Below, in pieces: positions 1 through 64,000 of a stretch of 64,000 nt of DNA. The DNA is from Salinibacter sp. 10B. GTDB lineage: Bacteria > Bacteroidota > Rhodothermia > Rhodothermales > Salinibacteraceae. Where the stretch lies: contig NZ_MQWC01000004.1 in NCBI RefSeq assembly GCF_002954405.1, positions 780,065-844,064 on the forward strand, written 5' to 3'. The position numbers were made by a program, and so were the translations under genes. The notes below the pieces were generated by a model, which saw only the letters and a program-made list of their open reading frames with translations, was not told where the DNA came from and did no database searches. Position 1 is the stretch's first letter, and each line of letters starts with the position of its first letter.

Positions 1-48
1 GAATCGATCGTCGGAATGAGTTGCCCGAGTGGTCGTACTTCGTGTTGC

Positions 49-88
49 GTATTGCGTATAGGTGGAGTCGATACGAAATACGCAATAC
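49..88. repeat. AT-leaning intergenic inverted repeat
   Basis: GTATTGCGTAT at 49-59 is matched by its exact reverse complement ATACGCAATAC at 78-88, inside a stretch that repeats variants of 'atacgaaatac'. It lies in the leader of the ABC1-kinase gene. It could form a hairpin but has no T-run, so I do not call it a terminator. It is probably a small intergenic repeat. Confidence 0.5.
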
Positions 89-144
89 GAAATACAGCTC
101 ACAAGTCCTCCTGGCGTCTCTTTTCCTGATTCAGCAGCCCTCCC

Positions 145-1512
145 ATGAGCCAGCAGCACAACTCGGACGATGACTTCCCCGCGTCGAAGATGGAGCGGAG
201 CAAGATCTTCGCAAAGACGGGCCTGAAGGTGGGAAAGAACTACGCCAAGTATCTCGCGGACCGGGTGACGGGCCGCGGCGGCGACGCGGAGGAGCGCAAG
301 CGCGACCTGAACACGAAAAACGCGGAGGACCTCTTCCGCGAATTTACCCGATTGCGGGGGACGGCGCTCAAGATGGCACAGTCGATGAGCATGGACACCG
401 GCATGATGCCGGACGAGTTCATGGAGGTCATGGCCGAGGCGCAATACAACGTGCCCCCGATGAACCGGGCGCTGGTCCGCAAACGCATCCGCGATGCCCT
501 GGGCAAGATGCCGGAACTGCTCTTCGACACATTTGAGTCGGAAGCACTGGCGGCGGCCTCCATCGGGCAGGTCCATCGGGCCCGCCTGAGCGACGGGCGG
601 GACGTGGCGGTGAAGGTGCAATACCCGAACGTGCGGGAGACCATCGAGTCCGACCTGACCGTGGCTCGCACGCTGTTCGGCCGCCTGGTGCGTGGGGGAA
701 GCATCGACTCACACTTCAATGAGGTGCGCGACCGCCTCCGGGAGGAAACCGACTACGTGAACGAAGCCGACAACATCGACTTCTTTGCGGAGCAGTACGA
801 CCAAGACGAGATTGTGGTGCCGCGGGCGGTCCGAGACTACTCGACCGAGACGGTACTCACGATGACGTACGTGGAGGGACAGCACCTGAAGGAGTTTCTA
901 CAGAACAATCCAGACCAAGCGGCGCGCAACCACTTTGGCCAGCTCCTGTGGGATTTCCTCCACGAACAGGTGGCCAGCAATCACCGAACGCTCCACGCCG
1001 ACGCCCATCCCGGCAACTTCCTCTTCCGCGACGACGGGCGGCTGGGCGTCATCGACTTCGGGTGCGTAAAAACCTTTCCGCAGGACTTCCGCGACGACAT
1101 GCTCCGGCTCTACCGAGCCCGCATGGCGGACGACGACCAGAACATCGAGCGGTTGTTGCACCAGCTCGACATCCTCCACGACGACCTCTCCGACGCGGTC
1201 CGCAACGAGATCCGCGCCTTCTTCGACCAGTATGGCTCACTGATCGTGGAACCGTATCGCACGCCGACCTTCGACTTCGGCGATCCTGAATTCAGCCAGC
1301 GACTACACGACTGCTTTCAGGAGGCCTCTCGCCTACGCGAGGTGGTGGGCTCCCCGCACTTCATCTTCCTCAACAAAGCGCTGGTGGGCCTGCTCAACCT
1401 CCTCACCCAACTGGAGCCCGTGATTGACACGACCCACAGCGTGGAGTTGCTGAACGACGAGTTGGAGACCCTGGGAGAAACGCCAGTTCCGTCGTGCAGT
1501 GCCTCCAACTGA
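145..1512 (+). CDS. ABC1/AarF (UbiB/ADCK-like) atypical kinase
   Basis: The 455-aa protein belongs to the ABC1 (AarF/UbiB/COQ8) family of protein-kinase-like ATPases, whose members act on quinone or lipid metabolism; the substrate cannot be read from sequence. Visible motifs are the alanine-rich nucleotide loop AAASIGQVH (about 137-144), a VAVK lysine near 157, the catalytic HADAHPGN (284-291) and the metal-binding DFG (304-306). The family KxGQ motif reads KMAQ (76-79), a Gly-to-Ala change. No membrane helix is obvious, so the protein is probably cytosolic or peripheral. The ATG at 145 gives a full-length kinase. The gene stands alone and faces the tRNA-Arg terminator. The family is secure; the role is open. 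Confidence 0.9.
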   Translation: MSQQHNSDDDFPASKMERSKIFAKTGLKVGKNYAKYLADRVTGRGGDAEERKRDLNTKNAEDLFREFTRLRGTALKMAQSMSMDTGMMPDEFMEVMAEAQYNVPPMNRALVRKRIRDALGKMPELLFDTFESEALAAASIGQVHRARLSDGRDVAVKVQYPNVRETIESDLTVARTLFGRLVRGGSIDSHFNEVRDRLREETDYVNEADNIDFFAEQYDQDEIVVPRAVRDYSTETVLTMTYVEGQHLKEFLQNNPDQAARNHFGQLLWDFLHEQVASNHRTLHADAHPGNFLFRDDGRLGVIDFGCVKTFPQDFRDDMLRLYRARMADDDQNIERLLHQLDILHDDLSDAVRNEIRAFFDQYGSLIVEPYRTPTFDFGDPEFSQRLHDCFQEASRLREVVGSPHFIFLNKALVGLLNLLTQLEPVIDTTHSVELLNDELETLGETPVPSCSASN

Positions 1513-1596
1513 TGAGGCGCGAGGAGTGAAGCGTGAGGAGCGAGTGACAAGCGTTGCTCACGCATCTCGTTTTCACCCATCACGCGTTCAAACGAA

Positions 1597-1628
1597 AAAC
1601 CCTCCCGAACGGCGATTCAGGAGGGTTT
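1597..1628 (-). terminator. Rho-independent terminator of tRNA-Arg(GCG)
   Basis: AAACCCTCC (1597-1605) pairs with GGAGGGTTT (1620-1628) around a 14-nt loop. On the minus strand the stem is followed by a run of five T then CGTTT, so it ends the tRNA-Arg transcript. The plus-strand T-run is only three bases, so it may weakly stop the kinase gene too. Confidence 0.75.
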
Positions 1629-1633
1629 CGGGG

Positions 1634-1707
1634 CCTGCCCGGGAGGATTCGAACCCCCGGCCTCAGCCTCCGCAAGGCTGCGCTCTGTCCGACTGAGCTA
1701 CGGGCAG
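1634..1707 (-). tRNA. tRNA-Arg(GCG)
   Basis: On the minus strand a complete cloverleaf folds: acceptor CTGCCCG/CGGGCAG, D-arm GCTC/GAGC, anticodon stem CAGCC/GGCTG with loop TTGCGGA, a 5-nt variable loop, and T-arm GGGGG-TTCGAAT-CCTCC. The anticodon is GCG, reading CGC and probably CGU. Discriminator is G and CCA is not encoded. Most bacteria read this box with an A34 (inosine) tRNA, so G34 is unusual. Confidence 0.9.
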
Positions 1708-1798
1708 GTGTCTCGGTAAGTGCGTCCCTCTACACGACTGCCAGTGCCGAAAAGATCCGACGACGCGGGTTCTCACGAAGTGTTCACTGTCCGACCGT

Positions 1799-2262
1799 CT
1801 ATCGCAGTCCGTCGCGGGACGGCGGGACATCGAATCCATTCCCCTCGTACTGAACCTCGTCGTCTGCCCCGTTCTCGTGAATGCGATGTCCATGTTCATC
1901 GGACAGCCGTATGCGTCGTCGTAGTCTACAGCTAAGCGATGATGGTCTCTGTCCAATGCGCGCTCTACAATGCCGAAGAGGGCCTCGAGGGTGTAATCGC
2001 TCTCCGGGATGTCGTGCAACGCCGGCGCTCCCGTACCGGGATGCCGGAGCGTGTCGTCGGATGCCGGATCGAGCACCGCCACTACGGTGTCGGCCGGCCC
2101 CTTGACCATAACAGGCGTCGACCACGCCGAGCAGTAGCCCCTGACACTCAGGGTGTACTGATACCGTGAGACGTCCTGGTGTCGGTCCCCCCATCCCTCG
2201 TAATGTCCAGCGACGGCTATTGGCGCGTGCTGGGGCGCCCAATGTCCATCTCGCCACGTCGG
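1799..2262 (-). pseudogene. Frameshifted DUF6174-like relic
   Basis: Read on the minus strand from about 2262, one frame gives a DUF6174-like sequence (YQYTLSVRGYC, then VMVKGPADTVVAV, YTLEALFGIVERALD, VDYDDAYG). At about 1880 the similarity jumps to another frame (HENGADDEVQYEGNGF) and ends at a TAG at 1799, consistent with loss of a single base. No ATG or signal peptide precedes the domain: an in-frame stop lies near 2262. Intact relatives are usually small exported or lipoproteins. I therefore read this as a decayed gene missing its 5' end and carrying one frameshift. The family call is from memory of its motif pattern. Confidence 0.55.
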
Positions 2263-2328
2263 GAATCAATGTACCGGCGATGTATATTCAACGCCTCTTC
2301 GCTTGTCCGTCCTGACCTCCGTTTTCTT

Positions 2329-3357
2329 ATGGATCGCCCTCGAGTGCGCGAGCTGCTGGGACTGGCGGTCGACATCATCATGCTGGTCCTCATTGTCGCC
2401 AATCTCACCCTCATCATTATCGACTGGGGATTCGAGAGTGTTATCGTCCAGCGACAGCTCCAGACCTATCTCCCGTCGGTGCACCGATGGTACGACGAGA
2501 CCATCCATCAACACTTTCTCTTCTATGACCTGGCCTTCGTCGCAATTTTCGTCACCGAAATCCTCATCCGCTGGGGCCTAGCCATTTACCGGCAACGCTA
2601 CCACCGATGGTTCTTCTACCCGTTCGTCCATTGGTACGACGTGCTGGGCTGCATTCCGGTGAGCTCCCTCCGATCCCTGCGCCTCTTTCGGGTGATCGCG
2701 ATGATCCCCAAAATGCAGCGCCTCGGCCTCTTTGACCTGAAAAAGACCTACGTCTACGAGAAATTTGAGAAGTACCGGGCCATTCTGCTGGAGGAGATCA
2801 GCGACCGGGTCACTGTTCGCATCATTGAGGGTCTTCAGAAAGAAATCCGCGGGAGCCACCCGGTCACCGATCGTATCGCCAAGGAAGTCATCGAGCCCCA
2901 ACGCGAGGCCCTCATCCAAGCCCTCACGCATCGCCTCCAGGAGGCCACCGCCGTTGCCTACAGCAGCCGTCAAGACGACTTTCACGACTACCTCGACGAC
3001 GTCATTGCCGAGGCGGTCAACCGGAATCGCGAGATTAATACGATTGCGTCCCTGCCCGGTGTGGGAACTCCGATGGCGACACTGCTGGAGAACGCCATCA
3101 GCGACATTGTCTTCAACGTCATCGACCGGATGGTAGAAGACGTGGCATCGCTCGAAAACGACCGCGTCATTGCGGAGGTGACCGCCATTTCGACCGACAC
3201 CCTGCTCAGCCCGAAATACGACCAACGGCTGAATCGACTGGCCCGATCGGTCGTCCTCCAATCCCTCGACGTCATTAAGGAGCACGTGGAAATTAAGACG
3301 TGGAAGCAAACCTACTCGGACCCGTCTTCGCCCCAACCTGCTCCCGCCGCCTCGTAA
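2329..3357 (+). CDS. Voltage-sensor-like membrane protein
   Basis: From the ATG at 2329 the product is 342 aa; an in-frame upstream extension to 2179 exists but looks untranslated. Hydrophobic segments lie at about 9-32 and 63-82, followed by an amphipathic stretch and an S4-like helix in which arginines recur every third residue (LRSLRLFRVI, about 112-121). This resembles the S1-S4 part of the ion-transport superfamily, but no pore-selectivity motif is visible. The remaining 210 or so residues are soluble, mostly helical and acidic. It could be a sensor or a truncated channel relative. The next gene starts 12 bp downstream, so the two are probably co-transcribed. Confidence 0.65.
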   Translation: MDRPRVRELLGLAVDIIMLVLIVANLTLIIIDWGFESVIVQRQLQTYLPSVHRWYDETIHQHFLFYDLAFVAIFVTEILIRWGLAIYRQRYHRWFFYPFVHWYDVLGCIPVSSLRSLRLFRVIAMIPKMQRLGLFDLKKTYVYEKFEKYRAILLEEISDRVTVRIIEGLQKEIRGSHPVTDRIAKEVIEPQREALIQALTHRLQEATAVAYSSRQDDFHDYLDDVIAEAVNRNREINTIASLPGVGTPMATLLENAISDIVFNVIDRMVEDVASLENDRVIAEVTAISTDTLLSPKYDQRLNRLARSVVLQSLDVIKEHVEIKTWKQTYSDPSSPQPAPAAS

Positions 3358-3369
3358 TCCTGTACTCTC

Positions 3370-4494
3370 ATGGCCGGCCTCTACGTTCACGTCCCCTTCC
3401 GATCTGCGCCGCGCTCCTACGACGAAAGCTACTGCGTCGTCCCCGACCCAACGGATGTGTCTGAATACGAAACGGCCCTGCAACGGGAGTTGCGGGCCTA
3501 CGCTCGGGAGTACGCGGCCGAAGAGCCGATGACCACCGTGTACGCGGGAGGAGGACGGCCCTCGCTCCTGCCACTGAACACCGTCCATACCCTGCTCACA
3601 ACTCTGGTGGAGGTGTTCGATGCCTCCGCATTTGAAGAAGCAACCGCGGAAGTGAATCCCGCCGACGCCTCCGTCGGCTACCTGCACGGCCTGCGGCACA
3701 TGGGCTTCGACCGACTCAGTCTCGACGTACTCTCGTTTTTTCCCGACGACTTGCGCACGTTTGATGGGCCCCACTCCGCAGAAGACGCCATTTCCGCCCT
3801 CCGGCACGCCCGAACGGCTGGCTTCGACGAACTATCCATTGACCTTCTGTTCAGTCCTCAGCAGCCCCTTTCTCGCTGGCGGGCCTCCCTCCAGTTGACC
3901 GTGGAGCTACGGGTGCCCCATGTCACCCTCCTCGAAGCCCCCTCTGCTCCGCCTACGGAATCGGCCCAATCGGCCCTGGCCGAGCGACTGGAGTACGCAA
4001 TGACTTTCCTTCAATCGGAGGGCTACGAGCAGTACGAACTCACCCACTTTGCCCGACCGGGCCACCGTTCAGCACACCAGGAGCACTACTACGACCACGG
4101 CAACTACTTGGGCGTGGGACCCGCCGCCGAGTCGTTCTGGTGGATCGATCGCGCCCACCGCTCCGTTGGGCGCCGATGGACAAATGTAAGCGACCTGGCG
4201 CGCTACGCAACGCTCTTGGACCACCAGTACCCACCGGTGGCGTACCGTCAGACGCTCGACCGTCGTGCACTGGCGCGCGAGTACGTGCTCTTGCGGCTCC
4301 GAACCGCCGCGGGACTCGACCTCGCCCGCCTGGCGGAGCAGTACGATCTCGACTTGCGAGCCGAAAAGGAGAACGTGATCGAGAGCCTTCAGGATCACGG
4401 GCTACTCACGGTCGAGCGTGATACACTTCGGCTCACGAATCGTGGCCGTCTGCTCGCCGACGGCATTGCAGAACGCCTGCTCTCCTTCGACTGA
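3370..4494 (+). CDS. HemW-like (coproporphyrinogen oxidase-like) protein lacking the radical-SAM cysteines
   Basis: The 374-aa protein follows the HemW family plan: N-terminal LYVHVPF (4-10), a GGGRPSLL strand-loop (60-67; family GGGTPSLL), a central barrel, HYYDHGNYLGVGPAAESF (about 238-255) and a C-terminal HemW-type winged region. The CxxxCxxC motif that should follow VPF and bind the 4Fe-4S cluster is replaced: the expected cysteines are Arg11, Arg15 and Asp18. The protein therefore should not be a canonical radical SAM enzyme. It may retain heme or partner binding like other non-enzymatic HemW relatives, which is inference. It sits between a membrane protein and a GNAT gene with short spacing, suggesting one transcript from 2329 to 4977. 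Confidence 0.8.
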   Translation: MAGLYVHVPFRSAPRSYDESYCVVPDPTDVSEYETALQRELRAYAREYAAEEPMTTVYAGGGRPSLLPLNTVHTLLTTLVEVFDASAFEEATAEVNPADASVGYLHGLRHMGFDRLSLDVLSFFPDDLRTFDGPHSAEDAISALRHARTAGFDELSIDLLFSPQQPLSRWRASLQLTVELRVPHVTLLEAPSAPPTESAQSALAERLEYAMTFLQSEGYEQYELTHFARPGHRSAHQEHYYDHGNYLGVGPAAESFWWIDRAHRSVGRRWTNVSDLARYATLLDHQYPPVAYRQTLDRRALAREYVLLRLRTAAGLDLARLAEQYDLDLRAEKENVIESLQDHGLLTVERDTLRLTNRGRLLADGIAERLLSFD

Positions 4495-4509
4495 CCATCG
4501 ATCCGATCC

Positions 4510-4977
4510 GTGCCGAACCTCCGTCGTGCCACACGTGCTGAGGATCTGGACGCCGCTCGGCGCCTCTTTCGCGAGTACGTGGAGGAACTCGACTTTGCCC
4601 TCGACTTTCAGGACGTCGAAGCCGAGCTGGAGGCTCTACCCGGCCCGTATGCCGCGCCGGACGGCGCCATTCTTCTCGCCGATGTCGAAGGAAGCCTCGC
4701 GGGCGTGGTTGCCGTGAAACCACTCGACGAAGACGGCGTCTGCGAAATGAAACGCCTCTATGTACGCCCCCACCACCGCACACAGGGCGTGGGGCGTGCG
4801 CTGGGGACTGCGATCCTGGACACAGCCCGCGCTCTCGGCTACGATACAATGCGACTCGACACGGTCGAGTCCATGACGGCTGCCCGATCGCTGTACCGGT
4901 CGCTCGGGTTCGAGGAACGCTCGGCCTACTACCACAACCCGTTGCCGGACGTCGTGTACATGGAACGCGAGCTCTAG
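4510..4977 (+). CDS. GNAT family N-acetyltransferase
   Basis: A 155-aa cytosolic protein with the GNAT fold. It has an N-terminal Arg-rich strand-helix, VVAVKP and the acetyl-CoA pyrophosphate loop RPHHRTQGVGRALG (about 86-99, family pattern Q/RxxGxG/A), then a C-terminal Y-LGFEERSAYY signature. Its substrate is unknown. The frame opens with GTG at 4510, 16 bp after the HemW-like stop. No nearby ATG keeps the whole domain. Confidence 0.85.
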   Translation: MPNLRRATRAEDLDAARRLFREYVEELDFALDFQDVEAELEALPGPYAAPDGAILLADVEGSLAGVVAVKPLDEDGVCEMKRLYVRPHHRTQGVGRALGTAILDTARALGYDTMRLDTVESMTAARSLYRSLGFEERSAYYHNPLPDVVYMEREL

Positions 4978-5023
4978 CGTCTGGTCCTACCGCCCCTTGC
5001 TCCTCTACTGCCTCCCTCCGCTG

Positions 5024-5500
5024 ATGCTTATCCGCTTCCTTCCCGTCCTGCTCCTATTCGGCCTCACGTTCGGCTGTACCTCGAACGAAACTGAATCGGA
5101 GACCAAAGACCTGTCCTTCCAGGAAGGCACCCTTGCGTTCGTCCAACCGAACGGCGACACGCTGACGACCATTGCCCTCGCAATTGCGGACTCGGATGCT
5201 GAACGCACGCGGGGGCTCATGCGACAACGCTCCCTCGGCTATGAGCGTGGCATGCTCTTTATCTTCGACGCAGTGGACACGGGGGGAATGTGGATGCGCA
5301 ACACCCCTCTCCCGCTTGACATCGTATTCGTGGCCCCGGACTCGCAGGTCATCAACATCGCCCGCCGTACAACGCCGTTTTCCGAAAAGACCATTGAGCC
5401 GGACGGGCCCCGAAAGTTCGTCGTCGAGGTGCGTGCAGGCTTCGCCGACCGTTTTGGTCTTACGGATAGCACCCGGGTGCGCTGGACCCGCACCCCGTAG
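5024..5500 (+). CDS. DUF192 lipoprotein (copy 1)
   Basis: The 158-aa product starts with a short hydrophobic leader ending in a lipobox (LTFGC), so it is likely lipid-anchored and faces the periplasm. The mature part is a single DUF192 domain: LTTIALAIADSDAERTRGLM, then RGMLFIFD, MWMRNTPLPLDIVFV and VVEVRAGFADRFGL. DUF192 is a small beta-barrel fold of unknown function. I chose the ATG at 5024 over a TTG at 4997 because it gives a compact signal peptide. A paralogue follows 35 bp downstream, clearly a tandem duplication. Confidence 0.85.
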   Translation: MLIRFLPVLLLFGLTFGCTSNETESETKDLSFQEGTLAFVQPNGDTLTTIALAIADSDAERTRGLMRQRSLGYERGMLFIFDAVDTGGMWMRNTPLPLDIVFVAPDSQVINIARRTTPFSEKTIEPDGPRKFVVEVRAGFADRFGLTDSTRVRWTRTP

Positions 5501-5535
5501 GGGTGTGTGCCGCTCGGCTCCTATCGTTTCTCCCT

Positions 5536-6072
5536 ATGACTTTTGCCTCGCCTCTGCTCATGGCCCCTCCGAAAGTGTTCCTCCCTCTTCTCCTGGCCTT
5601 CTCGATCATCCTCGCGCCAGCGTGCTCGACCGACAATGGCGAGGACGCCCCGTCCGCCTCCTCAGACACGACGTCCATTCCCTTCGACAACGAAGGACAG
5701 CTCGCCTTCGTGCAAGACCGTGACACGCTCGTTCTGATCGATCTTGAGATTGCTGAATCCGATTCTGCCCAAAAGCGGGGCATGATGCAGCGCGAAGGAT
5801 TTCCGAACGAGACGAGCGGCATGCTCTTTCCATTCGACGAGGAGCGAAAACGAAGCTTCTGGATGGCGAACACCCCCCTCTCCCTCGACCTCTTCTTTAT
5901 CAGCGCCGACTCGCAAATTGTGCGCATCAAGAAGTACGCACAGCCGAACAGTGCGACCTCCATCCCCTCCCAGGCTCCGGCCCAATATGTGCTCGAAACC
6001 GGCGCCGGCTTTGCCGACAGCTACGGCATCGTGGAGGGTGACCGCGTGCGATGGCGTCGAACCGACGAATGA
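5536..6072 (+). CDS. DUF192 lipoprotein (copy 2)
   Basis: This 178-aa paralogue of the preceding gene has a hydrophobic leader with a lipobox-like LAPAC and one DUF192 domain (LVLIDLEIAESDSAQKRGMM, SGMLFPFDEE, FWMANTPLSLDLFF, YVLETGAGFADSYGI). A later ATG at 5560 would still leave a good signal peptide. The two copies keep the same order of motifs but have diverged strongly between them, so the duplication is old. No downstream gene follows in this direction before the tRNA-Leu. Confidence 0.85.
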   Translation: MTFASPLLMAPPKVFLPLLLAFSIILAPACSTDNGEDAPSASSDTTSIPFDNEGQLAFVQDRDTLVLIDLEIAESDSAQKRGMMQREGFPNETSGMLFPFDEERKRSFWMANTPLSLDLFFISADSQIVRIKKYAQPNSATSIPSQAPAQYVLETGAGFADSYGIVEGDRVRWRRTDE

Positions 6073-6148
6073 GGGCATGGGCTTTTCCCTGAGCAGACCC
6101 GCCTCTCCTATGTTCAACTCGAAAGCAGGGTATCTTCAGGATCCGGCC

Positions 6149-6232
6149 TATACGGAATCCGGCGGTCGATGACGGGCCCAATGCCCTCGGATATGGCAGT
6201 CCCCGTCCTTCTGATGTGACTCCTGCTCCCGG
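6149..6232. repeat. Dispersed intergenic repeat, copy A
   Basis: A stretch beginning TATACGGAATCCGGCGG matches 16845-16928 over about 85 bases: TATACGGAATCCG-CGGTCGATGACGGG is shared, then GG-ATGGCAGT or GG-AATGACAGTA, CCCGTCCT and GATGTGACTCC. Both copies lie in intergenic DNA and neither encodes a convincing peptide. The rest of the gap from 6073 to 6394 shows nothing else. Confidence 0.7.
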
Positions 6233-6394
6233 AACCCCGTCTGCCCCTCTCCTTCTTTCGGAGCGCGCCCCAAACGATGCCTCTGCCCTGATTGTAGAGA
6301 CAGAGAAATCAAAGGACCGAAGAGTTCTCTTCGGCTCGGAGATCCACTGCCGGACTTGAAATGTAACCCGGAAGCCAACGGGACTTGAATACAG

Positions 6395-6670
6395 TGCCCC
6401 AGGTGGGACTCGAACCCACACGGTGCGTGTGCACCAACGGATTTTCGTCTCACTCCGGCTTTCGCCAATCTGTGAGCTGGACTTTCTCTTCGTCCCGAAT
6501 GCCGTCGGGACGCTCCCCGTCAAGTCTCTGCACCTTCCCGTTCGGGCTTGGCTCAGGGTTGCCATTTTACAGGGTCCCCTGAATTTGAGGAGCATCATTC
6601 CAATCGTTGCCGACTGGACGCTCAAGGTCTTCCTCAAGTCCGTTGCGTCTACCAGTTCCGCCACCGGGGC
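6395..6670 (-). tRNA. tRNA-Leu(UAA) interrupted by a group I intron
   Basis: The 5' exon runs 6670-6636 (acceptor GCCCCGG, D-arm, anticodon stem ACGGA, then C-T-T) and the 3' exon 6445-6395 (AAAA, stem TCCGT, long variable arm GGTGC/GCACC, T-arm GTGGG-TTCGAGT-CCCAC, acceptor CTGGGGC, discriminator A). Joining them gives the loop CTTAAAA and anticodon TAA in an 86-nt tRNA with the class II variable arm expected for Leu. CCA is not encoded. The break lies between positions 34 and 35, exactly as in the cyanobacterial and plastid tRNA-Leu(UAA) intron. Confidence 0.93.
6446..6635 (-). other. Group I intron (190 nt) in tRNA-Leu(UAA)
   Basis: Conserved group I core elements appear in order on the minus strand: a P segment with AATTCAGGGGACCCTG (6570-6586), a Q segment AACCCTGAGCCAAGCC (6545-6560), an R segment GTGCAGAGACTTGACGG (6517-6533) and an S segment AAGAGAAAGTCC (6479-6490). 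P1 forms between exon CTT plus intron GAGG and the guide CCTTGAG, placing the obligatory U-G wobble at the 5' splice site. The intron ends in G. There is no homing-endonuclease reading frame and no room for one. At 190 nt it is compact compared with the usual 250-300 nt of cyanobacterial relatives (subgroup IC3). Confidence 0.93.
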
Positions 6671-6935
6671 ATATTATCGCAGATCATCGGTCCGCGACGC
6701 TCCGCGGAAGGTCGGATCATTGGGGACTCAGATCTCCTCCTCATCCCTCCTCCGTGTGCGTCCCCCCCAACAGACCAGGCCGGCTCTCTCCTGTCGTGGA
6801 GTCGCGTCGCAATTTCCCGAAATGAATCAACCCGCGTCGCAGGCGACCGTTTCGTCAGCACTATTTTCCGTCTGGCCTCCTCTCCGCGTTCGACTGCTTC
6901 TACAGCAACCCCCTTAGCTTTCTGTCCCGCGTCCA

Positions 6936-7706
6936 CTACGCCTCCTCCGACAGCTTCCGTTCAATAATCTTCTCGGGTTCGGTAACGCTCCGCAAGCAAA
7001 AGCGGGCGACGAGTCGGGTTTGCTCCTCCTCGCTGAGATCAGCGTGATGACCTTGCCGGTCGAGGCGGTGCTGCTGGGCATGGTACAGGGCCACCGCCGC
7101 AGCGACGGAGACGTTGAAGCTCTCCGTGAACCCCGGCAACGGAACCACGCACGCGGCGTCGGCCTCCTCCATCATCGCGTCGGTCACCCCCTCTTCTTCG
7201 TTGCCAAACACAAGGGCCGTCGGCGCCGTGAAGTCCAGTTCTCGGATCGGCACCGTATCCGCGTGGAGGTGCATCGCCACGATCTGGTATCCCTCGTCGT
7301 GCAGGTGCGCCGCGGCCGCGGAAGGGCCGTCCCAGCGCCACACGTCGAGCCACTGCTGCGCCCCGCTGGCCGCCCGCTCAGAGTGCTTATAGCGCTCGTT
7401 GTTGCCTTTTACCACGTGAAAGTCCTGGTACCCCAGGGCCTCCGCCGATCGCATGACGGCGCTCACGTTGCCCGTATTCACCAGGCCCTCCACAACAGGC
7501 ACCACCGTTCGGGTTCGCTCGGCGACCACTGTCCGAATGCGCCGCAGGCGCCGGTCGGTCATGTGGGGCTGCAGTAATGAGATAATACGGTCCGGGGAAA
7601 GTCGAGTCTCCCCAAACCGGAACGGATCTGCATCCACTGGGGGCGTTCCACCCGCATCCAGCAATCGATTCATCTCCCGTTCTGCGTCGATCTCGTGGCG
7701 ATTCAT
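6936..7706 (-). CDS. trmH: TrmH/SpoU family RNA 2'-O-methyltransferase
   Basis: A 256-aa SPOUT methyltransferase with all three family motifs: NTGNVSAVMRSAEALG (77-92, catalytic Arg86), LVFGNEEEGVT (165-175) and VPLPGFTESFNVSVAAA (188-204), which form the trefoil knot that binds S-adenosylmethionine. The N- and C-terminal helical extensions and length fit TrmH, which methylates the 2'-O of G18 in tRNA, better than the shorter TrmL; an rRNA target is not excluded. It lies directly upstream of tRNA-Leu(UAA) on the same strand, 265 bp away, with nothing recognisable between them. The gene symbol is a family-level guess. Confidence 0.85.
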   Translation of the reverse strand: MNRHEIDAEREMNRLLDAGGTPPVDADPFRFGETRLSPDRIISLLQPHMTDRRLRRIRTVVAERTRTVVPVVEGLVNTGNVSAVMRSAEALGYQDFHVVKGNNERYKHSERAASGAQQWLDVWRWDGPSAAAAHLHDEGYQIVAMHLHADTVPIRELDFTAPTALVFGNEEEGVTDAMMEEADAACVVPLPGFTESFNVSVAAAVALYHAQQHRLDRQGHHADLSEEEQTRLVARFCLRSVTEPEKIIERKLSEEA

Positions 7707-7797
7707 GAACCCCGGTTCATCGAAGAGCGTATCGTGATCGTGTACCGCCCCAGAAAGGGCGTTCCCCTCTTTTTCCTCTCCCTACTCTCCCCTTCTC

Positions 7798-8613
7798 ATG
7801 CCTCGTCCTCACACGACCGTGGTGCCTCTTCGTTCGTCGCTTCTCGCCTTTTTTGCGCTGTGCCTGAGTGCCGTTCCCGCCTCCGCCCAATCCGTCGCAG
7901 CTGTTGTGGACGAGATGCAAGCCCGACATACCGAGCAGCTCCAAACCGTGGACACCTATATCGTCGAGACGAACCTCTACACCTCCTACAACAAAAAGAT
8001 CTCGCAGAACGGAGCGCCGACCTACCAGACCACAACTCAAATGAACGGCAGCGACCCTACGTCGTTTGCCTCCAGCACCACGCCCTCTGCCGCCTACGGC
8101 CTCCAGCTCGACCGCCTGAAGCAGCATGCCCGCTATGAGGGCACCGGAACGGTCAACGGGACACGCTGCCACATTCTACAGGTGGATGATCCGTCAAAGG
8201 TGAATCCGGACCTGCAGGCCAGCGACGCCACCAGCATGACCTACTACATCGACGCAGAACGGTACGTCCCGTCCCGAATTCGGATGAAGCCGCGGTCGGA
8301 CGGCGCCCGGGGCCCCCAGACGTCGAGCGTGACCATCAACATGGTCGACTACCGGACGATTGATGGTCTCACCCTCCCCCATCGCATAGAGTTTCACATC
8401 GAAACAAGCATGTCCGAGCAGCAACGTCAGCAGATGCAGCAGGCCATGAAGCAGATGGAGAACATGCCCGACCAGCAGCGCAAGCAGATGGAGTCGATGA
8501 TGGGCAACCAAATGGAGATGATGAAGCGCATGATGTCCGGCGAGCCCATCGTCGTGGAGGTCCAGCGCGTGGAGGTCAACACGGAGCTTCCGGAGGGCGT
8601 GTTCTCAAATTAA
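7798..8613 (+). CDS. Exported LolA-fold-like protein with Met/Gln-rich tail
   Basis: The 271-aa protein has a clean signal peptide (cleavage near ASA-Q, residue 30) and a mature part like the outer-membrane lipoprotein-sorting (LolA/LolB-like) superfamily: repeated amphipathic strands, TYYIDAERYVPSRIRM and VDYRTIDGLTLPHRIEF. Family members in this phylum are periplasmic lipid carriers of mostly unknown cargo. A segment at about 203-247 is unusually rich in Met and Gln (about fifteen Met), either a coiled coil or a metal-binding insert. The gene is divergent from trmH with only 91 bp between starts. Confidence 0.7.
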   Translation: MPRPHTTVVPLRSSLLAFFALCLSAVPASAQSVAAVVDEMQARHTEQLQTVDTYIVETNLYTSYNKKISQNGAPTYQTTTQMNGSDPTSFASSTTPSAAYGLQLDRLKQHARYEGTGTVNGTRCHILQVDDPSKVNPDLQASDATSMTYYIDAERYVPSRIRMKPRSDGARGPQTSSVTINMVDYRTIDGLTLPHRIEFHIETSMSEQQRQQMQQAMKQMENMPDQQRKQMESMMGNQMEMMKRMMSGEPIVVEVQRVEVNTELPEGVFSN

Positions 8614-8693
8614 TTGACCGAAGGCGAGGATTCCCCCTCCGCCCTCTTCGCCCCCTTTCCCCGAAAGATTCCACGGCTCGTCCACGAGGAGAC

Positions 8694-9911
8694 TCAGTCC
8701 AGGAGCCGCTTGTAGAAATCAAGCGTCTGCTCGGCAATAGCCCGCCAGCTAAACTGCTCCTCCACCCGCTGCCGGGCGGCATGCCCCATCGCTCGACGCC
8801 GATCTGCGTCGGCCATCAGAGCATTCACCCCCTCAGCCAGACGCCGGGCAAATCCCTCCGGATCCGACGGCTCCACCGACTCCCCCTCTGTCGGATCTAC
8901 GTCCACAAGAAGTCCCGTCTCGTTCGGCACCACAATCTCTGGAATTCCTCCAACCGCCGAGGCCACCACCGGCGTCTCGCACGCCATGGCCTCAAGGTTG
9001 ATGATGCCAAACGGCTCGTACACGCTTGGACACACAAACACGTCGGCGTGAGAGTACATCGTGATGATGTCTTCGCGCGGCAGCATCTCCGCAAGCCATA
9101 CGATCGGATTGTCGGTCTCCGCCCGCGCCGTTTCGACGCGTGCCTCCATTTCTTCCCCAATCTCTTCGGTATCCGGGGCCCCCGCACAGAGCACCACCTG
9201 AATGTCGGGATCGAAGTGGTGAATGGCCTCGACGAGGTGCAAAATGCCCTTCTGCCGCGTAATGCGCCCCACGAAGAGAACGTACGGCTGATCGGAATCC
9301 ACCCCGTACGATTCGAGCACAGATTCGTCCGGACGCGGACGGTACTGCTCCACGTCAATTCCGTTATGGATGACCTCTACTCGTCCAGCGGCCACATCGT
9401 AGAGCGACTGCACGTCGTCTTTCATGGATCCCGAGACGGCCACCACACCATCCGCGTTCTCGTAGGCCGTCCGCTCCACCCAGGAACTGCCCTGATACGC
9501 CGTGCCGAGCTGCTCGGCTTTCCAGGGCCGGTGCGGCTCCAGCGAATGGGTGGTCAGCACAAGCTTCCCTCCGGTCAACTGCTTGGCCAAACACCCCGCC
9601 AGGTGTGAATACCACGTATGACCGTGAATAATGTCCGCATCCGCCACGGAGCCAGCCATGACGAGATCCCGGGCCATCGCATCCATAAACTTCGCGTGCC
9701 GCTCGTCCTGATGCGGCAGCTCAAAATCCGGCTCCACGCCTCGCACCCGCAGATTGCCGTGCTCTTCGTCCTGCTCCCCAAAGCACAGGACGTCCACTTC
9801 GTGCGCCCCCTCCTCCAGCGCCGCCAATTCGCGGGTCAGATACTCGACGTGGACGCCCGCTCCTCCGTACACGTTGGGTGGGTACTCGTTGGTTAGGATG
9901 GTGATTTTCAT
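8694..9911 (-). CDS. GT4 glycosyltransferase, glycogen/alpha-glucan synthase type
   Basis: A 405-aa GT-B enzyme. The N-terminal half starts KITILTNEYPPNVYGGAGVHVEYL, the pattern of actinobacterial-type glycogen synthase (GlgM/TIGR02149), followed by HGHTWYSHLAGCLAK. The C-terminal half carries LFVGRITRQKG and the donor-site EPFGIINLEAMACETPVVAS (E-x7-E). It should transfer glucose from a nucleotide sugar to an alpha-glucan or to glucose-1-phosphate. The glgC-like gene lies just upstream on the same strand (178-bp gap), making a two-gene glycogen operon. No branching enzyme or phosphorylase is in the window. Confidence 0.85.
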   Translation of the reverse strand: MKITILTNEYPPNVYGGAGVHVEYLTRELAALEEGAHEVDVLCFGEQDEEHGNLRVRGVEPDFELPHQDERHAKFMDAMARDLVMAGSVADADIIHGHTWYSHLAGCLAKQLTGGKLVLTTHSLEPHRPWKAEQLGTAYQGSSWVERTAYENADGVVAVSGSMKDDVQSLYDVAAGRVEVIHNGIDVEQYRPRPDESVLESYGVDSDQPYVLFVGRITRQKGILHLVEAIHHFDPDIQVVLCAGAPDTEEIGEEMEARVETARAETDNPIVWLAEMLPREDIITMYSHADVFVCPSVYEPFGIINLEAMACETPVVASAVGGIPEIVVPNETGLLVDVDPTEGESVEPSDPEGFARRLAEGVNALMADADRRRAMGHAARQRVEEQFSWRAIAEQTLDFYKRLLD

Positions 9912-10089
9912 GTCGTCGGTAGTCTAAAACTGGGGCAAGAACCAATGACAAAACGATGTGCTCACCGTAGTCGGTGTGGTATGTGAGTGTGGGCGTACGT
10001 GGGTATGGGGGGGTGACCTATCGATGTCGACCTCAACTCTTTTCAGAGGCACCTCGCCCCCCACACGCCCAAACGCACATACTCCCCAC

Positions 10090-11361
10090 CTAGATGATCG
10101 TATCGTCGGGAATGACGGTGTTCTTCGGAATGACGACAATGCCATCGCGAATGTAATAGTTGTCCTCCTCCGCCTCTTCAATATTGTCCCGGTTCTTGAT
10201 GATGCACCGCTTCCCGATGGACACATTTTTATCCAGAATCGCCCCCTCAACGTAGGATTCCTCCCCGATTCCGGGATCCTTCGCCCCTTCGAGATAGCCG
10301 ATGTCGTCCCGGTCGTGCCACCGGTAATGGTCCGCCCCCATCATCACCGTATTCTTGAGGGTCGTATTGTCGCCCACGTACGACCGAATGCCCACCACCG
10401 AGCGTGAGATCTGGCTGTTGGTGACTACGCTTCCCTCGGCAATGAGCGAGTTTTGCACGTAGGAGCTCAGAATCTTGGCCGGGGGCAACATTCGTGCATT
10501 CGTGTAGAGTGGCCGATTTTGATCGTAAAGGCTAAAGGCCGGGCTCGTGGCGGCCAGCATCAAGTTTGCCTCGTAGAAGGAGCTGATGGTTCCAATGTCG
10601 CTCCAGTAATCGGTAAAGGGATAGCTGGCCACCGTCAGCTTATCGATCGCTTCCGGAATGATTTGTTTGCCGAAGTCGTGATCATCCGGATTGGCGTCCA
10701 GAAGCTCCCTGAGCGGCTCCCGATCGAAGATGTAAATCCCCATCGACGCCAGGAAGGTGCGCCCCTGCTCCTCCAATTCGTTGGAGACGGGACTTTCCTT
10801 GCCGGCCAGTTCGTCGGCGGGCGGTTTCTCGTGAAACTCGGTGATGATGTGCTCGTCGTTCGTCTTCAGAATGCCGAAGGCCGGAGCCTGCTCGGCGGTC
10901 ACCGGGATCGTGCCAAGAGTTACGTCCGCGCCGGTCTCTCGATGATGCTCCAGCAGGTTGCGGTAGTCCATCGAGTAGAGCTGGTCGCCCGAGAGGATGA
11001 GCACGTGCTTGTGCCGGTACCCCTCAATGTGCGGAATGCTGCGCCGTACCGCATCGGCCGTCCCCTGAAACCAGTCCTTCGAGGCCGGGGTCTGCTCGGC
11101 GGCCAGCACCGTCACGAAGCCGTTCGTAAACCGGTCGAATCGATAGCTCTGGGCCAGGTGGCGGTTCAGGCTGGCCGAGTTGAACTGAGTGAGGACGAAA
11201 ATACGTGGGATGTTGGAGTTAATACTGTTCGACACCGGCACGTCGATCAGACGATAGCGCCCCGCCAGGGGCACGGCCGGCTTGGCGCGCAACTTCGTAA
11301 GGGGATAAAGCCGGGTGCCGGCGCCGCCGCCGAGAATAATAGTAATGGTCGAAGTATCCAT
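10090..11361 (-). CDS. glgC: Glucose-1-phosphate adenylyltransferase
   Basis: The 423-aa enzyme makes ADP-glucose from glucose-1-phosphate and ATP. It opens with the nucleotidyltransferase loop GGGAGTRLYPLT (about 11-22), then KPAVPLAGRYRLID and ILSGDQLYSMDYR, and ends in a left-handed beta-helix with hexapeptide turns (about 300-423), the allosteric and oligomer domain. The ATG at 11361 starts the protein exactly at the core strand; an in-frame extension to 11445 adds an unlikely leader. It precedes the GT4 synthase and provides its donor. Confidence 0.93.
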   Translation of the reverse strand: MDTSTITIILGGGAGTRLYPLTKLRAKPAVPLAGRYRLIDVPVSNSINSNIPRIFVLTQFNSASLNRHLAQSYRFDRFTNGFVTVLAAEQTPASKDWFQGTADAVRRSIPHIEGYRHKHVLILSGDQLYSMDYRNLLEHHRETGADVTLGTIPVTAEQAPAFGILKTNDEHIITEFHEKPPADELAGKESPVSNELEEQGRTFLASMGIYIFDREPLRELLDANPDDHDFGKQIIPEAIDKLTVASYPFTDYWSDIGTISSFYEANLMLAATSPAFSLYDQNRPLYTNARMLPPAKILSSYVQNSLIAEGSVVTNSQISRSVVGIRSYVGDNTTLKNTVMMGADHYRWHDRDDIGYLEGAKDPGIGEESYVEGAILDKNVSIGKRCIIKNRDNIEEAEEDNYYIRDGIVVIPKNTVIPDDTII

Positions 11362-11501
11362 AACGTCGCCGTCGAGAGCATGCGAGAAGACTGACAAGGG
11401 AACGGCGGAGGAACGGTGGGCGCAAGAAGCTAGAGACGTTCCCAATCGCCTGCGAGGGTCAAGAAAGGAACCGGCGGCGTCTCATGCAATGGGTGGTGCT
11501 G

Positions 11502-11729
11502 CTACCGAACACATCGTAAAACGACATTGACCAGAAGGGTCAACAGAAGACTGAGGACAATCATCGTCCCGACGGGAACGTACACCTGCACGTTGTCCCC
11601 TCGATAGACGAGATCTCCGGGCAAATTTCCGAGATCTACCACATGGCTCAAAAGAAGTACCAGTCCCCCAATCCCCACCAGTCCAGTTCCGAGATAGATT
11701 AGACCGCGGCCCAGCGTTCCGGCATCCAT
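11502..11729 (-). CDS. DUF2905-type small membrane protein
   Basis: From the ATG at 11729 the product is 75 aa with two hydrophobic helices separated by the segment LGNLPGDLVYRGDNVQVYVPVG. That GxLPGD-x3-G arrangement is the signature of the DUF2905 family of short inner-membrane proteins of unknown function. A longer upstream frame overlaps the divergent membrane gene's leader and is not needed. It lies just upstream of glgC on the same strand, 140 bp apart. Confidence 0.8.
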   Translation of the reverse strand: MDAGTLGRGLIYLGTGLVGIGGLVLLLSHVVDLGNLPGDLVYRGDNVQVYVPVGTMIVLSLLLTLLVNVVLRCVR

Positions 11730-11886
11730 GATGTTTGTGTGCAAACGGAAAGAGAGGCTCAGACGACGACTCGGGGTTCGTCCCCGTTCATCAACACTTC
11801 GCCCGGGGAACGGACCGTCCCCCAAACTCTGGGCAAGCGTATACGTGCCAAAGGACGCCGATCTCCTTCACCACCCTAATGTCCTC

Positions 11887-12348
11887 ATGCTACTAAAGTG
11901 GATTCTCGTTATCCTCCACATCATTACCGCGGCCGCGTGGTTCGGTCTCGGTCTGCGCCTAACCGGACAGGCCCGCACAGTGCTGGAAAAAGACGGTGAC
12001 GCACAACGCGCCCTGGCCGACGACGGTCAGCGGTCCGTCTGGCTCATGACCATCTTCATCGTGCTAACGCTCGTCTTCTCTATCAGTGCCTTCATCGCAG
12101 GGGGACACTTCGACACGTACGGGCCGGTCTACCACTCCGCAGTCACCCTGATTGTGCTCCTCACCCTCGTACAGCTGTTCGTCATCCGCCCGGGCTGGAA
12201 CGCGCTGCAATCCGCCGTGGATGCCGCCGACCGAGATGCCCTGGAGAGCGCCAAGAGCCGTGTAGCGATTGGGACGGGCGTGGGCCACCTGCTCTGGCTC
12301 GTTCTACTGGTCCTGATGTTCGCCAACCGACTCGTTGGGGTCGCGTAG
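11887..12348 (+). CDS. Four-helix integral membrane protein
   Basis: Starting at the ATG at 11887 the product is 153 aa with four predicted membrane helices (about 4-24, 49-70, 78-102 and 127-149) and short loops. The first helix carries the pattern LHIITAAAWFGLGL, seen in DUF2269/CopD-like integral membrane proteins. I see no cofactor-binding pair of His residues, so no function is offered. An upstream in-frame extension to 11728 overlaps the start of the DUF2905 gene and lacks protein-like composition. Confidence 0.7.
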   Translation: MLLKWILVILHIITAAAWFGLGLRLTGQARTVLEKDGDAQRALADDGQRSVWLMTIFIVLTLVFSISAFIAGGHFDTYGPVYHSAVTLIVLLTLVQLFVIRPGWNALQSAVDAADRDALESAKSRVAIGTGVGHLLWLVLLVLMFANRLVGVA

Positions 12349-12410
12349 CTCGCCCGATCGGACCGGCCCCATGGCGACGGCGGGGGGCCGGCCCAAGCGT
12401 GCGAAGAGGC

Positions 12411-13328
12411 TCATGTCTCTTCGGCCTCCTCCATTTCCGAACCTTCTTCGGACGCCCCGCCGGCCAGCACCTCCTGGTTGGCCGGAGTTGAGCGCGCCAA
12501 CGCCACGGCTCCGTCCTCATACTGATCCGGGCGCCGGTGCTGCAGAAAGAGTTTACGGGCAGGGGCCTCTGTGCACTTGTCGAGATCGATGGAAGCCATG
12601 AGAATGATGGCCTGGCCGGAGGGGGCTTGCGCCACCACCCGCCCGGATGGGTCCGTGACCAGAGAACTGCCTTCAAATAGCAGGTTGTTCTCCCGCCCCA
12701 CCCGGTTCGCCATGGCCCCAAAAAAGCCATGCTGAAAGGACGCCACGCGGAGCTCGGACTCATACATGCCGTCCGGCCACTCGCCCATCGTTCCGGCCTG
12801 AGGCACTGCTACAATCTCGGCGTCTTGCAACGCCAGCGCGCGAAGGTACTCCGGATAATGGCGATCATAACAGATGGCCACCCCCACCCGGCCCACAGCC
12901 GTGTCGTACACCGGTGCTCCCGTATCTCCGGGGGTGTAGTACCCCTGTTCGTGGAAATGCTCGTACTCGGTAACGTGCATCATGCGTGTGCACCCGAGCA
13001 GCGTCCCATCGGCATCAATGACGGGAGATGTGTCGTAGGTCCGGTCTCCGTCCCGCTCCAGCATGTTAAACACGACCACGACCCCGAACTGCTCGGCCAT
13101 GTCGGCGACCGACTCGGTGGTGGGTCCCGGAATCGGTTCGGCCAGATCGAGTACGTCTTCGTCTCGCTCCTCCGCGGGAATCTGCGGATAAAAGGGTGAG
13201 AAGGAAAGCTCCGGAAAAATAACGAGGTCCGCCCCGGCGTTGGCCGCATCCTTGATCGCGTTGAGACCTTGCTGAAACGCCTCGTGCGAATTGTCCGGGA
13301 GGAACTGCTGCGCAAGTGCTATATCCAT
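12411..13328 (-). CDS. Nitrilase-superfamily (carbon-nitrogen) hydrolase, AguB-like, catalytic Lys replaced
   Basis: A 305-aa cytosolic protein with the nitrilase alpha-beta-beta-alpha fold, closest in overall pattern to N-carbamoylputrescine amidase (AguB). The catalytic Glu is in FPELSF (Glu40) and the nucleophile in AICYDRHYPE (Cys153). The third member of the triad, the Lys of the family YRKMH motif, is absent: the segment reads TRMMH (115-118), with Met116 where Lys is expected. The enzyme may belong to an atypical branch using another residue, or have altered activity. The C-terminal 30 residues are acidic and low-complexity. A SPOR lipoprotein gene lies 43 bp upstream on the same strand. 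Confidence 0.75.
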   Translation of the reverse strand: MDIALAQQFLPDNSHEAFQQGLNAIKDAANAGADLVIFPELSFSPFYPQIPAEERDEDVLDLAEPIPGPTTESVADMAEQFGVVVVFNMLERDGDRTYDTSPVIDADGTLLGCTRMMHVTEYEHFHEQGYYTPGDTGAPVYDTAVGRVGVAICYDRHYPEYLRALALQDAEIVAVPQAGTMGEWPDGMYESELRVASFQHGFFGAMANRVGRENNLLFEGSSLVTDPSGRVVAQAPSGQAIILMASIDLDKCTEAPARKLFLQHRRPDQYEDGAVALARSTPANQEVLAGGASEEGSEMEEAEET

Positions 13329-13371
13329 AGGTCTTGGGGTAGGCTCGAAGGACAAAGTCGAAGATCGGGAC

Positions 13372-13788
13372 TTAAGGGGAGGATTCCTGTGCAGATCGCC
13401 GTTCTGGCACCAGGAAGGCATCCGGAAAGGTCGACCGGGCGTTCTGCAACACCTCGCGGGCTTCCGATCGAGAGGAAAACGGCCCCAAACGAACGCGGTA
13501 GTACGGCGCTTTCCATTTGATGTGTGCGACCCGTCCCGCCGCCCCCTGCTGCTCAAAAAGACGTGACTCGAATGAGGCCGCGTGGGTCTCCCACCAGGAG
13601 AGCACGGCTCCCAGCGTCTGATGCGCCGCGTCTTTCTCTTTGCTCATGTCCACCTGCACGTGATAGATGCGGGCAGGGGACTCCGTATCGGACGGCCCAG
13701 ACCGATTTGCCGACGGACCGGAACACGACAGGCCGAGAAGCAAGCCGCCGACCAATGTACCGAACGCAACCAGACGTCGAGCGTGCAT
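13372..13788 (-). CDS. SPOR-domain lipoprotein
   Basis: The 138-aa product from the ATG at 13788 has a leader with a lipobox (LGLSC) and a C-terminal SPOR-like fold: YHVQVDMSKEKDAAHQTLGAV, then YYRVRLGPFSSRSEAREVLQNA. SPOR domains bind denuded septal peptidoglycan, so an envelope position at division sites is likely. The start at 13899 in the same frame would bury the signal peptide. It lies 43 bp upstream of the nitrilase-like gene. Confidence 0.75.
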   Translation of the reverse strand: MHARRLVAFGTLVGGLLLGLSCSGPSANRSGPSDTESPARIYHVQVDMSKEKDAAHQTLGAVLSWWETHAASFESRLFEQQGAAGRVAHIKWKAPYYRVRLGPFSSRSEAREVLQNARSTFPDAFLVPERRSAQESSP

Positions 13789-15009
13789 GGCAGTTGAAGT
13801 CCTCTCATGATAGATCGGGAAGGCCACCTCGGGAACCTGCCCCCGCTCAATCGGCCCGACAGTGTTGCAGACCGCATTTGGAGCCTTGGCGTTTTCCATC
13901 TTACCAATCTACGACCTGAGAAGCCAATTCGGGCCCCGCAGGACTGAACGATTGCATGTTGAACACTCTATTGCACGTCCTCCCTCCCTGCTGACAATTT
14001 GGAACGAACCGGCCTCCTTCTCTGAGCGTCTCCGTACTCACCGCGATCCTTTTCCCTATGCGTACCTGGAGGAAATTGATCGATCCGTACTTCGACACTC
14101 CTTTTTCCAACTGGCGGCTAAATCGAAACGTAGTACCGCAGGGATTCCGAACGTGTCTGCCATCATCATGTCCAAACAGACGTCATCCTTAGAAGCGGTG
14201 AGCCTGGCAGGGGCACCCGACGGCCCTCCCTCTCAACCGTGGATCCTTCATGTAGGCTCCGACCTGCGTTTGGACGACGAATCATCGGCGCTCGGACGGG
14301 GCAAAACAGATTCTTCTATCAGCGACCGAGGATCGGGTCCCCAACAGGAGTTGAAGGGACAAAATGGCGCTCATACCGAATCCGGCTGCAGACTTCAGAG
14401 AGGAGCTACGGCGGTGCAATACGCAAACCCCTCTCGTATCGTCGGCGCCGGCGAGGAGGGCACCCAGAAGCGCCGTTGGACTGTGACGTTACGAGTTTAA
14501 CCGCAGGGGCGACACACCGTGGCACTGGGTTTTCGTTTCCTGAACGGTAAATATCCTCTGTGTAGCGTCGTTGGAGTCCAACGACGCTACGGAATCCTGC
14601 TTCCTACCGGAGTAGAGCTCCCGGAGTTGGTATCACATGAGTCTTGTGGTGGGGCCACGGGGGAATGCAAAACCATTACGAGATCGGAGGCCCATGACGC
14701 CCACCTACCAGCCCAGCAAACCCCAAAACCCATCAACATCTTGCTGTCCTATTGCATTTCGGACTGCCGTCGCTGATCATGTTTCCTCCCTGCTATTGTC
14801 CATACTCCGGACTTGATAGCGTGCTGCTCGTTCTCGCCCCGTATGCCCCCGCTGCCCCCATGCTAACTTCATCCCTCCCGCCGGTCGAGGCCACGAACGA
14901 AACGAACGGCACGACGGAGCTTTGCGGTCAGATGTTGGCCTGAACTGCGGAGATGCAACGTCCGTCCGGCGGGCCTTCCCACTACGCTTTTGTCTCAACC
15001 TCTCCCCCC
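13789..15009. other. 1.2-kb region without a convincing gene
   Basis: A plus-strand frame of 212 aa (13862-14500) crosses this gap but has no recognised domain, no signal peptide and poor codon bias. Two short pieces look protein-like, PFPYAYLEEIDRSVLRHSFFQ (about 14056-14118) and LHVGSDLRLDDESSALGRG (about 14248-14304, faintly photolyase-like), so it may hold decayed genes. A perfect palindrome sits at 14562-14590. Nothing else is seen. Confidence 0.4.
14562..14590. repeat. Perfect 29-bp palindrome (14-bp arms, 1-nt centre)
   Basis: GTAGCGTCGTTGGA (14562-14575), a single G, then TCCAACGACGCTAC (14577-14590) form an uninterrupted inverted repeat. The one-base spacer cannot make a normal RNA loop without opening the top pairs. 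No T-run follows, so a terminator is unlikely. It is about 420 bp upstream of the DUF6503 gene. Confidence 0.85.
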
Positions 15010-15792
15010 ATGCGTTCTATCCTTGCTGCCCTCGTGGCTTCGTTCCTGCTCCTCAGCTGTTCGTCCTCTCCCCCCGATGCTTCTCCCTCAGCCCAAGCTG
15101 TGGTGGATAGTGCCATTGCGGCGCACGGGGGACCGACGCTCAATCACGCACGCATCTCCTTCGACTTTCGGGGCGACCAATATCGCCTTTTGCAAGATGG
15201 CGGTCGCTTTCACTATCGCCGTACCTATACCGACTCGGTAGAACAAACGGTCGTGGATGGCCTCACGAACGAGGGCGCCTACCGAACGGTAAATGGCGAC
15301 ACGGTGTCGCTCTCGGAAGAGGAGCGCAGCAGCCTCACGACCACCGTCAACTCCGTGGCCTACTTTGCCCTCCTGCCCCACCCGCTTGGAGACGCTGCCG
15401 TACAGCCGACCTACAGCGGCCGCGACACCATCGATGGAGTCCCCTATCATCGCATTCGGGTCACCTTCCAACAACAAGGAGGAGGGGAGGACTGGCAGGA
15501 CATTTTCATGTACTGGTTCCGGACGGATACCTACGCGATGGATTATCTGTCTTATGCCTTCGGCCTCGCCCCGACGGACACCGATACAGGAACCCGCTTC
15601 CGAGAGGCCTACAACGTCCGTCGCGTCAACGGCGTGCGGGTTGCCGACTACCGAAACTACACGTCGGACTCGCTGCGCTACGATCGGATGCATCGGTATC
15701 CGGCCCTCTGGAGTCAGGAGGCGCTCGAATTGGTGTCTCGCATCGAAATTGACAGCGTGCAAATCCAGCCGCTCCCGGCAGACGGTTCGTAG
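15010..15792 (+). CDS. DUF6503-like lipoprotein
   Basis: The 260-aa product from the ATG at 15010 has a short leader and lipobox (LLLSC). The body matches the DUF6503 pattern: AVVDSAIAAHGG near the mature N-terminus, ISFDFRGDQYRLLQDGG, GVPYHRIRVTFQQQGGGEDWQDIFMYWF and DYRNYTSDS. The fold is LolA-like; its job is unknown. The ATG at 14953 in the same frame puts 19 odd residues ahead of the signal peptide and was not used. The gene stands alone. Confidence 0.75.
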   Translation: MRSILAALVASFLLLSCSSSPPDASPSAQAVVDSAIAAHGGPTLNHARISFDFRGDQYRLLQDGGRFHYRRTYTDSVEQTVVDGLTNEGAYRTVNGDTVSLSEEERSSLTTTVNSVAYFALLPHPLGDAAVQPTYSGRDTIDGVPYHRIRVTFQQQGGGEDWQDIFMYWFRTDTYAMDYLSYAFGLAPTDTDTGTRFREAYNVRRVNGVRVADYRNYTSDSLRYDRMHRYPALWSQEALELVSRIEIDSVQIQPLPADGS

Positions 15793-16057
15793 AGTGGGTT
15801 GTGCTTGTTTCTTTTCTAAGTATGTGCAGCGCTTCAGAAGTACGCTCCTTCCAAGAAAACGACACGTTCGTCGCTCCAGGTCAAGCTTGAACATCCCAGA
15901 TGTCCAGGAGCAACGGGGGGCCACTTTTCTCGGTTGGCGTAAAGACTTACGTCTTCAACCTATAGCACAACGCGTTCGGAGACGCCCTAGAGCAACGTGT
16001 CTGCCCAGACTTGCTAGAGGTTCTTAATTCTCTACTCCACTGCCCCTTTTCCGTCCC

Positions 16058-16750
16058 ATGCGTTCGGCCCCACCCGGCTGCCTCGCCCTCGTCTTTCTCG
16101 GCGCATTGCTGCTGCTCCCGTTTCTGTTGGCAAACGCGATGCTTGCAGCGCTCGGCAAGCTCGGACTTGGCCCGGCGACTTCGATTCTGGCCGCGCTCAG
16201 CATTTTCTTGGGAAGCGCCGTGAACGTGCCCGTGACGCGGATTGAACACGAACAAACGGTCGAGTACCTGCCCAATCGCCTGCTCGGCCTGCATCGGTTG
16301 TTTTCCCAGTCCGTGCAACGACGTACGTACACCGTCATCGCCGTAAATGTCGGCGGTTGTCTGGTGCCGACGGCCCTCGCGGGATACCAGTGTGCACGGC
16401 TGGCCATGGAGGCTCCCTCGATCCTCCCCGCCGCCCTCCTCGCACTTGGCATCAATGTGACCCTCTGCTATTTCGTGGCCCAGCCGGTACCAGACACCGG
16501 TATCACGATGCCTGCGATCGTACCGGCCGGGGCAGCGGCCCTGTGCGGCCTGGTACTGACCCCGGAGTGGGCCCCGCCCGTGGCGTTCATGGCGGGCGTG
16601 CTCGGCCCGCTTCTTGGGGCTGACTTCTTGCACCTCGACGACATTGCGGAGATCGGCACTGGGATGGCAAGTATCGGGGGCGCCGGCACCTTCGACGGTA
16701 TTGTGCTCTCGGGGCTTGTGGCAACTCTCCTTGCCCCTGGCGCCCTGTAA
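16058..16750 (+). CDS. DUF1614 integral membrane protein
   Basis: A 230-aa multi-pass membrane protein with five or six helices. It has the DUF1614 features: NVPVTRIEHE after the second helix, VIAVNVGGCLVPTALAGYQ, GITMPAIVPAGAAALCGL, and LLGADFLHLDDIAEIGTGMASIGGAGTFDGIVLSG at the end. The conserved Asn, His and Asp residues within helices suggest transport or catalysis in the membrane, but no activity is known. It is a single gene followed by a strong hairpin at 16766-16801. Confidence 0.85.
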   Translation: MRSAPPGCLALVFLGALLLLPFLLANAMLAALGKLGLGPATSILAALSIFLGSAVNVPVTRIEHEQTVEYLPNRLLGLHRLFSQSVQRRTYTVIAVNVGGCLVPTALAGYQCARLAMEAPSILPAALLALGINVTLCYFVAQPVPDTGITMPAIVPAGAAALCGLVLTPEWAPPVAFMAGVLGPLLGADFLHLDDIAEIGTGMASIGGAGTFDGIVLSGLVATLLAPGAL

Positions 16751-16765
16751 GTCCCCTTTCAACCA

Positions 16766-16801
16766 CACGCGCCCGCCTCGAAAAATCGAAGCGAGCGCGT
16801 G
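16766..16801. terminator. Strong 15-bp hairpin after the DUF1614 gene
   Basis: CACGCGCCCGCCTCG (16766-16780) pairs with CGAAGCGAGCGCGTG (16787-16801) across a 6-nt A-rich loop, with two G-U pairs on one strand. It lies 15 bp after the stop codon. No U-tract follows, so it could be a transcript-stabilising 3' hairpin or a weak terminator. Confidence 0.5.
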
Positions 16802-16844
16802 GACTGTCGACTGTCCACTCATTCTTCGAACGGAACAGCGGTTT

Positions 16845-16928
16845 TATACGGAATCCGACGGTCGATGACGGGATCACCACCTTTGGAAATGACAGTACCC
16901 GTCCTACCGATGTGACCCCCGACCCGAG
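16845..16928. repeat. Dispersed intergenic repeat, copy B
   Basis: Second copy of the repeat at 6149-6232, in the same orientation. The shared start is TATACGGAATCCG, followed by CGGTCGATGACGGG and, further on, CCCGTCCT and GATGTGACCCC. It lies between the DUF1614 gene and the 3' end of the cold-shock gene. Identity by eye is roughly 70 to 75 percent. Confidence 0.7.
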
Positions 16929-16956
16929 ATCCCGATCTCGTGAGTCGGATTTTGTA

Positions 16957-17184
16957 TTACAGCACGTTGCCGGCTCCCTCCGTACGGTGTACGTTAATGG
17001 CACTGGTGCCTTTCGGCGTCTGCTCGGTATCATATTCAACCGACTCCCCGTCGCGCAGGCTCTCTTCCCAGTTGAGGCCGTCGACGTTGTTTCGGTGTAC
17101 GAACACATCTTTGCTCCCATCCTGCGGCGTGATGAATCCGTACCCCTTCTCGCTGCTAAACCACTTCACTTTTCCGCGTTGCAT
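16957..17184 (-). CDS. Cold-shock domain protein
   Basis: A 75-aa CspA-family protein that binds single-stranded RNA/DNA through the two RNP motifs KGYGFI (13-18) and DVFVH (26-30); the opening MQRGKVKWFSSEKG is typical. It should act as an RNA chaperone. Unlike E. coli CspA the tail is slightly longer and acidic. A leader of about 200 bp upstream contains GC-rich hairpins (one perfect stem at 17369-17385), which fits the long structured 5' UTRs of cold-shock genes. Confidence 0.95.
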   Translation of the reverse strand: MQRGKVKWFSSEKGYGFITPQDGSKDVFVHRNNVDGLNWEESLRDGESVEYDTEQTPKGTSAINVHRTEGAGNVL

Positions 17185-17368
17185 AATATACCTGTGTTGT
17201 TTGTTGGTGCTTCACCCTCCACGAGGATACATCCGGAACGAGGGACGGAGATGTCCTTTTCCGACACCGCGGTGATGGTGACGCCTGTTGTTTTGTGATA
17301 GACCTAGGCACGCCCCGCCCCACAGGGGGTTCCCACCCCCACATTCCCAGCACCGTTTTCACAGAGCC

Positions 17369-17385
17369 GCACCCCAGTGGGGTGC
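17369..17385 (-). promoter_or_regulatory. Perfect hairpin in the cold-shock gene leader
   Basis: GCACCCC (17369-17375), an AGT triloop and GGGGTGC (17379-17385) form a perfect 7-bp stem about 190 bp upstream of the cold-shock start codon. A second G5/C5 pairing is possible near 17323-17338. The stems could belong to a temperature-responsive leader, which is inference; the promoter itself was not identified. Confidence 0.35.
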
Positions 17386-17457
17386 CAGTTCACGGGGATT
17401 GCACTCAGTACCGTGAACCCATGTCTTGAACGGTGCGTAGTTATGCAATCAGAACAC

Positions 17458-17532
17458 GGGCCTGTAGCTCAGCCTGGATAGAGCATCGGCCTTCGGAGCC
17501 GAGTGTCGGGGGTTCGAATCCTCCCGGGCCCG
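17458..17532 (+). tRNA. tRNA-Arg(UCG)
   Basis: A complete cloverleaf: acceptor GGGCCTG/CGGGCCC, D-arm GCTC/GAGC, anticodon stem TCGGC/GCCGA with loop CTTCGGA, variable loop GTGTC and T-arm GGGGG-TTCGAAT-CCTCC. The anticodon is TCG, decoding CGA and CGG. Discriminator is G and CCA is not encoded. A rho-independent terminator follows at once. Confidence 0.92.
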
Positions 17533-17547
17533 CATCTGTCTCTCTTC

Positions 17548-17585
17548 CCCCGCTTGGCGCCAGCTGAGCGGGGATTTTTCTTTTT
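17548..17585 (+). terminator. Rho-independent terminator of tRNA-Arg(UCG)
   Basis: CCCCGCT (17548-17554) pairs with AGCGGGG (17567-17573), with an inner self-complementary TGGCGCCA, followed by A-TTTTT-C-TTTTT. This is the clearest intrinsic terminator in the window. Confidence 0.9.
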
Positions 17586-17608
17586 CTCCCGTTTCTCCCG
17601 GTGTGCGA

Positions 17609-18559
17609 TCACGGCGTCCGACTGGCGGCCCGCTCCGACTCGTAGGTCCCGGCCGCCTGACTCGCCAGCGCTACCTGATCGGTCGCGACAATGTCGACGC
17701 CTCTCCGAAAGAGATCGCGGTATACCACTAATCCTCGCTGCCGGGCCTGACGGTCGAGATCGCCGAAGGTGCCCACGGTGACCGGAATATTGCGCTCCGA
17801 AAACACCCTCAACACCTCTTCAGCGGGCGCTCCAACTCCTGCGAAGGCGACAAGACGAGAGGAGTCAACCTGCTCAACGTACGCCACGGCCTCCTCTTTT
17901 GTATCCGCCGACACGGAAAGTACCAGTTCCGGCATCCGGCGGTGATACCAGCGTGCATCGTCCAGCGTATAGGTAATCACAAGCGCCTGATCGAGCGCCT
18001 CCATTCGACGAAGAAGCTCGACGACCCGCGACCGGGGCACAGGGTCTTTCACGTCCAACTGGAGCACCGCACGCCCCTCCGTCCAGGCCAGCGCCTCCGC
18101 AACGGTGGGCACTTCAAATCGCGTCGTGCGGCCCGACTCCGTAACAAGCTGAAGTTCGCGCAGCTCGCTAAGCGTCTTCGACTGCACCGCTCCACGCCCC
18201 GTCGTCGTTCGTCCAAGCGTCTCGTCGTGCATAAGAACGAGCACGCTGTCTTCCGTCATCCGCACGTCGGTCTCTAGTAGCACGGGCCCACGCGTCAGCG
18301 CATGCCCAAACGTCGAAAGGGCATTCTCTGGAAATCGTGCTGTGGGCCCGCCGCGGTGCGCCCCAATCAAGGGTACCGCATCTGAACGAAGGTAGACCGC
18401 TAGACTATCTGCACTCTCGAAGTCGCGGTAATGCGTGGGTGTTTGCCCGTTCGACCGCTTCTGTGAACTCGTCTCACAACTAACCAGCAGGCCACTGGCA
18501 AGGAGGACCAAAAGTGGAATGAGATGGATTCGGCGAGGGACGCGACGCGGTATGAGCAC
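17609..18559 (-). CDS. Glycerophosphodiester phosphodiesterase lipoprotein
   Basis: The 316-aa protein has a lipobox leader (LLVSC, Cys28) and a GDPD TIM barrel: AHRGG (67-71), the PENAL Glu near 78, ETDVR (96-100, metal-binding Glu and Asp) and MHDETLGRTT (110-119, catalytic His). It should cleave glycerophosphodiesters to glycerol-3-phosphate and an alcohol at the periplasmic face. The C-terminal VDIVATDQV matches the family end. The gene is alone and faces the tRNA-Arg terminator. Confidence 0.9.
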   Translation of the reverse strand: MLIPRRVPRRIHLIPLLVLLASGLLVSCETSSQKRSNGQTPTHYRDFESADSLAVYLRSDAVPLIGAHRGGPTARFPENALSTFGHALTRGPVLLETDVRMTEDSVLVLMHDETLGRTTTGRGAVQSKTLSELRELQLVTESGRTTRFEVPTVAEALAWTEGRAVLQLDVKDPVPRSRVVELLRRMEALDQALVITYTLDDARWYHRRMPELVLSVSADTKEEAVAYVEQVDSSRLVAFAGVGAPAEEVLRVFSERNIPVTVGTFGDLDRQARQRGLVVYRDLFRRGVDIVATDQVALASQAAGTYESERAASRTP

Positions 18560-18723
18560 GATTCAGCAACGACTGATCTTGGGAAACGAAAGAACATCTA
18601 TCGGATAGCCGAATCGTAGGCGTGTTGACCCGACGGAGATCCAGTCCAACGGTAAATTTTGGTAGAGATGCCCAATGACGAATCCAGCGTCGTTCGATGC
18701 TGATCTTCTCGTGAGCCGTGCCC

Positions 18724-21072
18724 TTACCGCACGACCGTGAGGCGCCGAGTTTGCACCTGCCCCCCAGCCACCATGCGGACGAAGTACACTCCGCTTGGAA
18801 ACCGGCTCGTGTCGAGACGCCGCTCGGCCCGTCCAGCCGCCATGGATCCTCGAGCAAACGTCGCCACCCGCTGCCCCAGCACGTTGTAGAGGCTGATGTC
18901 GACGTCCGCCGCCTTCGGCACGGCGTAGCGCAGCGTGACGCCGTCTCGGGCCGGGTTCGGGAACGGAGCATGCAGCGTCAGCCGATCCGCCTCCCCGAGC
19001 CGCACGACCACGACATCGGTGAAAGTCGCCGTACCGTCGAGGTCGACCTGCCGGAGACGATACGTTAGCGAGTCGGCAGTAAAGGGAAGCGTCTCGTCTA
19101 CGAAGCGATAGGACTGCGCTGCGTCAGTTGTGCCGCGGCCATCCACGAAGCCGAGGGCCGTAAAGCTCTCCCCTTCGACGGCACGCTCAACGTGAAAGCC
19201 GGCGTTCTTCGTCTCCGAGGCGGTCTGCCAGTTTAGACGAACAGCGTCTCCATCCCGCTGCGCCGAAAATCCAGCCAGTTCGACCGGCAATGTGCTCTGG
19301 GCCGCCGTTACCGCAAACTGGCTGAAGCCCGTGACCCCCACGGCACAGATCTGGGTCGGGGTGTTCGTCGGTCGGAGCTCGGACGTGAGTTGCGTCCAGG
19401 TGGTGCTGTTCGCATCCGGTCGCTTGTAGAGGGCCAGGTCGGACGCCGAAAGTCCCGAGACCACGAGGTCCTCAATTGAAAAGCACACGTCGGCGTCGAA
19501 CGAAGCAGCGTTGTCGCTGAGGGTGAGCGACCAGAGTGCATCGACGGCCAGCCCCTGTGCGTCCGGCAGACCGAGCGCCGCCGGATCCGGCGGCGCAAGG
19601 TCTCGCACGGCCTCCAGATCGACGGCAGTGCTCAGACTGTTGAAAATCAGCTCCAGGTTGAGACCACTCCATTCGATGGGCTGGAGGTTGGCGGGATCGA
19701 GGGACGCACGGCGGGCGGGGTTGCCGTCGGTCTTCCATAGCTCTACGCCGTGATCCGGGTCCGCCGCGGCGAAGTACAGGTAATCGCCCGACACGACGAA
19801 GGATGGACTATAGTTGGGCTTCGGATTGCTCGAACTCGATCCTGGATTGACGTCTTTGATCAGTACCGTCCCGGCCGCTGTGCCATCGCTCATGAACAGC
19901 TCACGGCCGTAGGCCGCGTCGTCCGCACTCACGTAGAGCCGATCGTTGAAGCAGGTGGCGTAGTTCGGGCCGGCAATGGGCGAGATGCGCTGGGTGCCGG
20001 CGGCCGTGCCGTCCGTCGCCCACAGGTCCGTACCATTGTCGAACCGGTTGACGCCCTCCAAGAACAGCCTCCCTCCGCAGGAGATGAGCGGTTGCCCACC
20101 CTGAGCGAGAATATCGCGGACCAGAATCTGAGTGCCGCCGGGCGTCCCGTTGCTTTTCCAGAGGTGATTGTCGGTCTCGAAGTAGATGGCGCCATCGTGA
20201 ACCGAAATGTCGGGATTGTAATCGGCAACAGTCAGCTTTGCCGTTCCGCTCTCGGTGCCGTCGGAGATGAACACGGCGTAGTCCCCGTTCTCGTCCCGGG
20301 CCCCAAACACGACGCGGTTCCCAAACGGCGTGAGTCCCTGCGGACTGCCGCTGTTGTTCGTGCCCGGATACAAATCGGCCACCTGCACAGTGCCATCGGA
20401 GGTGCCGTCGCTCACCCACAACTCTTCCCCATCCACGCTCCGGGCCGCAAAGAAGAGGTTAGTCCCGGCTACAACGAGTCGATTCGGACGACCATCTAAG
20501 GGATAGGTCTGCCCGTACTGCTGATACGTTCCGGGGTACAGGTCTTTGAAGAGGACCGTGCCGCTCGTGGTACCGTCGCTCACCCACAGCTCTTCGCCGT
20601 ACTGATCGCCCTCGGCAGCAAAAAAGACCCGCCCATCGAAAACCGCCAGCCACTCTGGGTTGGAGCCGGAGGATGAGTTGATCTCTTTGACCTGATACGT
20701 ACCGGCGGCCGTCCCATCGCTCACCCACAGCTCTCGATAGGACGTGTCGTCCTTTTTCGCACTGAAGAAGGCTCTCCCATTAAGCGCAACGGTTTCTTCT
20801 GGCCCAAAGCCATCGGTGTCGACATAGACATCTTTGACGAGCTTCGTCCCCGCCTCGGTCCCATCTGAGATCCAGGGTTCGAAGCCGTGGGTGTTGTCTT
20901 TGGCCGTAAAGAAGAGGCGCCCATTCAGGTCGACGGGCTCCTGGGGATTGCTGTCGTACGCCGCCCCCGGATTGATGTCTTTGACGAGTTCGGTTTGGGC
21001 AATCGCGGCTTCCGGGCCGACCAGGAGAATTCCCGTAAGGAGGAAAATCCAGCAGGCGTATCGATAGGGCAT
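18724..21072 (-). CDS. ELWxxDGT-repeat protein with T9SS type A sorting domain
   Basis: The 782-aa secreted protein starts with a signal peptide (AIAQ near residue 26). It contains about nine repeats of roughly 45-50 residues whose core reads ELWVSDGTAAGT or similar and pairs with FFAA or FSAK strands; such ELWxxDGT repeats probably form a beta-propeller. Then come a region with FDADVCFSIEDL, a fibronectin-like stretch, and a C-terminal sorting domain (about 700-782: PFPNPARDGVTLRYAVP, NVLGQRV, SGVYFVRM) that directs export through the type IX system. It is expected on the cell surface. The ligand is unknown. The in-frame ATG at 21150 lacks a usable signal peptide. Confidence 0.9.
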   Translation of the reverse strand: MPYRYACWIFLLTGILLVGPEAAIAQTELVKDINPGAAYDSNPQEPVDLNGRLFFTAKDNTHGFEPWISDGTEAGTKLVKDVYVDTDGFGPEETVALNGRAFFSAKKDDTSYRELWVSDGTAAGTYQVKEINSSSGSNPEWLAVFDGRVFFAAEGDQYGEELWVSDGTTSGTVLFKDLYPGTYQQYGQTYPLDGRPNRLVVAGTNLFFAARSVDGEELWVSDGTSDGTVQVADLYPGTNNSGSPQGLTPFGNRVVFGARDENGDYAVFISDGTESGTAKLTVADYNPDISVHDGAIYFETDNHLWKSNGTPGGTQILVRDILAQGGQPLISCGGRLFLEGVNRFDNGTDLWATDGTAAGTQRISPIAGPNYATCFNDRLYVSADDAAYGRELFMSDGTAAGTVLIKDVNPGSSSSNPKPNYSPSFVVSGDYLYFAAADPDHGVELWKTDGNPARRASLDPANLQPIEWSGLNLELIFNSLSTAVDLEAVRDLAPPDPAALGLPDAQGLAVDALWSLTLSDNAASFDADVCFSIEDLVVSGLSASDLALYKRPDANSTTWTQLTSELRPTNTPTQICAVGVTGFSQFAVTAAQSTLPVELAGFSAQRDGDAVRLNWQTASETKNAGFHVERAVEGESFTALGFVDGRGTTDAAQSYRFVDETLPFTADSLTYRLRQVDLDGTATFTDVVVVRLGEADRLTLHAPFPNPARDGVTLRYAVPKAADVDISLYNVLGQRVATFARGSMAAGRAERRLDTSRFPSGVYFVRMVAGGQVQTRRLTVVR

Positions 21073-21342
21073 GGGACAACGGCAAAGAGGGAGGGAAACA
21101 ATCAACGCCCAATATACACCATATTTTGTTTCCGTGCGCTCCTCTGGCACAATTCACCAGGGGAGAACTGGCGTAATCCAATTAAAAACGCCGCTGCCCT
21201 CCTCAAAGTCGGTCACCAGAGAGGCGTCCAGCGATTAACCTCAAAAAGGCACAAGATTGTCAGAACCCATCCAGCCGAAAGGAGAGATTCCAATGTCCGT
21301 CGGAGATAGGCTGGCACGAGCCGCAGTGAAGCGAGTCGAGAG

Positions 21343-21407
21343 CAAAAATGAGCGCCGCCGCCTCCAGGTCAGACCAATCATAGATCGGTCACTGAAGACG
21401 GCGGCGC
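21343..21407 (-). terminator. Terminator of clpB
   Basis: GCGCCGCCG (21352-21360) and CGGCGGCGC (21399-21407) are perfectly complementary, enclosing a second GACC/GGTC pairing. On the minus strand the stem is followed by TCATTTTTGC. It lies just beyond the clpB stop. The gap from 21073 to 21351 otherwise holds nothing I recognise. Confidence 0.65.
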
Positions 21408-21441
21408 ATTCCAACCTCCACACTCAATACTTCGCTATCAC

Positions 21442-24126
<2,685 letters not shown>

Positions 24127-24390
24127 AAACTTCTAGGTGGTCTATATCAGATTCAGCACGGTCGGTCTGGCGTCACGTCGGATCGGCTTCTTCCGGCCTC
24201 CGTCGCCGCTCCAGCGTGCCCCTATACAGATCGAAAAGCATACCAGCCTTCCCTGCTCTGACAGGATGGCAGATCCCCGAACGTGGAGTGAGGTGTGTAG
24301 ACTGTGGAACGCTCCGGATGGACGGATCCCTCAATTCCACACTCCTCATTCCACACCCCGCATTCGAAATGATCGTGAATCCGTATTTGT

Positions 24391-24435
24391 AACGCACTGC
24401 GTCAAGACGAACCGGAACCGATGACGCAGCGCGTT
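24391..24435. promoter_or_regulatory. 14-bp inverted repeat between clpB and the phasin gene
   Basis: AACGCACTGCGTCA (24391-24404) and TGACGCAGCGCGTT (24422-24435) are inverted copies with one mismatch, separated by 17 bp. It lies about 93 bp upstream of the phasin ATG in the divergent promoter region. It could be a regulator operator or an RNA hairpin; the regulator is unknown. The rest of 24127-24527 holds only a stretch of short repeated 'attccacac' words near 24340. Confidence 0.55.
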
Positions 24436-24527
24436 ATTTAATGAAACGAACAATCGTTGGGTCCCTTTGCCTCAGATAGGTGTCCCATCGTTTGCCCATC
24501 CTTTTCAACAACGACCCGAGGACTGAC

Positions 24528-25187
24528 ATGACGGCACAAGACACCACGACGCCGACGAACGGCGAAGGCTTCGACCTCAAGGAACTGCCCGACGAGGTGA
24601 CCGGACGGGCCCGTGAGATTTGGCTGGCCGGGCTCGGGGCGCTCTCGCGACTCGAACAGGAGGGGGACAAGGTTTTTCAGACCCTCGTTGAGCGCGGCAA
24701 AGACTACGAGGACAAGCGCAGCAAACAGATTCAGGACGCAACCGAAAACCTCCGCAAGCAACAGGAATCCTTTACGAAGGACGTCACCCAGCGTCTCGAC
24801 GATGCAACGCAGTCCGTTGAAAAAGCGGTGTCGGACACGCTCAGCGGCACTCTTGGCCGCATTGGCGTGCCCACCCGGGACGAAGTGCGGGGACTGTCGC
24901 GGCGCGTCGGCGAGCTTTCGAAAAAGCTCGACGCGCTCTCGCAGATGCTCGACGCTCAACAGACAGCTGTCGAGGAACGCGTCCTCCACGTTATTCCCAG
25001 CGAGAACGGCTGGACCGTTACGATCGAAGGCGAAGACGATGTCTTGGATCTCTACGACACGAAAAAGGAGGCTGTGAGTGCGGGTCGTGAGGCCGCCAAG
25101 ACGCACGCGCCGAGTCAGCTCATCGTACACAAGCAGGATCGCTCGGTGCAGGAGTCGTTCTCTTATGATGCGGAGGATGCGGAATAG
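24528..25187 (+). CDS. Phasin-like PHA granule protein fused to DUF2188
   Basis: The 219-aa product has two parts. Residues 15-140 match the phasin family of poly(3-hydroxyalkanoate) granule proteins: EIWLAGLGALSRLEQEGDKVFQTLVERGKDYE, then a long coiled coil and PTRDEVRGLSRRVGELSKKLDALS. Residues about 152-208 form a DUF2188 domain (HVIPSENGWTVTIEGED, AVSAGREAAKTHAPSQLIVHKQD), a small alpha-beta fold usually found alone. The ATG at 24528 is the first of the domain; a frame back to 24480 adds nothing. No PHA synthase is in the window. Confidence 0.8.
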   Translation: MTAQDTTTPTNGEGFDLKELPDEVTGRAREIWLAGLGALSRLEQEGDKVFQTLVERGKDYEDKRSKQIQDATENLRKQQESFTKDVTQRLDDATQSVEKAVSDTLSGTLGRIGVPTRDEVRGLSRRVGELSKKLDALSQMLDAQQTAVEERVLHVIPSENGWTVTIEGEDDVLDLYDTKKEAVSAGREAAKTHAPSQLIVHKQDRSVQESFSYDAEDAE

Positions 25188-25416
25188 TCCCCACAGCATC
25201 CGTAAAAACGCCTGGGCGTCTCTACTCAACGCGGCCCGTTGCCCGATCTCGGTCGGGGACGGGCTGTTTGTGTTTGGTGTCCTTCCGCTTTCCCCCAAGG
25301 TCTCCAGTGTCCGCCGGCGGAACGAGCGCTCCAACCTCCCTCGGGAACCTTGATTTCTCCATTCGCTTGGGTGAGGGATCACCTCCGTCGTGTCCTCTCT
25401 CCCCAAAGGTCCTTCG

Positions 25417-26685
25417 ATGCGTCTGCTCTCTTCCGACGAGCCAACCGCCGATGACAATACGGATCCACTCCATGGGAAGTCTCGGACGCTGGGCCTCTTG
25501 GCGCTGGCCTCGCTCTTGGCGATGGCGCTCTGGTTTTCGGGGTCAGCCGTCGTGCCCCAGCTCACAGCGGAGTGGAATCTGAGCGGGGGACAGCAATCGT
25601 GGATGACCATGAGCGTGCAGATCGGCTTCGTGGTCGGCGCGCTGCTGAGTGCCAGCCTGAACGTGGCCGACCGCCTTCCGGCGCACGTCTTCTTCGCGGC
25701 ATCTGCTCTCACGGGCGCCGTCGTGAACGCCGCGGTAGCGATCGTGGCTCCGGGCCCATGGTCTGCGATCGGTTTTCGCTTTCTGACCGGCGTGACCCTC
25801 GCGGGCGTCTACCCGCCGGGCATGAAGCTTGTAGCGACGTGGTGCAAAGAGGATCGCGGCGAGGGCATCGGGCTGCTGGTGGGAGCCATCACGGTCGGCT
25901 CGGCCCTGCCTCACCTCCTCAATGCCCTGCCCGTCTTTGAGGGGACGGGCGGCCTCCCGCCCTGGCGTACCATCGTCCTCATCGCCTCGGGCCTCGCGGT
26001 TGTCGGAGCGGGCATCGCCTTCCTCTTCCTTGAAGAAGGCCCGTACCTGAGCAAGGCCACCGGCTTTAACTGGCATCATGCGGGCGAAGGGCTCCGCAGC
26101 ACGCCGCCCCGCCTGGCCAATTTCGGCTATCTGGGGCACATGTGGGAGCTCTACGCAATGTGGACGTGGGTGCCCATTTTCCTGCTGGCCAGCTACGAGG
26201 CCGCCGGATGGAGCGAGCAGATGGCGCGGATCGCGGGCTTCAGCGTCATCGCGGTCGGGGGCGTCGGGGGCTACTTGGCAGGCCGACTGGCCGATCGTCT
26301 CGGACGCACCCGCATCACCGCCTGGAGCCTCGCGGTGAGCGGCACCTGTGCACTCATAGCGGGCCTTTTCCTCTCGATGCCCGGCGTACTCACGGTGCTC
26401 TGCCTCGTGTGGGGCTTTGCGGTGGTGGCCGACAGCGCGCAGTTCAGCGCCGCCGTGAGCGAGCTTACCGACCCGCGCTATGTGGGCACGGCCCTGACCG
26501 TTCAGACCTGCCTCGGCTTCCTTCTTACACTCGTCACGCTGCGTGCTGTGCCACCGCTGGTGGACGGGCTGGGATGGGCCGGGACTTTCCCCTTCCTCGC
26601 AATCGGTCCGGCATTCGGCCTCTGGAGCATGATGCGCCTGCGCGAGCTGCCCGAGGCAACGCAGATGGCGTCGGGGAATCGGTGA
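25417..26685 (+). CDS. Major facilitator superfamily transporter
   Basis: The 422-aa protein has twelve hydrophobic helices and MFS loop motifs (GRLADRLGRTRITAWS between helices 8 and 9, and FRFLTGVTLAGVYPPGMKLVATW in helix 4-5). The substrate is not evident; the general look is of an uptake or nitrate/cyanate-type permease in the inner membrane. I prefer the ATG at 25417 to the in-frame GTG at 25390. It converges on the ROK kinase gene, whose stop is 31 bp away. Confidence 0.88.
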   Translation: MRLLSSDEPTADDNTDPLHGKSRTLGLLALASLLAMALWFSGSAVVPQLTAEWNLSGGQQSWMTMSVQIGFVVGALLSASLNVADRLPAHVFFAASALTGAVVNAAVAIVAPGPWSAIGFRFLTGVTLAGVYPPGMKLVATWCKEDRGEGIGLLVGAITVGSALPHLLNALPVFEGTGGLPPWRTIVLIASGLAVVGAGIAFLFLEEGPYLSKATGFNWHHAGEGLRSTPPRLANFGYLGHMWELYAMWTWVPIFLLASYEAAGWSEQMARIAGFSVIAVGGVGGYLAGRLADRLGRTRITAWSLAVSGTCALIAGLFLSMPGVLTVLCLVWGFAVVADSAQFSAAVSELTDPRYVGTALTVQTCLGFLLTLVTLRAVPPLVDGLGWAGTFPFLAIGPAFGLWSMMRLRELPEATQMASGNR

Positions 26686-26716
26686 CAAGGCCAAACATCA
26701 CTGTGGAAAGCGCCTC

Positions 26717-27700
26717 TCACCCCACCGACGCCCTCAGTCGTCGCTGGGCCACCACGGCCGCCCCGACTGGTCCCGCATCATCGCCAAGCTCCGCCGGTAC
26801 AATCCGAATTTGCTCCGCCCCTCGCCGCTGCAGGTAGTGCTGCCGTGCCGTCCGTTCGATCGGTTTCAGAAACGACTCGCCGAGCCGCTCCACCACTCCG
26901 CCGCCGTACACGATAATCTCGGGATCGAGTACGTTCACCAGGTTGGCCGTCAAGATGCCCAGGTAGTACTGTGCATTCTGAAGGACCTCCTCCATCAGCA
27001 GATCTTCCGCCTCCAGCGACGCTTCGATGACGCTGCTGGTGAGTTTCTTCTTGCCCTTGTCCTCCATAATTTCGAAGACCTCCGTCTCGCGTCCCTTTTC
27101 CATCTCCTCGTGGATGATGGCCTCCATTGCCGTCTTGCTGGCGTAGGCCTCAACGCAGCCGTCCCGCCCACATCCGCAGGTTCGGCCATGCGGCTTGACG
27201 ATCACGTGCCCAATCTCGCCGGCCGCTCCGCGCCAGCCATGATGCGGTGCCCCATCGATAATGAGTCCGCCCCCGATGCCGGTGCCCACGAAAATCCCGA
27301 TCATGTCCAGCGCCCCCTTGCCTGCCCCGTGCACATGCTCCCCTACGACCCCGACGTTTACGTCATTGTCTACCATGACCGGAATACCGAACCGGTCGTG
27401 CAACGCCTCCCCAAGCGGCACGTTGTCCCACCCCAGGTTTGGTGCCGACCGGACGATGCCGGTCTCTTCTTCCACCGCCCCGGGCGCCCCGATACAGATG
27501 GCAGAAAAATCGCTTGCTTCTGCGTCCATCTTTTCGAAGACTGTCCGGATGGTCTTCTCGATTCGGTCGAGGACTGCTTCTATGCCCTTTTCAGGGCGCG
27601 TCTTTTTCTTTTTCGACTTCAGTATCTCTCCGTCGCGAACGGCGGCAGCCTCGATGTTCGTTGCTCCGAGATCAACACCAATGATTATTGGGACTGTCAT
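26717..27700 (-). CDS. ROK family sugar kinase (glucokinase-like)
   Basis: A 327-aa kinase of the ROK family. The phosphate loop is DLGATN (10-15), and the Zn-binding signature GHVIVKPHGRTCGCGRDGCVEAYAS is complete with three cysteines and a histidine. GTGIGGGLIIDG precedes it. It is expected to phosphorylate glucose (or N-acetyl sugar) in the cytosol. A Lys-rich stretch (KSKKKKTR) near residues 29-36 is unusual for this acidic proteome. The 3' end nearly meets the MFS gene. Confidence 0.88.
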   Translation of the reverse strand: MTVPIIIGVDLGATNIEAAAVRDGEILKSKKKKTRPEKGIEAVLDRIEKTIRTVFEKMDAEASDFSAICIGAPGAVEEETGIVRSAPNLGWDNVPLGEALHDRFGIPVMVDNDVNVGVVGEHVHGAGKGALDMIGIFVGTGIGGGLIIDGAPHHGWRGAAGEIGHVIVKPHGRTCGCGRDGCVEAYASKTAMEAIIHEEMEKGRETEVFEIMEDKGKKKLTSSVIEASLEAEDLLMEEVLQNAQYYLGILTANLVNVLDPEIIVYGGGVVERLGESFLKPIERTARQHYLQRRGAEQIRIVPAELGDDAGPVGAAVVAQRRLRASVG

Positions 27701-27935
27701 AGCCGATCGAGATGGATTATAAATAGAATAGACGCCTGACGTAATCAGGGGCAGATCGCCTCCGATGCCCGCCCGGCCGTGCTCAAAAGGACGCTGTCAC
27801 AGAAGACGCAGACAAGTGCCCATCGGTTCGGGTTGCAATGCGATGATCGACCGTAATATTTTCAACGACTGGTCGGGGGCCACAGAAAATCATTGTGCAT
27901 AGATGCTCACTCTTCTCGTCATCGCTCCCTCCGCC

Positions 27936-28403
27936 ATGATTCACCAGGATGTTCTCATGCGGCAGATTCGGCAGTTCACGAAAGCCATTGCCACCCTCCT
28001 CGGGCAGTCGCACCGCGAGCAGCCGGACGAAACGCTGCGGATGATTGATCAGGCCTGCAAGGACCACCTCGACGGCTCGGCCGAAGCCCTCCGCACCCTC
28101 CCGCCCAGTACTCTTCTGGAGCTGTGCCACGAGGGGAATCGGTTTGTGCCGGAGGCCGCCGAATCGCTTGCCCAAACGCTGCAGGAGATGGGCGAGGCCC
28201 ACAGGGAACGCGACGAGCCCGAAAAGGCCGGCGCGTGTTTTGCCCGCTCGCTGATCCTCTACCGCCGCATGCTGGAGGACCCGGACGCTCCGGTGTCGTG
28301 GCAGATCGGCACCACCGTCGCGGCTCTTTCTGAGCGTGTCGATTCGTTTCCTGTGGACGACGCCGCGCAAGATGCACTCGACGCCTTACGCAACGCCGAT
28401 TGA
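27936..28403 (+). CDS. DUF6483-like helical protein
   Basis: From the ATG at 27936 the 155-aa product is all helical. It opens MIHQDVLMRQIRQFTKAIATLLG, the pattern that starts DUF6483 proteins, and contains a TPR-like segment (AESLAQTLQEMGEAHRERDEPEKAGACFARSLILYRRML). No signal peptide or catalytic motif is seen; the role is unknown. The frame extends upstream to 27903 without signs of translation. It converges on the ABC exporter gene. Confidence 0.65.
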   Translation: MIHQDVLMRQIRQFTKAIATLLGQSHREQPDETLRMIDQACKDHLDGSAEALRTLPPSTLLELCHEGNRFVPEAAESLAQTLQEMGEAHRERDEPEKAGACFARSLILYRRMLEDPDAPVSWQIGTTVAALSERVDSFPVDDAAQDALDALRNAD

Positions 28404-28439
28404 ATACGACTCGCGTCGCCCCCTCTCAGCGGTTGACGC

Positions 28440-30236
28440 CTATCCCTCCACCGCTTCTTCCTCCGGCATCCGGAACTGATACGAGGCCAACTCCCGATAG
28501 AGCCCCTCCTGCTGAACGAGGGACGCGTGGGTGCCGCGCTGCACGATCCGCCCGCGATCGAGCACGAAGAGGCGATCGGCGGCCTGCACGGTGGACAGGC
28601 GATGGGCAATGATAAAGGTCGTGCGCCCCTCCATGAGTCGCTCCAACGCCTCCTGCACGAGGGCTTCCGAAGCCGAGTCGAGCGAGGACGTGGCCTCGTC
28701 CAGCAAGAGCAGACGCGCATCCCGCAGAAGCGCCCGGGCAATGGCGATCCGCTGGCGCTGCCCCCCGCTCAGCTTCACCCCTCGTTCTCCCACCTCCGCC
28801 TCGTAGCCGTTCGGCAGACCGACGATAAAGTCGTGGGCGTTCGCGGCCCGGGCGGCCTCCACGATCGCCTGCTCGTCGGCCTCCAGCCGCCCGTACCGGA
28901 TGTTTTCGCGGATCGTGGTGTTGAAGAGGTGCACTTCCTGCGACACCGCCGCAATTTGTTCTCGCAACGACGCGCGCGTCACAGACCGAAGGTCGTGCCC
29001 GTCTACGGTGATCCGTCCGTCCTGGGGGTCGTAGAAACGGGGCACCAGACTCACGAGGGTCGACTTGCCCGCCCCGCTCGGGCCCACCAACGCCACCGTC
29101 TCTCCTGCCGCCACATCGAGGGATATGTCTCGGAGAACGGGGTGCCCCTCGTCGTACGCAAACGTCACCGCCTCAAAACGAACCCGTCCCTGTAGGCGGG
29201 GAAGCGAAAAAGCGTCGGGGGCATCCTGCAGCTCCGGCGTCGTATCCAAAAGCTCGAAGAGCCGTTCCGTCGCCCCTGCAGCACTGTTGAAGGTCGTATA
29301 GAGACGCGACACCCCGCTGACACTGCGGGCGATGTTAAAGGCATAGAAGATAAACGCTACGAGGTCCCCTTCCGTCAAGCGTCCCGCCAGTACCTCTACC
29401 CCACCATACCAGAACACGGCCACGAGCGCCGCAAAGAAGAGCAGGCCGACCGTGGAGGTGAACAGCGTCGACACCAGCACGCGGTACTTCGCCGTGTCGA
29501 AAAGATCCTCCACAGCCTCGTTGTACCGCCCGACCTCGTGGCCGGAGCGGGCAAAGGCCTTCACGACGCGAATGGCCGCCAGCGCCTCCTCCGCCACAGC
29601 CGTCGTATCCGCCAGACGGTCCTGAATCCGTCGCGACAATGCCCGGATCTTGCGCCCAAAGTAGACGGCAAACCCACTGACGGCAGGCACGACAAGAAAG
29701 ATAATCATGCTGAGCCGCCAGTTCAGCAGCACCATGAGCACCACTGACCCCGTGAGCGAAAGTGACTGTGTGAGGAGCTCCGACAGCGCCTTCGTCACCG
29801 CATTGCGGACCGATCCCACATCGTTGGTGAGACGAGACGTGAGGTCGCCCGTACGATGATTGGCGAAGAACCGGAGGCTCTGCCGATGAAGGTGGCGGTA
29901 CACCCGCTTCCGAAGATCCGTTACGACGCGCTCCCCCGTCCACTCCAACAGGTAGTTGCCCCCGAACGACAGCGCGGCCCGCAACACGAATAAGACGACG
30001 AGCCCGATCGTGAGACGATCGAGGAGCGCGCGATCCCCCTCTCGAAAGACCGCATCCACCAGCTCCCGGAGTCCGAGCGGCACGATGAGGGCAACCAGCG
30101 CGCCTAGAGCAGTACACACGAGGGCAACGGCGAGACGACGCCAGTAGGGACGGCTCAACCGAAAGATGCGCCGAAGGGCCGTCCACAGCCGCTCCGGGCG
30201 GAGGGACTGTTCACTGGAGGAGGGGGCGTCCGCCAT
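28440..30236 (-). CDS. MsbA-like ABC exporter (fused permease and ATPase)
   Basis: A 598-aa half-transporter: six membrane helices (about 30-330) followed by an ABC ATPase with Walker A GPSGAGKST, Q-loop, signature LSGGQRQR, Walker B LLLLDEATSSLD and a switch His (IAHRLST). It forms a homodimer that probably exports a lipid or hydrophobic compound. The pattern fits MsbA/ABCB type transporters. It is monocistronic, facing DUF6483 tail to tail. Confidence 0.92.
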   Translation of the reverse strand: MADAPSSSEQSLRPERLWTALRRIFRLSRPYWRRLAVALVCTALGALVALIVPLGLRELVDAVFREGDRALLDRLTIGLVVLFVLRAALSFGGNYLLEWTGERVVTDLRKRVYRHLHRQSLRFFANHRTGDLTSRLTNDVGSVRNAVTKALSELLTQSLSLTGSVVLMVLLNWRLSMIIFLVVPAVSGFAVYFGRKIRALSRRIQDRLADTTAVAEEALAAIRVVKAFARSGHEVGRYNEAVEDLFDTAKYRVLVSTLFTSTVGLLFFAALVAVFWYGGVEVLAGRLTEGDLVAFIFYAFNIARSVSGVSRLYTTFNSAAGATERLFELLDTTPELQDAPDAFSLPRLQGRVRFEAVTFAYDEGHPVLRDISLDVAAGETVALVGPSGAGKSTLVSLVPRFYDPQDGRITVDGHDLRSVTRASLREQIAAVSQEVHLFNTTIRENIRYGRLEADEQAIVEAARAANAHDFIVGLPNGYEAEVGERGVKLSGGQRQRIAIARALLRDARLLLLDEATSSLDSASEALVQEALERLMEGRTTFIIAHRLSTVQAADRLFVLDRGRIVQRGTHASLVQQEGLYRELASYQFRMPEEEAVEG

Positions 30237-30371
30237 AGATTCTGAGGCCGTTCAGGCGACGAGAAAGGAGGAGGCAACGAACCTTCTGTACCTGCCTCGC
30301 GCCTTAAGGATTCGGCCCGCCCCTCCGAAGCGTCCTGCTCAAAGCAACAGGACCGAAACATCCCATCTCCT

Positions 30372-31205
30372 CTACTCTGCCTGCAGATGGAGATCCCCGC
30401 TGAAGCTCTCAAACGCAATCATCGGTCCCCCACCGGCAACCGAGACCGTTCCGTCACTCTGCGCCGAAGAGTCCGGCAGGGGAAAATCTGAACGAAGGCC
30501 CCCGCCCCACCCAAAGTCGGTGCGAAGATCGAACGACGCGTCGGCCGGAAGGATGATGTTGGCACTTCCCGAAAAGCTTGCAAACTCATGCCCGTGGAGC
30601 GGCGGCTCAAGCGTCACCCTCGCGTCCCCCGAAAAAGTGGCAAACGTCACCCCGCCCCGCACGCCGTCGGCTTCAAGGGATCCGGAAAACGTCGCGACGG
30701 TGATGTCGCCCGCCACGTTGCGAAGGTGAACAGGCGAAGAGGATCCTTCAACGGTGACCTCCCCCTTCAGGCCGCGCACCTCCACGGGCGCCTGCTCACT
30801 GGCCACCGATAGCGTGGCAGTGACAGGCACCTGCAAGGTGTAGTGCGACTCGGGACCGCTCGGCCCTCCAAATCCGAACAGGGCCAACAGTCCTCCCTCT
30901 CCCCCGCTTCCTCCCTCGGTGTGAATCCGAACACGACGGGCATTGCCCTCCATTCGCACCCGCACGTTCTCAATCTCTTTCTTGCTTTCCCCCGTTATCT
31001 TTACGGCCGCCCGGACGCTCGACCGCTCCCAGGTCGTGACGCGCACGGACCCAGCCCCGACCTGAACCTCGACGGTTCCATCGGCATCCAGATCGGCCTC
31101 TTTCGTAATCGTACGGGACGACTGGGCCTGGACGGGCATTCCCACCAGAACGGAACAGAGCAGACACAGCCCCACCATCTGACGACGACTCACGGAAGTA
31201 ATCAT
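30372..31205 (-). CDS. DUF4097-like exported beta-helix protein
   Basis: The 277-aa product from the ATG at 31205 has a signal peptide (MPVQAQ) and a repetitive beta-rich body: VEVRGLKGEVTVEGSSSPVHLRN, DITVATFSGSLEADG, VTFATFSGDARVTLE, FASFSGSANIIL and FESFSGDLHLQ. Such FSGxxxxxx repeats are typical of DUF4097/DUF4098 head-GIN-type putative adhesins. An MITSVSRRQM leader starts at 31205; the upstream in-frame ATG at 31274 adds a non-signal stretch. It lies 320 bp downstream of the efflux operon on the same strand. Confidence 0.75.
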   Translation of the reverse strand: MITSVSRRQMVGLCLLCSVLVGMPVQAQSSRTITKEADLDADGTVEVQVGAGSVRVTTWERSSVRAAVKITGESKKEIENVRVRMEGNARRVRIHTEGGSGGEGGLLALFGFGGPSGPESHYTLQVPVTATLSVASEQAPVEVRGLKGEVTVEGSSSPVHLRNVAGDITVATFSGSLEADGVRGGVTFATFSGDARVTLEPPLHGHEFASFSGSANIILPADASFDLRTDFGWGGGLRSDFPLPDSSAQSDGTVSVAGGGPMIAFESFSGDLHLQAE

Positions 31206-31525
31206 GGAAATGTGCGGGATTGAATGATCGAAAAACGGCCCAAACACTCCTGCTCCCTCGTGGGCTTCCTGCACTCAACCGCCCTCCCTTGGATCGTGAA
31301 AAGAAACGCTGTTCAGCTGGGCAACGGTACCTATCCGGCCACACTACAACATCTACTGTTTACCGCAGGTCAGTCTGCACCCACCGGCCGCGTTCGCACG
31401 ACGAGGGCTTCTCCGTTTGCTTCCGGCCCATCCCGTCCCTCGATGCGAGATCCTTCCCGACAGAAGAGGACACCTCCGTCTGATATAGACCCGCTCGTGA
31501 CGTGCATAATGATCCCGAGTTGGTA

Positions 31526-32290
31526 CTAATTCTCTATCGCGATATCCACGTCGGCAAGTGCCGGTTCGTGAACCGTTTCGTCTCGCTCTAATCGCCCGTC
31601 GCGGAGGTGAATGATACGGCGCGCGTGGCGGGCAATGTCTTCCTCGTGGGTCACCAACAGAATCGTGTTGCCTCGACGATGCAGGGCCTCCAACAACTGC
31701 ATGATCTCCGCCCCAGTCTCTGTGTCCAGGTTGCCCGTCGGTTCATCGGCCAGCAGGAGGGCCGGACGATTGACGAGCGCGCGAGCCGTGGCCACCCGTT
31801 GCCGTTGACCGCCCGAAAGCTCATTGGGCCGGTGGTCGAGCCGGTCGCCCAGCCCAACGTCTCGAAGCACCTCGGCCGCCCGCTCACGGCGTTCCGCCCG
31901 GGACATCCCGGCGTAAATGAGCGGGAGTTCCGCATTGCGCAGGCAATTGACCCGGGGCAGCAGATTGAACGTCTGGAAGACGAACCCGATCTCCCGATTG
32001 CGGATTTCGGCAAGCTCATTGTCAGTAAAGGTGCTCACATCTTCCCCCCTCAGGTGATAGGTTCCACTCGTGGGGGTATCGAGGCAGCCGAGCATGTTCA
32101 TGAGCGTCGACTTTCCGGACCCGGAAGGCCCCATGACGGCCACATACTCCCCCTCCTCGACCGAGAGCGAGATGCCGTCGAGCGCCCACACCTCTTCACT
32201 CCCCATCATATACTGCTTCGTGAGATCCGAAATCTCGATAAGCGCTCGTTCGTCGCCGCGTGCTGTTCCGTTGGTTCTCTGAGCCACCAT
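31526..32290 (-). CDS. MacB/LolD-type ABC transporter ATPase
   Basis: The 254-aa ATPase has Walker [10 protein letters not shown], signature [15 protein letters not shown] and Walker [12 protein letters not shown], and the closing D-loop found in MacB/LolD enzymes. A Lys- or Arg-poor N-terminal tail of about 15 residues precedes EISDLTKQY. It is the last gene of a minus-strand operon and should energise the two separate permeases upstream. Confidence 0.93.
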
Positions 32291-32343
32291 GACTGTGGTC
32301 GGGATTGGGTCAAGAAATCCGCGATGATAACGCCCCGCTGCGC

Positions 32344-33714
32344 CTACTGGGAGGCCGCAACAACCTGTTCGCTTCCCTCGTCCTCCTCAGACGGCATCTG
32401 CACCTTGGTGCCCGGAGCCAAGTCCTGACTGACGGCCTCGTACGGTCCAGTGATGACACGGGCCCCCTCGTCAAGACCCGCACGGATCTCCATGTGCGTA
32501 TCGTCGGCAATCCCGGTGGTCACCTCCACCATGCGCGCAGTATCGGCCTCGGCCACAAACACCACCTTCCGCAAATCCTCCCCCCTCGACGCCTTCGCTC
32601 CGCTCGAGTCGGACGAGGTTCCGGAACGGACCTCATTGAAGTCGCGCACGGTTACGGCCTGGATGGGCACCGCCACGGCGTTGTCCACGGTCTCGGTCTG
32701 GATCTCGACCGACCCGCTCATGCCAGGACGAAGGACCGGGCCACCCATCTCCCGTGCCGGCACTTCAGGACGAGAAATGCCGCCACTCTCTCGTGTAGAA
32801 GCAGTCGCAGCGTTGGGATCGCCGAGCACGCGGATCGTGACTGGGAAATTGGTAACCTGCTGCTGACTGCCCTGATTTTCGATGCGCGCTGAGTTCGCAA
32901 TCTCCGTCACGGCCCCCTGGAAGGTGCGCTCGGGATAGGCGTCAATCTCGATCGAGGCCGTGTCCCGCGACTCCACGTTGACGACGTCGTTCTCATTGAC
33001 GTCCACCTCCATCTCCATACGGTCGAGCTGGGCGATGTTCATCATTTCCGTTCCGGCGCGCTGCGCAGTCCCCACCACGCGCTCTCCAACCTCCACTTCG
33101 AGCTTGCTCACCGTCCCGCTCATCGGGGCGTAAAGCCGTGTCTTTTCTAGCTGCTCCCGTGCGTCCTGCAGGCTCGCCTTTGCACTCTCAACCTGGTAGC
33201 GAGCCGACTGCAGCCGGGCCACGGCCTGCCGGTAGGCGGACTCGGCGTCCTGAAATTCGCTCTCTGAAATGACGCCCTTGTCGTAGAGCTTCTGCTTCCG
33301 CTGATAGGTGCGGCGCGTCTGCACCGAATCGGCTCGCCGCTCGGCCAGGGCCGCCTTTTGCTGGGACACCTGAGCGCGCTGTCGGTCGAGCTGCGCCTGG
33401 TAGTCGTCCGGCTTGAGGCGGGCGAGTAGATCGCCCTTCTGCACGGCGTCGCCCTCCTGCACCGGCAGGGCCACAATCTCCCCCGATACGTCGGGGCTAA
33501 TCGTGACCTCGACCTCCGGCTGCGCTCGCCCGAAGGCCGTCACTACCTGCGTGACGGTGCGGCGCTCGGCCCGCTCCGTTTCGATCGAGAGGCCTGGATC
33601 CTCGCCGCCGATCCACCCCATTCCCCATCCAATCCCCCCAAGAATGAGGACGACAGCCAGAAGGCCACCTCCCCAATAGAGAATGCGACGCGACGTGCTC
33701 GTTGCGGATGACAT
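32344..33714 (-). CDS. MacA-like periplasmic adaptor (HlyD family)
   Basis: From the ATG at 33714 the 456-aa adaptor has an N-terminal membrane anchor (about 11-33), a barrel-sandwich/lipoyl half ([29 protein letters not shown]), a long alpha-hairpin rich in Gln, Arg and Ala (about 95-195), the other lipoyl half ([20 protein letters not shown]) and beta-barrel and membrane-proximal domains. It should link the permeases to the TolC-like channel. It sits 54 bp upstream of the ATPase gene and 67 bp after the TolC-like gene. Confidence 0.92.
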
Positions 33715-33780
33715 GGTTGCGTAAGACGTAATTCGTGAAGTGTGAAAGGAACGATCCAACCCAAATCGGGCCCCCAAGGT

Positions 33781-35229
33781 CTACTCGTCCTGCTGCCCAA
33801 ACATGGGAGCGACCGGATTCAGGCGGCCGACGTGGTAATCGATTTGCTCCTGCTGAAAGAGAAGGTTGTAGCGCGCCCGCACCTGCTGGCTGGCCGCGTC
33901 TACGTAGTCACTGTTGGCGTTGCGAAGCTCGACGATCGATGCAGACCCAAGATTGTACCGCTCCTGGGTGGCCGTGCGAGCCTGCTCGGCCGCCCGGAGC
34001 CGCTTATTGGCCGCCTCCAGCTGCTGAACGGCGTTCTGATAGTCGAGGTAGGCCTGGCGGACCTGTAATGCCACCTGTTGCCGCTGGTCCTGGAGGGCGT
34101 ACTCCGCATTCTGCGCCTGCACCTGCGCTCGTTCGACCTGCGTATTGCGCTGCAGTCGGTCGAAAATCGGAATGTTCAGGCTGAGCGAGATACCACCGCC
34201 CCGGTTGTTGTCCAGCTGATTGCTAAAGCTCGGCGTGATGAATTCGTTGGGATTGTTGGGATCCGGAATCCGACCCCGACTCGTCCAGTCGGTTCCGTAG
34301 CTGCCGCCCACCGACAGGCTCGGATAGTAGGAGGACCGTGCCGACTGAATGCCATGCTCCGCAGCACGGCGCTCCTGCTTGGCAACCTCTAGGTCGAGAC
34401 GATTCTCAAAGGCCTCGTCGATGAGGGCCGACAATTCGTAGGTCTTCTCCCCCAATGCTCCCTCCTGTACCTCTGGCACCGCAAACGTATATGCCCGGCG
34501 GGGATTCAACTGGAGCGTCTGAATGATGCGGGTCCGATTCACCTCGCGTTCTCGTTTGGCCTGCAGAAGCTGCTGCTCGGCGTCGGCCACGTCGGCCTGC
34601 TGCTGATACAGATCCGACACCGGCCGGGAGCCCGCATCCACAAACTCCTGGATCTGCTGAAGTTGCTGGCGTCGTGCCTGCAGGGCCTCACGCCGGACTC
34701 GTACGTTTTCCCGACTCTCCACGAGCGCAATAAACTGCTCCATCACCGTGAACACCACCTCTCGACGCGTTCGGCGCAGGTCCTGCTCGCTCGCCCGTGC
34801 CTGATCGTTCGCCTGTCGAAGGGAAGCAACATTCTCGAACCCGTTGAAAAGCGTGATGCTCGACCGACCACTCAGGTTAAAGAAGTCCGTCGAGCGAGTC
34901 GTAAAGTCCCCGGTTACCTGACTAAAGTTGCGACCAAACCGTCGGGACAGATCCGACGTCACGTTCAGGTTCGGGGCAAAGTCCATCCATTCGGCCTGCA
35001 CCTGCACATTGGCCTCGCTCGCACCGGCCTGAGCACGTTTGATGTCGGTGTTCTGATCAAGAGCGATACGCACGGCCTCGTTGAAGGCAATCTGTGTGGT
35101 GTCCACGGAGGCAGGAGCCGTGCTCTGCTGGGCGCGACTGACCTCCGTCAGCCCCCCAATCAACAGAAGCATCAATCCAACTCCTCCCCACGTGGCAATG
35201 GCGAGACAAGAACGAAAGCGTTGAGGCAT
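33781..35229 (-). CDS. TolC-like outer membrane efflux channel
   Basis: The 482-aa product from the ATG at 35229 has a signal peptide (VSRAQQ) and two OEP repeats, each made of long coiled-coil helices with periodic Arg and Gln (for example RENVRVRREALQARRQQLQQIQ and QQVALQVRQAYLDYQNAVQQLEAA) and short strand segments. Its place between the adaptor and permease genes supports a tripartite MacAB-TolC-like pump that spans the envelope. Confidence 0.92.
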   Translation of the reverse strand: MPQRFRSCLAIATWGGVGLMLLLIGGLTEVSRAQQSTAPASVDTTQIAFNEAVRIALDQNTDIKRAQAGASEANVQVQAEWMDFAPNLNVTSDLSRRFGRNFSQVTGDFTTRSTDFFNLSGRSSITLFNGFENVASLRQANDQARASEQDLRRTRREVVFTVMEQFIALVESRENVRVRREALQARRQQLQQIQEFVDAGSRPVSDLYQQQADVADAEQQLLQAKREREVNRTRIIQTLQLNPRRAYTFAVPEVQEGALGEKTYELSALIDEAFENRLDLEVAKQERRAAEHGIQSARSSYYPSLSVGGSYGTDWTSRGRIPDPNNPNEFITPSFSNQLDNNRGGGISLSLNIPIFDRLQRNTQVERAQVQAQNAEYALQDQRQQVALQVRQAYLDYQNAVQQLEAANKRLRAAEQARTATQERYNLGSASIVELRNANSDYVDAASQQVRARYNLLFQQEQIDYHVGRLNPVAPMFGQQDE

Positions 35230-35278
35230 AATGCAGGGTGTATTTGTGGAATGAAACGCAGAGTGCAGGACTGTCGAG

Positions 35279-36499
35279 TTACTCGTACCGAAGCGATTCA
35301 ATGGGATCAACGGAGGCGGCCTTGTACGCCGGATAAAGCCCGAAAACCAGGGCAATGACGCCGACGACGATCATGCTTCCAACGGCCCATCCCCATGGGA
35401 TTGAAGCTCCAATGTCGAAGTAGAAGGCCGTTCCGTTGCCCACGAGGACCCCGAGCGCAATGCCTAGCCCGCCGCCAATTAGACAGAGAAGCAGGGCCTC
35501 CAGGAGGAATTGCCCGAGGATGTGCCATCGCGTTGCCCCCACGGCCTTCCGAATCCCGATTTCCTTCGTTCGCTCCGTAACGGATACCAGCATGATGTTC
35601 ATAATGCCCACCCCCGCTGCCAGCAGCGCAATGGCCCCAATGCCCGCTCCGCCCAGCGTGAGGATGGAGGTGAACTGCTGAAAAGAGCTTTGCATGGTCT
35701 CGTTGGTCGAGATCTCGAAATTGTTCGGCTCGCCCGGCGGGACCTCACGGATCACGCGCATGTGTCCGATGACCTCGTTCTGTGCGGTCTGCATCTCGGC
35801 CATGCTCGGCGCACTCACACTGATCATCGAAATGTCGCGCTGGCCGCCCCCATACGACCGCAAAAGGTGCGTGATGGGCATGTACATGCGGGCGTCGAAG
35901 CTATTGCCGAGGAAGTTTCCTTTCGCCTTCAGAACCCCAACGACCTTATACTCGCCTCCCTCAATTTGCACCCATTTCCCCAGTGGCGACCGGGCCGGAA
36001 ACAGCTCCGAGGCAATATCCGGGGTAATGAGGGTCACCGCCCGAGCCTGCGTTACGTCGGCCTCCGTTAGGGACCGCCCCTTCTTCAACTGCCGACTAAA
36101 GTTGGTGAGCACGTGCTCGTTCGTGCCAATGACCCGAATATTTCCCTTGTCCGTCCGGCGCCCCTGAAACTGAGCGCGCCCCACGTCGAAAAACTCCTGC
36201 GGGGCCACCGGAAACGACACCCGCTCGGCAAGCCGCTCGACCTGGGCATGGGTGATGTCCGGCCGGGCTTCCGGGTCATCGCCCCCGAAGCTGATCACGG
36301 GATCTTTTGACACCGTGAAGGTGGACGACCCCAGAAGCTGCAACGAATCCTGGAAGTACGCATCAATTACATCGACCGCCGTCACCGACGTGACCACCGC
36401 AAAGATGCCAATCACCATCCCCAGCAGGGTCAGTGCCGAGCGCAGCTTGTTCGCGCGCAGGGCGTCGAGGGCTGAGCCGAAGGCTTCGCGAAGTCCCAT
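35279..36499 (-). CDS. MacB-like ABC permease, copy 1
   Basis: The 406-aa protein has the MacB topology: a first helix (LRSALTLLGMVIGIFAVVTSVTA), a large periplasmic MacB_PCD domain (about 45-260) and a C-terminal FtsX-type block of three helices (GGAGIGAIALLAAGVGIMNIMLVSVTERTKEIGIRKAVGAT, then two more). No ATPase is fused. The ATG at 36499 is the first of the MGLREAF opening. It and the next permease are diverged paralogues that could form a heterodimer. Confidence 0.9.
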   Translation of the reverse strand: MGLREAFGSALDALRANKLRSALTLLGMVIGIFAVVTSVTAVDVIDAYFQDSLQLLGSSTFTVSKDPVISFGGDDPEARPDITHAQVERLAERVSFPVAPQEFFDVGRAQFQGRRTDKGNIRVIGTNEHVLTNFSRQLKKGRSLTEADVTQARAVTLITPDIASELFPARSPLGKWVQIEGGEYKVVGVLKAKGNFLGNSFDARMYMPITHLLRSYGGGQRDISMISVSAPSMAEMQTAQNEVIGHMRVIREVPPGEPNNFEISTNETMQSSFQQFTSILTLGGAGIGAIALLAAGVGIMNIMLVSVTERTKEIGIRKAVGATRWHILGQFLLEALLLCLIGGGLGIALGVLVGNGTAFYFDIGASIPWGWAVGSMIVVGVIALVFGLYPAYKAASVDPIESLRYE

Positions 36500-36551
36500 A
36501 TCGCGGAGAAGTGTCGTTGAAAGGTGCCAAAGGGTGCTCTGCCGAAGACGA

Positions 36552-37787
36552 TTATTCGTACCGGAGGGCCTCCACCGGTTCCGCCTGTGCGCCCGTCCAG
36601 GCCGGCGCAAGCCCAAACCCCACTCCCACCGCCGTACAGATGCCGAACGCGAGCATGACAGTAGACACGGGCAGCGATGCGGCAACGCCTAGGGTCGAGC
36701 GGACCATCGCGGCAATGCCTGCCGAGATGCCGATGCCAATAAGACCTCCGATGAAGCAAATCACGACTGCCTCAATCAAAAACTGTAGGAGAATGGTGCG
36801 CTTCTTGGCCCCCACCGCCTTCCGAATGCCGATCTCCTTCGTCCGCTCCTTGACCGACACAAACATGATGTTCATGACCCCGATGCCTCCCACCAATAGT
36901 GCGAGGGCCGTCAGGAAGATGCCCACCCCATAAATTCCTCGCTTGACCGGGGCAAACTGCTCGCGCACATCGGACTGCTGGCCCACCTCGAAGTTGTTCT
37001 CCTCCGTGGGCCGCAGCCCGCGCTCCACCCGCACAATGCCAATAATCTCACTTTCGGCCTCCGTCATGGTCGTCGAGGGCGCCACCTTCACCTTTACCTC
37101 TACGCCTCGATCCCGTACTCCCCACCGCGCGTCGAAGGTGTCAAACGGAATCAGCACCTCTCCGTCCAGCCCGCCTCCAAAGAGCCCACCCCCCTGCTCC
37201 TTCAAGACCCCAATCACATCGAACCGATGTCCCCCCACCGAGACCTCCTTGCCGAGCGGCGACACGATCGGAAACATTTCGTCGGCCACCCTGGCCCCGA
37301 GCACAATGACAGACCGCGCCGAGCGCGCTTCGCTCCGACTAAAAAACCGGCCTCGCTGAAGTCCCACGCTCTGAATGCGCGGGTAGTTGGCCCCAACGCC
37401 ATTGACCGTCACCCCTTCGAGCGACTGGTCGCGTCGGCTTACCAGATACGACTCGTTCACGCTGGCCATGGTGGCCTCGGCGTAGCGCGACCGGCGGTCA
37501 ATCGCATCCGCCACCGACGGGTCGATTTCGGGACGATTGATGTACTTCCACCACTGGTTGGTCCCCCCCATCGGCCACACCTGCACGTGGAGCACGTTCG
37601 ACCCGAGCGACGATAGTGACTGCTGAAAACCTGCCTCAATGCCGTTGATTACCGTCGCCATGCCCGTCACCGATGCAATGCCGATCACAATCCCGAGGGT
37701 GGTGAGCACCGACCGCATCTTGTTTGCCCAGATGGCCTGACCGGCGATCCGGACGCCTTCGACGATTTCGAATACAAAACGACGCAC
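36552..37787 (-). CDS. MacB-like ABC permease, copy 2
   Basis: A 411-aa paralogue of the adjacent permease with the same order: cytoplasmic N-helix, membrane helix (SVLTTLGIVIGIASVTGMATVI), periplasmic domain of about 220 residues, and a C-terminal three-helix FtsX block including GGIGVMNIMFVSVKERTKEIGIRKAVGAKKRT. It is the first gene of the five-gene operon, so a promoter should lie in 37788-38020. That 233-bp gap includes no clear element. Confidence 0.9.
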   Translation of the reverse strand: MRRFVFEIVEGVRIAGQAIWANKMRSVLTTLGIVIGIASVTGMATVINGIEAGFQQSLSSLGSNVLHVQVWPMGGTNQWWKYINRPEIDPSVADAIDRRSRYAEATMASVNESYLVSRRDQSLEGVTVNGVGANYPRIQSVGLQRGRFFSRSEARSARSVIVLGARVADEMFPIVSPLGKEVSVGGHRFDVIGVLKEQGGGLFGGGLDGEVLIPFDTFDARWGVRDRGVEVKVKVAPSTTMTEAESEIIGIVRVERGLRPTEENNFEVGQQSDVREQFAPVKRGIYGVGIFLTALALLVGGIGVMNIMFVSVKERTKEIGIRKAVGAKKRTILLQFLIEAVVICFIGGLIGIGISAGIAAMVRSTLGVAASLPVSTVMLAFGICTAVGVGFGLAPAWTGAQAEPVEALRYE

Positions 37788-38020
37788 AGCACTAAAAATC
37801 GGAGTGAGTGTAGCACGAAGCGGCTCACACTGGACCTGAGGCTCGTCCTGTCGGGGAGGCGGCGGTCGTTCATCTCCGCCCGCGACGACGCCCCCCGTGA
37901 ACGGTTATGCAATCGCCCCTCTTCCCCCTCTTTTTCCCCAGGACCGACATGCCAGTAGACAGGCCCATCGGCGTATGGGTTGCAGCCCCCGAGTAGCAGG
38001 CGATCCAACCGTGGAGCGTC

Positions 38021-39223
38021 CTACTTGATGCTGCCTGTTCGACGAATCGACGAGATTACGGGACGAACGGGCGAATCGGCCCGACGAATGTTAGGACGCT
38101 CCCGCTCAGCACGCATTTCATTCTGCAGCGTCCCGCGATCGAGCGAAAACTGGACGTGCACAATCGGACCGTCGCGCTCGATCGTCACCTCGTCAAGCAG
38201 GTCGCGATGACGCTCATCGAGATTGTCTCCCGACAGTTTCAACATCGCCACTGCGCCCTCGGCCACGTCCACCACACTCGACGCACTCGCGTTGTCCCGC
38301 ATCGTCAAGTAAACCTGCCCCTCCAGCGCGGTCTCCGTGAGGGTGATCGAGATGGCCTGATCCTGAAGGCGACTCTTGAGCTGTCCAAACTTCGCACTGG
38401 CACGCCCCCCGATGGCCGACACCTCCGACAGCCCAAGCACTCGATCCGACCACTCGGACAACGCATTCTGCAGCCCTGCCTGGTTCACGGGCGGAGCACC
38501 TTCCACCGAAGCCACTGCCGTTTCTCCCCCCGACGAGTCCTGCAGGGCGGCCTCCACAACGTCGCTCCCCACGAGCCAGGCCGTATTGCCCCGCCCCACC
38601 CGCTTCACCAGGTCCATGTACGTATCATTTGAAAGGAGATTCGTGCCCTGAGCGGACTGATGGCGATCGACCATTGCTCTTACGCGCTCGACGTCATTCG
38701 ACACGGCCATCGTCCCCTCGTCCACAAAGGCAACCGTGAGCGTGTCAGAGGACGACGCCTCCCGTTCTCCCAGCGCGAGATGATACACGGGACGTCCCTG
38801 ATACGTACTCGTGCGTCCGGCATTCCGAGGCGCTCGGTCGAGATATCGGTCCAATTGTTCCGGGGCCAGATCAGCAAACAGCACCACGCTAATCGCCTTG
38901 TTTCCCTCCAGCGCTCCATACGCGACGTTCAGATCCGAATTCGGATCCATCCCTGTAGCGTCCATAAACGCCCGCATCAGCGGATGGTCCGTTTGTCGGA
39001 GACTGTCGGCAAAATTCTGATTTCGGAGGTCCCCCACCTGCTGAAACACAGTTTCAATGTTGACCATCCCCACATAGCGGGGCTGCTCCGGAAGCAGCGT
39101 CGCGGCCCGCCGCGCCTGCACCGGAAGTTGGTCGGTCATGCTCATGTAGGGCTCGCACGCGGTGAGGACAAACGCCCCGAGCACAAAGAGAAATCCCCAA
39201 AGCGAGAGTCGGCGGTTGTTCAT
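38021..39223 (-). CDS. Exported lipoprotein of unknown family
   Basis: From the ATG at 39223 the 400-aa protein has a leader with lipobox (VLTAC, Cys23). The body alternates strands and helices (YVGMVNIETVFQQVGDL, AISVVLFADLAPEQLDRYL, LTVAFVDEGTMAVSNDVERVRAMVDRH), a pattern I have seen in DUF3352-like substrate-free periplasmic proteins, but I cannot name the family. A C-terminal tail of about 40 residues is polar and basic. It is upstream of the efflux operon on the same strand, 233 bp away. Confidence 0.7.
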   Translation of the reverse strand: MNNRRLSLWGFLFVLGAFVLTACEPYMSMTDQLPVQARRAATLLPEQPRYVGMVNIETVFQQVGDLRNQNFADSLRQTDHPLMRAFMDATGMDPNSDLNVAYGALEGNKAISVVLFADLAPEQLDRYLDRAPRNAGRTSTYQGRPVYHLALGEREASSSDTLTVAFVDEGTMAVSNDVERVRAMVDRHQSAQGTNLLSNDTYMDLVKRVGRGNTAWLVGSDVVEAALQDSSGGETAVASVEGAPPVNQAGLQNALSEWSDRVLGLSEVSAIGGRASAKFGQLKSRLQDQAISITLTETALEGQVYLTMRDNASASSVVDVAEGAVAMLKLSGDNLDERHRDLLDEVTIERDGPIVHVQFSLDRGTLQNEMRAERERPNIRRADSPVRPVISSIRRTGSIK

Positions 39224-39429
39224 TATAATCGCAGGCTGATGACAACGAATCGGAACCCAGCGGCCACCTCTCCTGACGACTGGCATGTGCACTAACCTCC
39301 ATGCCTAATATATGATGCCTGCTGTGCGACGAGTCGCCTTCTACAGACGACGAATCGCCCTTTTTCGCGACCAATCCTACGCCAGGACTCCTCCCTCAAC
39401 GGCGATTCGACGTCCCAAGCGCCTGGATG

Positions 39430-39570
39430 TCATACCGTGCCTAGGATGAGAAGAAGCACCGCGACCGCAATGCCAATGACAATCACAACAAACCCAATCC
39501 CCGTCCACTTGCCCTTCTCACGAGTCTGGCGATCTACCTCTCGCGTCTTGCTCTCTTTTCGACCGTTCAT
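39430..39570 (-). CDS. 46-aa single-helix membrane protein
   Basis: A small gene opening at the ATG at 39570 after a clear purine-rich site (AAAGGGGGC at -12). The product has a basic, charged N-terminal half (MNGRKESKTREVDRQTREKGK) and one hydrophobic helix of about 22 residues (VVIVIGIAVAVLLLILG). It is probably an inner-membrane small protein. The upstream in-frame extension to 39714 contains no signal and is ignored. The strong ribosome site, rare in this window, supports a real gene. Confidence 0.6.
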   Translation of the reverse strand: MNGRKESKTREVDRQTREKGKWTGIGFVVIVIGIAVAVLLLILGTV

Positions 39571-40027
39571 GATGCCCCCTTTGGTTTGTATACAATTAGC
39601 GACGGTGCAGACCTCTACCCGGCTGTCGGCGAGTGTCTGATACGGAATGATACGGAGATTGGAGACGTCCCCCATCAGTGAACGGTCCCGTCGCGTTGTA
39701 GGACAGTCGTCCACTCCACTAGTCGCTTCCGTCCTCCCGAGCGAATACTCAATCCGAGCAGGACGCGAATTTCAAAACAAGGGAGACCGAAATGTAGCCC
39801 GTTCCTTTTCAGCAGGACCCCATTCTCAAATCGACGCTCATTGTATTCGTCGGGAAAGGGCCGACACCTTTTCACACCCTGAAAGAAAAGGGCTTTCATC
39901 GTGCGCGTTTCTTTTTTGTTACAATGTATTCATCAAACGGCATGTCATCTCACACGGGGTTTGCCTCACGTTGTATCGAGTGGTGTGCTCTTTCCGTTCG
40001 CAATCCTCTGGATTTGCTCCCGTGTCT
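39571..40027. other. 457-bp divergent intergenic region
   Basis: The region between the 46-aa membrane gene and apaG holds AT-rich patches ('gtatacaatta' near 39590, 'ttttttgttacaatgtattcatc' near 39911-39933) that could be the two promoters. A plus frame runs into apaG from 39647 but has no protein features. No other element is seen. Confidence 0.4.
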
Positions 40028-40411
40028 ATGGTTACCTACGCAGCAACCAAACGTGATATTGCAGTCACCGTACGGCCCATCTACCTCGACGGCCCGTCGG
40101 ACCTGCTCAAGCGTCAGTTTACGTTTGGGTACGCGGTTACGATCGAAAATGAGGGGTCGGCGAAGGTGCAGCTTCTCCGACGCCGATGGATTGTGCACGA
40201 GGACGACGGAAGTCGTCAAGACCTAGAAGGGGACGCCGATCTTCCCGGCCATCCCGTCATTGCCCCGGGCGAGAGTCACGTGCACGACGGATCCTGTACC
40301 ATCACGTCGTTTAACGGAACGGTGGAAGGCAACTACCTCGTCCAGCGGGCCGACGGCGAGCAGTTCCGCGTGCCGGTGCCCTCGTTTCACCTGCATGCCG
40401 CCGCAAACTAG
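40028..40411 (+). CDS. apaG: ApaG domain protein
   Basis: A 127-aa protein of the ApaG (DUF525) fold, a fibronectin-III-like beta-sandwich seen free in bacteria and in the FBXO3 family. Signatures: VTVRPIYLDG, FTFGYAVTIENEG, VQLLRRRWIVHEDDG and PGESHVHDGSCTITSFNGTVEGNYLVQ. ApaG homologues affect Co2+ tolerance and ApaH activity in enterics, but the biochemical role is unknown. The ATG at 40028 gives the normal length. Confidence 0.92.
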   Translation: MVTYAATKRDIAVTVRPIYLDGPSDLLKRQFTFGYAVTIENEGSAKVQLLRRRWIVHEDDGSRQDLEGDADLPGHPVIAPGESHVHDGSCTITSFNGTVEGNYLVQRADGEQFRVPVPSFHLHAAAN

Positions 40412-40682
40412 CAATGTATGGGGCACCTCTCAGCGAGACCCTACATTGAGGGGCCTGTTCTCATTTCCGCTCGTTTCTACGTTCGATGCCGATGCACTCG
40501 TAGACCAAACGCAGGGCCGGGCGTATGCGGCTGCCTCCCCGGATTGCGTACCGGGCTCCGCCGGGGGGCATCATCTCGGGCCCGTAGGGTGCCGGTCCTC
40601 CTAAAGCAGAAGGAGACCCCGAACGTCGGCGTGGGCGCCTCGTTCAAGCGCCCCCGTTCCTCTCACGCCGACTCCTCACTCC

Positions 40683-41690
40683 ATGTCTGCTGATCGCCCG
40701 TCGTCCTCCTCGGTTCTCCGCAGTGCTCTTACGGCCGGCAGCGCCATCGCTGGCGCGTATGCGGGCCTTGCCGCCACCCGGTGGGCCTACCAGCAAACCC
40801 TTCCCCCTCCCTCTGCTCTTCCTCCGGCCCTCGACTGGTCGACGCACTCCCTGGAGGTTCCTCATGGACGGGCCCAGCTGTACGTCCGCCCCGGCACGGG
40901 CGTCCCGGTGATCCTGCTCCACAGCTTCAACGCTGCGGCCTCAAGCGCTGAGATGGCCCCGATCGCCGACCACCTAGCTGCGACCACCGATCGGCCCCTC
41001 TACGCCGTCGACTGGCTGGGCTTCGGCGGCTCGGACCGGCCCGATCTGGACTATGCCCCTGACGTCTTCGGCCGTCAACTCTACCACGTCCTCACAGACG
41101 TTGTGGACGAACCAGCCGACCTTGTCGCTCTCTCCCTGGGGTGCGAGTACGCCGGATGGATGGGTCTCCAGGCCGCCCCCCGCGTCCGCCGTCTCGCTCT
41201 CATCTCGCCCACGGGCCTCACGTCCGAGCGCGGCCCCTCTATGATAGGACGAGCGGGACTGGCGATCGCGGGGCGCACCGGCGTCTTTGAATTGCTGTAC
41301 TACCGCCTCACGCGACGCTCGTCCCTCCGTGACTACTACGAGCGTCAGGTCTTCCTCGACGCCGACGCGGTGCCGGACGCGCTCGTAGACTACGCCTACA
41401 CCACGACCCACGTCCGCGGCGCGGCCCACGCCCCGCGACGCTTTGTGGAGGGCTCGCTCTTCCTCGACAGTGTGGGCCCGGAAATCTACGGACGGCTCTA
41501 CCGCCCGACGCTCCTCCTCTCCCCAGAAACCCCCGGGCCCACCATCCAGCGCTTTGACCAGCTTCCCAACCTCCTCGACCAGAATCCCCACGCCCTCACC
41601 CACAAGACGGTCCCGGGGGGCTTGATGCCGCACTGGGAAGCGCCCGACGCGTTCTTCGAGGCCCTGATGCCCTTCCTGACGGGCGAGTGA
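40683..41690 (+). CDS. Alpha/beta hydrolase
   Basis: A 335-aa hydrolase. An N-terminal helix (about 11-32, Ala- and Gly-rich) could be a membrane anchor or signal. The fold shows the oxyanion strand VILLHSFNAAAS (77-88), a nucleophile elbow ALSLG with Ser151 (family GxSxG; first Gly is Ala), a cap region rich in Tyr and Arg, and the catalytic His in LMPHWEAPDAF near 316. The activity could be an esterase or lipase of the 3-oxoadipate enol-lactonase class. It starts 271 bp after apaG; the gap between them has no gene. Confidence 0.85.
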   Translation: MSADRPSSSSVLRSALTAGSAIAGAYAGLAATRWAYQQTLPPPSALPPALDWSTHSLEVPHGRAQLYVRPGTGVPVILLHSFNAAASSAEMAPIADHLAATTDRPLYAVDWLGFGGSDRPDLDYAPDVFGRQLYHVLTDVVDEPADLVALSLGCEYAGWMGLQAAPRVRRLALISPTGLTSERGPSMIGRAGLAIAGRTGVFELLYYRLTRRSSLRDYYERQVFLDADAVPDALVDYAYTTTHVRGAAHAPRRFVEGSLFLDSVGPEIYGRLYRPTLLLSPETPGPTIQRFDQLPNLLDQNPHALTHKTVPGGLMPHWEAPDAFFEALMPFLTGE

Positions 41691-41780
41691 TCTTCGGACG
41701 CCCCCCCACCTCCGTTGGCAGCCCTGAAGGCCGAAGGCGAACGAGCCTCAAGCCTATCGGGAAGGCAATACACCCTGCCA

Positions 41781-42593
41781 TCAGAGCACGTGCTTGCTTC
41801 GTCCGCCGTCGACCGGCATGGCCACGCCGGTCACGTATCCGGCGCGGGCACTGGCAAGAAACGTGACGGTCGCGGCAAACTCCTCCGGCTCCCCAATGCG
41901 CGGCAGCGCGTTCTGATCGGCCCAGTCGGCCTCAATCTCGTCGTAGGACTGCCCCGTCTCCGCTTGAATGTCATCGGCCAGGTCTTCAAGCCGCGCCGTG
42001 CGGGTGTAGCCGGGCAGGACCGTGTTCACCGTAATGCCGCTCGGCCCCACGTCGTCGGCCAGGCTCTTGGCGTAGCCCTGGACCCCGGCGCGGGCCGTGT
42101 TGGAGAGGGCGAGCGTAGGAATGGGCTGCTTGGCGGACACGCTGGTGACCATGATAATGCGGGCGTGGTCGTCCTCCGCCGCTGCGGTGCGGAGGTGCGG
42201 AAGCGCCGCCTCGCACATCGAGATGGTGCTCATGAGGTTCAACTCCACCGCCTCCCGGTAGTCCGCACGGTCCACGTCCGTCGCCGCGCCCGAGGGCGGC
42301 CCGCCAGCGTTCGTCACGAGCACATTCAGGCCGCCGAACGTATCCACTGTCTCCTCGACGGCCGCCTGTACGGCCGCCTCGTCCGTCACGTCACAAACGA
42401 GCGGCAGCACGCGATCGTCGGGCACATCGGCCTCGTCGCGCAGATCGTCGGCCGCCGCCGTGATGCGGGCCTCATTCCGAGAACAAAGGGCGACGCGACA
42501 CCCCTCCTGGGCGAGTTCGCGTGCAGCTGCATAGCCGAGCCCTTTGCTGGCGCCGGCCACGAATGCCGTTCGGTCGGTGAGTCCAAGGTCCAT
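41781..42593 (-). CDS. Short-chain dehydrogenase/reductase with altered active site
   Basis: From the ATG at 42593 the protein has 270 aa. The dinucleotide loop GASKGLGYA (14-22) and NAGG (95-98) are intact, so it binds NAD(P). The catalytic YxxxK is replaced by SNTAR (164-168), i.e. Ser164 for Tyr and Arg168 for Lys, with the preceding Ser at about 151-153 kept. A branch of SDR proteins with LSNxxR at this site is known, and its reaction is unclear. The C-terminal VTFLASARAGYVTGVAMPVDGG is standard. Confidence 0.85.
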   Translation of the reverse strand: MDLGLTDRTAFVAGASKGLGYAAARELAQEGCRVALCSRNEARITAAADDLRDEADVPDDRVLPLVCDVTDEAAVQAAVEETVDTFGGLNVLVTNAGGPPSGAATDVDRADYREAVELNLMSTISMCEAALPHLRTAAAEDDHARIIMVTSVSAKQPIPTLALSNTARAGVQGYAKSLADDVGPSGITVNTVLPGYTRTARLEDLADDIQAETGQSYDEIEADWADQNALPRIGEPEEFAATVTFLASARAGYVTGVAMPVDGGRSKHVL

Positions 42594-43063
42594 GTCGTGC
42601 AGAAGAGGCAATTGATGAGCAAAGCGTGCGCTCCCAATCTACCGATCCGTGAAGAGGTTTGTAAAGCCCGTTGTTGCTCAAATGATGGACGGTTCACCAC
42701 GTGCGTGGGAAAATGTATTGATACGTTCGCACGGATCGGTATGGGACGGCGCGCGGTCTGTCGAGGGGGATGGACAGAACCGGGGTGTTGCCCGAACACC
42801 CCAAATTTGTGCGTTGATTCGCGACAAGACACATCTTATGCTTTAGGCGCACAGCAGGCGGTCCACAGAACGTGTTATATCCGGGATTATGCCGACCCGG
42901 TCGGGATATTGCTCTCTTCGTTCTGTGTATCCTCCTGGAGACGAGAGACCTACCGTCCCCTCCGCTTCGTGGTATGCCGAGCGGTTCCGTGACGTAACAC
43001 GGAATGGATCGGCCTAGGATATATTATGTGCTTTCGTACGAGTTTTCTTAAGCTGGAGAAATC
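42594..43063. other. 470-bp gap bordering a low-GC islet
   Basis: Two inverted repeats lie here: CCGACC-C-GGTCGG near 42890 and TTCCGTG-ACGTAA-CACGGAA (42985-43004), the latter about 60 bp upstream of the coiled-coil/zinc-ribbon gene. No open frame is convincing. Base composition drops toward the islet that follows. Confidence 0.5.
42985..43004 (+). promoter_or_regulatory. Operator-like inverted repeat upstream of the islet
   Basis: TTCCGTG and CACGGAA are perfect inverted 7-mers spaced by ACGTAA, about 60 bp ahead of the ATG at 43064. The arrangement resembles a dimeric-repressor site. AT-rich 'gatatattatg' follows at 43019-43029. The binding protein is unknown. Confidence 0.4.
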
Positions 43064-43507
43064 ATGGTAAACGAGCTCACGGCTGCATATAAAAGTCTGA
43101 AGGCAGCCAAAGATATTGCGGGGGGTATCCAGAGCTTGGATACCGAAACCGAAGTAAACCAAGCGGTCATTGATTTGCAGGAGCAGCTTCTGGAAACTCA
43201 GCAACTGCTCCTGACACTACAGGATGAGGCACAGCAAATGAGGGACAGAATCGAGGAGCTTGAGAAGATTGATGAAAGCAAGTTCGAGGTTGACGAAATT
43301 GAACGCAACGGACACACCTTTTCAGGTAGAAAAGCTTATCGCCATAAAGAGTCGGGGATCTATTTCTGTCCAGTTTGCTTCAGTGACGGTGATTTGGTTC
43401 CTCTGCAGTTCTCTCAGAACGGTACAAGTGTCCGAAAATGTGGAAGCTGTGACACGCGATTCGGTCAGTCCGATGACTATAGCCCTGAAGGTCCAGTTCA
43501 TCTTTAA
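43064..43507 (+). CDS. Coiled-coil protein with C-terminal zinc ribbon
   Basis: A 147-aa protein with a helical coiled coil (about 30-72, heptad pattern rich in Gln and Leu) and a zinc ribbon whose cysteine pairs are FCPVC (102/105) and KCGSC (126/129). The ribosome site CTGGAG precedes the ATG. Base composition is lower in GC than the flanks, and codons such as AAA and TTT are frequent, so it was probably acquired. It may bind nucleic acid or act as an adaptor; I do not recognise a named family. The NYN gene starts 46 bp later. Confidence 0.7.
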   Translation: MVNELTAAYKSLKAAKDIAGGIQSLDTETEVNQAVIDLQEQLLETQQLLLTLQDEAQQMRDRIEELEKIDESKFEVDEIERNGHTFSGRKAYRHKESGIYFCPVCFSDGDLVPLQFSQNGTSVRKCGSCDTRFGQSDDYSPEGPVHL

Positions 43508-43553
43508 CCATACTCTGCACTGATTATCTCTTCCAAACACAGTTTGCTCGGTT

Positions 43554-44183
43554 ATGGCTCCATCAGCTATGGAAGGAGAGGCGCACATCTTCTGGGACAA
43601 CTCGAATGTGTTCATACCCGCACAGTACGTCGCTGCTGAGGAAGAAGGCCCATGGGCTGAACGTAAGGTCAGGATACATTTTGAGAATCTCTACAGACTG
43701 GCTCGCTTCGGACGAGAAGTTGGATCTGCGTTTTGTGCTGGGTCAGTCCCCCCTGAACTGAAAGCCCTCTGGGACAATATCCGAGATATGGGTGTCGAAG
43801 TAGAATTATACGAGAGAGGAGATGAATCCGGCACAGAACAAGGTGTGGACCAGACCCTCCAGGTCCACATGCTCAGAGCTATGGCAGACAACGATTCTCC
43901 TCAAACTGCTGTGCTGCTCACTGGAGATGGCGCCGGATACGAAACTGGTATTGGGTTCCATGCGGATCTCGAGCGTATGTACCAAGAAGGATGGGGCATT
44001 GAGGTGATTTCGTGGGATAATGCGTGCAATGACAGCCTGAAGCAATGGGCACAAGAAGTAGGGGCTTATATCCCACTCGAAGACTACTATGATTCAGTTA
44101 CGTTTCTTGAAAAGACGCGGGATGCGAAGGCTCTGTCGATGACCAGCAGGCCCTACGCCGAATCTGATTCAAGACGCACATAA
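43554..44183 (+). CDS. NYN-domain putative ribonuclease
   Basis: A 209-aa protein with a PIN-like NYN fold: the first strand ends in FWDNSNVF (13-20, Asp15 and Asn16/Asn18), GVDQTLQVHMLRAM (98-110, Asp99) and LLTGDGAGYETG (121-132, Asp125) are the acidic metal-binding points of LabA/NYN nucleases. It should cleave RNA. Start may be the ATG at 43554 or that at 43569. The last 30 residues are a loose tail. Its lower GC matches the upstream zinc-ribbon gene, and the two are probably one operon. Confidence 0.8.
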   Translation: MAPSAMEGEAHIFWDNSNVFIPAQYVAAEEEGPWAERKVRIHFENLYRLARFGREVGSAFCAGSVPPELKALWDNIRDMGVEVELYERGDESGTEQGVDQTLQVHMLRAMADNDSPQTAVLLTGDGAGYETGIGFHADLERMYQEGWGIEVISWDNACNDSLKQWAQEVGAYIPLEDYYDSVTFLEKTRDAKALSMTSRPYAESDSRRT

Positions 44184-44397
44184 TCCCCGCTGGAGGTGAC
44201 GGAGGGCAGATGCCGCCGTCAATCGCGGTCTGTTAGGTGGTTTCGCCTTCGCTGTCCAGGAGTGACAATGCCACAGGACTGAAATGGTCTCCGCTGTTGG
44301 TATTTTGACCGGACAGAATTCTGTTGGGTGTTTTTCCGCCCTCTGCACCCCAGCTTCCACGTTATATATATTGACATAATCATACCTTTTATCACCT

Positions 44398-45585
44398 ATG
44401 CCAAATAAAAATATTTCAGGCAGAATTCAGAGCACGCTAAATAAAAGAAGGGAGGTAATTAGGATATTTATTATTGCTGCCGTTCTTGCGGTAGGTGTAA
44501 ACCTGACGACAAGTGGGATATTAAACCTACTCCCAAACAATGATAACTACCAGTTATGGATTGGCATTATAGTAATAACACTTTCTATACTTTATCTAGG
44601 ATATTTACTTATGAGCGAAAGAAAATCTGAAATATCTTATACATCTGCGGTTATAATTTCTAATGAAAATAAAAGACCAATAGGAATACCTAGGTATGAC
44701 TTTTCTGAAGAACTTAGCAAGGTTTTTAATGCTTCATTTGCAGAGAACGAATCACTGAAAGACAAATGGAATAATGAAAGATTGGTTGAGTATAATACAG
44801 AAAATAGCAAAAATAAAGAAGATATAGATAAAAGGGGAGAAGACACCGAATATATATCAATAGTTAGGACAGATGAGAGCTTTATAGAGGTAGGAAAGTC
44901 AGAAGATATACTGATAGAGGCAACAGAATTCGTAATATTGGACTACCTCTCAAAACATTTGGATAGCTATTTCAATGACGTTGAGGAGGTAGATAAAGAG
45001 GTGACCAAAATAGAACGAGAAGATATACCAAAAATACTTATAGAAAATAGAATTCTTTCAACTCTTTCCAAACCACTAGATGAGAGAGATGCTTTCGTTG
45101 GCTCGTCAATATTAGAGGGTGTTCCAGAAGGTCAAGAGATAGTAAGTGTTTATGGCTCAAACGGCACACTGTATGAAAAATTTGAGCTTGTTCTTCCGAG
45201 GGGTACCGAAATAGAAAGACCAGGGCCCGGAAAATTGAGGATGGAAAATAGCCGTATTGTAATGAGCATGGCAATAAAATTTGATGGGATGACCAAAAAT
45301 TTGCCTAGGGGTTTCGAGGATCTATACATGAATTTAGATAGCGAGGATGTAAAACCTTACAAGTTAGATGTAGAAATAAGCGTCTTGATAAAAAGAAGAG
45401 CTCTACTCCAGAGGAGTGGTTGGAAATATCACGAGTGGGTGGACTCTTTTTCGAACAAAATCGAGAATAAAATGTCATTCTCTGAGTTTGTAGACAGAAT
45501 AAATTGGCCCATTGTCATGTGTCACCTCAGATCTTTCAAGGGTATGATGGAAGGTTCTCCTAATAGACCCAATGAAGATGTATAA
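44398..45585 (+). CDS. AT-rich membrane protein of unknown family
   Basis: A 395-aa protein whose gene has very low GC and uses ATA, AGA and AAA codons freely, unlike every other gene here. It begins with a basic tail and two membrane helices (about 21-44 and 52-72), followed by a soluble part of about 320 residues rich in Glu and Lys. No motif is recognisable. ISEDILIEATEFVILDYLSK and EGVPEGQEIVSVYGSNGTLYE stand out as ordered segments. The closest explanation is a recently acquired gene; a role in defence is possible but unproven. It is followed by the terminator at 45643-45680. Confidence 0.75.
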   Translation: MPNKNISGRIQSTLNKRREVIRIFIIAAVLAVGVNLTTSGILNLLPNNDNYQLWIGIIVITLSILYLGYLLMSERKSEISYTSAVIISNENKRPIGIPRYDFSEELSKVFNASFAENESLKDKWNNERLVEYNTENSKNKEDIDKRGEDTEYISIVRTDESFIEVGKSEDILIEATEFVILDYLSKHLDSYFNDVEEVDKEVTKIEREDIPKILIENRILSTLSKPLDERDAFVGSSILEGVPEGQEIVSVYGSNGTLYEKFELVLPRGTEIERPGPGKLRMENSRIVMSMAIKFDGMTKNLPRGFEDLYMNLDSEDVKPYKLDVEISVLIKRRALLQRSGWKYHEWVDSFSNKIENKMSFSEFVDRINWPIVMCHLRSFKGMMEGSPNRPNEDV

Positions 45586-45642
45586 CTTTGTCGTTCTGAT
45601 TGAGTCTAGCGAGAGACAATTTCAAAGGGGCGTACCCCCATG

Positions 45643-45680
45643 AAAAAGTCCCGTCGCACAGCGCTGCGCAGGGGCTTTTT
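45643..45680. terminator. Bidirectional terminator closing the islet
   Basis: AAAAAGTCCC (45643-45652) and GGGGCTTTTT (45671-45680) flank a further self-complementary core CGCACAGCGCTGCG. Both strands give a stem followed by a T-run. It ends the membrane-protein gene on plus and the BON-LysM gene on minus. A smaller GGGG/CCCC hairpin lies just upstream. Confidence 0.8.
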
Positions 45681-45710
45681 CTCACTCTCCTCGGCTGATT
45701 ATCCAGGCCC

Positions 45711-46169
45711 CTACTCCGTACCCCGGCCCGGAATGCGAATCATCTGGCCGGGATAGATCAGATCTGGGTCCTCAATGATCTCGCGATTGGCGTCGAACAA
45801 GGCACGCCATTGTCCGGCGCTCCCGTATTCCGCTTTCGCGATCTTAGACAGCGTATCCCCCTTCTTCACCGTGTAGAAGGTGGGCTCTGTCATCGTGGCC
45901 ACGCCGCCCCCACCCTGCGGCGCTGCAACCGTGAGCCCATCGGCATCCACGGCCTCTATGCCCTGGACGTTGCCGGCCAAAAGAATGGCCTTCTCGCGCA
46001 CGGCGTCGGACGAGGCCTCTCCGGTGAGGATCACGGTGCCGTCCGACATGGTCACCTTAAGGTTTGAGAGGAGGTTGGGAAGTTTTTTGCGAAAGGTGTC
46101 GAGGAGGACCTGCTCCGTGTCGCCCTCGACGTCGCGCCCCATATTTTTGATAAAGCTGATGATGCCCAT
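45711..46169 (-). CDS. BON and LysM domain protein
   Basis: A 152-aa protein with an N-terminal BON domain (about 25-85: LPNLLSNLKVTMSDGTVILTGEASS) and a C-terminal LysM (about 97-146: YTVKKGDTLSKIAKAEYG, YPGQMIRIPG). The same architecture occurs in YgaU/Kbp, a K+-binding protein in E. coli. There is no signal peptide. It lies 55 bp downstream of a DUF4332 gene on the same strand. Confidence 0.9.
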   Translation of the reverse strand: MGIISFIKNMGRDVEGDTEQVLLDTFRKKLPNLLSNLKVTMSDGTVILTGEASSDAVREKAILLAGNVQGIEAVDADGLTVAAPQGGGGVATMTEPTFYTVKKGDTLSKIAKAEYGSAGQWRALFDANREIIEDPDLIYPGQMIRIPGRGTE

Positions 46170-46223
46170 AGACGTACGAATTCGGTTGGATGGAGAAATG
46201 AAGGATCGCTGCTCCCGAAAGGG

Positions 46224-46628
46224 TCAGTGCTGAACCACGCGGGCAAGCTGTTTTGCCTGTTTGATCCACTGCCGCACACGGGACGCCGCGGGCAAGGCAC
46301 GCACGAGCGATCGTTCGTCGTTCACCTCGACCAGTCGCTCGTGAAGCCGAGCGGCATTGCGCTGTGCGAGCTCGACCACGCTATCGACTCCGGCGGCTTC
46401 CAGCAGCTCGGCATACTCCCCGCCGATGCCCTTCACCCGCATCAGGTCGGCGTGATTGACGAACCGAAGGATTCTGTCCTCATCGATGCCGGTGGCCGAG
46501 GCCAACCGTATGCGTGACACGCGCGTGCGACCGGCGTCCAGGAGTTTTTCGACGCTTCCGACGCCCTGTTTTTTCAGGACCGCTGCGCGTTGGGGACCGA
46601 TGCCTTCAATTGACGTAAGTGCTGACAT
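46224..46628 (-). CDS. DUF4332-like helix-hairpin-helix protein
   Basis: The 134-aa product from the ATG at 46628 opens with SIEGIGPQRAAVLKKQGVGSVEKLLDAG and repeats the HhH turn at GIGGEYAELLEAAGVDSVVELA, the pattern of DUF4332 and related single-strand-nucleic-acid binders. It is cytosolic. It precedes the BON-LysM gene. Confidence 0.75.
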   Translation of the reverse strand: MSALTSIEGIGPQRAAVLKKQGVGSVEKLLDAGRTRVSRIRLASATGIDEDRILRFVNHADLMRVKGIGGEYAELLEAAGVDSVVELAQRNAARLHERLVEVNDERSLVRALPAASRVRQWIKQAKQLARVVQH

Positions 46629-47067
46629 TGTTTTCCTCGTTGTGTTGGTGAGTAACACCACCCAGAATCGGGTGAGGGACCCCCTTCGTACGCGGTACGC
46701 CCGATTTTGTCAACGAGAATGTGAGTACGAACCGAAAGTGGCGCCATCGTCCGACGATCGCGTTCGCCCGAAGTGCGATTCAGGAGAAACGACCGGCGTA
46801 GGCCTCCGTCCTCCAAAGATGCGTCGTGTCGACAAAGGAGGACGCTCCCAGTCGACCCGCCCACTGGAAACGTCTGCTCGCCTGAGCGTTGACGCAGTCC
46901 GTGCTTCCTGATTTTGCCGAACCCATGCGCACACGGCCGATCCACCGGCGCGGGGGCCCTCCCGAAGAAATCGCTGCGGAAACAGGGACCAATCCCGCCG
47001 AACGCGAGCCAGACCTTATGCCGGTCGGGGGTTCGATTAGCAGTTCTCTCACCGTCTCCCACATGCA
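46629..47067. other. 438-bp intergenic region
   Basis: The region before cutC has frames on both strands but none with protein-like composition or recognised motif. I see no repeat, hairpin or promoter that stands out. Confidence 0.4.
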
Positions 47068-47724
47068 ATGAGCGAAACATCCGTTCTCGTCGAAGCCTGC
47101 GTTACCTCCCCCGAAGAAGCAACAGCCTGCTTCAACGCAGGGGTCGACCGGGTGGAGTTGTGTCAGGAATTGAGCATCGGGGGCTTGACCCCACCCAGAT
47201 CCGACGTTACCACGGTCCTCTCCAACGGGCCGGGGCCAACGTTCGTGCTTGTTCGTCCCCACGCTGATTCTTTTCGCCTGACGCCCACGGAGGTAGATGC
47301 CCTTGCCGACACCGTCGCCTCCCTCGTGCAGCTTGGGGCGGACGGGGTTGTGGTCGGGATGCTGGACGAGGACGGACACGTCGATCGGGCGGCCGTGGAA
47401 GAGGTGGTTCAGGCGGCCGACGGACGCCCCGTCACCTTTCACCGTGCGTTCGATGAGGTTGACGATCCACTCACAGAAGTGAACTCCTTGATTCGGGCAG
47501 ACGTCTCGCGCGTATTGACCTCCGGGGGCGCGGACACGGCGTGGGAGGGTCGAGAGACCCTTCGAGCACTCGTGGAGACATGTGGAGACGATTTGACCGT
47601 CCTGGGCGGAGGCCGGATCCGCGGCGACCACGTGCGTCCACTGGTGGAAGCCACCGGGCTGACAGAGGTGCATGCCCGCGCCTCTGCCATCCCCGATCTC
47701 ATTGCAGGACTGGAGGCGTCCTAG
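47068..47724 (+). CDS. cutC: CutC family protein
   Basis: A 218-aa TIM-barrel protein of the CutC family: VEACVTSPEEATACFNAGVDRVELC (8-32), GLTPP, VLVRPHADSF with the His, LGADGVVVGMLDEDGHVD and TSGGADTAWEG. CutC homologues have been tied to copper handling, but biochemical function is not settled. At 218 aa it is shorter than the E. coli protein, with the barrel complete. The last four bases overlap the stop of the convergent UspA gene. Confidence 0.92.
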   Translation: MSETSVLVEACVTSPEEATACFNAGVDRVELCQELSIGGLTPPRSDVTTVLSNGPGPTFVLVRPHADSFRLTPTEVDALADTVASLVQLGADGVVVGMLDEDGHVDRAAVEEVVQAADGRPVTFHRAFDEVDDPLTEVNSLIRADVSRVLTSGGADTAWEGRETLRALVETCGDDLTVLGGGRIRGDHVRPLVEATGLTEVHARASAIPDLIAGLEAS

Positions 47725-48626
47725 CGGTCCTCCTCGTGATCGACTCTGGTCCGCACCAGTGATTTTCCGAACGACTTCACCGTAAACACCGGGCACTGGG
47801 CCTGCCGCACGACCGTCTCGGCCACACTTCCCATAAACATCCGCTCCAATCCCGTCCGGCCGTGCGTTGCAATCGCGAGCACCCCCGCCTCTTCGGCCGC
47901 GTTCACAATCGTGTCGGCGACGTTCCCCGTGCCCACCTCAATCGTCACGTCCAATCCCTCGTCGCGGAGGGCAGCGGCCGGTGTGGCCAGCGCCTCGCGG
48001 GCACGCTCAGCAAGCATCTTCGTCGACGGAAGATCAAACTGGAGCCCGTACACATCCGGTGGAATCTGTCGCTCAACCACATGGAGGAGGGTCAGCGACA
48101 ACCCATAGCTGAGAGCGATTTCGCGAGCGTGTCCCAGCAGAGATGCCTGCGCGTCCGAGAAGTCGACAGGCACCAGCAGCGATCGTCCCTCGAGAGCACC
48201 AGGGGACCCGTCCCCGCGCCCCACCGTGAGCACCGGACACGACGACCGACGCACGACCTCCTCGGCCACACTGCCCAGCAGGAGGCGTCGGACGCCGCGT
48301 CGCCCATGCGTCCCCAGCACGATGAGGTCCACGTCGTGCTCGGTTGCATACGAGAGAATGCCCTCCGCCGCCGACCGGTGGACGACCCGCCGTTCATGCA
48401 TCTGCGGCTCCGCTACGGCCGTCCTCTCCATAGGGGCATGCAGGTCGGCCAGAACATCGTCACTGCAGACCTCGATAACATCTGAAAGCTCCGCATCGCG
48501 CTCCTCGACCCGGATGACGTGAAGCTCGGCATCGAAGCGCTGAGCAAGATGAGCGGCGTGTCGACGGGCCCGTTCGGCACAGGGAGAGCCGTCGGTCGGG
48601 AAGAGAATACGAGTAAGATGGATCAT
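47721..48626 (-). CDS. Tandem double-UspA stress protein, copy 1
   Basis: The 301-aa protein has two Universal Stress Protein domains (1-150 and 150-300). Both carry a GTHG-GVRR-LLLGSVAEEVVRRSSCPVL or THGRTGLERMFMGSVAETVVRQAQCPVF ATP-binding loop of the G-2x-G-9x-G(S/T) class. It is cytosolic, with no membrane segment, and is probably ATP-dependent in stress survival. A paralogue lies 43 bp upstream on the same strand. Confidence 0.9.
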   Translation of the reverse strand: MIHLTRILFPTDGSPCAERARRHAAHLAQRFDAELHVIRVEERDAELSDVIEVCSDDVLADLHAPMERTAVAEPQMHERRVVHRSAAEGILSYATEHDVDLIVLGTHGRRGVRRLLLGSVAEEVVRRSSCPVLTVGRGDGSPGALEGRSLLVPVDFSDAQASLLGHAREIALSYGLSLTLLHVVERQIPPDVYGLQFDLPSTKMLAERAREALATPAAALRDEGLDVTIEVGTGNVADTIVNAAEEAGVLAIATHGRTGLERMFMGSVAETVVRQAQCPVFTVKSFGKSLVRTRVDHEEDR

Positions 48627-48669
48627 AGCCGGTCGGAGCGTGGGTCGACGGAAAACGGAAACTGTATGG

Positions 48670-49614
48670 TTAGGCGGCCGCCGAAGCGGTGTCCTCGGTC
48701 GGAGACACGAGTGACCGGCCGAACGCCTTCGTGGTCAACACGGGACAGGAGACGTGCCGCACGACCTTCTCGGCCACACTGCCCAGGAAGAAGCGTTCGA
48801 GACCTGTGCGGCCGTGCGTCGAGAGAGAAACAAGATCGATGCCCTCGTCCCGTACAAACTCGGAAATTTCGGAGGGCGCCGATCCGGTGCGAACGTGCGT
48901 TTCAATACGATTGGGCTCCTCAACGACTGTCGATACAAATTCGCTGAGGGTCTCTCGCACCTTCTCGTCGAGATCGGGCTCCACGTCGTAGACCGACCGA
49001 ACCCCCCCGACGTAGAAGGCCGGGTGCAGGTCTTCTTCAACGACGTGCAGGACGTGGACGCGAGCGTCGTACAACTGCGCCCAGGCGTTGGCCGTCCGCA
49101 GGGCCTCGCGCGAGTAGTCCGAAAAATCCACAGGAACCAGAATCTGCTCGATGCGCCCGACCGCCGGCGTCGGGTCCGCCTCCATCCCCCGCACGGTAAG
49201 CACCGGCTGCTCGGCCCGACGCACGACCTCTTCGGCCACACTCCCGAGCAGAATGCGGCTCGGTCCCCGCCGTCCGTGCGTGCCCATCGCAATGAGGTCA
49301 ACGTCCTCCTCCGACGCATAGCTGAGAAGGGCCGGGGCCGGCGACACGTCGCGCCGTACAACTTCGCGCACGGTCACCGCATCGAGGGCCTCGGTCGACA
49401 GCCCATCGTTGGCAAGTTCGTCGCGCAGAGCATCGAGGCCTTCCGTCGGCGACGGGCGATCGCGCGACCGGTCGTCGATGTCGTGAAGAACCTCGGCGTG
49501 AAGGATGTGCAGCGTAGCCCCGGTACGGGCCGCAAGGTCGAAGCCGTGTCGCAGTGCCCGATCGGACACCGACGAAAAGTCCCGAGCGATAAGGATGTCG
49601 TCGATTGCAAACAT
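48670..49614 (-). CDS. Tandem double-UspA stress protein, copy 2
   Basis: A 314-aa paralogue of the preceding gene with two UspA domains (GTHGRRGPSRILLGSVAEEVVRRAEQPVL and THGRTGLERFFLGSVAEKVVRHVSCPVL). Within the domains the two copies agree throughout, so the duplication kept the two-domain unit. They are probably co-expressed. The N-terminal end opens MFAIDDILIARDFS, close to copy 1. Confidence 0.9.
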   Translation of the reverse strand: MFAIDDILIARDFSSVSDRALRHGFDLAARTGATLHILHAEVLHDIDDRSRDRPSPTEGLDALRDELANDGLSTEALDAVTVREVVRRDVSPAPALLSYASEEDVDLIAMGTHGRRGPSRILLGSVAEEVVRRAEQPVLTVRGMEADPTPAVGRIEQILVPVDFSDYSREALRTANAWAQLYDARVHVLHVVEEDLHPAFYVGGVRSVYDVEPDLDEKVRETLSEFVSTVVEEPNRIETHVRTGSAPSEISEFVRDEGIDLVSLSTHGRTGLERFFLGSVAEKVVRHVSCPVLTTKAFGRSLVSPTEDTASAAA

Positions 49615-50020
49615 GTTGGACGTGAGGGTTAATGAGGAGAAAAGCCTCTTCTTATGTTGCTAGAGTGCAGTATACCGGTTCGTGGGGAAGTCGTTTGTCC
49701 ACTCTTCCGCGCCGACCGCGACGGGAATTCCTGACGTGGTGTGTGGGGGAAGGTCGCACATCTTGTCTCCACGGCGGGCCGCGTCGATTTTCTCCCGTAC
49801 GGCCCCCATTCCCGAACCGGGTTTGGGGCACCCGGCAGACGATACTCCGGTTACGGACGGTTGTCAGGGAATCTCTGATCGACCTGAGCGAGAACGACCT
49901 GTGATCGTACCGAGATCCTTTGATCTTTTGTCGTTTAGATGGAAGACTTGAGAAGGACGGACGTACATCCCATCCCTCTTCTTCTTTCTCCCCATCGCTG
50001 ACCCGACCGACACTGTGGCA
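49615..50020. other. 406-bp divergent region
   Basis: Between the UspA pair and the transporter there is no gene. A frame from 49864 on the minus strand is a shadow of the transporter's start. The region should contain both promoters but I could not identify them. Confidence 0.4.
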
Positions 50021-51793
50021 ATGGAAGTTGTGCTAGGTATTCTCGCGGTCACCGTGGTCCTGATTGTGACCGAGGTGTTTCGCATCGACGTGGTGGCCCT
50101 CTTGGCCTTGCTGGCGCTGGTCTGGACCGGTAGCATCTCTCCGGAGCAGGCCCGCTCCGGCTTCGCAAGCAACGCCGTGCTCGCCATCATCGGCGTCATG
50201 ATCATGGGGCGCGGGCTCTTCCGCTCGGGAGTGACCGAAAAGATTGCGAGCTTCATTCTCCAGGTGGCCGGCCGAGGCAAGCGACGCATTCTCTCCACAG
50301 TGTCGATCACCGTGGGGATCATGTCCGGTTTCATGCAGAACATCGGGGCAGCCGCTCTCTTCCTGCCGGTCATGACGGGCATTTCCAAACGGGAACAAAT
50401 TCCCATCTCCAGCCTCCTGATGCCCATGGGCTTTGCGGCCCTGCTCGGCGGCACGCTCACGATGGTCGGAACCAGCTCTCTCATCGTTCTAAATGACCTC
50501 TTGACCGCCCAGGGCCTCGACCCGTTCGGGCTCTTTACCGTGCTGCCGATCGGCCTCCTTTTGCTCGGCACCGGCATCCTCTACTTCTTCGTAGTGGGGC
50601 CGTACGTCCTGCCCTCCTCCCCCAAGATGAACGAGAGCGCCTCCCCCGGCAAAAAGCTCCTCAATGTCTGGGGCCTCTCCGACTCGATCTTCACGCTCCG
50701 CGTGCCGAGCGACAGTCCGCTTATTGGCCAGTCGCCTGAGGAGTCAGAGATGGGGGCGCGGTACAACCTCAACCTGCTGAGGGTCTTTGGCTCCAACGGC
50801 ACCAGCTACGACATCTGGGAAGATTTCCACCTCGACCAGGGACAAAAGATTGTCGTGCAGGGCCACGCCGAAGACGTCGAGCAGTTTGCCGAGTCGTACG
50901 CGCTCACGCTCGCAGAGGAAGATGTCAAGACCATTTCGGACTCCAAGGAGGGATACCTGGAGGTTGTCATTCCGGCGCGGTCCCAGCTCGTGGGGAAAAC
51001 AATCCGTGACCTCCGGCTGCGGGAGAAGCACAACACGCAGGTCGTTCTCTTCTTCAGCGAAAGCCAGGTGGTAGAGGACAACGTCGCCGACCGCAAAATC
51101 CAGGCGGGCGACACGCTCGTGCTGCAGGGAAAGTGGGAGAACCTACAGTTCTTCGACGAGAGCGACGACTACATCACTGTGACCCCCCTCAAATATGATC
51201 AGAAAAAGCCGGAAAAGGCGTGGCTCGCAGTCGGCAGCTTTGCGGGGGCCATTGCTCTAGTGCTCGGCCTAAACTTTTCGATTTCGATGGGCTTCCTGAG
51301 CGGCGCCCTTGCCATGGTGTTGGGGGGAGTGCTCACGATCGAAGAGGCCTACCGGGCCGTCGAGTGGAAGGTGATTTTTCTCATTGCCGGCCTCATTCCC
51401 ATTGGCATTGCGATGGAAACGTCCGGCAGTGCCGCGCTCATCGCCGAGACGCTGGTGGCGGCCGTGCAAAGCATGCCCCCATACCTCATCCTCTTCATCC
51501 TCGGCATCCTCATGACAATCTTCTCGCTGATCATGTCCAACGTGGCCGCCACGGTCCTGATGGTCCCATTGGTACTGGAGATGGGCGGCGCGGTGGGCCT
51601 TCCCTCCGAGGTGATGGTGCTGCAAGTCGGTCTCTGTGCCGCCAACTCGTTCATTCTGCCCACCCACCACGTCAATGCGCTCCTCATGACCCCCGGCGGG
51701 TATCGCGTGAACGACTACCTGAAGGCCGGAAGCCTCCTGTCCCTGCTGTTTGTGACGGTGTCGACGACCGTACTCTACTTCTTTTACATGTAG
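50021..51793 (+). CDS. SLC13-type anion transporter with a TrkA-C-like insert
   Basis: A 590-aa membrane transporter of the DASS/SLC13 type. The N-terminal membrane block carries GIMSGFMQNIGAAALFLPV (about 100-118), the C-terminal one GLIPIGIAMETSGSAALIAE and ILPTHHVNALLMTPGGY. A soluble insert of about 175 residues between them (about 205-390) has two RCK-C/TrkA-C-like parts (LNLLRVFGSNGTSYDIWEDFHLDQGQKIVVQG and EVVIPARSQLVGKTIRDLRLREKHNTQVVLFF), the usual regulatory insert of this family. Likely cargo is a di- or tricarboxylate or sulfate. A GTG two codons upstream is an alternative start. Confidence 0.88.
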   Translation: MEVVLGILAVTVVLIVTEVFRIDVVALLALLALVWTGSISPEQARSGFASNAVLAIIGVMIMGRGLFRSGVTEKIASFILQVAGRGKRRILSTVSITVGIMSGFMQNIGAAALFLPVMTGISKREQIPISSLLMPMGFAALLGGTLTMVGTSSLIVLNDLLTAQGLDPFGLFTVLPIGLLLLGTGILYFFVVGPYVLPSSPKMNESASPGKKLLNVWGLSDSIFTLRVPSDSPLIGQSPEESEMGARYNLNLLRVFGSNGTSYDIWEDFHLDQGQKIVVQGHAEDVEQFAESYALTLAEEDVKTISDSKEGYLEVVIPARSQLVGKTIRDLRLREKHNTQVVLFFSESQVVEDNVADRKIQAGDTLVLQGKWENLQFFDESDDYITVTPLKYDQKKPEKAWLAVGSFAGAIALVLGLNFSISMGFLSGALAMVLGGVLTIEEAYRAVEWKVIFLIAGLIPIGIAMETSGSAALIAETLVAAVQSMPPYLILFILGILMTIFSLIMSNVAATVLMVPLVLEMGGAVGLPSEVMVLQVGLCAANSFILPTHHVNALLMTPGGYRVNDYLKAGSLLSLLFVTVSTTVLYFFYM

Positions 51794-51863
51794 TGCTCCT
51801 GCCTGTACCTTCCGACGTGCGACCGCTCTCATCGACGCTCTTCTCCTTGTCCTCTCTTCGCCC

Positions 51864-52820
51864 ATGACCCCTGCCGAGCGCTGGCCTGCCATTTTGCTGC
51901 AGCTAGAGCCCGACACCTGGAAGCGTGCAGAGGACCTTGCCGAGGCCCTCGGGGTGAGCGAGCGGACCGTCTACCGCGACGTGCAGTCGATGGTGGAGGC
52001 CGGCGTTCCCCTTCAGGGCGTGCCCGGAAAAGGCTATCGTGTCCCGGAGGACTACTTGCTGGCGCCCGTGACGCTCACGACCGACGAGGCGGTGATGCTG
52101 ATTCTGGGCAGCGCCTACGCCGCCCAAAACTTTGATGGGCGATACCGGGCCGCCGCCCGTTCGGCCCAGCGCAAGCTCGATGCCGTCCTCCCATCGGAGG
52201 CGCGCGAACGAGCCTTTGCCCTGCAGGGCAGTGTCCACCTCGTGCCCCCCAGTGCCTTCGGCACTCCCACGGAGGACGGCCACCTTCAGCGGGTGCGCCA
52301 GGCCCTCGTGGAAGAGCGCGCCATCGTGGCGACCCTCGCCCCTCCGTCTGCCCCTCCGTCCGAGCGAACGCTGAACCCATACGGCCTTCTGCAAAAGGCC
52401 GCCACGTGGTACGTCGTGGGCTACGATCCCGACCGGTCGCGGGTCGTTCACCTGCGCCTTCAGGACGTAGACGACGTTCGCCTTACCGACCACACCTTCG
52501 AACGCCCGGAAAGCTACCGCACTCCCCCGGACGGCCCGGATCCCACGCCCACGGAGAAGGTTCGCGTCGTCTTTGCCGCGGAGGTCACGCCCTCCGTACA
52601 GGTCGCTCCCTCTCTCCACGTAGCCGACCGCGAATACACGAGCGACGGGCGCCTGCTCCTCACGATCAAGGTCGACCACGAGCTAGAGGTCTTGCCGTGG
52701 CTTCTGAGCTGGGGCCAACACGTCCGTGTGATCGAGCCGCGGGCCCTCCGGAAGCGCCTTGCTACCGAGGCGCGACGCATTGCCGATCAGTACCGCGACA
52801 TGCCGACTCTTTTGGATTGA
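51864..52820 (+). CDS. HTH-WYL transcriptional regulator
   Basis: A 318-aa regulator of the YafY/DeoR-HTH plus WYL class. The N-terminal winged helix (AEDLAEALGVSERTVYRDVQSMVEAGVPLQGVPGKGYRVPEDY) is followed by a WYL region (YGLLQKAATWYVVGYDPDRSRVVHLRLQDVDDVRLTDHTFERP, about 172-214) and a WYL C-terminal domain. WYL domains sense nucleic acid or small ligands. It lies 70 bp after the transporter and may control it; that is inference. Confidence 0.9.
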   Translation: MTPAERWPAILLQLEPDTWKRAEDLAEALGVSERTVYRDVQSMVEAGVPLQGVPGKGYRVPEDYLLAPVTLTTDEAVMLILGSAYAAQNFDGRYRAAARSAQRKLDAVLPSEARERAFALQGSVHLVPPSAFGTPTEDGHLQRVRQALVEERAIVATLAPPSAPPSERTLNPYGLLQKAATWYVVGYDPDRSRVVHLRLQDVDDVRLTDHTFERPESYRTPPDGPDPTPTEKVRVVFAAEVTPSVQVAPSLHVADREYTSDGRLLLTIKVDHELEVLPWLLSWGQHVRVIEPRALRKRLATEARRIADQYRDMPTLLD

Positions 52821-52878
52821 CGTTCGGATTCGCAGGGCACGGCGTCTCCCTCCACCGCCGATGTCTTCGCTGCCCCAT

Positions 52879-54783
52879 CTACCGAATGCGCACCAGCTTC
52901 TGCGTCTCGCGGTACGGCCCGGCTTCCATCCGTACGAAGTAGACCCCACTGGCCAGGCGCGGCGCGTCCCACACCAGCGTGTGAAAGCCTGCAACCATCG
53001 GCTCTCGATTCTTGAGCGTCGCCACTCGCTGGCCAAGAATGTTGTACACCTCTACGCTCACCTCCTCGTCTTCAGGCACGCCGACCTGAAACGCGACGGT
53101 CCCCGTCGATGGGTTCGGATACGGAGGATTCAACGTGTACACCTGCGGCAGGGCCTCCAGGTCTCGAAGCATTTCTTTCACGTAGGCCGTTGTGCCCACC
53201 ACGAGACGCAGGGCGCGCTCAGTTCCTTCGGCAAGCACCGTAAGGCGCGCCTGGGCGGATTGCCGTAGATTCCATAGGTCTTTCGTTGCGGTATCAAGCA
53301 GCCATGCGTCAAGGTGAGCCGGAAGCTGCTCCGTTCCCTCTACCGACAACCGAACTGGGCCTGCCGCCTCCGTGTGCACCGTGAGCGGCCAGATGGTCCC
53401 GTGCGTGGGCACGCGGCGGACATCAGTACTGAGCGCTACATTCGGCGGGCTACCATCGGGCGGATCGAACGTGATGGACAGGCCACTGCCCATCGACGGG
53501 GGTTCGGGCCAGTCCCACGGGTCCCACTCGTCGACGGCCCCGTCCCGCACGGCCGCCACGTTGTCGCCATCACGACCGGTGCGGCTCGTCCCCCGAATGC
53601 GGAGGCGCCAGGCAAAGGCCGCCGCGGGAGTGGAATCGACGTTCGTTTTTCCGTTCCCGTCGGAGAGAAGCGGAGGCTGCACGGTGAGGGTGGTGGCCGA
53701 CTCGGCAAAGACGGCGTAGCCCGAAAACGGCGCCATCTCGGTCACCGGGTTGTCCGGCGTATTGTATCCGTCCGCCCCATACGCACGAAGCGTCACGGGG
53801 GCCCCACTGCTCGTCTGGAGATTGGTCACCGGCACAGGCACGGTGAACGGCGTTCCTACAAAGTTCCAGCCCTGACTAAGCGCAATATCCACCGGCTCAT
53901 TCAGCGGATTGACCGTCCCGGGGCCAGCGTCGAGCACCGCCCCCTCTCCCCGCACGATGAGCCAAAACGCCCGCCCCAGATCAAAATCACTCGTGCGTGG
54001 AAATTCTGCTACACGAGTCCCGATGGGCTCGAAGAATCGTGCTTCGGAGGGATCGTAGGCCGACGCACTGGCCAGGGTGGGAATGTTATCCCCCAGCACC
54101 GCCGTGGGGCGTGGATCCTCAAGCACGATGGGCATTGAGAGAAGTCGGTAGGCCGCCTGTGTGGTCCCTCCTGGCTGCGGCTCCGTCGCCCGCAGATCCC
54201 CCTCGTTCAGCTGCACGGGAAGCGAGTACACGCCGCGTCTGGGGGCGCGGATGGTGGTGCCTGCCGCATCGGTGGCGGTGAAATAATAGGTGAGCCCTGC
54301 CGCCCCGATGTCGCTGCCCGGAATGGTCGCCGTAAACCCCGATGCCCCTTCCTCCATCACGACGGCGGTCGGCTCGGGGGCTGTTCCCGCTCGGTAGTAC
54401 AGCGTAGCGCCATCGAGGGGCGCCTCATTGGTCAGAATGCGGGCGATGATGGAGCGATCCTGTCCCCCCGTGGCCGCCGCGTCGTCTCCATTGCCCCCCG
54501 GATCGTGAATAACCACGATCGCCGCCCGACCGGCAAACGGCGAGGGCATGGCACTGTAAAGCACATATCGCCCCGTTTGGACGGTTCCTACTGGTGCGGA
54601 CGAAAGAGAGGACGTAAGCCTCAACGACCCAGACGTGCGTACGCCCCCGCCGCCGTCCAGCCCTGCCTCCTGAATCGTGTATTGCTGCGCCGTGGCGGGC
54701 GTGGTGACAACGAATATGAGAATCATCCCCACCCCGAGCGCCCAACGGCCCAGCACAGGACCTACAGACAGAGGAAAAGTCAT
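52879..54783 (-). CDS. T9SS type A sorted surface protein
   Basis: A 634-aa secreted protein with a signal peptide (ATAQ, about residue 32), a series of beta domains, and a C-terminal sorting domain (about 550-634: YPNPSTGTVAFQVGVP, VYNILGQRVATLKN, SGVYFVRMEAG) that sends it through the type IX system. Central stretches such as GWNFVGTPFTVPVPV and APFSGYAVFAE resemble IgG-like beta-sandwiches. Its relative order and spacing (35 bp after the large fibre gene) suggest one operon with the S74 proteins. The function is not known; surface display is likely. Confidence 0.88.
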   Translation of the reverse strand: MTFPLSVGPVLGRWALGVGMILIFVVTTPATAQQYTIQEAGLDGGGGVRTSGSLRLTSSLSSAPVGTVQTGRYVLYSAMPSPFAGRAAIVVIHDPGGNGDDAAATGGQDRSIIARILTNEAPLDGATLYYRAGTAPEPTAVVMEEGASGFTATIPGSDIGAAGLTYYFTATDAAGTTIRAPRRGVYSLPVQLNEGDLRATEPQPGGTTQAAYRLLSMPIVLEDPRPTAVLGDNIPTLASASAYDPSEARFFEPIGTRVAEFPRTSDFDLGRAFWLIVRGEGAVLDAGPGTVNPLNEPVDIALSQGWNFVGTPFTVPVPVTNLQTSSGAPVTLRAYGADGYNTPDNPVTEMAPFSGYAVFAESATTLTVQPPLLSDGNGKTNVDSTPAAAFAWRLRIRGTSRTGRDGDNVAAVRDGAVDEWDPWDWPEPPSMGSGLSITFDPPDGSPPNVALSTDVRRVPTHGTIWPLTVHTEAAGPVRLSVEGTEQLPAHLDAWLLDTATKDLWNLRQSAQARLTVLAEGTERALRLVVGTTAYVKEMLRDLEALPQVYTLNPPYPNPSTGTVAFQVGVPEDEEVSVEVYNILGQRVATLKNREPMVAGFHTLVWDAPRLASGVYFVRMEAGPYRETQKLVRIR

Positions 54784-54818
54784 TTGAGATACCGAAAAGA
54801 AGAAAGAAACAAGGGGGA

Positions 54819-57800
54819 TTAGGGACGTGGCTCGGCTGGCTGCATCGACTGCACGAGGGCCTCCAGGCGAGCAAGGCGATTCCCAAGAGCATCAATCTCC
54901 CGTTGCTGAGTAGCGATAGTCTTGGTGGCGGCGTCTAGGGTCTCCTTCTGCTCTTTTGCTGCCTCAATGAGCACGCTCACCAGTGGAGCATAGCGCAGAC
55001 CGCGAACCGTGGTCCCATCGGCCTCATAGACGACGAGCTCCGGAAACACCTCTGCAACTTCTTCTGCAATAAGCCCGAGGTCGGGACGTCCATCCTCTTT
55101 CCAGTGGAACCGAACGCCGCGCAACTGTTCGACGAGGGCCGTTGCATCCGTAATCGTTGCTACGTCCGACTTAAACCGAATCGATGAGGTGGTTGCGGAC
55201 GGGTCCAGCCATTCAAGATCCCCGCCGGCCGTATCGTTGTAGACCAGCACGTCCCCGTTTGTGGGATTCAAGGCGCTGAGGTCAGTGGCGGCAAGGCTTC
55301 CATTAGCAACCTCTTCGGACCCGACACTTCCAGTCGCAATTGCGTCGGCCGTTACGGCCCCCAGTGCAATGGCATTTGATGTCACTGCATCGACGGCGAG
55401 TTCGTCGGCGGTGACGGCACCTGTCCCCAAGTCGTCTGCAGTGAGGCTATTGTCCGCAACAATCGCACTGGTTACGGCCCCAGTGCCAAGATCAGATGCG
55501 GTGATGCTTCCATCCGTAATTTGATCACTGCCAACTCCTTCATTGAGGATACTGAGAGGCGTTTCACTGCTCCCGTCGCCTGTGAGAGTGGTGCCATCCG
55601 TCGTGACTGTGGCCGATGGATCGACCCAGGTGAAAGCAGTGCTTCCATCGGAGCTAAGAACCTGTCCCGACGAGGGAACATTCGTCGCACTCAAGGCGGG
55701 CTCAAGGATGGCCTCGTCGGCCACTTCGGTAGCCCCGACACTTCCGTCCAAAATTGCTGCAGCCGTCACGGCGTCAGGAGCCAGTTGCGTCGTCGTGATT
55801 CCCCCTTCGGCCACCCCAAGCGGACTGTCACTAGTCCCGTTGCCCGTCAGTGTCCCGTCGCTCGTCACGCTCGCCAGTCCATCTCCATTGCCATCCGCTC
55901 CAAACGTGAGCGTGTTTCCACTCACCGACAGCGTTGCGTCGCCCGTGGTTGCGAATTGTAGCGCGCCCTGGAGCGTCGTCTCTCCAGCGGTAATGGACTC
56001 GACCGCCGAGGTCAACGCTGCTGGAGCAGCAACCACAACATTATTGTCGGGATCTCGCGACACCGTGACGTTGGCTCCCCCCAAAACGGCTCCTGTCGCA
56101 ATCTGCACGCCCGTCACCCCACCATCGGCGATGGAAAGGGTCGCGTCTCCGGTCTCAGCGCCACCGGTTAGCCCCCCCGTTCCCGAGACACTGGTGATGT
56201 CCCCGCCCCCACCCTCCGTCCAGGCGAGGCTGGCGCCATCGTAGCTGAGGAGCTGTCCCTGCGTCGGTGTGTTGGTGGTGCCAAGCTTTGGTTCCGTAAT
56301 GGCACCGTCGAGAATCTTGACGGTACTCACGGCGCTATTCGCGAGAAGCGATTCACTTACGCCCCCTGTTGCAATAGAGAGGGTCACCTCTCCCGTATCG
56401 CTTCCGCCCGTAAGCCCCCCGACCGTCGTCACACCCGTGATGTCCCCCGCAGCAGCGTTCGTCCAAGCAAGACCAGTGCCATCGAAACTGAGTACCTGAT
56501 CAGTTGAGGGCGCCGCCGTCGCGTTGAGTTCGCCAACCCCCACCGCCCCAGCCGCCAGATCCTGCGCCGTAAGACTGTTGTCCGCTATGATTGCACTGGT
56601 CACTGCAGCGGTCGCCAGCTTCGCCGTCGTAACTGCACCATCGGCGAGCTGTGTCGTGCCCACCCCCTCTTCCGTGATGCCCAATTCCACATCACCGGTC
56701 ACGCCGGACAGCGTCGTGAGCCCGCTGCTTCCGGTGACTGACGTAACGGGGGCCGTCAAATCGCCCGTGAACGCAATTTCGAAGGCGTTCTGCCCCGTGA
56801 TGCGATCTACGCTAATGTTTGAGCTTCCCTGAAGCTCGACGGTGCCGGTAAGCGTGGCGGTGCCATTCCCCACACTTGTGACTGCTGCTCCCGGTGCAAG
56901 ATCGATCGCCTCCACGGTCCCATCGGCGATCTTTTGGGTCGTGACCGCTCCTTCAGCCAGCTTATCGGTTTCAACCGATCCATCAGCAAGCCGTGCTGCG
57001 GTGATCGCCCCCTCTGGGACAGAAAGCGTCAGATTTCCACTCGTGCCTCCCCCCGCAAGCCCCCCTCCCGCCGTGACGCCCGTGACGTCCCCCGTGGCCG
57101 CGTCCACCCAGGTAAACTGATTGTCGTCGGTATAGCTAAGAATTTGACCGGCGGCCCCGAAATTCGTGGCGTCGAGCGCCGACGCCGTCACTGCGCTGTT
57201 GGCAAGCGCGGCCGCCGTCACACTCCCCTCCGCAAGTTGGTCGACGCCGATGCCCCCATCCTGCACGTTGATCGTCGCCGTTGGTCCATTCGGATCCGTA
57301 ATCAAAAGGGCACCATCTGTATTTTGCACCCCGAGGATGCCGGTACCATCGGCCGCTGGTGCGGAAAGCGTAATTACACCCTGCTCACGATCCACTGTGA
57401 TGCTGGCCCCTCCATCCGCCGCAAGCCGTAAATCGCCCCGAAGCTCATTTACACTGTTGACGGCCGCACCGGCCGCGAGGTCGTTTCCCGTGATTGTGCC
57501 GTCTACAATCATGGCACTACGGACAGAATTCGGGCCGATCTTGGCCGCCGTCACGGCCCCATCGGCCATCTGGGCCGTATTCACGCCCCCCTCAGCCAGA
57601 CCGAGTGTGACACTTCCCTCTGTCCCTCCTCCGGTGAGTCCTGTGCCCGGTGCCACGCCCGTAATCGTGCCTCCGGTTCCCTCTGCTGTAATCCTGATCG
57701 CGCCTTGATCAACGTCTAGACGTGCCCCATCCCCCGCCACGAGAGGAACGCCTCCCGTCAGGGTCGACGACCCAACCGTGAGTCCCGTCACCGCTGTGCC

Positions 57801-58556
57801 CGGTGCCAACGCCGCCCCGGTCACACTTTCCGCTGCCAGTTTTCGGGCGGTCACGGCTCCGTCCACCAGTTTCGCCGTTCCCACCTCGCCGTCGGCAAGT
57901 TGAGAGGCCCCAATCCCTCCCGGCTGCACATTAATGGTGGTCGTCGGTCCATTGGGATCTACAATTTGCAGTGCACCGTCATTATTTTGCACCCCGAAAA
58001 TGCCACTGGAGCCGTCGGTCCCTCCCGGGGCGGAAATCGTGATGGTGTTTGCCTCCGAATCGACGTTGACCGTCGCCCCATTGGCCCCCTCGATCGTGAG
58101 CGCCCCCGGGATATCATTGATACTTGTCACCGCTGCATCATCCGCAAGCGCATCACGGCTCACAGCTCCCGCAACGACAGCCGCTGCCACTCCCGCCCGC
58201 AGGGCATACGCCGTGCTGGCCATGCGCAAGCGGGGCAGTCGTTCGCCGTTGATTTCAATTTCGAGGTAGCGTGCGTCGCCGTCGAACAAGGTGTTGGGCA
58301 GGGAGGTCTCACTACCAAGAAGAACACTTAGCCGACCATCGGTCACGGCCACCGCCGATCGATTTTCCGTCCAGAGCGCCTGTCCGCCTGTTTCTACGCC
58401 GTAGATGCGCGCCGTAAAGGCCACCTCGCCGTCCACCTGCTGCTCGTCTTCGAGCAGGCTCGCCTGATAGTGAAGCACGGACGGGACGTTCTGGGCCCAT
58501 GCCTCGGCGAAAAGCAGACTGAGCAGGAACGCGACGACGAAGATTCGAAGGGTCAT
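54819..58556 (-). CDS. Giant repeat protein with C-terminal S74 chaperone domain (fibre-like)
   Basis: The 1245-aa exported protein has a signal peptide (AEAWA near 22) and a domain of about 105 residues (VPSVLHYQASLLEDEQQVDGEVAF, DARYLEIEINGERLPRLRMASTAYALRAGVA) shared with its neighbour. About thirty degenerate copies of a 15-20-residue motif of the kind DGAVTTAKLADGAVTSA follow, with glycine-rich blocks. The C-terminal 120 residues are an S74 intramolecular chaperone: the self-cleavage SSIRFKSDV (Ser and Lys) then LRGVRFHWKEDGRPDLGLIAEEV and a coiled-coil end. S74 domains release fibres after trimerisation in phage tail spikes. A surface fibre is a good guess. Confidence 0.85.
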   Translation of the reverse strand: MTLRIFVVAFLLSLLFAEAWAQNVPSVLHYQASLLEDEQQVDGEVAFTARIYGVETGGQALWTENRSAVAVTDGRLSVLLGSETSLPNTLFDGDARYLEIEINGERLPRLRMASTAYALRAGVAAAVVAGAVSRDALADDAAVTSINDIPGALTIEGANGATVNVDSEANTITISAPGGTDGSSGIFGVQNNDGALQIVDPNGPTTTINVQPGGIGASQLADGEVGTAKLVDGAVTARKLAAESVTGAALAPGTAVTGLTVGSSTLTGGVPLVAGDGARLDVDQGAIRITAEGTGGTITGVAPGTGLTGGGTEGSVTLGLAEGGVNTAQMADGAVTAAKIGPNSVRSAMIVDGTITGNDLAAGAAVNSVNELRGDLRLAADGGASITVDREQGVITLSAPAADGTGILGVQNTDGALLITDPNGPTATINVQDGGIGVDQLAEGSVTAAALANSAVTASALDATNFGAAGQILSYTDDNQFTWVDAATGDVTGVTAGGGLAGGGTSGNLTLSVPEGAITAARLADGSVETDKLAEGAVTTQKIADGTVEAIDLAPGAAVTSVGNGTATLTGTVELQGSSNISVDRITGQNAFEIAFTGDLTAPVTSVTGSSGLTTLSGVTGDVELGITEEGVGTTQLADGAVTTAKLATAAVTSAIIADNSLTAQDLAAGAVGVGELNATAAPSTDQVLSFDGTGLAWTNAAAGDITGVTTVGGLTGGSDTGEVTLSIATGGVSESLLANSAVSTVKILDGAITEPKLGTTNTPTQGQLLSYDGASLAWTEGGGGDITSVSGTGGLTGGAETGDATLSIADGGVTGVQIATGAVLGGANVTVSRDPDNNVVVAAPAALTSAVESITAGETTLQGALQFATTGDATLSVSGNTLTFGADGNGDGLASVTSDGTLTGNGTSDSPLGVAEGGITTTQLAPDAVTAAAILDGSVGATEVADEAILEPALSATNVPSSGQVLSSDGSTAFTWVDPSATVTTDGTTLTGDGSSETPLSILNEGVGSDQITDGSITASDLGTGAVTSAIVADNSLTADDLGTGAVTADELAVDAVTSNAIALGAVTADAIATGSVGSEEVANGSLAATDLSALNPTNGDVLVYNDTAGGDLEWLDPSATTSSIRFKSDVATITDATALVEQLRGVRFHWKEDGRPDLGLIAEEVAEVFPELVVYEADGTTVRGLRYAPLVSVLIEAAKEQKETLDAATKTIATQQREIDALGNRLARLEALVQSMQPAEPRP

Positions 58557-58612
58557 GGCTGGAAAAAATCAGACAATGTGGAGGCGGCATGGTGGCAACA
58601 CAGATGGGCTTC

Positions 58613-59794
58613 TCATTCGCGCTCGAGAGCCTGAAGGCGGTGGCGAAGGTCGTGAAGCAGCGCCCGATCCGACTCGATCTGGGCCTGCTGGGCCTTGACG
58701 GCCTCCACGAGTAGAGCGACGAGACGAGCATAGTTTACTGTTTCGGCGTCCCGACCATTCGGAGCATAGGTTACGACCTCCGGAACGACCGTCCCCACCT
58801 CTTCCGCAATAAAGCCCACGTCGGGGTCGCCGCTCTGAATCCATCGGTACCGAACGCCACGCAGTTGACTGATCAGCGAAAGGGCGTCTTCGATCGGCTG
58901 AACGTCGGTTTTCCAGCGTCGCGAACTCATCTGATCCGAGGATTTCTTGTCGTCGTCCGCCTCAATCGTAATAGTGCCGGTATTCTCATTCGGAATCACG
59001 GTCACGTTGTCTCCTCCGACGAGTCGGACGCCATCGGTGAGGCCGTTCAGGGCGGTGACCAACTCGCCGGGGCGCACCTTCGACGTGGTGACGGCCCCAT
59101 TGGCGAGTTTTTCCGTCGTAACGGCTCCGTCTGCAAGCACCTCCCCGAGGACCGCCCGCGTCCCGAGCTTGTCACTCGTAACCGCCCCATCGGCAAGGTG
59201 CGCCGTGCCCACCGCGCCCGTCGCGATCTTCGGTCCGGTGACAGCCGCATCGGCAACGGCCGCGGTCGTTACGCCTGCTGCCGCCAGCGCGTCCGAAGTG
59301 ACACTTCCATCGGCGAGGGCGTCGCCGGTCACCGCTCCTGCAGCCAACGCGGACGCCGAGACGCCTCCCGCGACTACTCCATCCGCTCGCCCGGCGCGCA
59401 CGGCAAACGCTGTGCTGGCAATCGGTATGCGGGGGAGGACCGTGTCGTCCACGGTGAGCTGTAAATAAAGACGTGAGACCTCGAACAAGGCTTCGGGCAA
59501 TGGGGTCTGACTCCCAAGAAGCAGACTAATCCGGCCGGCCGAAAGCGTCTGATCGGCATACGCTTCCGTCCAGCCCGCCAGGGGGCTTCCGTCCTCCTCT
59601 TGTCCAAAGAAGGCGACCTCCAAATCAACGGCCCCCTCCACCGGAAAACTGCCCTCGGCAAGTGTGGCCTGGTAGTGAAGCAGCCGCGGAACCTGAGCTG
59701 CAGCCGGAACTGTCCCCATGCTCATGATCATAGCGAGCAGAAGACCAACAAGCGGAATGTGAAAAGCCGGAACCGACGGACGGGAGAAAAGCAC
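58613..59794 (-). CDS. Shorter S74-domain paralogue
   Basis: The 393-aa paralogue shares the N-terminal domain (VPRLLHYQATLAEGSFPVEGAVDL, LPRIPIASTAFAVRAGRA) and the S74 end (SSRRWKTDV, LRGVRYRWIQSGDPDVGFIAEEV). Only about ten repeat copies separate them. I took the GTG at 59794 as start: it precedes a good signal peptide (LLLAMIMSMGTVPAAAQ). Earlier in-frame starts to 59962 add an arginine-rich leader that is unlikely to be exported. Its place immediately upstream of the giant protein suggests a mixed fibre or a chaperone donor. Confidence 0.78.
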   Translation of the reverse strand: MLFSRPSVPAFHIPLVGLLLAMIMSMGTVPAAAQVPRLLHYQATLAEGSFPVEGAVDLEVAFFGQEEDGSPLAGWTEAYADQTLSAGRISLLLGSQTPLPEALFEVSRLYLQLTVDDTVLPRIPIASTAFAVRAGRADGVVAGGVSASALAAGAVTGDALADGSVTSDALAAAGVTTAAVADAAVTGPKIATGAVGTAHLADGAVTSDKLGTRAVLGEVLADGAVTTEKLANGAVTTSKVRPGELVTALNGLTDGVRLVGGDNVTVIPNENTGTITIEADDDKKSSDQMSSRRWKTDVQPIEDALSLISQLRGVRYRWIQSGDPDVGFIAEEVGTVVPEVVTYAPNGRDAETVNYARLVALLVEAVKAQQAQIESDRALLHDLRHRLQALERE

Positions 59795-59864
59795 GGTGCG
59801 AACGGAAAAACACGAAGGGGATGGTGAACAAACGCCCCGACCCGACTGAGACCGGATCGAGGGT

Positions 59865-60458
59865 CTACGGCGTAGTCGGGGGAATGGGAAGCGGTTCGGG
59901 GGCGGGCGGAGGGGTTCCGCCCCCACCCCCTTGCTCTCCTCCCGATCCGCTCTGAAGTGCAACGACCGTGGCCACCCCGCTCCCCACGAGCACGGTGCCC
60001 ATCGTCACCCAGGTACTGGTCCGACGAAAGAAGGACGGACGGGTCGATTCAGGAGTTGAGGAAGCAACCTCAGTAGGGCCCTGCACATCTCGCTGGACAA
60101 TCGAGACCAGTGACACGTAGGCCGGAGGATCGGCTACAGGATCGGTCGTGTAGGTCGGATCGATTCCAAGAAGATTTACTACCGCCGATCGTGCCTGCTC
60201 GAGCTCGTCCCGCTTCAGATGAATCAGGGCAAGGATTCGATAGGCAGAAATCGCTTGGTCCGCCGTCCTTTCCTCTTGATTCAGACAAGCAGCAGCAAGC
60301 CGGAGGGCCTCGTCGTATTCGGCCTCTCGATACTGATCCTGCGCCGCGGCCAGTGCCCGCTCACAAACTGCGGATTGCGCGTAGGTGGGAACGAATGGGA
60401 CGAGACACACTGCGAGCAGGACCGGAAGAACCGCTGCCCAAAATCGGGACCCACACAT
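59865..60458 (-). CDS. Exported small protein with TPR-like head and membrane helix
   Basis: The 197-aa product has a signal peptide (VPTYAQ), a short alpha-helical repeat region (ALAAAQDQYREAEYDEALRLAAACLNQEER, then ILALIHLKRDELEQARSAVVNLLGIDPTY) of TPR type, a Thr/Ser-rich linker, one hydrophobic helix (TWVTMGTVLVGSGVATVVALQSG) and a glycine/proline-rich tail. It may be an assembly or anchoring factor for the fibre proteins downstream. The start at 60458 puts the signal peptide first; 60524 is an alternative. Confidence 0.65.
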   Translation of the reverse strand: MCGSRFWAAVLPVLLAVCLVPFVPTYAQSAVCERALAAAQDQYREAEYDEALRLAAACLNQEERTADQAISAYRILALIHLKRDELEQARSAVVNLLGIDPTYTTDPVADPPAYVSLVSIVQRDVQGPTEVASSTPESTRPSFFRRTSTWVTMGTVLVGSGVATVVALQSGSGGEQGGGGGTPPPAPEPLPIPPTTP

Positions 60459-60554
60459 GCCGAAAGGGGATTGAAGCGAGGATATAGGAATCCTTCGCCG
60501 TCCGTTCACCCCTGAGGGATCCATACTCTCTTCTCAGAGCAGGTATCCCTTGGC

Positions 60555-60600
60555 GCTGCACGCTCTCATGCCGATGAGAATTCCCCGCAGAGAGTGCAGC
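60555..60600. promoter_or_regulatory. Long hairpin upstream of the TPR-like gene
   Basis: GCTGCACGCTCT (60555-60566) and AGAGAGTGCAGC (60589-60600) are inverted with one mismatch, and an inner CTCAT-GCCG-ATGAG can pair too. It is about 100 bp upstream of the start at 60458 and 119 bp after the stop of the next gene. It may be a terminator lacking a T-run or an operator. Confidence 0.45.
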
Positions 60601-60718
60601 TCAACAGTGACAGTAACGGATGGCACTTCCTAGATCGCTCATCTCCGGTAGGGGCACGTACGTGTCTTACGCATCTGCCATGCGCCATTCACGCAAGCCG
60701 GGGACGCCTTTGGTCCCT

Positions 60719-61363
60719 CTACGACAGCGAAACGGCGTCGGGAGATGGAATTGCTCCCATCTTGAGGAGGGTTCTTATTTGATCGAGGCTCATGGTCACG
60801 ACCGACTGGTCGATCATTTTTTCTCGGAGCGACGCGTTGGAAAGGGCACCGGTGTCGACGGCAGCGCTGGAGAGGTCAACCGACCACTCCCCCACTGGCT
60901 GATACAACCAGTCCTCGACCTCATAGTCAACGAGAATTCCTCCACGCCGATAGTACTCCAGCGTGGTGAGCCGACCTGTCCGGCGTGTGCCTTCTTGGGC
61001 CTCCGCTCGAAATTTCTTCTCCGCCCGCTCCCGGTCCCATCTGATCCACATCAAAACGAGGGCTGTATGCAGCAGATAGAGCCGCCCGCGCCGCTGTCCA
61101 GGGGACTGCGGCTTGCGACCAAATGTCGCTACTCCCTGCTGGAAATACGCAAACGCCTCGTCGGGGAGGCGGCGCAGCCAATCGACAGGGGCCTCATCGG
61201 GAGCTGGGGGCCACTGTGACACCAGCGTTGCAAATTCCTCGGAGTATCGGTCCAGTTCTTCTGTCGCCCCTGCCGACCAGTGTTGCGTTTGCTGGGTCGG
61301 CTCCGTCTCGGAGGACCTTGTCGACGACTCGTGGTCGGGCCTGCTTCGATTCGGTGTAACCAT
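60719..61363 (-). CDS. Hypothetical soluble protein
   Basis: A 214-aa protein with no signal peptide or membrane helix. The N-terminus is polar and Ser/Thr-rich. The centre (DWLRRLPDEAFAYFQQGVATFGRKPQSPGQRRGRLYLLHTALVLMWIRWDRERAEKKFRAEAQ) is helical, and the end (TGALSNASLREKMIDQSVVTMSLDQIRTLLKM) amphipathic. I recognise no family. It lies between the PEGA gene and the small exported gene on the same strand. Confidence 0.6.
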   Translation of the reverse strand: MVTPNRSRPDHESSTRSSETEPTQQTQHWSAGATEELDRYSEEFATLVSQWPPAPDEAPVDWLRRLPDEAFAYFQQGVATFGRKPQSPGQRRGRLYLLHTALVLMWIRWDRERAEKKFRAEAQEGTRRTGRLTTLEYYRRGGILVDYEVEDWLYQPVGEWSVDLSSAAVDTGALSNASLREKMIDQSVVTMSLDQIRTLLKMGAIPSPDAVSLS

Positions 61364-61591
61364 TCTATGACTGTGGCGACGAGCGGAGACCTGCGCACGG
61401 GAATGCTTCGCTGTACGTAACGTACAAAGAATCGCTTACGTCAGTGCAGATCGCACTGGATGATGTGTGTTGATGTTAGTTGTACAGAATGCCTTTCAAG
61501 ATCCAACGGTCGGGATTCCCAATCCTGTTATTACCCAAAATTCTCGGGGCGTAAATTCGGGTTATGTTCTGCTCACGGCAGCCGGCTCAAA

Positions 61592-62662
61592 TTACGAAGA
61601 CGAGTCGTCGGGCTCCCGATCCTGCAAATTGAGCACAATGGACGTTTCCTCGTCGGCCCGCACCTCCACGGTCTGAGCCTGCGTTCCCAGTGCGGGATGC
61701 ACAGCGGTCACGCGGTGCGTCCCAACCGGCACCTGCGTTTCGTACCACACGTCTGTCTCCCGCGCGTGCAGGGTCCCATTGATGTAAAGAGTGCCCCAGG
61801 GACGGGCGAGCACGCGGAGTCGACCGGTTTCTTGGGTCAACTCCGCGTGCATGCGGTGTGTGGAGTCGGCTTGTACATTCACCTGGGCTGTCCAGGGCTC
61901 ATACCCCTCGATCGACAAACGAACTTGTTGCTCTCCTGCCGCAACCGGCTCTACAGAGAGCGGGGTGCGTCCTCGTTCAGTCCCTGCCACCGTAACGACG
62001 GCTCCGAGAGGTGTGGAGGTCACGTAGAGTGCACCGTAGGCAGAGGACGGATCCGGCGCCTCATCGGCGGATTCCGGGACGGCAATCGCGGGCACGGGAC
62101 GCGTCGTCGGTTGTGTCACCGTGTCCGATGCCGGGACGGCAGCAGCCTGGGACTGTGACGCAGACGGGGCGGAATCCGCCCGGCCGGGACGAGTGCGAAG
62201 AACAAATTGTAGGCGCGCCTCGGTGTCCCCATTCAGCACGAGGACCGTATCGGTTCGCAGGTACCCGGGCGCCTGCACCGAAAGCATATACGCCCCCGGT
62301 CGGAGCCCCGGATCGGTGAGCGGCGTGGTACCTACGGAGTCTCCGTTGACCCGAACGACGGCCCCCTCCGGCTCAGAGCGCACCACAAGGCGTGTTCGCC
62401 CGCTCGATGAATCCCCACTCCCCCCCGAGCGACCTCCGTCCAGGGGCATTACGTCCACGGACATCGAGGATCGCGAACGGACGGTCCGCTGCTCCCCCCA
62501 GTAGAACACCGCGACGAGTCCCACCCCAAAAAGGAGGAGCACGGCCGGAAAGCTTAGACGGCGCAACACGAGCCACACCCGATCCCATCCATCGGCCGCG
62601 GGAGGCGTATAGGGCACCCACCGTGGGGCCTCCGGCTCGTGCTCATCAGGGCGACTATCCAT
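61592..62662 (-). CDS. Membrane-anchored triple-PEGA protein
   Basis: The 356-aa product from the ATG at 62662 has a proline-rich cytosolic start, one membrane helix (about 34-54) and three PEGA domains facing the periplasm (about 90-153, 205-270 and 275-340). Each opens with a strand like LVVRSEPEGAVVRVNGDSVG or LYVTSTPLGAVVTVAGTERG and closes with PG-Y or VGTHRVTAV. PEGA proteins typically dock on surface structures. The ATG at 62668 is two codons further out. It is the last gene of the surface cluster on this side. Confidence 0.85.
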   Translation of the reverse strand: MDSRPDEHEPEAPRWVPYTPPAADGWDRVWLVLRRLSFPAVLLLFGVGLVAVFYWGEQRTVRSRSSMSVDVMPLDGGRSGGSGDSSSGRTRLVVRSEPEGAVVRVNGDSVGTTPLTDPGLRPGAYMLSVQAPGYLRTDTVLVLNGDTEARLQFVLRTRPGRADSAPSASQSQAAAVPASDTVTQPTTRPVPAIAVPESADEAPDPSSAYGALYVTSTPLGAVVTVAGTERGRTPLSVEPVAAGEQQVRLSIEGYEPWTAQVNVQADSTHRMHAELTQETGRLRVLARPWGTLYINGTLHARETDVWYETQVPVGTHRVTAVHPALGTQAQTVEVRADEETSIVLNLQDREPDDSSS

Positions 62663-62803
62663 GATCATGTGGAAAAGGGTCGTTCAGAATCCCGGCGGCA
62701 TGCCCCCCGTACGTCGAGCATTTTGGTATTTTGTGAACGACCGCGCCCCCGTCCCGTTCGCCTCCGGCGCACGGCTTTTCGTCGAATTTGCCTCAATCCC
62801 ACG

Positions 62804-63643
62804 ATGAGCACCGAGACCCTCCGTACGCCCGCCGGCCTCACGGCGTACACCGACGTGGGACGCGGCCCCCCTGTAGTGTTCGTACACGGAAATCCCACGA
62901 GCGCTCACCTCTACCGGCACCTCATCGACGCCCTTGCGCCGCAATACCGGTGCATTGCGCCCGATCTCCTGGGCTTCGGTCGCTCCGCAGCCCCTCCCGA
63001 CGGCTCGTACCGCCCGTCTGCCCATGCCACCCGGCTTGAATTGCTGCTCGCCCGCCTAAGCCTCCACAATGTCACCCTGGTGCTCCACGACTGGGGGGGA
63101 CCAATCGGCCTCTCCTACGCTCTTCGCCACCCGAGCACGGTACAGCGCCTCGTGCTCTTCAACACGTGGGGATGGCCGCTCGACCATCGTCCCCTCATCC
63201 GGTGGGGGAGTGGCCTCGTCGGAACCCCCCTCGGTCGCCTCTCGATCGAGAAGGGAAACGCATTTGCTCGGCTCGTCATGCCCCTCACGCTGGGGTCCCT
63301 GTCGGTTTCCCCTCCTTCCTGGATCCGTACCTACGCAGATGCCCTCGACTCTGCCCCGCGTCGGCGCGCCTGCTGGACGCTGGCCCGAAATCTCCGCACC
63401 GCCTCCAACTGGCTTCGCCGACTTTGGACCCGTCGTGCCCGAATCCGTACTCGTCCCGCGCTTCTCTGCTGGGGCATGAAGGACCCTGCCTTCGGTCGGG
63501 AATCAACCCTGCGTCGCTGGCAATCCGTCTTCCCACAGGCATCTACCCGCCGGTATCCCAACGTGGGGCACTACGTCCCGGAAGAAGTGGGACCCGCTCT
63601 AGCTACTCCCCTCCAGCGCTTCCTCTCCTCTTCGTGCACGTAA
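62804..63643 (+). CDS. Haloalkane dehalogenase-like alpha/beta hydrolase
   Basis: A 279-aa hydrolase from the ATG at 62804. HGNPTS (28-33) has the Asn that stabilises halide in haloalkane dehalogenases. The nucleophile elbow LHDWGG (95-99) has Asp96 as nucleophile and Trp97 as the second halide ligand. The catalytic His is in NVGHYVPEE near 263. The cap is arginine-rich. The substrate could be a haloalkane or an epoxide. The in-frame ATG at 62639 overlaps the divergent PEGA gene and lacks protein-like sequence. Confidence 0.85.
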   Translation: MSTETLRTPAGLTAYTDVGRGPPVVFVHGNPTSAHLYRHLIDALAPQYRCIAPDLLGFGRSAAPPDGSYRPSAHATRLELLLARLSLHNVTLVLHDWGGPIGLSYALRHPSTVQRLVLFNTWGWPLDHRPLIRWGSGLVGTPLGRLSIEKGNAFARLVMPLTLGSLSVSPPSWIRTYADALDSAPRRRACWTLARNLRTASNWLRRLWTRRARIRTRPALLCWGMKDPAFGRESTLRRWQSVFPQASTRRYPNVGHYVPEEVGPALATPLQRFLSSSCT

Positions 63644-63972
63644 TCTGCCCCGTGAGGCCTCACGTTTCCTGTCGAGCACGAGCGTCGATTGACAGACTGC
63701 ATTCAACCGAGAAGCAACATTCAGGTCCACGTTCAGAAATCCCCCCTTCGGCTTGTCCGACCACTAAGTGACCTAAGGGACATGTTGTGGATTGAAATCG
63801 TGGTCTTTTAATGTCAGCCTGGATGAACCGCCCGTCGCGAGGTGCCCCTCCCAATTTCATCCGGAATGTGGGCCGTCTCTCTCGGCTCGGAGCCGGTTCC
63901 TCAGAACAGGCAGGAAATAGGCTCGTAGAGAGCCACGCTTCATTCTTTTCCCGACGAGCCCCCCCATCCTCC
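63644..63972. other. 329-bp intergenic region
   Basis: No reading frame in this stretch looks like protein, and I see no tRNA, repeat or obvious hairpin. A promoter for the partial gene at 63973 should lie here but could not be picked out. Confidence 0.4.
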
Positions 63973-64000
63973 ATGTCCGAATCCTACGAGCAGGAACGCA
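63973..64000 (+). CDS. Start of a partial gene at the window end
   Basis: An ATG at 63973 opens a frame reading MSESYEQER, cut by the window edge after nine codons. The opening of a soluble polar protein is plausible, but nothing more can be said. No ribosome site is evident. Confidence 0.35.

Follow-up and report, generated by a model that had tools for sequence, protein, structure and literature searches.

A compact group I intron splits tRNA-Leu(UAA) of a Salinibacter at the classic position, with relatives across bacteria, phages and a plasmid

Group I introns in bacterial tRNA genes were attributed in a 2014 review mostly to cyanobacteria, with a few cases from alpha- and betaproteobacteria (PMC4033280), and the intron in tRNA-Leu(UAA) is ascribed to cyanobacteria and plastids (PMC4476775, PMC4033280). 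The latter is a textbook example of an ancient intron that predates plastids and has been retained ever since. Introns in tRNA-Ile2 and tRNA-fMet are also described (PMC8450103), and an interrupted tRNA-Leu-TAA gene was reported in two giant sulphur bacteria (PMC4853749). Compact examples occur in tRNA-Ile(CAU) of Azoarcus and tRNA-fMet of Synechocystis. Among the titles and abstracts we searched, with most subscription journals outside the search, none reported a tRNA-Leu(UAA) intron in Salinibacter or Rhodothermota.

To this background we add a real group I intron of Salinibacter sp. 10B, which occupies the classic position in tRNA-Leu(UAA). It lies in a stretch of 64,000 nucleotides that was analyzed as a whole (the window), and an earlier note on this DNA had proposed a short, compact intron without an ORF splitting a tRNA-Leu gene. 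The coordinates given there proved exact (Table 1). The covariance-model search matched the intron to RF00028 over the full length of the model (positions 1-253) with 58.3 bits (cut-off 50 bits; E 3.2e-12; Rfam release 15). This was the sole RF00028 match at the cut-off in the window, and the sole one at E 0.001 in the 4.75-Mb genome. When joined, the exons gave a canonical tRNA-Leu(UAA) with an ARAGORN score of 124.6, and a cut after position 34 was the best solution among the splice pairs tried (T/.../G), with 116.8 for the runner-up. The insertion point is thus between U34 and A35, as proposed, which is the site of the tRNA-Leu(UAA) intron family. Additionally, the 277-nt precursor folded better than its shuffled versions (z = -3.6; 1 of 200 shuffles was equally good). 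ARAGORN without the intron option missed this tRNA gene of the window; with introns allowed it placed a split tRNA at these coordinates, named it tRNA-Ser(GGA) and chose another splice point. No homing endonuclease ORF is found in the intron, which at 190 nt is too short for one, and the ORFs of at least 100 aa that overlap it continue through the exons into the flanking DNA, with nothing to mark them as genes.

Table 1. Coordinates of the split tRNA-Leu(UAA) gene and of the elements of its intron, as positions of the window.
Feature	Position	Strand	Details
tRNA-Leu(UAA) gene, split	6395-6670	-	Salinibacter sp. 10B
tRNA-Leu(UAA) 5' exon, ends at U34	6636..6670	-	joined exons score 124.6 in ARAGORN
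Group I intron, 190 nt, without own ORF, terminal G at 6446	6446..6635	-	RF00028, 58.3 bits
tRNA-Leu(UAA) 3' exon, A35 to discriminator base	6395..6445	-	CCA not encoded
P1, exon CUU and intron GAGG with internal guide CCUUGAG (CUU/GAGG...CCUUGAG); U.G at 5' splice site	6621..6638	-	
P2, 7 pairs, GCAA loop	6600..6617	-	all 7 pairs covary
P3 5' strand, partner 6512-6516	6589..6593	-	drawn from the window sequence
P4-P5; P4 = 6577-6582 with 6553-6558	6553..6582	-	P4 99.5%, P5 53% of cells paired
P7 5' strand, partner 6480-6483	6523..6526	-	invariant in 36 of 36
P8	6492..6511	-	63% of cells paired
P9 stem CUCAC/GUGAG and inner GAAA hairpin	6449..6476	-	94% and 99%; one outer hairpin pair 20%

Beside the tRNA gene, two adjacent and related ORFs (window positions 4997-6072, + strand) are about 42% identical over 163 residues; they are putative DUF192 proteins.

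The core helices P3, P4, P6, P7 and P8 occur in the correct order in the window intron, and the P3/P7 pseudoknot is present. The structure was drawn from the window sequence, and its pairs were counted in an alignment of 36 tRNA-Leu(UAA) introns from many bacteria, chosen out of 92. Over these 36 introns, 86.9% of 1,869 cells were paired, and 40 of the 53 pairs had changed on both sides. The covariation score was 0.437, compared to 0.150 in shuffled alignments, none of which reached it in 500, and it did not exceed 0.128 when the structure was slid. The P1 helix with its U-G splice-site pair and the terminal G, both named in the earlier note, are present, and the U.G pair was found in all 36 aligned introns; an exon 1 ending in U and a terminal G were imposed by our search for relatives, the G partner of the U was not. 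P7, which we take from knowledge of the family to be the guanosine-binding helix, never varied, so that the alignment documents its presence with no covariation. The inner pairs of P8 failed in many relatives, whose P8 helix has other lengths.

The intron of the nearest sequenced relative (genome G439) differs from the window intron at 18 of 204 aligned positions (8 exon bases on each side included). Six of the seven changed pairs stay paired, two of them by double changes, and one is broken; random placement of the same changes broke 7.8 pairs on average, with 0 of 5,000 trials as low as one. A comparison of two introns of the S. ruber group was less clear-cut (six changed pairs, three paired in both and three not), and the three unpaired ones sit in one helix drawn from the window sequence. 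Judged by these substitution patterns, the structure of the window ribozyme is under selection. Its P5 loop is short, and P5(a-d) is described as absent from subgroup IC3 (PMC11835236). On this ground and on the alignment with cyanobacterial introns, IC3 would be a candidate label for the window intron. A family model trained on the 36 introns (R1) gave the window intron 187.6 bits, which is no independent test because the window intron is among the training members.

The earlier note associated this intron chiefly with cyanobacteria and plastids, not with Rhodothermota or Bacteroidota. This supposed rarity was not borne out: the type strain of S. ruber, DSM 13855 (G147), and at least 11 other named Bacteroidota loci carry it, and its presence there is therefore not exceptional. 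In G147, the first 8,000 bases of a 35,505-bp second contig match the S. ruber DSM 13855 plasmid NC_007678.1, which has this same length, without a difference, and this places the window in Salinibacter as the genus is delimited in the genome database. The intron is patchy within Salinibacter. Among 13 genomes of the genus, six carry it (G000, G439, G147, G195, G199 and G434), six have the anticodon arm uninterrupted, and in the remaining genome (62% complete) neither form was found. Across the 27 genomes of the family, the corresponding numbers are 7, 15 and 5; the seventh intron-bearing genome is G442, and the five with neither are 56-67% complete. The whole tRNA was read in 14 of the 15 uninterrupted cases, and in G427 the arm was recognized by pattern only. 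On a GlgC tree of 22 family genomes, the presence of the intron needs three changes, or two without G442; this is a one-gene tree that was searched quickly, and 5 of its 19 branches are unresolved. The window species and G439 have introns of 190 and 188 nt and identical tRNA exons, unlike those of the other family members read; in the S. ruber group the intron measures 194 nt and the exons are different. The flanks of the tRNA gene differ between most species of the family, with or without the intron, and are so different that insertion into a resident gene and replacement of the gene are indistinguishable.

In the order as a whole (114 genomes), 73 genomes have the exact uninterrupted anticodon arm and eight a Leu intron at the same site, with one genome (G239) having both. 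R1 matched in 40 of the 114 genomes, compared to 31 with the Rfam model. At its cut-off, the Rfam model missed all six of the tested loci in which R1 detects an intron. The tRNA hosts in the order include tRNA-Arg(UCU), split after 34 in S. ruber and its relatives, and tRNA-Leu(UAA), split after 33, and in one family tRNA-Arg(UCU) split after 36, a CAU tRNA and tRNA-Lys(UUU). For hosts other than Leu, tied ARAGORN scores leave the name of the isoacceptor provisional. The pattern behind the finding is one of tRNA introns repeatedly gained or lost within Rhodothermales, together with the same intron site in phages, plasmids and at least eight phyla.

Several of these loci deserve mention on their own. 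In S. ruber DSM 13855 and relatives, tRNA-Arg(UCU) is split after 34 by introns of 210-279 nt (L462, L463, L464, L466, L467 and L468), and the Rfam model at its cut-off was silent on all four loci of this kind tested; in the window genome, tRNA-Arg(UCU) is uninterrupted. One family (f7) has up to three tRNA introns per genome, in tRNA-Arg(UCU) after 36, a CAU tRNA after 33 and tRNA-Lys(UUU) after 34 (L005, L008, L023, L044, L045, L047-L051 and L054-L067; isoacceptor names provisional). Two genomes (G183 and G451) carry a tRNA-Leu(UAA) intron one base upstream, after 33 (L477 and L478). No split tRNA was found at 14 further group I matches (L002, L007, L017, L018, L024-L027, L029, L033, L052, L053, L470 and L475).

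More widely, we searched one genome per species (84,980 species) with a sequence pattern modelled on the 3' ends of tRNA-Leu introns, which imposed the last intron G and the start of exon 2, left the end of exon 1 free among T's and favours compact introns. It found at least 119 stretches. Of 80 that were fetched, 74 are tRNA-Leu(UAA) genes split after 34 (at least 74 overall), and in the other six the match lies at most 180 bases from the end of the fetched DNA, with the 5' exon outside reach. Among the matches listed, eight phyla are represented (Pseudomonadota 45, with 31 alpha, 12 gamma and 2 beta; Bacteroidota 11; Cyanobacteriota 8; Acidobacteriota 4; Bacillota 3; Bdellovibrionota, Chloroflexota and Planctomycetota 1 each), and these counts are not frequencies, since the pattern favours compact introns and the matches listed are a minimum. 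Many of the 74 come from metagenome-assembled genomes and are named by their record titles. The suggestion of transfer or a wider spread in the earlier note agrees with this distribution, in which the intron is patchy in Salinibacter and occupies one and the same site in at least eight phyla. The idea of an intron unique to the window lineage was dropped, as same-site introns were found in other bacteria.

The wider family shows signs of mobility. Eight of the 74 listed Leu introns are 677-733 nt long, and the longest frame of each matched Pfam HNH endonuclease families (E <= 0.01), five at or above the curated Pfam cut-off (L229, L239, L240, L272 and L275) and three below it (L235, L264 and L295). 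The frame of L235 also matched the phage HNH family phrog_10822 (E 8e-48). Four of the eight frames run sense and four antisense to the intron, and two more introns, of 314 and 384 nt, contain no HNH-like frame. Split tRNA-Leu(UAA) genes are further carried by the 735-kb phage genome LR756501, with an intron of 205 nt, and by the conjugative Bradyrhizobium plasmid CP094621, with one of 204 nt. Among 80 viral contigs with the core pattern, 24 have a split tRNA, nine of these being tRNA-Leu(UAA), two of them identical; the other 56 loci gave no split tRNA, and some may lie in protein genes. In a 2014 review, phage group I introns are known only from protein genes (PMC3984707). The viral hosts were tRNA-Leu(UAA), tRNA-Arg(UCU), tRNA-Asn(GUU), tRNA-Lys, tRNA-Gln and others (L108, L111, L114, L116, L121-L124, L128, L129, L135, L140, L145, L146, L152, L154-L156, L158, L159, L165, L169, L170 and L175).

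Within the order, G239 has a split tRNA-Leu(UAA) gene besides its uninterrupted copy. The split copy (L487) lies on a 21-kb contig (G239:C38) with 45% G+C, compared to 59% at the uninterrupted copy, and the contig encodes a type IV coupling protein (best plasmid match 32% identical), a type III restriction-modification system and a Schlafen AlbA_2 protein. The contig may be an integrative element or misbinned, and it is therefore not counted as evidence on the host lineage. Taken broadly, the tRNA-Leu(UAA) intron would carry an HNH homing endonuclease in some lineages and travel with whole split tRNA genes that phages, conjugative plasmids and integrative elements transport, and the introns of cyanobacteria and plastids and of Salinibacter would be a few of many separate settlements, a picture for and against which we see the chances evenly balanced.

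The place of the window intron in this spread was examined in three trees. The first, on a MAFFT alignment of 102 rows, contained 92 Leu introns and 10 introns of other tRNAs. The second, also based on MAFFT, had 87 rows, i.e., the same set without those 10 and without five long-branch introns (L280, L247, L156, L232 and L292). The third, on a model-based alignment, likewise had 87 rows, which are 91 matches less L464, L468, L280 and L296. Its starting set left out six introns of 677-697 nt with matches in two pieces (L229, L235, L240, L264, L272 and L275), L146 as a duplicate of another viral row, and those introns of other tRNAs that had been used earlier. It added L469, L462, L464, L466, L468, L477 and L478, although L466 was not matched. 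The one-clade tests below concern groups that were named with the first tree already known.

Direct acquisition from cyanobacteria finds some support in these trees. The window and G439 introns joined eight cyanobacterial introns with a support of 96/94 in the MAFFT 87-row tree, and joined cyanobacterial introns together with two introns of another tRNA in the 102-row tree (92/95). In the model-based alignment the grouping costs only 1.1 log units (p = 0.49), and cyanobacteria share hypersaline mats with Salinibacter. However, the grouping is weak in the model-based tree itself, where it reached 49/94 and included a third intron, and outside the genus BLAST places introns of Alphaproteobacteria nearest to that of the window. 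The trees also bring long branches together, so that joins of this kind are often false. We consider a direct cyanobacterial source unlikely. As the three trees disagree on the place of the window intron, any firm donor claim was rejected.

Somewhat less probable still is old vertical inheritance, in which the ancestor of Salinibacter, or that of the entire order, had the intron and its descendants lost it many times. A published account for cyanobacteria does describe one acquisition followed by several losses (PMC4476775). One clade of the six Salinibacter Leu introns was not rejected (p = 0.33 in the MAFFT 87-row alignment; p = 0.17 in the model-based one), so that one early gain with later losses within the genus is compatible with the trees, and neither was one clade of Salinibacter and G442 (p = 0.29, model-based). 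Against a deeper ancestry, a clade of Salinibacter, G442 and G239 was disfavoured (p = 0.026, model-based; p = 0.069 without G442, MAFFT 87-row), though for groups named post hoc, and one clade of all Bacteroidota-side introns (20 of the 87 rows) was rejected (p = 0.005, MAFFT 87-row). The G239 intron lies inside the Alphaproteobacteria in all three trees (100/97 in the MAFFT 102-row, 95/91 in the MAFFT 87-row and 96/91 in the model-based tree). The predominance of uninterrupted genes in the order likewise speaks against many losses from an intron-bearing ancestor.

Horizontal gain is the preferred reading, and it concerns a needed tRNA gene. Among the 47 tRNA matches in the genome (45 outside the window and two, both Arg, within it), none has the anticodon UAA. 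Leu tRNAs with the anticodons CAA, CAG, GAG and UAG occur once each among the 45. Thus, an intact second tRNA-Leu(UAA), which together with a missing covariance-model match the earlier note had named as grounds against its reading, was looked for and not found in the genome, and an unsplit copy making the intron dispensable was dropped as an explanation. UUA is rare yet used in this G+C-rich genome, where it makes up 18 of the 14,952 codons counted in 34 ORFs of the window that were chosen for their length and not verified as genes. A tRNA with the anticodon CAA does not read UUA. With no other UAA tRNA, the split gene should therefore be spliced. That the intron is decayed and unspliced in a dispensable gene, as the rarity of UUA might suggest, is hardly credible, given that the gene is the sole tRNA for UUA, the core is intact and pairs were kept by compensatory change since the split from G439.

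All parts needed for splicing are present and conserved in the window intron, and it presumably splices unaided in its host. From what holds for its family, it is almost certainly a functional group I ribozyme. The precursor would fold after transcription, and a free external guanosine, bound in P7, would attack behind U34 at the U.G pair of P1. The freed 5' exon would then attack behind the terminal G, and the joined exons would become the only tRNA reading UUA. These steps are established group I chemistry, as generally known and as reviewed (PMC3984707). Very probably, then, the locus holds a working compact ribozyme in the sole tRNA-Leu(UAA) gene, a member of the family at the cyanobacterial and plastid site, that was gained horizontally and not by unbroken descent. 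Its arrival would date at the latest to the ancestor of the window species and G439. Its likely route is either homing, with the endonuclease lost since, or the transfer of an entire split tRNA gene by a phage, plasmid or integrative element.

With the intron in a sole and needed tRNA, patchy within a genus and present in at least eight phyla, on a phage and on a plasmid, its age and route become a question that a dense tree can answer. We consider the wider spread the interesting part, including the introns in other tRNAs that the Rfam cut-off misses. Since ARAGORN without introns and the Rfam cut-off can miss such genes, annotated genomes may seem to lack these tRNAs.

The cyanobacterial and plastid tRNA-Leu(UAA) intron is the closest known system. 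It shares with the window intron the same tRNA, the cut after U34, the U.G pair of P1 and the same core, and the insertion site was correctly assigned to this class in the earlier note. The cyanobacterial members, to which our comparison refers, are alignable with the window intron, and one alignment and one model cover both. The window intron is shorter (190 nt vs 221-266 nt in the eight cyanobacterial loci listed), has a shorter P6 loop than four aligned cyanobacterial rows and a different P9 stem, and sits in a lineage other than cyanobacteria; a recent common origin with the cyanobacterial intron is a candidate only. The introns of Alphaproteobacteria (at least 31 loci) and other bacteria have the same site and a similar length, but the window intron differs from the alphaproteobacterial ones in having its own P1/P2 and P9 stem and no supported sister relation to them in the model-based tree. 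The S. ruber intron, at the same site and in the same genus, is 194 nt long and has the core in common, whereas 67 of 201 aligned positions differ (8 exon bases on each side counted) and the exons differ as well. Other bacterial tRNA introns, such as those of Azoarcus, of Agrobacterium, where tRNA-Arg(CCU) carries a group I intron, and of Synechocystis, are likewise compact group I introns in the anticodon loop, but in other tRNAs and at other positions.
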